A program made the translations under genes and the position numbers. Below, one piece after another: positions 1 to 35,684 of a stretch of DNA of 35,684 nucleotides; position 1 is the first letter of the stretch, and each line of letters starts with the position of its first letter. The notes below the pieces were generated by a model that was given only the letters and a program-made list of their open reading frames with translations, was not told the DNA's origin and did no database searches. The stretch comes from an uncultured Planctomycetales bacterium (GTDB lineage Bacteria > Planctomycetota > Planctomycetia > Isosphaerales > Isosphaeraceae), in the NCBI GenBank assembly GCA_903926465.1, contig CAIYJE010000127.1, forward strand, positions 1 through 35,684, in the 5' to 3' direction.

Positions 1-610
1 CCCGGATGCCTGGAAGCCGGACCCAGCCAAGTCGTAACGATTCTGAACTCGGAACCGCAGCCAGAGTGATCTTTGAATCAGAGGATGGTTCAAGGATCAC
101 TTTCGTGAATTAGAGCAAGATGCGGTCCACCGGACGCTTACGGTCCAAACGCAACAATAGAGCCAACTGGTTTGATCTTTTTGTCGTTTTTCTGATTCTT
201 TTACGAAGCCATTGTTCTAATAAAACTCGGTCACGCTTCTTCACTTTGGCTTGTAAATTCCGAGTCGAGATTCGTGATATGACAGATTTCTAACCAGAAT
301 AAGCGACAAAGTCTCAGGTTTTCCGGGCTCACACGTTCACGTGATCAGAACCGGGGTAACGAACCTCCTGTCCATTACCAACCAAACCTGAATATACCTG
401 ATCAAATCAAACTTGCATTGCCATGGCATCAAAACCCCTGTTTTTCCCAAGGGCCTTATTTTGCCAGACTTAACCATGCACGCAATGATTTACGGGAACT
501 CCCCTTTCCCGGTTGTCGAGCTTCGGTAAACTTCCTCGACACCAGGAATCGGAATCTTTGGGTGGTCCGGTCCCCGGCGATTGATGATCTCCACATCGCA
601 GGATGCTCCC
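1..610. other. Non-coding stretch at left edge
   Basis: No open frame here looks like a real protein on either strand; the short frames near 418-780 are antisense or out-of-frame to the gene starting at 611. The first 480 bases are AT-richer than the coding DNA downstream and contain T-rich runs around 170-205. No convincing promoter pair, RNA gene or repeat was identified. It presumably carries the promoter of the FKBP gene. Confidence 0.5.
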
Positions 611-1414
611 ATGAAGAAGCGACCAAATCGTGCCGCGCTGGCGTTTTCTGTTCCCAATGAGACGCTGGAAAGCCGCCTGGTGCTAACCGCCAGCGCACTG
701 CACCAGCAGGTTGCCCATGTCGTGCCGCTGGCCGTCCGCCAAACGGCCACCCTGACCACCATTGATATCAAAGCCGGCACACTCGGTCAGCCCATCACCT
801 TCCACGTCACCGTACGAGGCCCCGCCGCCGCCGGCGCGCCCCAGGGAAAGGTGAACCTCAGCACCCAGGGTCAGTTGGTGCAAACCATCAACCTGACCCC
901 CAGGATGATCCGGGGACATTACGCCTACAGCCAGGCCACTTACACCTTCACCCCGCAGCCAGGCGGCGGTTCCGTGTACTTCGGCTCGCACTCCATCACC
1001 GCGCAATATGTTTCCAGCAACGGACTCCCCCAGAGTACGGACAATTCCACCTTTAACATTCGCCAACCGCTGTACCGACGCCTGCCCGGCGGTGTGAAAA
1101 TTGCCACCATTACCCAAGGGGCCGGCTCCACGATTCACTCGGGTCAGACCGCCAGCGTACTGTACACCGGCTACCTGGCCAGCACCGGCCAGATTTTTGA
1201 CGCCTCCCTGCTGCACGGAACCACACCGTTCAGCTTCAAGCTGGGATCTGGACAGGTGGTACCTGGATTTGAGGCAGGGACCAACGGCATGAAGGTCGGC
1301 GAGTCGCGCATCGTCCAGATTCCCCCCTCCCAGGGCTACGGATCCACTGCCAACGGCTCAATTCCCGCCAACTCCACCCTGATCTTCATCGTGACTCTGA
1401 AAGCGATCGCCTGA
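611..1414 (+). CDS. Secreted/surface Ig-like + FKBP-type peptidyl-prolyl isomerase
   Basis: A 267-residue protein predicted to be exported and to catalyse cis-trans isomerisation of Xaa-Pro bonds. Residues 19-27 read LESRLVLTA, a planctomycete LEPR-XLL-type N-terminal motif found on exported proteins. Residues about 45-150 look like a bacterial Ig-like beta domain. Residues about 160-267 are a full FKBP domain, with YTGYLASTGQIFDAS, a VVPGFEAG segment, and the closing run PPSQGYGSTANGSIPANSTL typical of FKBPs. ATG 611 is preferred over TTG 581 because AGGA lies 7 bases upstream. The FKBP assignment is firm; export rests on the motif, since no classical signal peptide is obvious. It is probably monocistronic: 253 bases separate it from the next gene. 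Confidence 0.88.
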   Translation: MKKRPNRAALAFSVPNETLESRLVLTASALHQQVAHVVPLAVRQTATLTTIDIKAGTLGQPITFHVTVRGPAAAGAPQGKVNLSTQGQLVQTINLTPRMIRGHYAYSQATYTFTPQPGGGSVYFGSHSITAQYVSSNGLPQSTDNSTFNIRQPLYRRLPGGVKIATITQGAGSTIHSGQTASVLYTGYLASTGQIFDASLLHGTTPFSFKLGSGQVVPGFEAGTNGMKVGESRIVQIPPSQGYGSTANGSIPANSTLIFIVTLKAIA

Positions 1415-1667
1415 TTTCTGAACGCTGGCCCATAGCACGAGGCAACATCCATCGGCCCGCCCGTCCGGCCGGGCACACACCCGCACGGTTTTTGGCGGGA
1501 AAGGGTGCCGCGCCTCCCCAGACTGACTACAATCTTGGAATCTTGGTTTCGCCAACCCGCCCACGTTCTGTGTTCAGACCTGAATTCCAGACCGGGAGTG
1601 GCACCATCAAGGCTTGGTGCTGGCTCTCGTTTTGAAACCACGGATCCATCCTCCGAAAGGATCATCA

Positions 1668-2909
1668 ATGGCCGCTCTGTCCAGACTTACCAGGACCCGA
1701 TCCAAAGCCGCGCTCCTGGCCGCCCTGCTGGCCACCGCCGCACCACTTTCTGCACGGGCCGACCTGCCCCCCGTGAAGACCGAAGTGGCCTTCCCAAACC
1801 TCAAGTTCGACCGACCGGTCGCCCTTGAAACCGCCAACGACGGCTCCAACCGACTGTTCGTGGCCGAACAGCATCAGGCCAAGGTCTGGTCGTTCGCCAA
1901 CGATCCGAACACCTCAGAGAAGACGCTGTTCCTCGACATGCAGACCGAGATCAGCCGCGATAACGAAGAAGGACTGCTGGGACTGGCGTTCCACCCCAAG
2001 TTCAAAGAGAACGGCCAGTTCTTCGTCTACTATTCCGCCAAGGAAGGACCAACCGGCCGGATGTCGGTCGTTTCCCGGTTCAAGGTCAATCCGAATAAGA
2101 CCAGCGAGGCCCTCTCGGGCTCCGAAGAACGGATCTGGACATCGGCTCCCGACCCGTTCGGCAACCATAACGGCGGCCATATCGCGTTCGGCCCCGACGG
2201 CTTCCTGTATATCACCCTGGGAGACAGTGGCGCGGGTGACGACCCACTTCAGTCTGGCCAAGATCCCTCCGACTTCTGGGGCTCGATCCTTCGCATCGAC
2301 GTTGATCACCCGGCCGACGGCAAAGCCTACGGCATCCCCAAAGACAACCCACGGCTTCGCGATACCGAGAAGTTCGCCAAATGGGCTCCCGAGGTTTACG
2401 CCATCGGCCTGCGGAACGTTTGGAAGTTCAGCTTTGACCGCAAGACCGGCACCCTCTGGGCCGGCGACGTGGGCCAGAACCTCTGGGAAGAGGTCGATAT
2501 CATCACCAACGGCGGTAACTACGGCTGGAGCGTACGCGAAGGACAGCATAACTTCCCACGCAAGCAGAAAGTTGCCGTGCGCAAAGACGAGATCATCGAG
2601 CCAATTTTTGACTACCCGCACGCCCAGTCCGATGACCGCAAGGACGACGGCAAGAGTATCACCGGAGGCTTCGTTTACCACGGCAAGTCGGCCCCCGGAC
2701 TCGAAGGGGCCTACATCTTTGGTGATTTCGACAGCGGCCGAATTTGGGGCCTGCGAGAAAAGGACGGTAAGCTGGCCGAGGTTGGTGAGATTATTGACGT
2801 TAAAGCCAACGGCAAGCTGAACATCGCCGCGTTTGGTGAAGACGCCGCCGGCGAAGTGTACGTGGTGGCCTTCAACGGCCAGATTTACAAGCTTGTGCCG
2901 GCCAAGTAA
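1668..2909 (+). CDS. Secreted PQQ-dependent sugar (glucose/sorbosone-type) dehydrogenase
   Basis: A 413-residue beta-propeller oxidoreductase of the GSDH/soluble aldose dehydrogenase family, expected to oxidise sugars in the periplasm with PQQ. Residues 1-31 form a signal peptide with a basic start, an AALLAALLATAA core and SARA before cleavage. Family signatures are EGLLGLAFHP (101-110), GNHNGGHIAFGPDGFLY (165-181, holding the probable catalytic His), YAIGLRN (244-250, the Arg-Asn PQQ ligands) and GDVGQNLWEEVDII followed by NGGNYGW (266-287). ATG 1668 is chosen because GAAAGGA precedes it by 6 bases and it starts the signal peptide; the frame is open from 1614. A strong intrinsic terminator follows. 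Substrate is not predictable. A decayed relative of its 3' end lies at 7165-7258. Confidence 0.92.
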   Translation: MAALSRLTRTRSKAALLAALLATAAPLSARADLPPVKTEVAFPNLKFDRPVALETANDGSNRLFVAEQHQAKVWSFANDPNTSEKTLFLDMQTEISRDNEEGLLGLAFHPKFKENGQFFVYYSAKEGPTGRMSVVSRFKVNPNKTSEALSGSEERIWTSAPDPFGNHNGGHIAFGPDGFLYITLGDSGAGDDPLQSGQDPSDFWGSILRIDVDHPADGKAYGIPKDNPRLRDTEKFAKWAPEVYAIGLRNVWKFSFDRKTGTLWAGDVGQNLWEEVDIITNGGNYGWSVREGQHNFPRKQKVAVRKDEIIEPIFDYPHAQSDDRKDDGKSITGGFVYHGKSAPGLEGAYIFGDFDSGRIWGLREKDGKLAEVGEIIDVKANGKLNIAAFGEDAAGEVYVVAFNGQIYKLVPAK

Positions 2910-2933
2910 ACGATTGGCTTGAGATTAATCTTG

Positions 2934-2974
2934 AAGCCCAGGTGGAGAGTCACGACTCTCTTCCTGGGCTTTTT
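2934..2974 (+). terminator. Intrinsic terminator after sugar dehydrogenase gene
   Basis: The outer arms AAGCCCAGG (2934-2942) and CCTGGGCTT (2963-2971) pair perfectly. The inner arms GAGAGT (2945-2950) and ACTCTC (2955-2960) also pair, around a CACG loop. The outer arm runs into a T tract ending at 2974. It lies 24 bases after the stop codon at 2909 and is a textbook rho-independent terminator. Confidence 0.92.
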
Positions 2975-3091
2975 GCATTTTTCGAATTTTCTTCTTGACG
3001 CAGAAACTACCACCTCTCAAATTATAAAATCCAGATACTTGGCACGTAATAAACCCTGCCGACGAATCCTGACTGTGGTGAGGAAAATCGT

Positions 3092-4156
3092 GTGTCGCTA
3101 GACATGATCCACGTTTCTCATGATCCTTGCTGCTTTGAACAGCCTGCAAAAACATATAAAAGGGGGCTTGGGTTTACTCTGATAGAGCTTCTCATCGTCA
3201 TTAGTACAATCGGCTTGATACTATCCTTCTGCATTCCGGCGGTTCAAGCAGCACGCGAAGCCAGTAGAAGAATTCAGTGCGTTAACAATCTCAAGCAACT
3301 CGCACTTGCGGCGCACAATTATCACGAAAGAGAAGGCTCGTTCCCCATGGGAACGCCTTATTATCCATTTCAGAATATCGGCTTATTCCCAGGTCACAGC
3401 ATTTTCGTGTCTCTACTCGCCGACTTGGACCAGCACGCCCTGTTCAATGGTATCAACTTTTACACATCTATCTATTCTTATTCAAACAACACTGCACAAA
3501 GCAGTGGACCAGACGTGCTTTGGTGTCCAAGTGACGCTACATGTTCACAAACTCTGATATATGACACAGCCTACCTGGATATTCCCCCAGGGCAGTTTCG
3601 CATTCGCTATACAAACTACGCCGCATGTGCCGGAACCTGGTATCATTTTTCCAACGACCTGAAGGAGACTCAAAGGTTATCAACGCAAGATAACGGGATT
3701 GCTTTTGTAAATAGCGCGATCACGATTGCCGACATCAAGGATGGAACAAGCAGTACTTTTCTCCTCGGCGAACGCCCGCATGGAAGATTAGCCGGTCAAT
3801 CTCGTCTCATCCACCACTAGTGGTTCGATGGCTACATGGATGACACGTTATTCTGGACGCTTCTTCCTATGAATTACCACACCGGCACGACAGCGTCGAC
3901 GATTCATTTAGACAGATTTTGCGCGACCGCTGGAAGCTTCCATATGAACGGGGCCAATTTTGCTTTTACCGATGGATCGGTCCGATTTATCAAGAACACA
4001 ATCCAAAGCTGGCCAATAGATCCGCGCGAGGAAATGCCTGTCGGTATCCAAGGATCGCCGAACTCGCTTTATAAACTGTCTCCAACAGCATCCATCGGGT
4101 TGTACCAGGCGCTCTCAACCAGGCGAGGAGGTGAAGTCACCAACGACAGTTTTTGA
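3092..4156 (+). pseudogene. DUF1559 prepilin-like protein, interrupted by in-frame TAG
   Basis: This encodes a type II secretion/pseudopilin-like DUF1559 protein, a large planctomycete surface family. GTG 3092 has AGGA 7 bases upstream. Residues 24-36 hold the prepilin cleavage/methylation signal [13 protein letters not shown] with Glu at mature position 5, followed by the DUF1559 block [20 protein letters not shown]. The frame stops at TAG 3818-3820 (codon 243) but continues in the same frame with WFDGYMDDTLFWTLLPMNYH and the hallmark C-terminal HMNGANFAFTDGSVRFI, ending at 4156. Family members usually have Trp-Trp at this point, so the TAG probably derives from TGG. Without readthrough the C-terminal third is lost. 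A sequencing error or amber readthrough cannot be excluded. The base composition is AT-richer than in neighbouring regions. Confidence 0.85.
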
Positions 4157-4235
4157 TTTGTAACACGTATTTTACTCCTACTCGAAAACAATTCCATTTT
4201 CGGGTTCCACACGATACTCCACGAGAGAGGATTTC

Positions 4236-4575
4236 ATGCGATTTCGTATTCTGAACGCGACATCCAAGCTGATGATCGCCTAATCGTTTGTATTCGGTGC
4301 TCTTTCGGCATCCAGTCTCGTTACTGCTGGCCCGTCGCAGGGTCCGTACCCATGCGTTTACATGAAGGCATGCACAACGAACGGTTACACAGATAATCAG
4401 TTCTTTACTTTTTGTGCCGTGCCTATCAATGCCGGTCCAGTAACTTCAGGATTCGGGGCGCAAGGCACAAAGATTTATTACGGACTGGATTTCTGTGCGG
4501 TCCAATATACTTTTTTTTGGCAATCCGACTGGTTATGGATGCGGCGATACTTACGCACACGCACCTTGCCCATGA
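4236..4575 (+). pseudogene. Small Cys-rich secreted protein, doubly broken
   Basis: ATG 4236 follows GAGAGAGG by 5 bases. It begins a signal peptide, MRFRILNATSKLMIA, that hits TAA at 4281-4283. The same frame resumes with SFVFGALSASSLVTA and a Gly/Cys-rich mature chain. After the T run at 4511-4518 the frame reads WQSDWLWMRRY, unlike the preceding residues. Dropping one T instead gives GNPTGYGCGDTYAHAPCP and a stop at 4573-4575. The reconstructed product is about 112 residues with six cysteines, suggesting disulfide bonds outside the cytoplasm. The family is not recognised. The reconstruction is inference; the in-frame TAA is seen directly. If the frame is not shifted at the T run it stays open to 4616. 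Confidence 0.6.
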
Positions 4576-4628
4576 CTACGGCCCAGAACCGGAACTCGGA
4601 CGTAAATGTTGTATAACGACCTCATCGT

Positions 4629-4653
4629 CCCTCCAGGCAGGCTACCTGGAGGG
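4629..4653. repeat. Perfect 9-bp inverted repeat (possible terminator hairpin)
   Basis: CCCTCCAGG (4629-4637) and CCTGGAGGG (4645-4653) are exact reverse complements with a 7-base loop, so RNA would fold a stable hairpin. It sits after the broken Cys-rich gene and 133 bases before the next start. No T tract follows, so terminator function is only suggested. Confidence 0.5.
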
Positions 4654-4785
4654 TCGCAACGCTGCGTTGTCCATCTCTAGCCCATCGAGTTTGATCGACA
4701 CGTCCAATACGACGATTCACCCTCACCCTCCTATCGGTCACTGTTCCGAGCAAACTCCAGATTCCTCAATCGCGGGAGAACGAAC

Positions 4786-5859
4786 GTGCGGCTCAACTCA
4801 CAGTTCTGTTTAGTCATCTACCTCCTCTTCATCAACATCCAGACTTACTCGGGCGCATCGAATCCACAGGAGAGTACACCTACCCCAAACGTTACCGCCG
4901 TGGAAATCTTCTCGCGGCTTCGTGAGTCCTTGGCGCAGCTCCATTCCCTGGAGCTCAAGTCATCGACAACGAGCAAAGCCCCGACACCCAAAGATCCGAC
5001 CGGCACGACGTCCATCCAAAACAGTTCGCACGTCTTTCTGAAGGATCAGAAATTCCTCGTCAAAATGACAACGACCAATCCCGCGCTGAACACACCGATC
5101 ACAAAGACGCTGGCATTCGAGGGCAAGGAGTACCAGACCATCGATGATAGCAAAGGCGCGCTTGTCACAGGTTCAACGATGGCGAAGGAGAACGTACAAC
5201 CGGTATACGGTTCTCCTCAACCCTTTACAATCATGTTTGATTTTGCCTACCAGTTCGCACCAAAGAAAGACTTGCCCACGTTATTTGACCCAGGCTTGTG
5301 GGAGCAAGTCGCCGGTTCCTATAAGATCACCGAGCACTCCTTGGTTGGCTCGGATCCCTGCATTGTTCTGACAATGGATTCCGATACGAACAACGCGCAT
5401 ACCGAAATATACTTGTCCGAACAATACAGTTACTACCCACTCAAGGTCGTCACCAAAAGCAATCACTTCACTCGGGAAGACACCGTTGTCGAGTACCAGG
5501 TTGTCGAACCAGGCACACGCCCGCTCATCATACCAACGCAAGTGAAAAGCACCGGAAGGCTTGTCAAAGCCGATCTACCAGTAACCTCGCAACTCACAGT
5601 AGACCCAGGTTCGATTCAATACAACAAACCTCTCAACGAGAACATGTTCACACTTTCAAAGGAGCAGGTTCCTGTTGTCATTGATATGAATACAGGCCTG
5701 GCCTATAAGGACGGCGTTCTGGTCAAGGAGAGATCCGACGCGCAACAAATCGTGACGGATCCAAGTTATTCTCTGAATACCATCCTCTGTTGGCTCTCCG
5801 CCCTCTTGTTAATCGTGGGCATAAGCATCAAGGTTTTCCTATCAAGAAGCGGCCGATAG
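4786..5859 (+). CDS. Secreted, C-terminally membrane-anchored protein of unknown function
   Basis: A 357-residue protein not assigned to a named family. GTG 4786 is preceded by GGGAGAA at suitable spacing. Residues 1-24 form a signal peptide (hydrophobic LVIYLLFI core). The mature part begins with a Thr/Ser/Pro-rich stretch, then a mainly beta region (about 75-300) with patterns such as KFLVKM, EIYLSEQYSYYPLKVV and TVVEYQVV. These recall the LolA/LolB-like fold of planctomycete outer-membrane lipoprotein-sorting-like proteins, but that is a weak inference. Residues about 330-352 (LNTILCWLSALLLIVGISI) form one transmembrane helix followed by a short basic tail. It lies inside the AT-richer island between two broken genes and the DUF1573 gene, so it may belong to the same surface-protein cassette. 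Its own frame is intact. Confidence 0.75.
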   Translation: MRLNSQFCLVIYLLFINIQTYSGASNPQESTPTPNVTAVEIFSRLRESLAQLHSLELKSSTTSKAPTPKDPTGTTSIQNSSHVFLKDQKFLVKMTTTNPALNTPITKTLAFEGKEYQTIDDSKGALVTGSTMAKENVQPVYGSPQPFTIMFDFAYQFAPKKDLPTLFDPGLWEQVAGSYKITEHSLVGSDPCIVLTMDSDTNNAHTEIYLSEQYSYYPLKVVTKSNHFTREDTVVEYQVVEPGTRPLIIPTQVKSTGRLVKADLPVTSQLTVDPGSIQYNKPLNENMFTLSKEQVPVVIDMNTGLAYKDGVLVKERSDAQQIVTDPSYSLNTILCWLSALLLIVGISIKVFLSRSGR

Positions 5860-5919
5860 AGCCGTCGCTGCAACCTCGGAAAACCTGCCTATCCCAGTAA
5901 TCCTGGATTGGTCCGTACG

Positions 5920-6069
5920 ATAGCGGTTCACGTTTCGATTGCACACGGTAGTCAAGATTCCCCGAGGGGCTGTTTTTCTGGTGCGGGCCTCTGGCCTACA
6001 ATCCGGCTTCTCCGGGCAGGCAGGACGCCAGCACCACAATTTGTATGCCATGCGAACGTGAACCGCTAT
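5920..6069. repeat. 15-bp inverted repeats bounding a 150-bp segment (MITE-like)
   Basis: ATAGCGGTTCACGTT (5920-5934) is the exact reverse complement of AACGTGAACCGCTAT (6055-6069). The 120 bases between them show no gene. The arrangement occupies the gap between the unknown membrane protein and the DUF1573 gene. It could be a miniature inverted-repeat element, a paired operator, or an RNA stem. No clear target-site duplication was seen. Confidence 0.45.
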
Positions 6070-6152
6070 AAACGCTCACGCCCAGGATACAACCGGGAGC
6101 GGTTCTTCTACGTACACAACTCAATCCTGAACGTCAGAGTGAGGCGTCATCC

Positions 6153-7142
6153 ATGCGGATTCTTGCCGTACTATTACTCATGGCGGTAACCGCGATGTTC
6201 TACGTCGGGTTCATATCTTATTCTGGCCCGAGCAACACGCCAACGCTCAACGGCCATGATTTCGGTGATGTTCTACCCAATCAAGAATTGACGCACACGT
6301 TCACTCTCAAGCGACGATGGTTCAGACGGACCAACATCACCCGAGTTACTCCTTCTTGCGGATGCCTCATCACCGTGTTGCACCCAACCAACTGGGGATG
6401 GCTTCTGAAAGTAGGTTTACGCACTGACATGGTTGTTGGTAAGAAATCGGTCTCGGTATTGGTGGAAACAGACGACCCATCCCGGCCGCGGTATCGATTT
6501 GAGTTGGAATGCAGCGTCACAAATCCCGTGTCGGTCACGCCTTTACCCATCGATTTTGGCGTCATTGATTCCAGCACGGAATTTGCAAAGAGCCTGCCTT
6601 TGACCGTCAAGAATAACACCCCGCGTTTACCAACCATGGAGATCATCGACCCCACGGAACCCTCACCCGTAACCATCCGCGATACAAACCTGGATTCGGT
6701 GTTCTCCTTGAGCCTTCAGACACCAATGATTCTTGGCCCCATCAGCGCCAAGCTCCGGATTTTCTACAACGATGCTCGCTCTGGATTTCAGGACATACCA
6801 ATTCGAGGTGTGATCATGGGTCCGATCCAGGCGACCCCGTTTGAAATTCGAGCGATTTGGAATTCCACTCAAGAGCCCTTTACCGCGGCAACGGTGGTGT
6901 CTCGGTCAAACCCAGAAATCGGTTTGGGCATGCATGTTGATTCGCTTCAGGGAGACTTATCGAACCCCGACGATCTGGAGGTTAACCTCATCGACATGGG
7001 CGATGCGGCACGGTTGGAAATCAAACTGAAGCCAGGCAACCGATGGACGAAAGGGACACAATGCCGTGGCTCGGTCCTGCTTGTTTCGAGTGAAGGCTTG
7101 AGAATCGTCATTCCTGTCAACATCACGGTTGCCCCGTTCTAG
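6153..7142 (+). CDS. DUF1573 domain protein, membrane-anchored
   Basis: A 329-residue protein with an N-terminal hydrophobic anchor or signal (residues 1-20, MRILAVLLLMAVTAMFYVGF). The DUF1573 signature follows: HDFGDVLPNQELTHTFTLKR leads to ITRVTPSCGCLITVL, with the Cys-Gly-Cys pair typical of the family, then SVLVETDDPSRPRYRFELEC. A second repeat-like segment (TPLPIDFGVIDSSTEFAKSL) suggests at least two Ig-like beta domains. ATG 6153 has GTGAGG at normal spacing. The biochemical role of DUF1573 is unknown; in Planctomycetes such proteins are exported and often lie near DUF1559 genes, as here. It is the last gene of the AT-richer island and appears intact. Confidence 0.85.
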   Translation: MRILAVLLLMAVTAMFYVGFISYSGPSNTPTLNGHDFGDVLPNQELTHTFTLKRRWFRRTNITRVTPSCGCLITVLHPTNWGWLLKVGLRTDMVVGKKSVSVLVETDDPSRPRYRFELECSVTNPVSVTPLPIDFGVIDSSTEFAKSLPLTVKNNTPRLPTMEIIDPTEPSPVTIRDTNLDSVFSLSLQTPMILGPISAKLRIFYNDARSGFQDIPIRGVIMGPIQATPFEIRAIWNSTQEPFTAATVVSRSNPEIGLGMHVDSLQGDLSNPDDLEVNLIDMGDAARLEIKLKPGNRWTKGTQCRGSVLLVSSEGLRIVIPVNITVAPF

Positions 7143-7164
7143 TGATGCCCGCCCCCTTTACCCC

Positions 7165-7258
7165 TTCGATGATCATCTTCGCGAGAAGGGCAGCAAGCTT
7201 ACCAAGGCGGAACATCGACGCCTTCGGTGAAGACGCCGCCGGCGGAGTCATGAACGGG
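7165..7258 (+). pseudogene. Relic of a sugar-dehydrogenase 3' end
   Basis: Conceptual translation gives FDDHLREKGSKLTK from 7165, then after a frame change NIDAFGEDAAGGVMNG from 7211. The intact dehydrogenase upstream reads GLREKDGKL and LNIAAFGEDAAGEVYVVAFNG in its last 50 residues. The DNA shares GGTGAAGACGCCGCCGGCG (7226-7244 against 2835-2853). About 36 bases of the intact gene are missing between the two blocks, and the first block differs largely at third codon positions. That points to a diverged paralogue rather than a fresh copy. Only about 90 bases are recognisable. Confidence 0.6.
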
Positions 7259-7416
7259 ATGGGCCAAAGAAAAGGGAAAGACTCACACCTGAGGACAGTC
7301 TGAACCGCTTTCCCTTTCCCGGGAAGCGTTCAGCCACTAAACTGGAGGGAACTTCCGTCAGAGCCGGCTGCCGTTCCCTGGCCGGTCCCCTTTGAATCTC
7401 AGACCGGTGGCTCCCC

Positions 7417-8991
7417 ATGCCGTCCTCCCTCGACCATTCCCCGGCAATTTTGTTGAGCCTGGGCGATTCCGTGGCCGTGGCCGCCAGGCCCATTCCCAAG
7501 GGGGCCCGAATTGTTGTGGGTGGGAACACCCTGGAGGTCCTGGAACCAATCGGGCTGGGACACAAAGTCGCCGTCGTCAAGATTGCCACCGGTACCCCTG
7601 TGCGGAAATATGGCCAGGTGATTGGCTTCGCCAAAAACGACATTGCACCAGGAGCCTGGGTCCACTCGCACAACCTCAAGGCCGACCTGTTTGAACGGGA
7701 CTATGCCCACGCCAGCGAACCAGGCCCCGTGTTTCCCATGGGTACCCCACGCACGTTCCAGGGGTACCTGCGCCCAGACGGCCGGGTGGGCACCCGGAAC
7801 ATGATCGCCGTGATCAGCACGGTGAACTGCTCGGCAAGCACCGCCCGGCTGATCTCTGATCGCTTCCGCGATGGAGCCTGGAAAGCCCAGTTCCCGAACG
7901 TCGATGGCGTGTTCGCCATCACCCACAAAGGGGGCTGCGGATTCCCATTCGAAGGGCCAGATTTCAAGGTGCTGGAACGAGTTCTGGCGGGGTTCGCTCG
8001 GCACCCCAACGTGGCGGCGTACGTGATTGTGGGCCTGGGCTGTGAAGGGGTGTACGCCTCTCACCTGGTCGAAACCCAGGACCTGGTCCCCCTGGGGGCC
8101 GCCAAGGGAAACGCCGGCGGCCAGCCAACCGCACACCGGCCAACCGTGCTCAATATTCAGGACCAGGGCGGGATCACCCGCACGGTGGACGCAGCCGTTC
8201 AGGCCGTGCTGGACCTGATGCCGGTGGCCAACTCCTGGACGCGAACCGAACAGCCGGCCTCCAAGTTGTGCGTGGGCCTGGAATGCGGTGGGTCAGACGG
8301 TAACTCGGGCGTGACCGCCAATCCGGCCGTGGGAGTGGCGTCTGACCTGATCATTGCCCAGGGTGGCACCACAATTCTGGGTGAAACCACCGAGATCTAC
8401 GGCGGTGAACACCTGCTGACCAGACGCGCGGTGCGGCCCGAGGTGGGAGAGCGACTGATTGAAAAGATTCGCTGGTGGGAATGGTATTCGGGCGTCTTTG
8501 GCGCGGTGATTGACAATAATCCCTCGCCCGGAAACAAAGCCGGTGGCCTGACCACCATTTATGAGAAAAGCCTGGGAGCGCTTGCCAAAGGGGGCAAGAG
8601 TTCGCTGGCAGCCGTGATCGATTATGCAGACCGGGCCGACATGCCCGGGCTAGTCTTCATGGATACGCCCGGTTACGACCCCACTTGCACCACCGGCCTG
8701 GTGGCCGGCGGGGCCAACATCATGGTGTTTACCACCGGCCGGGGCAGCGTGCTCGGGCTCAAGCCCACCCCCTGCATCAAGGTTACCACCAATACCCCGC
8801 TCTACAACCGGATGAAGGACGACATGGATCTGGACGCCGGCACGATTCTCGAAGGAGAGTCGGTCGATTCCGTGGGCCACCGGCTGCTCGACATGATTTT
8901 GGATGTTGCCAGTGGCGCTCCCACCAAAAGCGAACGAGCCGGCGTGGGTGAAGAAGAGTTCGACCCCTGGCAGGTTGGGCCAAGGCTGTGA
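7417..8991 (+). CDS. uxaA: Altronate dehydratase (UxaA family)
   Basis: A 524-residue cytoplasmic dehydratase of the UxaA/GarD family, which converts altronate to 2-keto-3-deoxygluconate in hexuronate breakdown. Residues about 10-90 form the SAF-type N-terminal domain (LSLGDSVAVAARPIPKGARI, then IGFAKNDIAPGAWVHSHNL). The main catalytic domain begins with GYLRPDGRVGTRNMIAVISTVNCSAS and continues with THKGGCGF, GLGCEG, ECGGSDGNSGVTANPAVGVASD and DNNPSPGNKAGG. Length fits a full two-domain UxaA (about 500 residues). Galactarate dehydratase is an alternative within the same superfamily. Its stop overlaps the GTG of the next gene, so it heads a coupled unit with a glycosyltransferase, an unusual partner. 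Start ATG 7417 lacks a strong ribosome site, but no better one is visible. Confidence 0.88.
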   Translation: MPSSLDHSPAILLSLGDSVAVAARPIPKGARIVVGGNTLEVLEPIGLGHKVAVVKIATGTPVRKYGQVIGFAKNDIAPGAWVHSHNLKADLFERDYAHASEPGPVFPMGTPRTFQGYLRPDGRVGTRNMIAVISTVNCSASTARLISDRFRDGAWKAQFPNVDGVFAITHKGGCGFPFEGPDFKVLERVLAGFARHPNVAAYVIVGLGCEGVYASHLVETQDLVPLGAAKGNAGGQPTAHRPTVLNIQDQGGITRTVDAAVQAVLDLMPVANSWTRTEQPASKLCVGLECGGSDGNSGVTANPAVGVASDLIIAQGGTTILGETTEIYGGEHLLTRRAVRPEVGERLIEKIRWWEWYSGVFGAVIDNNPSPGNKAGGLTTIYEKSLGALAKGGKSSLAAVIDYADRADMPGLVFMDTPGYDPTCTTGLVAGGANIMVFTTGRGSVLGLKPTPCIKVTTNTPLYNRMKDDMDLDAGTILEGESVDSVGHRLLDMILDVASGAPTKSERAGVGEEEFDPWQVGPRL

Positions 8992-11192
8992 GCGTCGCCA
9001 ACCCGGCAGCAAGCCGTTCCCCTCGCTGGTTCGCTGTCGCGCTGGCGGCCTTGATTGTGGCCGAACTGCTCTGGTTTTTCTGGTTCACCACCACCCCCCT
9101 GCCTAACGCCGGCAACCTCCAGGTTCCCAGCGCACCCGGCGAAACCCGCACCGAGGCGGTCAGGCGGTGGTACCTGCTCGCCCTGGCGTTTCCCCAGTTC
9201 ATCCCCGGTACCTCCTGGCACAAGTCGCTGTTCGGCCATGCCATCGATGCCTTCTGCCAGACCGCCTATCTGGACCAGCGCATCCCGTTACTGGGTGCCG
9301 GGCTGCTGATCGCCGGTGCCGGGCTCGGACTCGGCCTGCTGCTCATCCGCCTGCTCGGTGCCAGTCGGTGGTTGAACGGCCCAGAGCGGTTCACTCTCGG
9401 ATTCGGCATTGGCCTGAACGCGCTGGCATCACTCACACTGCTGGCCGGTCGGCTCGGCCTGCTCTCTCCCTGGCCGGTTCGAACCGCGCTGGGCGTGCTG
9501 GCCATGGCTGGGCTGGCAAGTGAGTTCTGGGCTCGCAAGAAGCCCTTGCAGGCTCCTCCTTGGATTTTTTTGAGCCGGGCTCAAACCGGCCTGCTCCTGC
9601 TGGCCACGGCGCCGTTTCTATGGATGATGATCCTGGGTTCGTTCCAGCCATCGCTCGACTTTGATGCGTTAGAATATCATCTGCAAGGCCCCAAGGAATG
9701 GTTTCTCCAGGGGAGGATCTCGTTTCTGGCGCACAATGTTTACACGTCCATGCCGTTCAGTATCGAAATGCTTCACCTGCTGGGCATGGAAGTTCTGAAC
9801 GACTGGTGGCACGGGGCGCTGGTCGGGCAGTTCGTGATCATGTTGCACGCCCCCATGGCGGCCCTGGCCTTATTACTGGTAGGCAACCGGATCGGGGCGA
9901 CCCGCGTGGGGCTGGTCTCGGCGCTCGTCTACCTTTCCACCCCCTGGATCTACCGACTCAGCGTTTTTGCCTATGTGGAAGGGCCGCTTGGTTATTATCA
10001 CGCCGCGCTGCTGCTTGCCGCCGAACGGGCCTGGACTCTGTCTCGGCAACCGCTCGCGGAGTCACGCGATCAGGCGGTTGCGGCAAGGCCCCAGAACCAA
10101 CCCCTGGCGGCTGGCATGCGTCAGGAAACCCTGGGACTTTGGGCGATTGTCGGCTGGCTTGCGGGTGGAGCCATGGCGTGCAAGTATCCGGCGCTCATCT
10201 CGGCCGCGGTACCCATGGTGCTGGTGGCAGGCGTGGCAGCCGTCAGGGAGAAACGCGCGGGAATTTTGCTGGCGGTTGTTGCCGGCATGGCGGTGGGAAT
10301 TGGCCCCTGGCTGATCAAGAACGCCATCGACCACGGCAACCCGGTTTATCCGCTGGGAGACTCGCTGTTTCACGGCCACCCCTGGACCCCAGAGCGAGAG
10401 GCGCAGTGGAAACGGGCGCATGGGCCTCGCAAGATCGGACTGCCGGAACTGGTCAGCAGCACGCTTGAGGTTGCGGGCAAGAATGACTGGCAGTCTCCGC
10501 TCTATCTAGCACTGGCCCCGCTGGCATTCTGCTGTGTTCGGCAACGCAGAGTGGCGGTACTTCTCGCCTTGTTTTGCCTGTACATCTTTGCAACCTGGTG
10601 GTTGTTCACGCACCGGCTCGACCGGTTCTGGCTTCCGTTGCTGCCTGCGCTGGCCTTGCTGGCCGGCCTGGGGGCAAACTGGACCAACCGGCCAGGCTGG
10701 ACCCCGGTGCTCTGCACCATTCTGGGGCTCGGGCTGTTCATGAATCTGGTCTTTGATTCCTCGGAACTGGCGGCACTGAGCGAGTGGACCGATGACCTTC
10801 ATGCGATGCGGCGGAATATTCCGGCTCTGGCCAACCCGGGTCTGGCCTGGCTCGACCGTGCCCTGCCTGAGAACAGCCGGACCCTGCTGGTCGGACCGGC
10901 AGGCGTCTTCCACATGGAGCATGCCATCCTTTACAACACGGTGTTTGATGATGATCGGCTGGAGGCCCTGGCCGCCAATCGCATGCCCCTGGAAATTCGA
11001 GACGCGTTGAAGAGCCAGGGGATTACCCATCTGTTTGTGGACTGGTCAGAGATCCACCGCCATCGAAAGCCCGGGGGTTATGGATTCACCGGGTTTGAAC
11101 AACCGCAACTGTTCGCAAGCTGGGTCAAAGCCGGTATCCTGACCCCCATCTCCGTACCGGTTCCCAACAAAGACCTTTACGAAATTAAGTGA
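8988..11192 (+). CDS. Polytopic GT-C/GT39-like glycosyltransferase
   Basis: A 734-residue membrane protein with about ten or more hydrophobic helices (for example 14-33, 99-121, 137-155, 200-217, and several between 270 and 610). In the loop after the helix ending near 217 it carries SLDFDALEYHLQGPKEW (Asp224, Asp226, Glu229, His231). This resembles the acidic catalytic loop of lipid-linked-sugar-using GT-C enzymes (ArnT/PMT/GT39). A soluble C-terminal tail (about 600-734) follows the last helix. It probably transfers a sugar from a polyprenyl-phosphate donor outside the cytoplasmic membrane; the acceptor is unknown. GTG 8988 overlaps the uxaA stop (GTGA), and its own stop overlaps an alternative GTG of the following epimerase, so the three genes appear translationally coupled. 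Confidence 0.78.
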   Translation: MSVANPAASRSPRWFAVALAALIVAELLWFFWFTTTPLPNAGNLQVPSAPGETRTEAVRRWYLLALAFPQFIPGTSWHKSLFGHAIDAFCQTAYLDQRIPLLGAGLLIAGAGLGLGLLLIRLLGASRWLNGPERFTLGFGIGLNALASLTLLAGRLGLLSPWPVRTALGVLAMAGLASEFWARKKPLQAPPWIFLSRAQTGLLLLATAPFLWMMILGSFQPSLDFDALEYHLQGPKEWFLQGRISFLAHNVYTSMPFSIEMLHLLGMEVLNDWWHGALVGQFVIMLHAPMAALALLLVGNRIGATRVGLVSALVYLSTPWIYRLSVFAYVEGPLGYYHAALLLAAERAWTLSRQPLAESRDQAVAARPQNQPLAAGMRQETLGLWAIVGWLAGGAMACKYPALISAAVPMVLVAGVAAVREKRAGILLAVVAGMAVGIGPWLIKNAIDHGNPVYPLGDSLFHGHPWTPEREAQWKRAHGPRKIGLPELVSSTLEVAGKNDWQSPLYLALAPLAFCCVRQRRVAVLLALFCLYIFATWWLFTHRLDRFWLPLLPALALLAGLGANWTNRPGWTPVLCTILGLGLFMNLVFDSSELAALSEWTDDLHAMRRNIPALANPGLAWLDRALPENSRTLLVGPAGVFHMEHAILYNTVFDDDRLEALAANRMPLEIRDALKSQGITHLFVDWSEIHRHRKPGGYGFTGFEQPQLFASWVKAGILTPISVPVPNKDLYEIK

Positions 11193-11251
11193 GCACGGGA
11201 TTGGATGGCGGATCTGGAAGTGGCTCACGTTCCCAGGAGTTTGCAGCACCC

Positions 11252-12262
11252 ATGGATGATTTGACCGTGGTCACCGGCGGGGCAGGTTTCATTGGTAGCC
11301 ACCTGGTAACGCAGTTGGTAAAGCGCGGAGTGCGGGTGCGAGTGATTGAGCGTCCGGGGGCCGGAACACAGCACCTACCCGCGGCAGTGGAGCGGGTTCA
11401 TGCCGATATTCGGGATCGAGACGCCGTGACCAGAGCGATTGCCGGCTCCAGGATTGTGTACCACCTGGCGGCCAATCCCAACCTGTGGGTGCGTGATCGG
11501 CGTGAGTTTGACGCGGTGAACCATCAGGGAACCCAACACGTGCTTGGAGCGGCGGTAGCCACCCGCGCCGAGCGCATTGTGCACTGCAGCACCGAGAGCA
11601 TCCTGACTTGCGCCCGAGCCACCGGTCCAATCTCCGAAGATGTGCAGGTGACCGAGGCCGATGCGGTGGGCCCCTACTGCCTGTCCAAGCTCAGGGCCGA
11701 GCAAGTTGCGCGTGATCTGGCCCAGGCGGGCCACCCGGTGCTGATTGCCAACCCCACCATGCCCGTGGGACCAGGCGACCGGGGGATGTCGCCCCCCTCC
11801 CGGTTAATCAGAGATTTTTGCCTGGGGAAATTGCTGGCCCGGATGGATTGCACCTTGAATCTGATCGATGTCCGGGACGTGGCCAGCGGCCTGGTTGGGG
11901 TTGCCAGCCACGGTCAGCCAGGCCGCCGCTACCTGCTGGGCGGGGAAAACCTGACCCTGTTAAGCCTGCTGGAGCGGCTTTCCAAACTGACGGGGGTGCC
12001 TGTGCCGCGTTGGCGTGTACCTTACTGGCTGGGGCTAAGCGTGGCGTACACCAGCGAGTTCTGGGCCGACCACGTCTCAGGACGCTCACCGCAGGCCACC
12101 ATCACCGGCGTACGGCTCACACGCCGGACCATGCATTTTGATGCAAGCCGTTCTCTTCAGGAACTGGAGCTGGTTCCACGCCCCATTGATCACTCTCTGG
12201 CCGAGGCCGTGGCCTGGCTCAAATCACAAGGAGCGATCCCAGCCGGTGCCGGGACCCTGTGA
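11252..12262 (+). CDS. HpnA-like NAD-dependent epimerase/reductase (extended SDR)
   Basis: A 336-residue extended short-chain dehydrogenase. The Rossmann motif TGGAGFIGSHL lies at the N-terminus, followed by DIRD, YHLAANPNLWVRD, and the catalytic GPYCLSKLRAEQ (Tyr-x3-Lys). The blocks ANPTMPVGPGDRG, CTLNLIDVRDVASG and RRYLLGGENLTLLSLLERL closely follow hopanoid-associated sugar epimerase HpnA and dihydroflavonol-reductase-like SDRs. A C-terminal substrate-binding part is present and length is normal. ATG 11252 is chosen because the Rossmann strand begins there and AGGAG lies 12 bases upstream, which is long. GTG 11189, overlapping the previous stop, would add 21 Gly/Ser-rich residues and cannot be excluded. 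No hopanoid genes lie nearby, so the pathway is uncertain; an envelope-sugar role alongside the glycosyltransferase is equally possible. Confidence 0.8.
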   Translation: MDDLTVVTGGAGFIGSHLVTQLVKRGVRVRVIERPGAGTQHLPAAVERVHADIRDRDAVTRAIAGSRIVYHLAANPNLWVRDRREFDAVNHQGTQHVLGAAVATRAERIVHCSTESILTCARATGPISEDVQVTEADAVGPYCLSKLRAEQVARDLAQAGHPVLIANPTMPVGPGDRGMSPPSRLIRDFCLGKLLARMDCTLNLIDVRDVASGLVGVASHGQPGRRYLLGGENLTLLSLLERLSKLTGVPVPRWRVPYWLGLSVAYTSEFWADHVSGRSPQATITGVRLTRRTMHFDASRSLQELELVPRPIDHSLAEAVAWLKSQGAIPAGAGTL

Positions 12263-12538
12263 TCCACCCGGTTCCCCGAATTTTCATTGACGCGCTCGGG
12301 TTCGTCGGCGAAACTCTTGCTCTTCACACGGAACCGATTTTGCGAGCTCAGGCCGCCTTCTAAGGCACACTTTTGTTTGATTGGTGCATCACGGGCGGAT
12401 AATCGCAAGAAAATGCAATTTTTTGTGTTTGACCACCTCTCTCAGCTACTCGCTCAGGCCCTAGAATCACGATAAAGCTTCCGTGTGATTGAGCTTTTCT
12501 TTTGTTCGCCTCCCGCTATGAGATCCAGGGTCATGCCT

Positions 12539-13099
12539 ATGCCCCTACGCTTGGTAGCCCTGGATGGGGGCTCCGATATCACGATTGATCGGGACCTGAT
12601 TGTAGTTGGCAGGCATGCCACCTGCGATGCGCGACTGGAATCGATCCGGGTCTCACGGCGCCACTGCTGCATGACCTCCAAGAACGGCGACCTCGAAATC
12701 CGGGATCTGGGTAGCACCAACGGCATCCGGATCAACGGGCAACGGGTTGAGGTTGGAACCGTCCGCCTGGGTGACGAACTGGCGATTGCGCATATTCGTT
12801 ACCGATTACACGATGGCGCATCGGAAGACCATACGATGATGGCTACCGTAGCACCTGGAGCGGGCGTAGAACGGCTCCAGCACCTGGCAGCCGGCCGAGG
12901 TGGAGCCCATCCGGTGGTCGATTCATCACCAACCACGCCCCCTTCCATGGAGCAGGATAGCCCACTGGCAGCGGCCGTGCGTGGGATGCTGCCGGCAGAA
13001 CTGGCCGGATGTAAGATCCAGGTCATTGTCCAGTTGCCCGGCAACTCGGACCCTGCCACCCCGACCCCCGAATTTGAGGCGGAAGCCAAGGAGCAGTGA
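12539..13099 (+). CDS. FHA domain protein (first of a coupled pair)
   Basis: A 186-residue cytoplasmic protein with one N-terminal forkhead-associated domain, which binds phosphothreonine peptides. Residues 1-92 hold the full signature: VVGRHATCD (Gly24-Arg25), VSRRHCCM (Ser39, Arg41, His42), DLGSTNGIRING (Asn61) and a closing LGDELAIAHIRYRL. The rest (about 95-186) is a low-complexity Ala/Pro/Gly/Ser linker with a short VIVQLPG strand. ATG 12539 is preferred (AGGG 9 bases upstream); ATG 12533 and GTG 12485 are in frame. Its stop overlaps the start of a second FHA gene, so they are co-translated. Planctomycetes have many Ser/Thr kinases; the partner kinase is not in this window. Confidence 0.87.
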   Translation: MPLRLVALDGGSDITIDRDLIVVGRHATCDARLESIRVSRRHCCMTSKNGDLEIRDLGSTNGIRINGQRVEVGTVRLGDELAIAHIRYRLHDGASEDHTMMATVAPGAGVERLQHLAAGRGGAHPVVDSSPTTPPSMEQDSPLAAAVRGMLPAELAGCKIQVIVQLPGNSDPATPTPEFEAEAKEQ

Positions 13100-13518
13100 T
13101 GCCCTCCCGCCTTGTGCCGCTGAATCCCCATCAAGGGCCGGCCATTTCCTTGACGCGCCCGATCTTTTTGGTCGGGCGCCATCCCGAATGCGATATCCGG
13201 ATCGATCTGCCACAGATCTCTCGACGACACTGCTGCCTGGCCATGGCCCACGACCAGATCATCATTCGAGATCTTGGGAGCCGCCACGGAGTATGGCTGA
13301 ACGGCCGGCAAATCCAGGAAGCCCGCCTCAAAGCCGGAGACGAGATCGCCATCGGCCACTTGCTCTACCGGCTAGAGCAACCCCAGGTTCAGCCTGGCGC
13401 AGAACGTTCCGGGGCAACTCCAGCACCCGTGTCAGTTCCACAGCCCAGCGACCCAGCAGAACCCGATAATCTCTTACTGGGCCTGGATCTGGGCGAGACC
13501 TTCTCGCTGCGAGACTGA
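13099..13518 (+). CDS. FHA domain protein (second of a coupled pair)
   Basis: A 139-residue FHA protein whose ATG shares its A with the TGA of the preceding FHA gene. AAGGAG sits 5 bases upstream, which decides ATG 13099 over GTG 13096. Residues 1-92 show LVGRHPECD (Gly26-Arg27), ISRRHCC (Ser41, Arg43, His44), IRDLGSRHGVWLNG and LKAGDEIAIGHLLYRL. The usual Asn of the GSxNG turn is His63 here, while it is intact in the upstream partner, so peptide contacts may differ. A Pro/Gln/Ala linker leads to a conserved-looking tail, NLLLGLDLGETFSLRD. The second copy could be a scaffold or could bind a different phosphopeptide. The FHA call is firm; function is inferred. Confidence 0.87.
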   Translation: MPSRLVPLNPHQGPAISLTRPIFLVGRHPECDIRIDLPQISRRHCCLAMAHDQIIIRDLGSRHGVWLNGRQIQEARLKAGDEIAIGHLLYRLEQPQVQPGAERSGATPAPVSVPQPSDPAEPDNLLLGLDLGETFSLRD

Positions 13519-13599
13519 CCAGTTTCCCAGACTGGGTATTGCAAGAGGCTTCGGATGGCTAGCCCTGCCCCAATGGCCAAAGGATCGGCTCATGTGGAT

Positions 13600-14076
13600 A
13601 ACATGGCTCCATACAGTTCGCTCAGCCGGCTGAGCGCGATGGCCGATGACAACGCGGGCAGCCCGCACCACCCTGGAAGCGTACGTCTACCTGGGCCTGA
13701 ACACGATTGTGGAACGTGGCCACCCCGAGCCGAACGTGAACCTGACGTACATCCAGCAATCCGGGCAAACCAACACCCTGACCGACGGGGGCGATCTCTA
13801 CACCGGATTGGACCGGTACCGCAACACCACCAGCGACAGCGGCCAGGCGTTGGTGTAGACGCCTGGTGGGGGTGAACAGCGGTTCGGTGACGGTGGCGAA
13901 GTAGGCGTACATCGATCTGATTCACCGGATTACGGAAACATCTTCCGGTTCCTGCACGACGAACCGCCTGTACGATTTCGCCACAATGGCAGATGATCGA
14001 AGAGCGTCAGAACGGCATGGCCAATTCCAACGTGAGTTTCCAGTACGTCTGGGGATGTGAGGTCTGCCTGCGAGAC
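13600..14076 (+). pseudogene. Degraded RHS/YD-repeat protein fragment
   Basis: Pieces of a planctomycete RHS core are readable in different frames. SSLSRLSAMADDNAGS is the first. After a shift near 13660 comes TTLEAYVYLGLNTIVERGHP, then the run LTYIQQSGQTNTLTDGGD and YTGLDR, followed directly by YRNTTSDSG and a TAG at 13856-13858. A further block, SPQWQMIEERQNG then SNVSFQYVWG, spans about 13978-14055. RHS proteins normally have longer spacers between these elements, so frameshifts and internal deletions have occurred. There is no start codon context, secretion signal or toxin tip. It is most likely a dead remnant of a large contact-toxin or cell-wall protein gene. The perfect 18-bp palindrome CGCTCAGCCGGCTGAGCG lies at 13619-13636 inside it. 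Confidence 0.78.
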
Positions 14077-14095
14077 AGACCTCTCATCCCCCAGA
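14048..14095 (-). terminator. Long hairpin after the DUF885 gene
   Basis: GGGGATGTGAGGTCTG (14051-14066) pairs with CAGACCTCTCATCCCC (14076-14091) except for one central mismatch; three further bases on each side pair around a bulged C. It lies 9 bases beyond the stop of the minus-strand DUF885 gene and at the edge of the RHS relic. A T tract is missing on both strands, so it may act as a hairpin terminator or processing site. Confidence 0.5.
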
Positions 14096-14103
14096 CAAAG
14101 CCG

Positions 14104-15894
14104 TTATTCAGCCCGGTCGAGCTTCAAGTGCCGACGCACCAGAATGGGCATATATTTTACCGGAATGGTCCCCTGCGAAAGCACGGCCTCATGGTAGGCG
14201 GCCAGGTCAAACCGATCGCCCAGCTCACGCTGAACGGCCTGACGCAGACGATAAAACGCCATGCGGCCCACGAAATAGGTTGATAGCTGAGCGCTCGACT
14301 GCTTGGCCCGGGTAATCTTGCCAAGGGCCTCCCCCTCGGTCTGGAAGCCACGGCCGGTGAGCAACTCCAGCGCTTCGGCATCGCTCATCTCGGTGCAGTG
14401 CATCCGATGATCCAGAATGGCGTTGATCACCGCTCGCAGGTAAAACTTCAACTGCATCATCCGCAACTTGAGGTCACCGTTACCGTAGCCTTCATCAAGC
14501 ATCATCTGCTCGGTGTACACGGCCCAGCCTTCGGCAAACGTTCCCGAACTCAGCACCCGTCGAATAAACGAGGGGCAGCGGTTGGAATACTCTAGCTGCA
14601 CATAATGACCGGGATACCCTTCGTGGATCGACAAGATGTCCAGCATCCGTTTGTTATATTCACGAAAGTAACTCTCCACCCGTTCCGCGCTCCAACTGGC
14701 CGGCGGCGGACTGACCGCATATTCCGATCGCCCATTGGGGTCAAGCGGAGGGGCCGGGTTCAGGTAGGCGGTGGAGTTGCCACGCATGAACTCGGGCATC
14801 TCGATGATCGCGCACCGGTCGGGCTCGGGTAGCGCCAGAATGTTGCGCTTCTGGATGAACTGCTTGATGTCTTTCACGTTCCCCTGGATATCGGCCAGCA
14901 CAGTCTCGGCCGAACTTCGGTCATCGCCAATCCTGGTCAGCACCCTGCGCACCATGGCACGCCGGCCTGGCTGATCATCGGGCGGGATCACTTCGCCAGG
15001 GAACAGGATGGACCAGAGCTGGCGGGCGATCACGGCGAGTTCCCGTTCCACACGCGTGGCTTCAGACTCGGCCTCCGCCAGAACCTCATCGGCCGTGATC
15101 CCGGCATCCAGTTCCAGGTCGAGCTTTTGGGCGAACTTTTCCTTCCCAATCCGCCAGGTGTCGGGTTGAGATCGTGGTAGCACCTCGGTTTCCAGGAACC
15201 CCAGGTGCTTCTTGATCGCCTCGATCACCGGCTTCGTCGCCGAGGCGAGCGGCTCTTGCCCCTTGGGAACGCCGGCCACTTCATAAACCTCGTCGGTATA
15301 GAAATCGATGGCCCCTTTGGTCTGGCGGATGGCCGTCTCGGTAATCACCTTGGGCGGTGCGCCAATGCTCTGCCTCGCCTGTTCGACAACCGTTGGCAAC
15401 AGCTTCATGCGGGCCAGGGCGTTGGCCAGGTTCTGGTCTTTGGGCAGGGTCGACTGCGTGAGCAATAAGTACACGCTCTCGGTCAGATACTCTCCCCAAA
15501 TTCGTGGGTCATCGCGAAAAGGATCAAACGTCTCTTGAAGATAGATTGAGCGTTCCAGGTCGCGCTGGAAGATCTCCAGATCGATCTGACTGTTGGCAGA
15601 AAGGCGGCTGGGCTGGATGGTGGAACGCAATTCCGCCAGGGCTCGGCGATCTCGCTCCAGATTGGCGGCCCGGGCCGCCGGTGAAAGATCATCAAGCTGG
15701 GAATCAAACCGATGGTCCCCCAGGCGTGTGGCCATCATCGGCCGAGCCTTGAACGTTTCCTCCAGGTAAGCCCGGAAACGCTGCTCAAGCCGGGTGTCTT
15801 CCTCGTTGGCAATGGCCACGGGCGGGCCAGCCTGCGTTACCACGCCCCAGCCCAAAATCAGCGCACACGGGACAATCAACAAACGATGCCACAT
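14104..15894 (-). CDS. Exported DUF885 metallopeptidase-like protein
   Basis: A 596-residue DUF885 protein with a signal peptide (residues 1-29, LLIVPCALILGWGVV core, PVAIA end). The zinc-binding signature HEGYPGHYVQLEY (424-436) fits the family's HExxPGH pattern, followed by SSGTFAEGWAVYTEQMMLDEG (449-469) with the likely third ligand Glu455. The N-terminal part (RFRAYLEETFKARPMMATRLG, then DDLSPAA) and the C-terminal HRMHCTEMSDAEAL are also typical. DUF885 members are gluzincin-like and mostly uncharacterised; a periplasmic peptidase role is inferred. ATG 15894 is chosen because AGGGA lies at good spacing and the signal peptide begins there; the open frame to 16080 adds no plausible sequence. 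It is transcribed towards the RHS relic and has no coupled partner. Confidence 0.86.
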   Translation of the reverse strand: MWHRLLIVPCALILGWGVVTQAGPPVAIANEEDTRLEQRFRAYLEETFKARPMMATRLGDHRFDSQLDDLSPAARAANLERDRRALAELRSTIQPSRLSANSQIDLEIFQRDLERSIYLQETFDPFRDDPRIWGEYLTESVYLLLTQSTLPKDQNLANALARMKLLPTVVEQARQSIGAPPKVITETAIRQTKGAIDFYTDEVYEVAGVPKGQEPLASATKPVIEAIKKHLGFLETEVLPRSQPDTWRIGKEKFAQKLDLELDAGITADEVLAEAESEATRVERELAVIARQLWSILFPGEVIPPDDQPGRRAMVRRVLTRIGDDRSSAETVLADIQGNVKDIKQFIQKRNILALPEPDRCAIIEMPEFMRGNSTAYLNPAPPLDPNGRSEYAVSPPPASWSAERVESYFREYNKRMLDILSIHEGYPGHYVQLEYSNRCPSFIRRVLSSGTFAEGWAVYTEQMMLDEGYGNGDLKLRMMQLKFYLRAVINAILDHRMHCTEMSDAEALELLTGRGFQTEGEALGKITRAKQSSAQLSTYFVGRMAFYRLRQAVQRELGDRFDLAAYHEAVLSQGTIPVKYMPILVRRHLKLDRAE

Positions 15895-16336
15895 CTCCGG
15901 GATTCCCTTCGGTATCAAGCAACCACTCTGGATGAGCCGCGACAAGCACGATCGCCAGACTCCCAACCCTCTGCCATGCTGTTTAGCATAGCCGGCAACC
16001 AACCCCATTTGCACCGGCCAGTGACCCTGGCTAAAAGACGCCTGGGTCTCCCCACAATGGTATTCATGGCCCTGAAACAACCAAGGCCGGCTCCACCCAA
16101 GATGGAGCCGGCCTTGATTGCGGAACCAGGATCATGCGCGGACAGCACAGGTACAGAGGTCAAAATCAAAGGTGTGAAAAACAGGTACCTAAACTTGAAA
16201 TCAATCACAAGCTCAACGCAGCAAGTTGCAATCGGCCCACGAACCAGCGAAGACAGTTTCGTTAGGAGTAAGACCAGGTCGGAGAATCCGTGACTTTCAA
16301 GACGATTTATTGCAACCGAGAACATTCCACTTCAAT
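15895..16336. other. Gap upstream of the DUF885 gene
   Basis: No credible gene is seen: open frames on both strands lack family sequence and codon bias. The main structure is a 12-bp perfect hairpin at 16083-16115, listed separately. The remaining DNA between the hairpin and 15894 probably holds the DUF885 promoter, but no clear promoter hexamers were identified. Confidence 0.45.
16083..16115 (-). terminator. 12-bp perfect hairpin, probable terminator of the small membrane gene
   Basis: AAGGCCGGCTCC (16083-16094) and GGAGCCGGCCTT (16104-16115) are exact reverse complements with a 9-base loop. On the minus strand the stem is followed by TGGTTGTTT, which is moderately T-rich. The position fits termination of transcription from the 45-residue gene before it reaches the DUF885 promoter. 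Confidence 0.6.
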
Positions 16337-16474
16337 TCAAGATCGACGCGTACCAGACGTACCAGCATAGCCAAAAGCCCAGAACAATGATTTCCACGCA
16401 GCGTACACCGCCAGGGTCAGACAAATCGTGGCCACCGAAGGAATGATCAGGAGTTCAATCGCTCGATGACCCAT
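16337..16474 (-). CDS. Small membrane protein, 45 residues, unknown function
   Basis: A short gene supported by its ribosome site and composition. GAGG (minus strand, 16484-16481) is 6 bases from ATG 16474. The product starts MGHRAIELLI and is hydrophobic from about residue 7 to 37, with one long or two short helices (PSVATICLTLAVYAAW and SLFWAFGYAG), ending in a polar basic tail GTSGTRRS. The charge pattern suggests a membrane protein. The frame is open further upstream (to 16651), but that part is charged and lacks a ribosome site. The family is not recognised. It stands alone between non-coding stretches and is followed 220 bases later by a strong hairpin, consistent with an independent transcript. 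Confidence 0.55.
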   Translation of the reverse strand: MGHRAIELLIIPSVATICLTLAVYAAWKSLFWAFGYAGTSGTRRS

Positions 16475-16882
16475 GGAAAACCTCAAACCCTCTGAAGGCG
16501 ATGAATTTTGACGCAGATCCTGATCGGCTTTGATGCACCTCGGTGCACGGGAAACTAGATAATGCGAATAGCGTGCCACCCAGTAAAATTTCTCAAGTTT
16601 TTCAGAAGCCCTGATTTTCAAGGGAAATTCCTGCTCAACCCGGTCTTCCACCCACGCTCACTGATTGCGCAAAGAGCGATCAGGGCTGTAGAGAACTTGA
16701 GCACCGGGGGCAGCGGGCCTGGTCGAAAGTGGTTCACGATCGCTTGGCCCAGAACAACCAACCCAGGCGACCGCTCTTGGGGGCAATCCCCCAAGGGCAA
16801 CCCAATCGTGCACGGGCCTGGGCGTATGAAGGTGCCTGCCTTGCCGGGTTCAAGCCAGCACACGTGCAGGCGAAACGGCCGA
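16475..16882. other. Gap with a perfect stem-tetraloop
   Basis: No convincing gene is present. CTTGGGGG (16776-16783) and CCCCCAAG (16788-16795) form an exact 8-bp stem around CAAT, about 90 bases past the stop of the minus-strand glycosyltransferase, so it may end that transcript. No T tract follows on the minus strand. The part nearest 16475 must carry the promoter and ribosome site of the small membrane gene. Confidence 0.4.
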
Positions 16883-18052
16883 TCAGACACCCACCGAGCG
16901 TTTGGGCCGGGTTTTCGCTTGCAGGGCCGCTTGGTAGCAATTGAGATATCGCTCGATGTTGCGGTCCATCCCAAAGTAGGTTCTGGCCACGGGACCGGTG
17001 GCGGCGGCCAGACTGGCGGCCAGTTCCGGCTCATTGAGCACGCGCAAGATGCCTTGGGCCACCGCGTGTGGATCCACCGCCGTCAGCAAGCCAGCGCCGG
17101 TGGCCCCCAGCAGGGTGGGGTAGTCGCCAAAATTGGTCGCCACAATCGGCTTTCCGGCCGCCAGATAGACTGCCAGTTTGCTCTGGACCGAGAAGTTTTC
17201 ACGGCAGGCCAGCCGGGCATGCACCAAAACGTTGGCACGCTTGGTCAACGCCACCACCTCATCGGGAGTTGTGCCGGTCAGAACGATCAACTTATCCCCA
17301 TGCTCGCCCAGTTGCTGGCGGTAAGCGGTGGCCGCCTCGGCGGGGCCCCCCACCAGCACACAGCGGGCGTCGGGCCGGGCGGCAAACAGCTCGGGTAAGG
17401 CTTGGACCAGAATGGGTACCCCCTGATTGGGATGCACGATGCTCCCCACGTACATGACCACCGGGGTGTCTGGGCCCACGCCGGCAATCTTCGCGGGTTC
17501 CCGAATCCGTTCGTACTCAGAGAGATCGATGCCCGGATAGATCAGGTCGATCCGGTCCGGGGAGACCCCCTTCTCTGCAACGAGCACCTGCTTCACGGGT
17601 TCACCCAGCACAATGATCCGGGCGGCATGCCGGACAACCCGCCGCTCCAGCGCCTGATAGGCCCTGAATTTCCAGTCGCGGCCCAGGCGGTCGCGATCCA
17701 CCTCGTCGCCCAGCAGCGAGTGGATTTCATAAACCATGGGCCAGCCGAACATCCGGGCCGCAAAATGGGCCCGGGTGGCGCCGCCATAATGTTGCGCGTG
17801 GATTAGATCGAACTTGTGCTGCTTGTGAATCTGCTTGAGGCCACTCACCCAGTGCTGGGGACACAGGGTGTAAAGCGGCATCCCCTCGAACTCTCCGGCC
17901 AGCGGGGCCGACCAGGGACGCCTGGCTTTGAGGTACGCCAGCACCACCGACACACCACGCGCCCGCAAGGAGCGCGCAATCTTGATTGGCAGCATCGCCG
18001 TGCCGTCATACTCGCCCGGTATCGGAAACGAGGTAACAATCAGAATAGTCAT
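16883..18052 (-). CDS. GT4-type (GT-B) glycosyltransferase
   Basis: A 389-residue cytoplasmic or membrane-associated sugar transferase. The N-terminal Rossmann half starts TILIVTSFPIPGEYDGTAM (acceptor side, Gly-rich loop) and includes FDLIHAQHYG and MVYEIHSLLGDEVDRDRLG. The C-terminal half carries YVGSIVHPNQGVPILVQALP, CVLVGGPAEA, LTGTTPDEVVALTKRANVLV and the donor-binding run SVQSKLAVYLAAGKPIVATN, all typical of family GT4. Length is normal. ATG 18052 begins the first strand, with GGAG about 10 bases upstream. It probably uses a nucleotide-sugar to build envelope polysaccharide or glycolipid; donor and acceptor cannot be read from sequence. It lies 108 bases after an unknown gene on the same strand and may share its transcript. 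Confidence 0.87.
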   Translation of the reverse strand: MTILIVTSFPIPGEYDGTAMLPIKIARSLRARGVSVVLAYLKARRPWSAPLAGEFEGMPLYTLCPQHWVSGLKQIHKQHKFDLIHAQHYGGATRAHFAARMFGWPMVYEIHSLLGDEVDRDRLGRDWKFRAYQALERRVVRHAARIIVLGEPVKQVLVAEKGVSPDRIDLIYPGIDLSEYERIREPAKIAGVGPDTPVVMYVGSIVHPNQGVPILVQALPELFAARPDARCVLVGGPAEAATAYRQQLGEHGDKLIVLTGTTPDEVVALTKRANVLVHARLACRENFSVQSKLAVYLAAGKPIVATNFGDYPTLLGATGAGLLTAVDPHAVAQGILRVLNEPELAASLAAATGPVARTYFGMDRNIERYLNCYQAALQAKTRPKRSVGV

Positions 18053-18160
18053 GGGGTGTGGACTCCGTCCCTGGATGTTGTCGCGTGTGCGGCCGTGCCT
18101 GCCCGATGCGGCCCGGGCGGCTCGGCCCTTGCCCCCGCCCTGCACCCGCCTGCCGGCCTG

Positions 18161-18922
18161 TTAGACCCGCCGGACTGGCTCAAGCCGGTGTCGGCCCGAA
18201 CGGGTCAGGGCCCCACCCAGCCGGCGATCGAGCGCCTCGATGGCGGCATCGAGCACGCTCCTGGCCGTATCAACGTGCTGAGGCTGAAGCGCATAAGGAT
18301 CGCGTGGAAGGCCGGTGCGCGGCAAGATCAGCTCGTTCGGGGCAATTTTCAGACGGGTCGGAATCTGATGCGGCTGCAGCGGCTGAAACGAACCATGGGG
18401 CTCTTGGTGCCGGTAGTAGGCGTGCCGCTGTTCGGGTGGACCTGGATAGGCCCACGACTCGCGAATTTCCAGCAACTCCGCAAACTGTGGCCAGGGGGCA
18501 ACGTCTGGATCGGCGAAGCCGGGATGGCTCTCGGCCACGGCCACGGGAAGCAACCGCCAGGCATCGGCCAGCGGCAACGGGTGCTGACGATCGCAAATCA
18601 AGCGGGCGATTTCGGGCCGGCCCAGCTCGCGGGCCGCCTGATGTACCAAGGCTTCCGCGCTGGCGAGGTAGAGCAAGATGGCCGCCCGGGCCAGCCGACT
18701 GGCCTCGGCCTCCGACACCACACGCCGGACATGACTCTGGGTGTGAAACTCAAGCGCATCTTGATAGAAGCAGTGAAACGGACTGATCGTCGTTTCAATA
18801 ATCGCCGCGGAATCGCGGGTTTCATCCAGCTCCATGGCGGCAACGGCGGCCACCGTAAAACGGGAGACCCGTTCCGTGACACGGCTCGATTCACCGGCCG
18901 TAACCGATTCTTCGTCGAACAT
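18161..18922 (-). CDS. Uncharacterised protein, 253 residues
   Basis: The family is not recognised. ATG 18922 (MFDEESVTAGE) has GAGG about 10 bases upstream and is preferred to the frame start at 19009. The protein is soluble, with no signal peptide or membrane helix. Residues about 60-110 are Ala-rich and helical (VVSEAEASRLARAAILLYLA then EALVHQAARELGRPE), followed by a Trp/Pro-rich middle (PWPQFAELLEIRESWAYPGP, EQRHAYYRHQEPHG) and a helical tail (VLDAAIEALDRRLGGALTRS). The first half recalls helical bundles of HEPN-like planctomycete proteins, but this is speculative. Codon use matches surrounding genes and the reverse frame over it is unlike a protein. It precedes the GT4 gene on the same strand. 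Confidence 0.7.
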   Translation of the reverse strand: MFDEESVTAGESSRVTERVSRFTVAAVAAMELDETRDSAAIIETTISPFHCFYQDALEFHTQSHVRRVVSEAEASRLARAAILLYLASAEALVHQAARELGRPEIARLICDRQHPLPLADAWRLLPVAVAESHPGFADPDVAPWPQFAELLEIRESWAYPGPPEQRHAYYRHQEPHGSFQPLQPHQIPTRLKIAPNELILPRTGLPRDPYALQPQHVDTARSVLDAAIEALDRRLGGALTRSGRHRLEPVRRV

Positions 18923-19421
18923 CGACAGAAGACCTCGATCGTGATGAAGTCCTGAAGGCCAGAGACGTCGCGTGAAGCAAAGCCGCTTCACGTAACACGT
19001 TCCACACAATCAAGAATGTAGCACACAATGAGAGCCTGATTCCAGTTCCAGGTTTCCCGATCTCCACGGGCGTGAACCCGTTGATGACGGCGGCAAACCG
19101 GTTCGCCGGTCCGCCTGGGGAGCAGGCGGGCGGAATTCTGGTGGCTGGTTCACGCGGTTCCTGGGTTCCGTGGCCAAGAGTGGCTTGACGACGCGCCAGG
19201 CATACGCTTGAGATAGTAGGGAGATTGATGAACCGCCACCGCACGATTCGTTCCGGCTCAGCGACCGCATGCTGGCCAACCGGAACCAGCACGATGGCCC
19301 TGCCACACTTTTCAAGGATGGCAAGGCTACGCGCCCGACGATCTCGGTGGACCGGGCCTTTTTGGGCCCGTGTCGCCGGCCTTCCCCAGCGGTCCATCGT
19401 TACTCCGCGGAGCTCCCTCGC
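18923..19421. other. Divergent intergenic region upstream of kup
   Basis: This 499-base stretch separates the minus-strand unknown gene from the potassium transporter and must hold both promoters. Open frames within it have Arg/Ser-rich translations typical of non-coding GC-rich DNA. Two adjacent hairpins at 19097-19129, listed separately, are the only notable structure. No promoter hexamers could be assigned with confidence. Confidence 0.45.
19097..19129 (+). promoter_or_regulatory. Two adjacent hairpins in the kup upstream region
   Basis: ACCGG-TTCG-CCGGT (19097-19110) is followed with no spacer by CCGCCTG-GGGAG-CAGGCGG (19111-19129). Both stems are perfect. They lie about 300 bases before the potassium transporter start. 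They could be a structured leader, or a terminator from upstream; no T tract follows. They do not match a riboswitch that I can recognise. Confidence 0.35.
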
Positions 19422-21656
19422 GTGTCGTCTCCTCAGAACGGATCGGCGGGCCATCATGGCCGCAACATGTTCACCAGAATCCGTGAGGCCACGGGCACGG
19501 TGTACGGTGATATCGGAACCTCGGTTCTGTACACGATCATGGAGATCACACGCGAGGCGTGCATGCTCAAGCATCACGCCAAGGGGGAAGAGCAGGTCGC
19601 GGAAATGCTCCAGCAAGGCGGGGCCCTGCTGGAACCCTGGGAGGCGATTGGCAGCCTGAGCTTGGTCTACTGGGCTCTGATCTTCCTGTCCGTCAAGTAT
19701 GACATCTTCGTGATGCGGGCCGACAACCGCGGCGAAGGGGGCACGTTCGCCCTGTGGGCATTGCTCAAGGGCTGCACCAGCAAGATCCTGGGCCTGTCGC
19801 TCCTGGGTTACCTGGTGGTGGCGGCGGCCGGCCTGCTGGCCGCCGATGGAATCATCACGCCGCCTGTGAGCATGCTGGGAGCGTACGAACCCTTGGGCGA
19901 GGTTGCGGCCATGATCGCAACCCTGATCAGCCTGTTCATCCTCTTCAAAGCGCAGTGGCGCGGCACCAGCAAGGTGGGGGGACTGTTCGGCTGGTTCATG
20001 ATGCTGGTCTGGTTCCCCTGGATCGCCGTGAAAGCGATCCCCTGGATCTTCCGCCACCCAGAAGTGTTCATGGCGTTCAACCCGGTCTACGCCGTGAACT
20101 TCCTGATCAGCTTTCCACACTCGGGGGCCTTCGTGGTCCTGGGTGTGGTAGTGCTGGCGATCACCGGTGGCGAGGCCAAGTATGCGGATATTGGTCACTT
20201 TGCCAGCCAGGGAGAAACCCACATCGCCGATGGCCACAGCATCGACCCCAGAGACTCCGGGCGTCTCCCGGTGATGTACTCCTGGTTCTTCCTGGTCATG
20301 CCCTGCCTGGTGCTCAACTACGCCGGCCAGGTGGCCTACATTCTGACCAATGGCGTACCGCCTCGCGCTAACACCTATTACGCCCTCACCCCCAAAACCG
20401 GTGTGAGCAGTGTGGACCAGGTGATCCTGATTGCCGACATGGCCATTGCCGCCATTGCTGCGTTCATTGCCTCGCAGGCCCTGATCACTGGCATGTTTTC
20501 GATTGTGAAGCAGGCGATAGTGCTGGGATTTGCCCCCCGCACCGAGGTTCGCTTCACCAGCCGCGAGGCCGAAGGGCAGGTCTACATTCCGTCCGTGAAC
20601 TGGGCCATGTTCCTGGGCTGCGTGATGATCACTCTGATCTTCAGGAACGCCGGCAACCTGGCCGCGGCCTACGGGATTGCCGTGACCGGAACCATGGGAA
20701 TTACCACGGTCGCGTTTGGCTATGTGGCGTTCTACCGCTGGGCCTGGCCGCTCTGGAAAGTGTATGCCGTTTGCGTACCAATTCTGGCCGTGGACCTGCT
20801 GTTCTTTGGCAGTAACCTCCTCAAGTTCACCCACGGTGGTTACATCCCTGTGGCCGTGGCCAGCGTGCTGGTGTCGATCATGCTGCTCTGGCAGTGGGGC
20901 CGCAAGCAGTTTGCCAACGCGTTCTATGAGTTCGGCTTCAAGGAAGGCAAGAAGGTGCGCTGGCTGGTGGCGCTGCGGGAAATGCTCGACGAAGTGCAGC
21001 TTTCCATTGATCACAACCTGTCGCTGGCCAAACTGCTCGTCCAGGGCCGCCGGCGGCTGGTGGAAAGTGATCGCGCCTTTGTGTTCCTCTGCTCACGCCC
21101 AACCCGGACCCTGGATGACTACGTTCCGATCACCTTGCGAATCTTCCTGAAAAAATACGGCGTGCTTCCCGCACACATCACGTTGTTTCACGTCAACCAG
21201 ATCTCCAATGCCGAAGCCGACCCCAGAAAACGGTACGAGGTGGTCGACCTGGGCCGAAATATCGTGGCCGTGACCGCCACGTACGGCTACATGGAACAGC
21301 CAGACATCCGGGGCGCTTTGCATGCGCTCCAGGCACGCGGCGAAATCAACATCCCTTCCGAACGCTGGATCGTTGAGGTTGGCGAGGAAGAGATCATCGT
21401 CGACCCCAATCTCACTCTGGCCCAGAAAGTGCGTGTGATTCTCTTCAAGGCCATCCTGCGCAGTTCAACCCCCGCCCACAAGTACTTCGGCCTGGGGTTT
21501 GACGCCGGTATCTCCAAGGAGACCATCCCCGTGACCTTCAACCGCTCCGGTGCCCACGTCACGCTGCCCGAACTGGAAATCCACGAAGATGACCAGCGGC
21601 TCAGCGATATGGTTTTGCAACCGATCCCCAGCGGCCCCAACCCCTCGCCAGCCTGA
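19422..21656 (+). CDS. kup: Kup-family potassium transporter
   Basis: A 744-residue proton-coupled K+ uptake transporter of the KUP/HAK/KT family. Diagnostic blocks are VYGDIGTSVLYT (27-38, first helix), MRADNRGEGGTFALWALL (98-115), AADGIITPPVSMLGAYE, GGEAKYADIGHF, NYAGQVAYIL, the run SQALITGMFSIVKQAIVLGF, and YIPSVNWAMF. About twelve membrane helices are followed by a long cytoplasmic tail (about 490-744). GTG 19422 is preferred since GGAG lies 9 bases upstream and the first helix then sits at the usual distance from the N-terminus; ATG 19467 would give 729 residues. An APC permease follows on the same strand after 375 bases, suggesting an ion or osmolyte transport locus. Members of this family are often controlled by potassium or c-di-AMP; no such site was recognised here. 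Confidence 0.92.
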   Translation: MSSPQNGSAGHHGRNMFTRIREATGTVYGDIGTSVLYTIMEITREACMLKHHAKGEEQVAEMLQQGGALLEPWEAIGSLSLVYWALIFLSVKYDIFVMRADNRGEGGTFALWALLKGCTSKILGLSLLGYLVVAAAGLLAADGIITPPVSMLGAYEPLGEVAAMIATLISLFILFKAQWRGTSKVGGLFGWFMMLVWFPWIAVKAIPWIFRHPEVFMAFNPVYAVNFLISFPHSGAFVVLGVVVLAITGGEAKYADIGHFASQGETHIADGHSIDPRDSGRLPVMYSWFFLVMPCLVLNYAGQVAYILTNGVPPRANTYYALTPKTGVSSVDQVILIADMAIAAIAAFIASQALITGMFSIVKQAIVLGFAPRTEVRFTSREAEGQVYIPSVNWAMFLGCVMITLIFRNAGNLAAAYGIAVTGTMGITTVAFGYVAFYRWAWPLWKVYAVCVPILAVDLLFFGSNLLKFTHGGYIPVAVASVLVSIMLLWQWGRKQFANAFYEFGFKEGKKVRWLVALREMLDEVQLSIDHNLSLAKLLVQGRRRLVESDRAFVFLCSRPTRTLDDYVPITLRIFLKKYGVLPAHITLFHVNQISNAEADPRKRYEVVDLGRNIVAVTATYGYMEQPDIRGALHALQARGEINIPSERWIVEVGEEEIIVDPNLTLAQKVRVILFKAILRSSTPAHKYFGLGFDAGISKETIPVTFNRSGAHVTLPELEIHEDDQRLSDMVLQPIPSGPNPSPA

Positions 21657-22031
21657 CCGCCGGCTGGTGGTGGATGGCCACTCCGCCTGGAACGGTTCAC
21701 GAGTGGCATTGGACACATGAGCGGCGATTTCAAAACCTGGGACTGGCACCGCGCAGACTCGGAGCCAGTCCCGGTTGTGAACCGGCTTCTTAAACCATGC
21801 CCAGAGACAACCGAGCGCGGCTGTCGCCCATGGGCAAGCCGAGCGTGAACCGCCCTCGGTCACGCCGGAAACCCTAGCTGATTCCCACGGGCTTCAGCAT
21901 TGAGCGCCCGCACGGGTCCAACATCCGTGCCTATGGCCCACCGATCACGATTTTGTAGACAACAACGGTCCAAAATCCCTGGCAACGTCACGGGCCTGGT
22001 GACAACCCTCCCATGCACTGGATCCCTGCGC
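21657..22031. other. kup-APC intergenic region with a hairpin
   Basis: No gene is seen in these 375 bases. CTGGGACTGGC (21737-21747) pairs with GCCAGTCCCGG (21764-21774), with one G-T wobble, around a 16-base loop about 80 bases after the kup stop. It may end the kup transcript, though no T tract follows. The permease frame stays open back to 21900, but its upstream residues are not protein-like. Confidence 0.4.
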
Positions 22032-24770
22032 ATGAATTCCATTTCACCGTCCGGTGGAGATCCGTTCCCGATTCCACGCCCGAAGCCCATCATCACGCCC
22101 GGTCGTGTGCTGGTGGTTACCAGCGTGATGTTCACGTTCATCTCATTCTGGCGCACGGCGGCCATTGTCCTCTGCGACCTGGCCAGCACCTCGTTCTACA
22201 TTGGCGGCATTGTGGAATCTCAGGTGGGCAAGGCGGCCCCTTGGTTCATTCTGGCGGTGATGCTGTTCAGCTACGCGGTTCGCAGCGTTTATATTGAAAA
22301 CTGCGGCATGTTTGTGCGCGGGGGGGTGTACCGCGTGGTCAAGGAAGCCATGGGCGGCACCATCGCCAAGCTCTCGGTCTCGGCTCTGTTGTTTGATTAT
22401 ATCTTGACTGGACCAACCAGCGCGGTCTCGGCCGGACAATACATTGTGGGCTGGCTGGCGGAATTTTTGCAGGTGTCCCCAAACTCGTGGCTGGCCGACG
22501 GCAACCATCAACAATGGCTGGCCGCGGCCACTGCCGTGGGGATCACGGTTTACTTCTGGCGGGTCAACACGCGCGGAATTCATGAATCGAGCGACCGGGC
22601 CCTCAAGATCATGGGCGTGCTCACGGTCATGGGCATCATCATGATTGTCTGGTGCATCGCCACGCTGGCCGCCAATCCCAGCAAGCTCAGACTGCCTCCG
22701 CTCACTCCCGACCTTTCACGCAAGGTTGAGAGGGATACACAAACCGGCCAGGTGGCCCTGAACCCCAACACCGGCCAGCCCGTTCCCGTGCTCGATCCCT
22801 TCGGCAAACCGGTGGACCCCCTGGGGTTTGTCGGAGAGACCACGCTGGGTCAGAAGCTCCGCCCCGAGCCCATGAATGGCCACTGGTTCTCCTGGCTCGG
22901 CGCAATCGGACTGCTGGTGGCCTTCGGGCACTCGATTCTGGCCATGAGCGGTGAGGAAACCCTGGCCCAGGTCTATCGCGAAGTTGAAAGCCCCAAGCTC
23001 AAGAACTTCAAGCGGGCGGCCTTCGTCGTATTCGTATACAGCTTGCTGCTCACGTCCCTCATCAGCTTCTTCGCCGTGATGCTTGTTCCCGACGGTCCCC
23101 GGGTTACCCGGTACAGCGGCAACCTGATCGGTGGCCTGGCCATGAACGTGATTGGCCCCTACTGGCTGCGGCTGACCTTCAACGCATTCGTGGTATTTGT
23201 AGGCTTCTTGGTGCTCTCGGGCGCAGTCAATACCTCAATCGTGGGCTCCAACGGCGTACTCAACCGCGTGTCCGAGGACGGGGTTCTCCCAGCCTGGTTC
23301 CTCAGGCCCCACCCCAGGTTCGGAACCTCGTATCGGCTGATCAACGCCGTGGCCGGTTTGCAGCTTATCACCATCATTGCCAGCCAGGGAGATGTCCTGA
23401 TGCTGGGCGAAGCCTACGCCTTCGGCGTGGTCTGGAGCTTCGTCTTCATGAGCCTGTCCATGCTTGTGCTCCGCTTCAAGGAACCGAATATTCCGCGCGA
23501 ATATGAGGTTCCCTTCAACTTCCGCATCGGGCAATTCGATGTGCCGGTTGGGATCGGCCTCATCTTTCTGGTGCTGGCATGCACGGCGCTGGCCAACCTG
23601 ATGAGCAAGGAAGTGGCCACCAAGAGCGGCATCATCTTCACCCTCATCCTGTTCAGCTTCTTCACCATCACCGAGTTTTTCCAGCAACGAAAACTGGGAA
23701 AACATCTGCCCGGCAGCCATCTCGAACAGTTCAACCAGGCAGCCTCCGAGCAGGTGACCACCTCGGCACTTGAGATCACCAAGCCCTACCGCAAGCTGGT
23801 CGCCATTCGATCGCCCCACAACCTGGCCATGCTGGAGACCTGCCTGAACGAAACCGACCCCGAAACGACCGACGTGGTGGTGATGACATGCACCTTGCTA
23901 CCCCCCGGTAGCAGCGACTTCCAGCCCGGCATGACGGCCGCCGAACGTGAACTGATGACGGCCGTGGTCAACCTGGCCGAGCATGCCGGCAAACCGGTCA
24001 AACCCCTGATCCTGGCCACCAATGAACCCCTGTACGCATTGGCACGCACCGCTCGAGAACTTGGAGCTGGCGAGCTAATCATGGGCGTTTCCAACAAGTT
24101 CAGCGCCGACGAACAGCTCGACCATCTCGGCCTGTACTGGCTCAACGTCAACAACGGCCAGGCCGCGCCTCTGACCATCCGCGTCCTCGGCCAAAACCGT
24201 GACGTGAAACTGGAGGTCGGCGGCGGCGGCCGGGTCCCCCACATCGGAGAGCGGTCTCCCGTATCGGCCCGGACCCTGGCCGAACTGCGCGCAAGCTGGC
24301 ACGGAGTCCAGCGCATTCTGCTGGCCTATGACGGCAGTGCCCTCAGCCAGGACTTTCTGGACACGGTCCTGAGCTTCCTGGATGCCCACGTCGCCGTAAC
24401 TCTGATTGATGTGGCTGAGCCAGAAAGCGCCTTTGCACGCGGCGAACCGGCCGGTATGGAAGCCGGCCAGACCGTCCTTCTGGGGGTGGCACGCGCCGAA
24501 GAGCTTGGCCACAAGGTCACCAGCCGGACCGCCATCGGGCATGCCGGTGAAGTCATCGTGCGCGTGGCCATCGAAGAGAAGGCCGACGCCATCTTCATGA
24601 GCCTGCGCGGCGAATATCGCCGCGGTGATACCACGGCCCTGGCCTCCAACACCCGCTACGTGCTGGAACACGCCCCATGCCGGGTCATCCTGGGATTCCC
24701 GCCCAAAACGATCCAGCCGGGATCAGCCTCCACGCTGGGAGAACCACAGCCGCTGGCGGTGGAATTCTGA
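22032..24770 (+). CDS. APC-superfamily permease fused to Usp-like domains
   Basis: A 912-residue amino acid/polyamine-type permease with a cytoplasmic sensor-like tail. Residues about 25-580 contain about 12 helices with APC features (ALLFDYILTGPTSAVSAGQY, then the run SWLGAIGLLVAFGHSILAMS and GEETLAQVYREVESPKLKN). Unusually, about 60 polar residues (near 220-280) are inserted between helices. Residues about 583-735 (YRKLVAIRSPHNLAMLETCL onward) and 755-900 (VQRILLAYDGSALSQDFLDT, IGHAGEVIVRVAIEEKADAIF, LEHAPCRVIL) look like two universal-stress-protein folds; the second is the clearer. Usp domains bind ATP or other nucleotides and may gate the transporter; the substrate is unknown. ATG 22032 is chosen because residues upstream are not protein-like; its ribosome site is weak. 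Confidence 0.83.
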   Translation: MNSISPSGGDPFPIPRPKPIITPGRVLVVTSVMFTFISFWRTAAIVLCDLASTSFYIGGIVESQVGKAAPWFILAVMLFSYAVRSVYIENCGMFVRGGVYRVVKEAMGGTIAKLSVSALLFDYILTGPTSAVSAGQYIVGWLAEFLQVSPNSWLADGNHQQWLAAATAVGITVYFWRVNTRGIHESSDRALKIMGVLTVMGIIMIVWCIATLAANPSKLRLPPLTPDLSRKVERDTQTGQVALNPNTGQPVPVLDPFGKPVDPLGFVGETTLGQKLRPEPMNGHWFSWLGAIGLLVAFGHSILAMSGEETLAQVYREVESPKLKNFKRAAFVVFVYSLLLTSLISFFAVMLVPDGPRVTRYSGNLIGGLAMNVIGPYWLRLTFNAFVVFVGFLVLSGAVNTSIVGSNGVLNRVSEDGVLPAWFLRPHPRFGTSYRLINAVAGLQLITIIASQGDVLMLGEAYAFGVVWSFVFMSLSMLVLRFKEPNIPREYEVPFNFRIGQFDVPVGIGLIFLVLACTALANLMSKEVATKSGIIFTLILFSFFTITEFFQQRKLGKHLPGSHLEQFNQAASEQVTTSALEITKPYRKLVAIRSPHNLAMLETCLNETDPETTDVVVMTCTLLPPGSSDFQPGMTAAERELMTAVVNLAEHAGKPVKPLILATNEPLYALARTARELGAGELIMGVSNKFSADEQLDHLGLYWLNVNNGQAAPLTIRVLGQNRDVKLEVGGGGRVPHIGERSPVSARTLAELRASWHGVQRILLAYDGSALSQDFLDTVLSFLDAHVAVTLIDVAEPESAFARGEPAGMEAGQTVLLGVARAEELGHKVTSRTAIGHAGEVIVRVAIEEKADAIFMSLRGEYRRGDTTALASNTRYVLEHAPCRVILGFPPKTIQPGSASTLGEPQPLAVEF

Positions 24771-24819
24771 AGGCTCACGGTCACGGTTTGGCAGGCCAAC
24801 ACCTGAACCGTTCCCTCGC

Positions 24820-25257
24820 TCAGTCTGGTGCTGCATCGCCTTGCCCAAGCCGGCGCAACATCCGGCCCCGTTTCCGTGGCAGGTTCGGTCGCCCAAAGTC
24901 GGCCAACCGCGGCTCAAACTGGGGCCAGGTCAGCACCGTGGTGCAGGTGTCGTTCTGAAAAATGGCCACCAGCGGACGCTCGCCATACACAGCCAAGATG
25001 GCAGCCGCTTCACTGGCCGGATTCCGGCCCAGCCTGCGGCACCGGTGTAGCGCTTGCCTCAGCATACTCTCGGCCTGCACACGTTCGTCCGGCGGGCCAG
25101 TCCAGAACCGCTCAATGAACCGGTCAATCGCGTGCCGAGTCAATCTGGCCGCGCTATAGTCTCTCTGGCCGGGTGGTGGCCGATCCACCGCGTCCTGAGC
25201 CAGCGGGCGCGGCAACGCGGTTTGGGGTTGTCCCGATTGTGCGAAGTTCAGATCCAT
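24820..25257 (-). CDS. Uncharacterised protein, 145 residues
   Basis: A small soluble protein on the strand opposite the permease, ending 50 bases from it. The core LTRHAIDRFIERFW (about 40-53) leads to a helical segment (RVQAESMLRQALHRCRRLGR) and a strand-rich end (AILAVYGERPLVAIFQNDTC, then TTVLTWPQFEP). This is the pattern of small planctomycete proteins of unknown function with a His-Ala-x-x-Arg-Phe start and a TVLT closing strand, distantly reminiscent of RelE/BrnT-type toxin folds; that link is speculative. ATG 25257 is preferred to TTG 25263; GGGGAG lies about 11 bases upstream. No antitoxin-like partner is seen next to it. Confidence 0.6.
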   Translation of the reverse strand: MDLNFAQSGQPQTALPRPLAQDAVDRPPPGQRDYSAARLTRHAIDRFIERFWTGPPDERVQAESMLRQALHRCRRLGRNPASEAAAILAVYGERPLVAIFQNDTCTTVLTWPQFEPRLADFGRPNLPRKRGRMLRRLGQGDAAPD

Positions 25258-25653
25258 CGGCAACAGGCTCCCCGGTTACGTGCCTCATCCCCTGACGAGC
25301 ACACGCAAACTGAAATCCCTGGGCACCACAAACCTGGTGAGAACTAGTCACTCAACTATAGCAACTCCAGCCTCCCCTGGCAGCGGCCTCGCAATTTCCA
25401 CCGGAGCCGCTTGGAATTGACCATTCCCAAACCGCATCAAGGGGTTCGCAGGGCTTGAAATTTTGGCCCAGGTGTCCAGGCCGTGCGCTTGCCTGTTGAA
25501 CCGCGATAAGATCAGAATCCCTTTCGGGATCCCCAACCTACGCCCGCGGCTTGGCCGTGGTCGGCCAAGGTCCGAAGGTCCGAAGGTCGAATATTCGCGT
25601 TCCGTTGCGTCCGGGCACGGAGCGATTGACAGAAACCTGTTTTGAGCCTGCCG
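25258..25653. other. Divergent gap with short repeats
   Basis: No gene is supported here. CTTGGCC (25550-25556) and GGCCAAG (25563-25569) form a perfect 7-bp stem. It overlaps a run of three 8-base repeats, AAGGTCCG, AAGGTCCG, AAGGTCGA (25567-25590), just before the acyltransferase gene. These could be an operator or leader structure; there is no independent support. Confidence 0.4.
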
Positions 25654-26406
25654 ATGCCTAAGCCATCCCAACCTGTTTCCTCAGTGACCAGCGCCGCCAC
25701 GCCAGAGGTCCGGGTTAACCATTGGTTCATCACCCTATTTCGGCCCATTTACTGGCTGTTCATCCACAGCTTCTTCAAGATATCCATGCTGGGCAAAGAG
25801 AATATCCCAAGCAGCGGGCCGGTGCTGCTGGTTCCCACGCACCGGTCGCGCTGGGATCCGGTTCTGATGGGAGACCTGACACCGCGGATTCTCCGGTTCA
25901 TGGCCAGCCAAGATGAGTTTGTGGGCACCCAGGGCTTCTGCATGAAGCTATTTGGCGCGTTCCCGGTGAACACCGGCCGGCCCAGCCCAACCACGCTCAA
26001 AACCTGCGTTTCCATTCTGAAGAGGGGCGATCTGCTGGTGATCTTTGCCGAGGGAACGATTTTCTATTACCCGCCCGACAATGTTCATCCGCTCAGGCCG
26101 GGAGCCGCGTGGCTGGCGCTCAAGGTTCAGAACGAGATGCCGGGCACCAGCCTGAAGGTTGTTCCAGTCCGCGTGCGATACAGTGTGATCCGGCCCAAGT
26201 TCCGCGACGGTGCCCAGCTTCAAGCCTATCCGGCCATCGATGTCTCCAAATACCTGGACCGACCTGACAAGCAGGCCATTGCCGATCTCACGGCCGATAT
26301 TCAGGCCGGCATGGGCGACATCCTCAATACCTCCAAGGAAGAGATGCTCAAGCCGGTTCATGAGTTGAAGCCTGGCGGCAAGCGAAAGAGTTACGGCCGG
26401 GTGTGA
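25654..26406 (+). CDS. 1-acylglycerol-3-phosphate acyltransferase-like protein (PlsC family)
   Basis: A 250-residue membrane-associated acyltransferase, expected to move a fatty acyl group onto lysophosphatidate or a similar acceptor. The catalytic HX4D motif is HRSRWD (His63, Asp68) within GPVLLVPTHRSRWDPVLMGD. The acceptor-site block FAEGT (131-135) stands where EGTRS is usual; GAFPVNTGRP (101-110) and VVPVRVRYSV complete the fold. A hydrophobic segment (about 25-43) precedes the domain. ATG 25654 is chosen; TTG 25642 is in frame, and neither has a strong ribosome site. The sulfatase-fold gene follows on the same strand after 105 bases, possibly co-transcribed. Confidence 0.85.
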   Translation: MPKPSQPVSSVTSAATPEVRVNHWFITLFRPIYWLFIHSFFKISMLGKENIPSSGPVLLVPTHRSRWDPVLMGDLTPRILRFMASQDEFVGTQGFCMKLFGAFPVNTGRPSPTTLKTCVSILKRGDLLVIFAEGTIFYYPPDNVHPLRPGAAWLALKVQNEMPGTSLKVVPVRVRYSVIRPKFRDGAQLQAYPAIDVSKYLDRPDKQAIADLTADIQAGMGDILNTSKEEMLKPVHELKPGGKRKSYGRV

Positions 26407-26511
26407 AGAGGCTGGTGCGTATCGCCCCGGGCCGTGAAGCGATTCCCGTTGGGCAGGAAAGCCGGGGAGCCGGACTGTCTTCTTGGTCCCCATTTCGAGT
26501 ATTCTGAAGGG

Positions 26512-28026
26512 ATGAGCGCCAACCCAGAGAAACCCGCCAACGTCGTCGTCATTGCCTGTAACGCCCTGCATCTGGGCTTTCTTGGCCCGTATGGCAACGC
26601 CTGGATCGAAACCCCGAACCTCGACCGCCTGGCCGTTGAGGGGATCGTCTTTGATCATCACTTCGCCGAGAACCTGACCACCATTCCCACCCGGCGAAGC
26701 TGGTGGACCGGTCGCTATGGGTTTGCCGACCCCGATCAGGGCTGGACCCCGCTCCAAAGCGACGAGCGAATTCTGCCCGATATCCTGGCCAGCCGCGGCG
26801 TGCGCACCGCCTTGATCTCTGATGTCCCCTACCTTCACGAGGTTGGACAAGGCTTTGGCCGTGGGTTCGATGACGTTTCCTGGATCCGGGGCGCAGGCTA
26901 TGACCCCTACATTCCAGCCGACGATGCGCGTGCCCAGAATATCCGGGTTGAGGATGAGCCAGGCCTCACCTTGCCCCCGCATGATGACCCAGACCGCGAA
27001 CTCTGGCTCAACCGCTGGAGTCAGTACCTGCGAAACCGCCAGGCACTCGGTTCTCAACAAGACGCCGCCCATACCACCACCGCACGCACGGTGGATGCCG
27101 CCATTCACTGGCTGGAACGGGCCGATCAGGCTCCCACCGCCGACCCGTTCGTGCTCTGGGTCGATCTCTTCAGCCCCCACGGGCCCTGGGATCCACCCGA
27201 ACCGTATCGCGACCAGTATGCCGCCATCACCCCCGACGAGTTCGAGACCGACGAAGAAGGGGACCTTGCCGAAGACCTGCTGGCCAAAGACGCCATTGAC
27301 CTCGAAAATATCCGCGTCTTGATTGATGTCCCGCCCGGAGCGGTGGGCGAGGCCCTCAGCCATTCCGAACTCTTACGCCTGAGACGCACCTACGCGGGCT
27401 GCGTTTCACTGCTCGACGCCCAGATCGGCCGGCTGATGGACTCCCTTCGCGCATTGGGCCGGCTGGAAGACACCCTGGTCATCTTCACCGCCGACCAGGG
27501 GGAACCACTGGGCGAGCACGGCCTGGTGCGGCGGTTCCGCCCCTGGCTCTACTCGGAACTGGTTCACACCCCGCTGATCATCCGCCTGCCCGGGGCAGAG
27601 GCCGGTGGCAGCCGCCACCAGGCCATTGTGCAAACAGTCGATCTACTGCCCACCATTCTCGACGCCCTGAACTGCCCGCTGCCCGAAGAGCCAGTCATCC
27701 ACGGCCATAGCCTGATCCCGCTGGTCACCGGCGAGATCACCAAAATCCGGGACTTCGCCTGCCTGGGGATGGATCAGGAAGAGTTCGCAATTCGCACCCA
27801 CCGCTGGCACCTGGTGCTACCCCTGGAAGCCGACCCCGACGACCCCGCACGCGGCGTTGAGCTATACCACAAGCCCGAAGATCGCTGGGACCAGAATAAT
27901 GTGGTGGAAGAATACCCCGACCTGGCCGACCACCTGGAAGTCACGCTCCGCCGGTTTGCGGAAGCCACCCGCACCGATCGGATCGACGACGTACCTCCGC
28001 TCCGAGAAATCGCTCGGTTCGGTTGA
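26512..28026 (+). CDS. Sulfatase-fold protein with degenerate active site
   Basis: A 504-residue alkaline-phosphatase-superfamily protein resembling sulfatases over its full length: NVVVIACNALHLGFLGPYGN, TPNLDRLAVEGIVFD, DLFSPHGPWDPPEPY, VIFTADQGEPLGEHGL, TPLIIRLPG, VQTVDLLPTILDAL. Key residues differ from active sulfatases. The usual Asp near residue 16-17 is Cys-Asn. The Cys/Ser that becomes formylglycine in C/S-x-P-x-R is Thr57 (TIPTR). The metal-binding Asp-His is Asp328-Gln329. There is no signal peptide, so it is probably cytoplasmic. It may be a non-catalytic binding protein or use another chemistry. ATG 26512 starts the first strand, though AAGG sits only one base upstream; the frame is open back to 26434. 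Confidence 0.85.
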   Translation: MSANPEKPANVVVIACNALHLGFLGPYGNAWIETPNLDRLAVEGIVFDHHFAENLTTIPTRRSWWTGRYGFADPDQGWTPLQSDERILPDILASRGVRTALISDVPYLHEVGQGFGRGFDDVSWIRGAGYDPYIPADDARAQNIRVEDEPGLTLPPHDDPDRELWLNRWSQYLRNRQALGSQQDAAHTTTARTVDAAIHWLERADQAPTADPFVLWVDLFSPHGPWDPPEPYRDQYAAITPDEFETDEEGDLAEDLLAKDAIDLENIRVLIDVPPGAVGEALSHSELLRLRRTYAGCVSLLDAQIGRLMDSLRALGRLEDTLVIFTADQGEPLGEHGLVRRFRPWLYSELVHTPLIIRLPGAEAGGSRHQAIVQTVDLLPTILDALNCPLPEEPVIHGHSLIPLVTGEITKIRDFACLGMDQEEFAIRTHRWHLVLPLEADPDDPARGVELYHKPEDRWDQNNVVEEYPDLADHLEVTLRRFAEATRTDRIDDVPPLREIARFG

Positions 28027-28165
28027 CACGCCTGACACCCACCCGCAGCAACCCCGCAGCGCATTGTGGGAGATCCGCTCCTTGAACAGGCGAGGACTGC
28101 ACCGGTGCTGCGTTCGTTTTCCTTCGAGTGCCGCCTAGATTCGTGGAGACGGCTGTTCAGAACGC

Positions 28166-30913
28166 TTAGCGTGTGATGATTGGATCACTGGGGGCCGGCT
28201 TGACCGGAGCCTCGGTGGTGGCCTGCGGGGCTCCCTCCCAGCGCTCACGCCAGCGGCGGAACAGGCCCAACCCCTGCCGGCCACGGGAATCATTGGTCGA
28301 GGTCGCAACCCGCGCTGGCGCTGTTTGGGGATCTCGTGCAGAGCCTCTGAAGGCTTTGGCCGGCTCACCTGCCCGCAGTCGAGCCTTCTCAGTGCCGGCC
28401 TGCATCCCCTCGTAGTAGCCCACCGGAAACTGGATCGGTGGCAGTTCGGCCGAAAGACCATCACGCCAGGCCCGAACCAGCGGCATGCGTGGCCGCCCGC
28501 GGGGCGGTTCGGTCGGCGGGAGCTGCTGCACGATTTTCTTGTCAGCTTCCACCGCGTCAGTCTTGGCACGCTCACGGGCGTCTGCGGGTTCCGGCAGAAC
28601 CGTCGCTTGCGCAACCTTGGGCTCGGAAACCGGCTTGTCTGCCAGCTTGAAGGGATCGGCAAACAGGTCACGCATGGCATTCAACGCAGTCTTCCTGGGC
28701 TCTTTGTAGGTTCCAGGTGCGGTTGAATGCGACGGCTTGGCGGGACTGGTGGCTACGCCTTCGCCCTGGGCCACTTCCTCGGCCTGCGGACCCGGTGCGG
28801 GGACAAGGGCCATTTCAGGATCGACTTCGGGAAGCGAGACGGGCTCGGCGGCAGACGAAGCTCGGCCATCATGGCGCGCGGCACCCGGCCAGAGATCGGT
28901 CGTGAGCTCGATCGGTTGATCCGTCAGATCATTGGCTTGTGGCTGGGGAGCGCTGGTGTCTGCCCTAGCTTGAACAGGCGACCTCGTCTGAATTGGTTCG
29001 TCCGTAGGAGTGGTAAGGCCATCGCCTGGTTTCTGGAGTGGGGCTGGCACAACCGGCTCGGCCGCAGTCACGATAGCGGCAGGCACTTCCGTGGGGGTAG
29101 CAACCGGCGCGGTTGAAGGTTCGAGAGAGGCGAGAGCCTGACTCTCAACCTGTCCAACAGGGTCCTGAGCGGCCTGAGTTTCTACCTCAACGATCTGAGT
29201 CGCCTGCTCGCGAATCTGCTCAATGGCCTCGGCCACCGGTTGCGTGACCACTTCAATATCTTGAGCCACATCAGGAACTGGTTGCGTGACCACTTCAATA
29301 TCTTGAGCCGCATCAGGAACCGGATGTGTGGCCACTTCCACTTCGGGCACCACGGCCACAATGGCTTCCTGAGCGGTATCGCGGCTCAGGCCAAGTGGGG
29401 CCAGGTTTTCTTCAACCATCTCGGCCACAGCCCCTGCCAGATTTTCAGGAGCATCCGCAATCACAGGCGTAACGGGCTCAATCACCTCGGCTGTACGCTC
29501 GGACACGTGTTCCACAACCTGTGCCTGAGGCGCCACCACGGCGGCGGCGGCTTCGGCAAGATTCGATTGCTGGTCGACGACCGCCACCTGGGGAACAGAG
29601 ACCGTGGGTGGCTGAATCGGGGCCAGCACTTCTCGTGGCTCGGTTGGCTGAGCCTTGACCTGTTCCGCTGCTATGGGTGTGGGTTGCGCAACCACGGCGG
29701 CCACCGTGGCTGCAGGTGGGGCCGGCTTGACCAGGTTCTCCGCCGGTGTGCTCAGGTCCAGGCCCGATTCCGCGAGCCTGGATTCCACTTCACGGGCTAC
29801 GGCTTCGGGGGTTGGCCGTGCGGGAAACAATTCCACTTCCATGGGTGGTGCGGGTCTGGTTGGCCGTGAAGCTGCCTGCGGAGCGCGCGGCGATTGGCTT
29901 GCAGCCGTGCGAACGGGAACCTTGACAGCTTCGGCCTCGGTCGCCGGTGGCCCCAAATCCAGAGGCGGTGCTTCGGCCACATCCGGATCGTGATCAACCC
30001 TGGCAAGCCGTTCGCTTGAGCGAGCAACGGCTCGCGAGCCGCTTCGGCCGACACTTGAGGCAACCGGCTCATCGACCTGGCCCAGCGGCCGGCCCGTACG
30101 TCTGACGGAGAGCGGGTAGTTGCTCACCCCGTTGAAATTCGATGCCATGCTGGGAGTAGAGTCTGGGGTCACCCGAGACTGGACCCAGTCCGGCATATTC
30201 GTGGAATTCGTGGCAGCGGAGGCGGGCCGAGCCATCGGCGGGGCATTGCCAGTACGGGCAGAGGCAGGAACCTTCCTGGCAGAGGAGGCGATCGAGCCCG
30301 TGGAGATCCGGCCCGGCAAGGCTTCTTCCATGACCGGATCGGGACGAGTCGATCTCACCTGCTTACCAGGCAATAGCTCAGGATCAATTTCAACCACAAT
30401 CGGCACGGGCAGACGAGGAATCCGGCGGATCGGGGAGTCATCCACCTCGTCATTTAAAAAATTGTTCTGGGTGCGAACCACTGAGGTATCGTCGGGCCCA
30501 GACCTGGACCGCTCTTCCCTGGTCCGGTCGGCAAGCTGCGTTCGACCAGCGCGATCCGACGATCGCCTGATTGGTTCGCGTACTTCCAGCTCTTCGTCAA
30601 TCTGGTAATCGTCTGGCGCAAGGGCGGAGGTGCGCACACCCTCTTGAGCGCGGGCCAGCCGGAGCGGCTGTTCGCTGGAACCGCCGTCCACAAACGAGCC
30701 ACTCAAGGGCTCAAATTGCGGCCGATTAAGCGCGGGGAAGATTCGTCCCAGCGTGGTTTGCTGGGGAAACGGGTCTGCCGGAGGTCTCTGCTGGGTCGAT
30801 TCCTGGAAAACAGTCCGGTCCCAGGGCACGCGGCGGCCAGACCGGCCATCACCAGCGCAGCCAGAGGCAGCAAGAAGAACGCAGAGCACCCACCCTGCAT
30901 GATTGCGGCCCAT
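28166..30913 (-). CDS. Large Pro/Ala/Val-rich exported lipoprotein candidate
   Basis: A 915-residue protein of unknown function. ATG 30913 has AAGGGAG 6-7 bases upstream and opens a signal sequence, MGRNHAGWVLCVLLAASGCA, with a lipobox-like end (Ala-Ser-Gly-Cys19). The rest is low-complexity and probably disordered: Pro/Arg/Ser-rich (about 20-400), then an Ala/Val/Glu/Gln-rich region (about 400-700) with repeats such as VVTQPVPDVAQDIE, then a Pro/Lys/Glu-rich region with short ordered-looking blocks (KTALNAMRDLFADPFKLADK; MPLVRAWRDGLSAELPPIQF; GLGLFRRWRERWEG). Length and composition suggest a periplasm-spanning or envelope scaffold. It is divergent from a cyclic-nucleotide-binding-domain gene. 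The frame upstream to 31057 lacks a better start. No homologous domain is recognised. Confidence 0.72.
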   Translation of the reverse strand: MGRNHAGWVLCVLLAASGCAGDGRSGRRVPWDRTVFQESTQQRPPADPFPQQTTLGRIFPALNRPQFEPLSGSFVDGGSSEQPLRLARAQEGVRTSALAPDDYQIDEELEVREPIRRSSDRAGRTQLADRTREERSRSGPDDTSVVRTQNNFLNDEVDDSPIRRIPRLPVPIVVEIDPELLPGKQVRSTRPDPVMEEALPGRISTGSIASSARKVPASARTGNAPPMARPASAATNSTNMPDWVQSRVTPDSTPSMASNFNGVSNYPLSVRRTGRPLGQVDEPVASSVGRSGSRAVARSSERLARVDHDPDVAEAPPLDLGPPATEAEAVKVPVRTAASQSPRAPQAASRPTRPAPPMEVELFPARPTPEAVAREVESRLAESGLDLSTPAENLVKPAPPAATVAAVVAQPTPIAAEQVKAQPTEPREVLAPIQPPTVSVPQVAVVDQQSNLAEAAAAVVAPQAQVVEHVSERTAEVIEPVTPVIADAPENLAGAVAEMVEENLAPLGLSRDTAQEAIVAVVPEVEVATHPVPDAAQDIEVVTQPVPDVAQDIEVVTQPVAEAIEQIREQATQIVEVETQAAQDPVGQVESQALASLEPSTAPVATPTEVPAAIVTAAEPVVPAPLQKPGDGLTTPTDEPIQTRSPVQARADTSAPQPQANDLTDQPIELTTDLWPGAARHDGRASSAAEPVSLPEVDPEMALVPAPGPQAEEVAQGEGVATSPAKPSHSTAPGTYKEPRKTALNAMRDLFADPFKLADKPVSEPKVAQATVLPEPADARERAKTDAVEADKKIVQQLPPTEPPRGRPRMPLVRAWRDGLSAELPPIQFPVGYYEGMQAGTEKARLRAGEPAKAFRGSARDPQTAPARVATSTNDSRGRQGLGLFRRWRERWEGAPQATTEAPVKPAPSDPIITR
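29238..29321. repeat. 42-bp tandem repeat inside the large lipoprotein gene
   Basis: Two near-identical 42-base units begin at 29238 and 29280 (both start GGTTGCGTGACCACTTCAAT). A diverged third unit continues to about 29363. They encode 14-residue repeats of the type VTQPVPDxAQDIEV, in frame with the minus-strand gene. Confidence 0.8.
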
Positions 30914-31071
30914 GACAACTCCCTTTACCCGCGTACCAGTCGCGAAACTCCGTTCGCAACTCTCGGGCACAACACCATTGGACGTTGGTTCCCGCAGCGT
31001 GCTCATGCCCCAGATCACCCACGCAAGGGTTGACCAAGAGATGGGCCGAAGCGGCACCCAGCCAGCTCACT

Positions 31072-31080
31072 TGATATAAT
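31072..31080 (+). promoter_or_regulatory. Candidate extended -10 promoter for the cyclic-nucleotide-domain gene
   Basis: TGATATAAT at 31072-31080 is a consensus extended -10 element (TGn followed by TATAAT) in an otherwise GC-rich divergent gap of 345 bases (30914-31258). Transcription would start near 31087 and give a leader of about 170 bases before ATG 31259. No matching -35 hexamer at 17 bases was found, as is usual for extended -10 promoters. Confidence 0.45.
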
Positions 31081-31258
31081 CGGTAAAATCCGGGGCTCAC
31101 ATTTCAGAAAATTCGCACACCCCGCAGATTGCCTTTTTTGGCCACGATCAAAACCCAAGGACGGGGTGGCGTCGGCCGGCGTGGTCGGGTAGAGAATGGT
31201 CATCGGTCCAGATTTTCGCCACCGTTGGCAAGCACCGCCCACGAGCGTGGAAGAGCGT

Positions 31259-31792
31259 ATGATTTCGCAAGAAGCGTCGGAACGATTTCTGGTTTCAGGC
31301 TGGTTACCGGAAATGGAAGAAAGCTCGCGTCAGGCTTTGCTCCAGGTTTTGCAAGAACAGCGGGCAGAGGCAGGCACGACCGTGATTGAGCAGGGGAAAA
31401 CCTGTGATCGCATGGCCTTCCTGATGGAAGGAACCATTGAGGTCTCGCAGCTTAATGGCCAGCGAAAACCCGAGGTTTTGTTCAAGATTGTGGCCCCTTC
31501 GATGTTCGGCCTGACCTCGTTCTTCCGGCCCAAGTCACCCGATTTCACGTTGCGAGCCACCACGCCGATCCGATTCCTGACGCTGGATCACCCAGGGCAC
31601 GCCCGATTACGGCGTGAGTCTCCTCGCGCGGCCGAACAACTGGCCGTGGCCGCCGTACAGATTCTGGCGGATCGCATTGACGCGCTGGACCAGCGGATCA
31701 TTGAAGATCTTGCCAAGCACCCGGAAGATCGTCCCCGAAGCAATGAATGGGCCGCGTTTCGGGCCCGGCTGTTTGAGGATGCAGCTCTCTGA
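31259..31792 (+). CDS. Stand-alone cyclic nucleotide-binding domain (CRP-like) protein
   Basis: A 177-residue protein with one cNMP-binding beta-barrel (residues about 8-115). WLPEMEESSRQALLQVLQEQ is the first helix, EAGTTVIEQGKTCDRMAFLM then EGTIEVSQ the barrel, and PSMFGLTSFFRPKSPDFTLR fills the phosphate-binding-cassette position, although the canonical Arg-Ala pair is not evident. The remainder (116-177) is helical, and no helix-turn-helix is seen, so it is unlikely to be a CRP-type transcription factor. ATG 31259 follows GGAAGAG by 3 bases. It could sense cAMP or another ligand and act through protein contacts. The next gene is about 300 bases away, so it is probably its own transcript. 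Confidence 0.82.
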   Translation: MISQEASERFLVSGWLPEMEESSRQALLQVLQEQRAEAGTTVIEQGKTCDRMAFLMEGTIEVSQLNGQRKPEVLFKIVAPSMFGLTSFFRPKSPDFTLRATTPIRFLTLDHPGHARLRRESPRAAEQLAVAAVQILADRIDALDQRIIEDLAKHPEDRPRSNEWAAFRARLFEDAAL

Positions 31793-32089
31793 TTCTGGCC
31801 TTGAAACCTGGCAGAACGGATCTCGCCAAAAGTGGTCGGCAAGGAACGATTATTCGGTTAAACTGGGGCCGAGATCGGAAACCGTGCCAGGACCGGGTTG
31901 ACGGCCCGAGGGAGTTCCCTCCAAAATCATAGGTGCTACATTCTGAAAAAGTAGTAGCATGCCCTTTTGATCCCCCTCGCCTGCTCAATCGTGCCTCCGC
32001 CCTCTGATTCGATGTGCGGTCATCCCCTGACCTCGCGTCAATTCCTGTGTCGGCCCTTGTGAGAGTGGTTTCCTGGAGCTAATGACCCG

Positions 32090-33046
32090 ATGGATCGCTC
32101 TTCCCTCTCGACTCAATGCAATCACTGGCATCCCGCGTTCGAGAGCATTCTCCAGATTGTGGGGGGGAGTGGTTCGCACGGGCAACTGATCGACGTACGC
32201 GCCGAATTGAAGTCGGCCGTGTCCAGTGATCGCCCCCTGGTGATGCTCTGTCCCCACGCCGACGATGGTGCCATCACCGCGGCGTGCTTGCTGCATGAGT
32301 ACTCGGTCAAACGCGGACAGCCGGTGGTTGAGGTTCTTGTGTTCACGGGCGAGCGGAATGTTGACGCCCCCTGGATGAACGACAAGAAAAAAGTCTCGAT
32401 GCGCGAGAACGAGTTCCGGCTTGAGTGCGAGGTTCTGGGAGCCGAGGCCGTTTGCTGGGACCTGGATGCTTACCGGACCCCTGGCTACGCCCCTTCCCCG
32501 GCCGATGTTGACAAGATTGTGGACTGGTTCTCAACCCGTCGGCCAGGCGCCATCATTGTGCCGCCCGCCACCGATGCCCACCTGGCCCACCGCATGACCC
32601 GGGCCCTGACCGCCATCGGCCTGCTGGGGGCGAACCTCGCAGACACCCTGGTATTGACTGGCTGGACTCCCTGGGGACCGCTCCCCCGGCCCAACGCCTT
32701 CTTTCCGTATGACGCCGAAGCCGAGCGTGCCAAGCAGTGGGCCATTCATTGCCACGCCTCGCAATTGCTGCTCACCGATTACTTTGAATTCTGCTCTCAC
32801 CTGGGTCGGGCTTACGCGGCCCTCACCCGTGAATGGTCAGAAGGGCACGCCCCCTCGTCCAGCCGATCCAATCGGTTTGAAGAGCTGTATGTGGGGGCCG
32901 AACTGTTCCAGATTGAAAAGTATGACGCCTCTCGCCCCTACCTGTCGGCCGTCGATCCGATCCAGATTGCACTCGGGATCTTGAGCGGCAAGCTGGACGC
33001 TGCGAAGTTCTCTCCCATTCAAGAAATGGTCGCCGGGCGTCGTTAA
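32090..33046 (+). CDS. LmbE/PIG-L family N-acetylglucosaminyl deacetylase-like protein
   Basis: A 318-residue Zn-dependent de-N-acetylase of the LmbE/PIG-L family. The metal motif is PHADDGAITAACLL (55-68; the usual PHPDD has Ala in place of Pro), and the distal ligand region is PPATDAHLAHRMTRALT. VFTGERNV and RENEFRLECEVLGAEAVCWD are typical of the fold. It likely removes acetyl from an N-acetylglucosamine-containing substrate in the cytoplasm. ATG 32090 has GGAG 11 bases upstream. NagB follows on the same strand after 135 bases; the two reactions (deacetylation, then deamination) fit consecutive steps of amino-sugar breakdown, which is inference from proximity and the known pathway. Confidence 0.86.
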   Translation: MDRSSLSTQCNHWHPAFESILQIVGGSGSHGQLIDVRAELKSAVSSDRPLVMLCPHADDGAITAACLLHEYSVKRGQPVVEVLVFTGERNVDAPWMNDKKKVSMRENEFRLECEVLGAEAVCWDLDAYRTPGYAPSPADVDKIVDWFSTRRPGAIIVPPATDAHLAHRMTRALTAIGLLGANLADTLVLTGWTPWGPLPRPNAFFPYDAEAERAKQWAIHCHASQLLLTDYFEFCSHLGRAYAALTREWSEGHAPSSSRSNRFEELYVGAELFQIEKYDASRPYLSAVDPIQIALGILSGKLDAAKFSPIQEMVAGRR

Positions 33047-33181
33047 GGGTCGATCCAGACACGCTTTGTGTTTCCTGGAAAGCCGTACCAGATCAGCCGC
33101 CCGAGCGTCTCGACCCTTCCTTCCGACCTTCGCACACGCCCTGGCCCTGGCCACGGTCTTTCCACCGGATTCTTGCCACGC

Positions 33182-33991
33182 ATGTCAGCCCATCCGCGCA
33201 CCCTGGCCACTCCGGCCGGCACTCTGATCATTTATTCGGATCGGGCCACGGCCTGCCAGGTTGCCGGCGATCGCATGGGATCGGCCGTGCGTGAAGCCCG
33301 GGCCAAGCGAGGCCGCGCCGTGCTGGGCCTTGCCACCGGCAGCACCCCCATTCTGGTCTACAAACGCCTGGTTGAGCAGGTCCAGGCCGGCGAACTGAGC
33401 CTGGAAGCCACCTCAACCTACAACCTGGACGAGTATTACCCCATCTCGCCCCTGGATTCGCACAGCTATCACGCCTTCATGCACCAGCACCTGCTGGAGC
33501 AGATCGGCCTACCGCCTCACCAAACCCATATCCTGGACGGCACGGTCCCAGAGGCATTCGTCACCGCCCACTGCGCCGAGTTTGAACGCTGGATTCAGGC
33601 CGACGGCGGGCTCGACCTCCAGCTACTGGGAATTGGACGCAACGGTCATATTGGATTCAATGAACCGATGGATCTCAGCGTTGAACAAGCACTAAAACTG
33701 CCGACCCGCCTCATGCCGCTGCACCCGGTGACCCTTGCCGACGCCGCCGCCGACTTTGGTGGCCAGCCCGACCTGGTTCCCCAACGCGCCCTGACCATGG
33801 GCATTGCCACCATTCTGGCCGCCCGCTCGATTCTCATCCTCGCCTTCGGAGCGGCCAAGGCAACCGCCGTGGCCCAGGCCATTGAAGGGCCAATCACCGC
33901 GTCGGTCCCAGCCTCACTGCTCCAGACGGTGGCCTCACGCGTGACCTGGCTGGTCGATGAGGCGGCCTCCGCAGAGCTGAACAAGTGCTGA
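33182..33991 (+). CDS. nagB: Glucosamine-6-phosphate deaminase
   Basis: A 269-residue enzyme converting glucosamine-6-phosphate to fructose-6-phosphate and ammonia. Motifs: LGLATGSTPILVYKRL (48-63, phosphate site ATGSTP), TYNLDEYYPI (79-88, catalytic Asp), and the active-site block GIGRNGHIGFNEP (150-162; Asn where E. coli has Asp141, as in many other bacteria). Length matches the E. coli enzyme (266). ATG 33182 is chosen as the start of the conserved protein; the frame is open back to 33068 but that part is not protein-like. It pairs with the upstream PIG-L gene. The gene ends 27 bases before the convergent hydrolase gene, with a hairpin between them. Confidence 0.93.
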   Translation: MSAHPRTLATPAGTLIIYSDRATACQVAGDRMGSAVREARAKRGRAVLGLATGSTPILVYKRLVEQVQAGELSLEATSTYNLDEYYPISPLDSHSYHAFMHQHLLEQIGLPPHQTHILDGTVPEAFVTAHCAEFERWIQADGGLDLQLLGIGRNGHIGFNEPMDLSVEQALKLPTRLMPLHPVTLADAAADFGGQPDLVPQRALTMGIATILAARSILILAFGAAKATAVAQAIEGPITASVPASLLQTVASRVTWLVDEAASAELNKC

Positions 33992-33993
33992 AT

Positions 33994-34024
33994 CGTTGAT
34001 CCGGTAACCGTCAGGCGATCAACG
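33994..34024. terminator. Hairpin between convergent nagB and hydrolase genes
   Basis: CGTTGATC (33994-34001) and GATCAACG (34017-34024) are perfect reverse complements around a 15-base loop. The right arm includes the stop codon of the minus-strand hydrolase (34019-34021), and the left arm begins just after the nagB stop. It could stop both transcripts, but neither side has a T tract. Confidence 0.45.
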
Positions 34025-35029
34025 TAAATTCAAGACTCCCTTGAGCCAGTCTACAAGCTGCGTCATGGATCGGCTTCTGAGCCCAAACATGAAGCCATGG
34101 CCCACCCCTGGAACCAGCACCAGTTGATGCGCTACTCCCGCCGCCTGAAGCGCATCGGCAAGTTCCTGAGATTGGCTCACGGGAACCGTTGTGTCATTCA
34201 CCCCTTGCGCAATGAATACCGGTGGAGATTGCGGATTCACATACGTCACGGGCGAAGCCGCCTGGTATCGCCCTGGCATCTGGTCCGGAGATCCGCCCAG
34301 GAACGCCGCCAGATAAGCGCGTGTTTTGGGAACGCTGTTCCACTCCGCCACCAGATCTGTGGGACCATAGAAATCCACCACCGCCTGAACCTGGGTGGAA
34401 ACGCCGGTCGTCGGTGCGCCGCTGGTGCTCACGGACGAACCATCGGCCGACACCGGCCCATTGGGCAGCAACCCCGCCAGCGTGGCCATGTGGCCACCCG
34501 AGGAATCACCCAGCATCACCAGTTTGTCCGGGTTCACATGCAACTCAGACGCATGAATTCGTACCCAGCGGATGGCGTTACGCACGTCTTCAATGTTGCC
34601 CGGCCAGGTCGACGGGCCACCGGGGCTGGCATAAACATGATCAATGGGTACCACCACAAAGCCCTGAGCCGTTAACCCGGCCAGCTTGCCACCCAGGTCG
34701 GATCGGCGGGCCCATTCCCAGCCGCCCCCCTGGATGGTCAGGATTACCGGCCAGCCACCCGGCGGCGGTGTGCCACGCGCAGGCCTGTAAACATCAAGCT
34801 GAGAGCCATCACGCGTGTAAGTTAGGTTAGACACCACCTTCACGGTTCCCAGAGATTGGACTGGCGCGGTTCCCACGTGCGGAGCGTGCTCAACTTTGGC
34901 TGCTCTTGCCACATGAGCCTGAATCGCGGTCGGTTGGCCCAGCCCCGAAAGAAGCTGCCGCTTTTCAAGTTCGTGGACCTGCGGGCAGAAGCGCGGCTTC
35001 TGGCGATTGCGACTGAATGGGATTTTCAT
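34019..35029 (-). CDS. Secreted alpha/beta-hydrolase (esterase/carboxylesterase-like)
   Basis: A 336-residue exported serine hydrolase. Residues 21-29 read LEKRQLLSG, a planctomycete LEPR-XLL-type motif shared in kind with the FKBP protein at the other end of the window. From about residue 65 the alpha/beta-hydrolase fold begins: LDVYRPARG, VILTIQGGGWEW (oxyanion loop), VVPIDHVYASPG, DVRNAIRWVRIHASEL, the nucleophile block VMLGDSSGGHMA (Ser176 in GDSSG), the acid region QGVNDTTVPVSQS and the His in PGVGHGF. It may hydrolyse short-chain esters such as acetylated or feruloylated polysaccharides; the substrate is not known. ATG 35029 begins the basic N-terminus; the ribosome site is weak and the frame is open back to 35191. 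It is convergent with nagB. Confidence 0.85.
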   Translation of the reverse strand: MKIPFSRNRQKPRFCPQVHELEKRQLLSGLGQPTAIQAHVARAAKVEHAPHVGTAPVQSLGTVKVVSNLTYTRDGSQLDVYRPARGTPPPGGWPVILTIQGGGWEWARRSDLGGKLAGLTAQGFVVVPIDHVYASPGGPSTWPGNIEDVRNAIRWVRIHASELHVNPDKLVMLGDSSGGHMATLAGLLPNGPVSADGSSVSTSGAPTTGVSTQVQAVVDFYGPTDLVAEWNSVPKTRAYLAAFLGGSPDQMPGRYQAASPVTYVNPQSPPVFIAQGVNDTTVPVSQSQELADALQAAGVAHQLVLVPGVGHGFMFGLRSRSMTQLVDWLKGVLNLR

Positions 35030-35466
35030 AGGTGCCGTGCTCTGGTGCTTGGCCTCAGGCCGCCGCGACCCGAAACCGCCGCTCAGTTTACCATAGCTCC
35101 CAACGGTTGAGGCACCACTTGGGGAGCCAAGAACCGCTTGGCACCAATTCCGTTCGCTCACATTTGATTCGCAACACAGTACCACGCTCAACGAAACAGA
35201 CCCCGGGGCTAACCCAGCTCAAACCCATACCGAAATGGCAGCGGATATTTTACGAAGACTTTCCAGGATAGATCTTGAAACGTCCACGAATTTCCATTCA
35301 CAATGTTTCATAGGTTAATAAACCGACAACAAAATCAAATGCGTTCGAGAATCTTGGGATAAGCACAGACTTGATGGACGGAATGGACCAGCATGATGGC
35401 CCAGCCAAAGCCAGTCAGGTTTTTTAAGAATATTGAGACGTGTTCATCTCTATTTTTACTGAACCA
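35030..35466. other. Non-coding gap before the IS200-like element
   Basis: No gene is supported. The first 160 bases overlap an upstream extension of the hydrolase frame that does not look coding. Further right the DNA becomes AT-richer and must contain the right end of the insertion element, whose exact boundary could not be placed. Confidence 0.4.
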
Positions 35467-35684
35467 CTACCGGCTAGAAGCCGGTAGGTTCGAAGAAAAT
35501 CGTGGCTCCGGACTGAAGTCCTACGCTCACGATTTCGTAATTAGGAAGTTATCGCCACCGTCATCCGGTTCCGTCCCTTCCTGCTGGCGAATGTACTCCA
35601 TGATGGCCTCGTCTGTTACATTCCCACTAGAGGCTACAAAATACCCCCGCGCCCAAAGGTGGCGGCCCCAAAACATTTTTTGAA
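35467..35684 (-). mobile_element. IS200/IS605-family element, 3' part (cut by window edge)
   Basis: The C-terminus of an IS200 TnpA is encoded on the minus strand, followed by hairpins where IS200/IS605 right ends carry subterminal structures recognised by the transposase. CTACCGGCT-AGA-AGCCGGTAG (35467-35487) is a perfect 9-bp stem. AAATCGTG (35497-35504) pairs with CACGATTT (35528-35535) and encloses GGACT-GA-AGTCC (35510-35521). The exact end of the element lies somewhere left of 35467. The rest continues beyond the window. Confidence 0.75.
35527..35684 (-). CDS. tnpA: IS200/IS605-family transposase TnpA, C-terminal part (partial)
   Basis: This is the last 51 codons of a Y1 (HUH) transposase, open to the window edge. 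It reads KMFWGRHLWARGYFVASSGN, then VTDEAIMEYIRQQEGTEPDD and a short tail ending at the stop (35527-35529). HLWARGYFVASSGNVTDE is the highly conserved IS200 TnpA C-terminal signature. The catalytic HUH pair and part of the chain lie outside the window, so activity cannot be judged. The stop codon lies within the right arm of the end hairpin. No TnpB/IscB-type accessory gene is visible on this side. Confidence 0.88.
   Translation of the reverse strand, partial: QKMFWGRHLWARGYFVASSGNVTDEAIMEYIRQQEGTEPDDGGDNFLITKS

Follow-up and report, generated by a model that had tools for sequence, protein, structure and literature searches.

Proteins carrying a DUF1559 domain (SBP_bac_10) form a very large and unexplained family of unsettled function, a planctomycete genome having dozens of them. 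In Planctopirus limnophila, they have been described (PMC10632474) as the largest paralogue group, with 68 copies of which two are essential. PMC8567305 reports a prepilin motif together with a DUF1559 domain in 91 proteins of Tuwongella, the corresponding genes being often flanked by signal-peptide genes. For Rhodopirellula, PMC2754498 gives 74 genes with this domain, nine of them up-regulated in the early phase of cold and salt shock, and reads their products as solute-binding proteins, a different reading. DUF1559 genes have also been noted as common to two Isosphaeraceae plasmids (PMC5352709). Our literature search found no paper joining DUF1559 with DUF1573, or DUF1573 with planctomycetes.

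A DUF1559 gene of this kind lies in the stretch of DNA analysed here (the window, 35,684 nucleotides), which is one entire contig (C127) of G000, the draft genome of an uncultured Isosphaeraceae bacterium (6.89 Mb, 207 contigs). It had been predicted, from the letters alone, that an AT-richer island with four genes, two of them broken, lies here between an intact dehydrogenase 3' end and a decayed related one. Once its features were re-measured from the sequence, this description was borne out in nearly every detail. The features concerned are:

1668-2909, plus strand: glucose/sorbosone dehydrogenase (GSDH) gene, intact, left flank (PF07995, E 1.5e-42)
2934-2971, plus strand: terminator-like hairpin (18-nt arms, 89% complementary) followed by a short T run, 3' of GSDH
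3092-4156, plus strand: DUF1559 pilin-like gene (PF07596), broken by a TAG at 3818, with an H-X9-DG tail in 3836-4153
4236-4616, plus strand: small Cys-containing secreted-type gene, as read from the sequence, broken by a TAA at 4281
4786-5859, plus strand: orphan LolA-like gene, intact, with N-terminal signal, long soluble part and C-terminal membrane helix
5920-6069, no strand assigned: dispersed inverted-repeat element of 150 nt with 27-nt arms, belonging to a repeat family found across the genome
6153-7142, plus strand: DUF1573-type gene, intact (PF07610, below cut-off)
7207-7248, plus strand: relic of a GSDH 3' end, 37 of 42 nucleotides identical to GSDH 2816-2857; a weaker piece may start at 7177
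7417-8991, plus strand: galactarate/altronate dehydratase-like gene (garD), right flank (PF20629, E 3.4e-98)

The DUF1559 gene is well supported by its domain (PF07596, E 1.6e-31, 110.8 bits vs a cut-off of 23.3) and by its tail (TIGR04294, 35.7 bits vs 19), and its prepilin-type N-terminus scores just under both applicable cut-offs (N_methyl, 21.0 vs 21.2 bits; TIGR02532, 15.7 vs 16.3). In the Cys gene, the TAA falls inside the signal sequence, the 80-residue piece 4284-4523 contains four cysteines, and a frameshift has probably occurred as well, at a T run (4511-4518); the 80-residue piece has no match outside the window's own genome among 391 other genomes of the phylum. The broken sites of both genes could be assembly errors of the draft genome. 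The label "LolA-like" is a reading of size and layout, the protein having no Pfam or NCBIfam match, and its single-sequence structure model (mean pLDDT 40.5) was too poor for a fold search. The DUF1573-type assignment is likewise to be read with its score, which lies under the Pfam cut-off (E 4.4e-5, 23.9 bits vs 26.1).

Profiles of GC and of codon adaptation, which had been proposed together with the original prediction, single out the block, whose GC edges are sharp. A two-breakpoint fit, searched over 1500-11000 on a 20-nt grid, places these edges at 2880 and 7120 with a log-likelihood gain of 91.7, GC being 0.502 within and 0.609 outside. The hairpin at 2934-2971 sits close to the left edge. 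From 2975 to 7142, GC is 0.504, vs a mean of 0.613 (sd 0.011, minimum 0.583) in 242 overlapping stretches of 4.2 kb taken to the right of the block from 7300 in steps of 100, and the example first given for the low GC, 26 G+C of 60 at 3361-3420, is exact. Codon adaptation to the genes of the window is 0.403, 0.485 and 0.472 in the three block genes scored, two of which are intact, vs 0.552-0.721 in 11 genes outside the block (drawn from 18 other open reading frames of at least 150 residues, after exclusion of seven that are on the minus strand, short or overlapping). At third codon positions, the GC of the block pieces (0.483, 0.557, 0.627 and 0.605) and that of the 18 other frames (0.626-0.796) just touch, the top block value meeting the bottom outside value. 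DUF1559 genes are not low in GC as such: the match in the block has a GC of 0.476, vs 0.545-0.635 in 28 other DUF1559 loci of the same genome (30 loci in all, one being that of the window and one, cut by a contig end, having no value). In GC and codon use, the block is unlike its host region, as inserted genomic islands are.

The same site was then compared in family genomes from other genera than that of the window. A garD match is present in 42 such genomes, 33 of which were examined at this locus, and in five of these 33 loci (G011, G013, G014, G020 and G425, representing four genera) GSDH stands within 1.5 kb upstream of garD without the block; four of the 33 loci are cut off less than 700 nt upstream. 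In this empty site, the GSDH stop codon and the garD start are separated by about 129 nt in G011, 112 nt in G013 and 131 nt in G425. The original prediction had named, as evidence against insertion, relatives keeping the cassette and lacking a dehydrogenase relic. No such relative emerged: neither the 39 nearest relatives, nor 391 other genomes sampled from the phylum (the two sets overlap), nor the plasmids searched gave a match to the LolA-like gene. Scans of genomic and viral contigs with short exact patterns, which reach close relatives only, were negative as well.

Both flanks point to the same relative. In trees of 17 sequences each, in which many inner branches are unresolved, the GSDH of the window clusters with that of G011 at 98/95 and garD does likewise at 98/97, so that either flanking gene has G011 as its closest relative. 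By raw identity, the top GSDH match in the tree run is G009 (68% over 380 columns) and not G011, and a separate comparison gives 69% to G011 vs 66% to G009. Since GSDH and garD both cluster with G011, the intact GSDH is probably native. Synteny upstream of GSDH was uninformative, as the upstream gene of G011 is not beside GSDH in the other loci examined.

The decayed dehydrogenase 3' end expected on the right does exist, just beyond 7164, where the island had been predicted to end. All other 42-nt stretches of the window, on both strands, stay below 33 of 42 identities against GSDH. Immediately upstream, 7177-7200 translates as LREKGSKL vs LREKDGKL in GSDH (six of eight, aligned by eye), which suggests that the decayed stretch of GSDH was longer. 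The relic stands in the ancestral GSDH slot before garD: measured from a conserved GSDH codon, its distance to garD is 171 nt, close to that of the living GSDH in G011 (183 nt), G425 (185 nt) and G013 (166 nt), and the same distance is 463 nt in G014 and 1022 nt in G020. The relic is therefore where the end of GSDH belongs.

Quite probably, then, the block of about 4.2 kb is an insertion that separated GSDH from its ancestral neighbour garD, beside which the end of a second GSDH has decayed. This reading is built on direct observations, namely the composition edges, the adjacency of GSDH and garD in five relatives, the grouping of the flanks with G011 and the relic at ancestral spacing; against it stands the fact that such adjacency occurs in just five of the 33 loci. 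In this Isosphaeraceae lineage, AT-richer DNA would have entered between GSDH and garD, and the end of the second GSDH, which occupies the ancestral position on the garD side, would have decayed to some 40-75 recognisable nucleotides. Entry may have occurred by recombination at GSDH, thereby doubling it, or between two copies already doubled.

The first of these routes is a good possibility, though short of probable. A circular or linear DNA armed with a GSDH segment would have recombined with the resident gene, leaving one whole and one partial copy, so that the block, its flanking repeats and its position would follow from a single event with the relic in the ancestral slot. Comparison with five relatives reveals no mosaic of donor and recipient segments along the intact GSDH, which is unhelpful to this model yet compatible with it, and none of the block proteins that were run against Pfam is of plasmid or phage type. 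The second route, which is that of the original prediction, is about as likely as the first: GSDH would have been duplicated in tandem, the block inserted between the copies and the copy next to garD left to decay. Nine of the 17 differences between relic and intact GSDH fall at third positions, as expected if both copies once coded, but this excess is weak, 11 of the 25 codons compared (core and upstream piece) coming from the hand-aligned 7177-7209, which is not above background in gapped alignment. Sister genomes with tandem dehydrogenases and no cassette had been expected to support insertion. Among 20 family genomes, that of the window included and many of them fragmented assemblies, none has a tandem pair; the shortest distance between two GSDH matches of the same contig is about 49 kb (in G020). 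An ancestral GSDH tandem is thus not supported; either the doubling of GSDH is, as far as these genomes show, peculiar to this lineage, or it arose through the integration. Of the original prediction, the insertion beside a dehydrogenase stands, with five block-free genomes and an atypical composition behind it, as does the second GSDH end; the tandem ancestor lacks support.

It is improbable that the block is instead ancient native DNA that G011 and other relatives have lost, with a low GC resulting from relaxed selection in a dying gene set. The two broken genes would fit such decay, as would the entry of a repeat of the host genome, but five genomes of four genera have GSDH and garD without the block, its intact genes are also low in codon adaptation, and its composition edges are sharp. 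That the 42-nt match is due to chance or to a shared protein motif, no second GSDH having ever existed, is very improbable: a loose gapped alignment of the whole relic area indeed fails to rise above background (of 265 other 200-mers, one had a higher score), but the ungapped core has no equal elsewhere in the window and its distance to garD is the ancestral one.

If the block is an insertion, as we favour, it is not a fresh arrival, since the repeat at 5920-6069, which belongs to a genome-wide family, lies inside it. Signs of mobility were sought without success: the block proteins that were run against Pfam include neither a transposase nor an integrase, the window has no tRNA, 2800-7500 gives no Rfam match, and the edges carry no inverted repeat of at least 14 nt and, besides the end of GSDH, no other repeat of that length. 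On these grounds, a mobile-element origin was rejected.

The affinities of the DUF1559 gene point to another genus of the family. Its product is up to 51% identical to proteins of G012, a family member from another genus, vs 38-45% to its own paralogues. Seven candidates were scored per genome in this search and G012 was the sole other family member sampled, so a donor cannot be inferred. A tree of 47 rows, from which a short one was dropped, has several long branches. In it, the block protein joins three G012 proteins at 100/94, apart from all 36 paralogues sampled from its own genome; the highest raw identity in the tree run, 56%, is to a fragmentary row of its own genome over just 50 columns. 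These three G012 loci and a fourth one have the following neighbourhoods:

L249: DUF1559 gene with LolA-like, C39-rhodanese and MauE genes as neighbours
L250: DUF1559 gene with a LolA-like gene as neighbour
L251: DUF1559 gene with a small 10-Cys protein and a DUF1573 gene (42.6 bits vs a cut-off of 26.1) as neighbours
L254: row of genes for a DUF1573-type protein (19.6 bits, under the cut-off), DUF1559, a small secreted-type 9-Cys protein, a LolA-like protein and a C39 peptidase

Such partner genes accompany DUF1559 in four of the eight G012 regions fetched, a proportion biased by the choice of regions, which are the best DUF1559 or DUF1573 matches and in which the LolA-like seeds were picked by eye. 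Among 32 fetched regions of the window's own genome with other DUF1559 genes, a LolA-like neighbour occurs in one (L274) and DUF1573 in none. The DUF1559 protein of L254 groups with that of L274 at 100/86, and their LolA-like neighbours are also related (E 3e-18).

Of the four block proteins, DUF1559 and DUF1573 alone have sequence relatives in G012. The DUF1573-type protein of the window is 32% identical over 103 residues to that of L254 (E 2e-10) and has no BLASTP match with the DUF1573 protein of L251 (E 4.6). The LolA-like and Cys proteins of the window are not alignable with those of G012, which they match by size, order and layout only. DUF1559, small Cys, LolA-like and DUF1573-type genes are found together in the block and in L254, two of the four being equated by layout only. 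Elsewhere, no DUF1559 gene was detected by phmmer near DUF1573 in 20 chosen loci, the pairing being seen only in G012 and in the window. At one locus (L306), weak C39 and MauE matches lie near a DUF1573 gene. The gene set is not on either of two Isosphaeraceae plasmids with DUF1559 hits.

The insert may thus be a transferred copy of an envelope gene set of the family, comprising DUF1559, small Cys, LolA-like and DUF1573 genes, to which a C39 peptidase and MauE would also belong elsewhere in the family. Judging from gene content, a working set would plausibly export, process and fold a small Cys-rich surface protein. No C39 peptidase gene was found among the Pfam-scanned block proteins (one is present in L249 and in L254), and the pilin-like and Cys genes are broken; the set of the window is therefore most likely dead or dying. 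A bolder proposal, which we consider rather unlikely to hold as a whole, takes the block for one dying copy of a mobile, fast-evolving and so far undescribed Isosphaeraceae gene set that exports and matures a small Cys-rich surface peptide varying from copy to copy. Its partners would be the pilin-like DUF1559 protein, the C39 peptidase, the MauE-type redox and DUF1573 proteins and the LolA-like anchor. If this is true, one branch of the DUF1559 family gains a concrete set of partners.

Insertion is an ordinary kind of genome change. This one is unusually readable: its flanks look native, relatives show the site empty, and a scrap of a gene lies at ancestral spacing. The lead that it offers is the recurring gene set around one branch of DUF1559.

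Compared with known systems, the block resembles small genomic islands and other lineage-specific insertions in its atypical composition, its sharp edges and its absence at the same site in relatives. Unlike genomic islands, it yielded no mobility gene among the proteins scanned and no tRNA, and its sole edge repeat is the end of the gene on its left. Its pilin-like gene shares with the planctomycete DUF1559 (SBP_bac_10) paralogues the domain and the H-X9-DG tail, both above cut-off, and a prepilin-type N-terminus just below; it differs from them in being broken and in being nearer to three G012 copies than to 36 paralogues of its own genome. Finally, in the G012 neighbourhoods (L249, L250, L251 and L254), as in the window, the same kinds of genes stand side by side, whereas their order is different and the C39 and MauE genes found there are missing from the window.

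On the right flank of the AT-richer block, the gene downstream of the galactarate/altronate dehydratase-like gene (garD) encodes a 734-aa protein, a relative of which adjoins garD in 29 of the 33 other family loci examined.
Window 7417-11192: garD, then the gene encoding the 734-aa protein.

In G012, an Isosphaeraceae member of another genus, DUF1559 genes stand in two rows of consecutive genes, the first looking like one operon.
L254 (contig C20), 653-5064, all same strand: DUF1573-type, DUF1559, small 9-Cys secreted-type, LolA-like and C39 peptidase genes.
L249 (contig C18), 5544-9555, all same strand: DUF1559, MauE, C39 peptidase-rhodanese fusion and LolA-like genes.

The window's own genome, G000, carries DUF1559 clusters whose members are mutually close with short end branches in the DUF1559 tree and perhaps derive from recent amplification.
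L276 (contig C37), 4512-10409: four adjoining DUF1559 genes.
L278 (contig C112), 4909-7823: two adjoining DUF1559 genes.

The block also contains a dispersed repeat, of which further copies occur on G000 contigs C116, C6 and C184 and elsewhere.
Window 5920-6069: dispersed repeat with inverted ends of 22-27 nt.

A narrower repeat pattern matched three times in the G000 loci (323 kb) and not at all in loci from G012 (105 kb) or from elsewhere in the family (71 kb), a sample too small to judge whether the repeat occurs in relatives. Across the G000 genome, the half-site has 78 matches (≤3 mismatches), versus none with the reversed control, and several are paired with a spacing of 68 or 124 nt. 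The dispersed repeat of G000 is MITE-like or REPIN-like.
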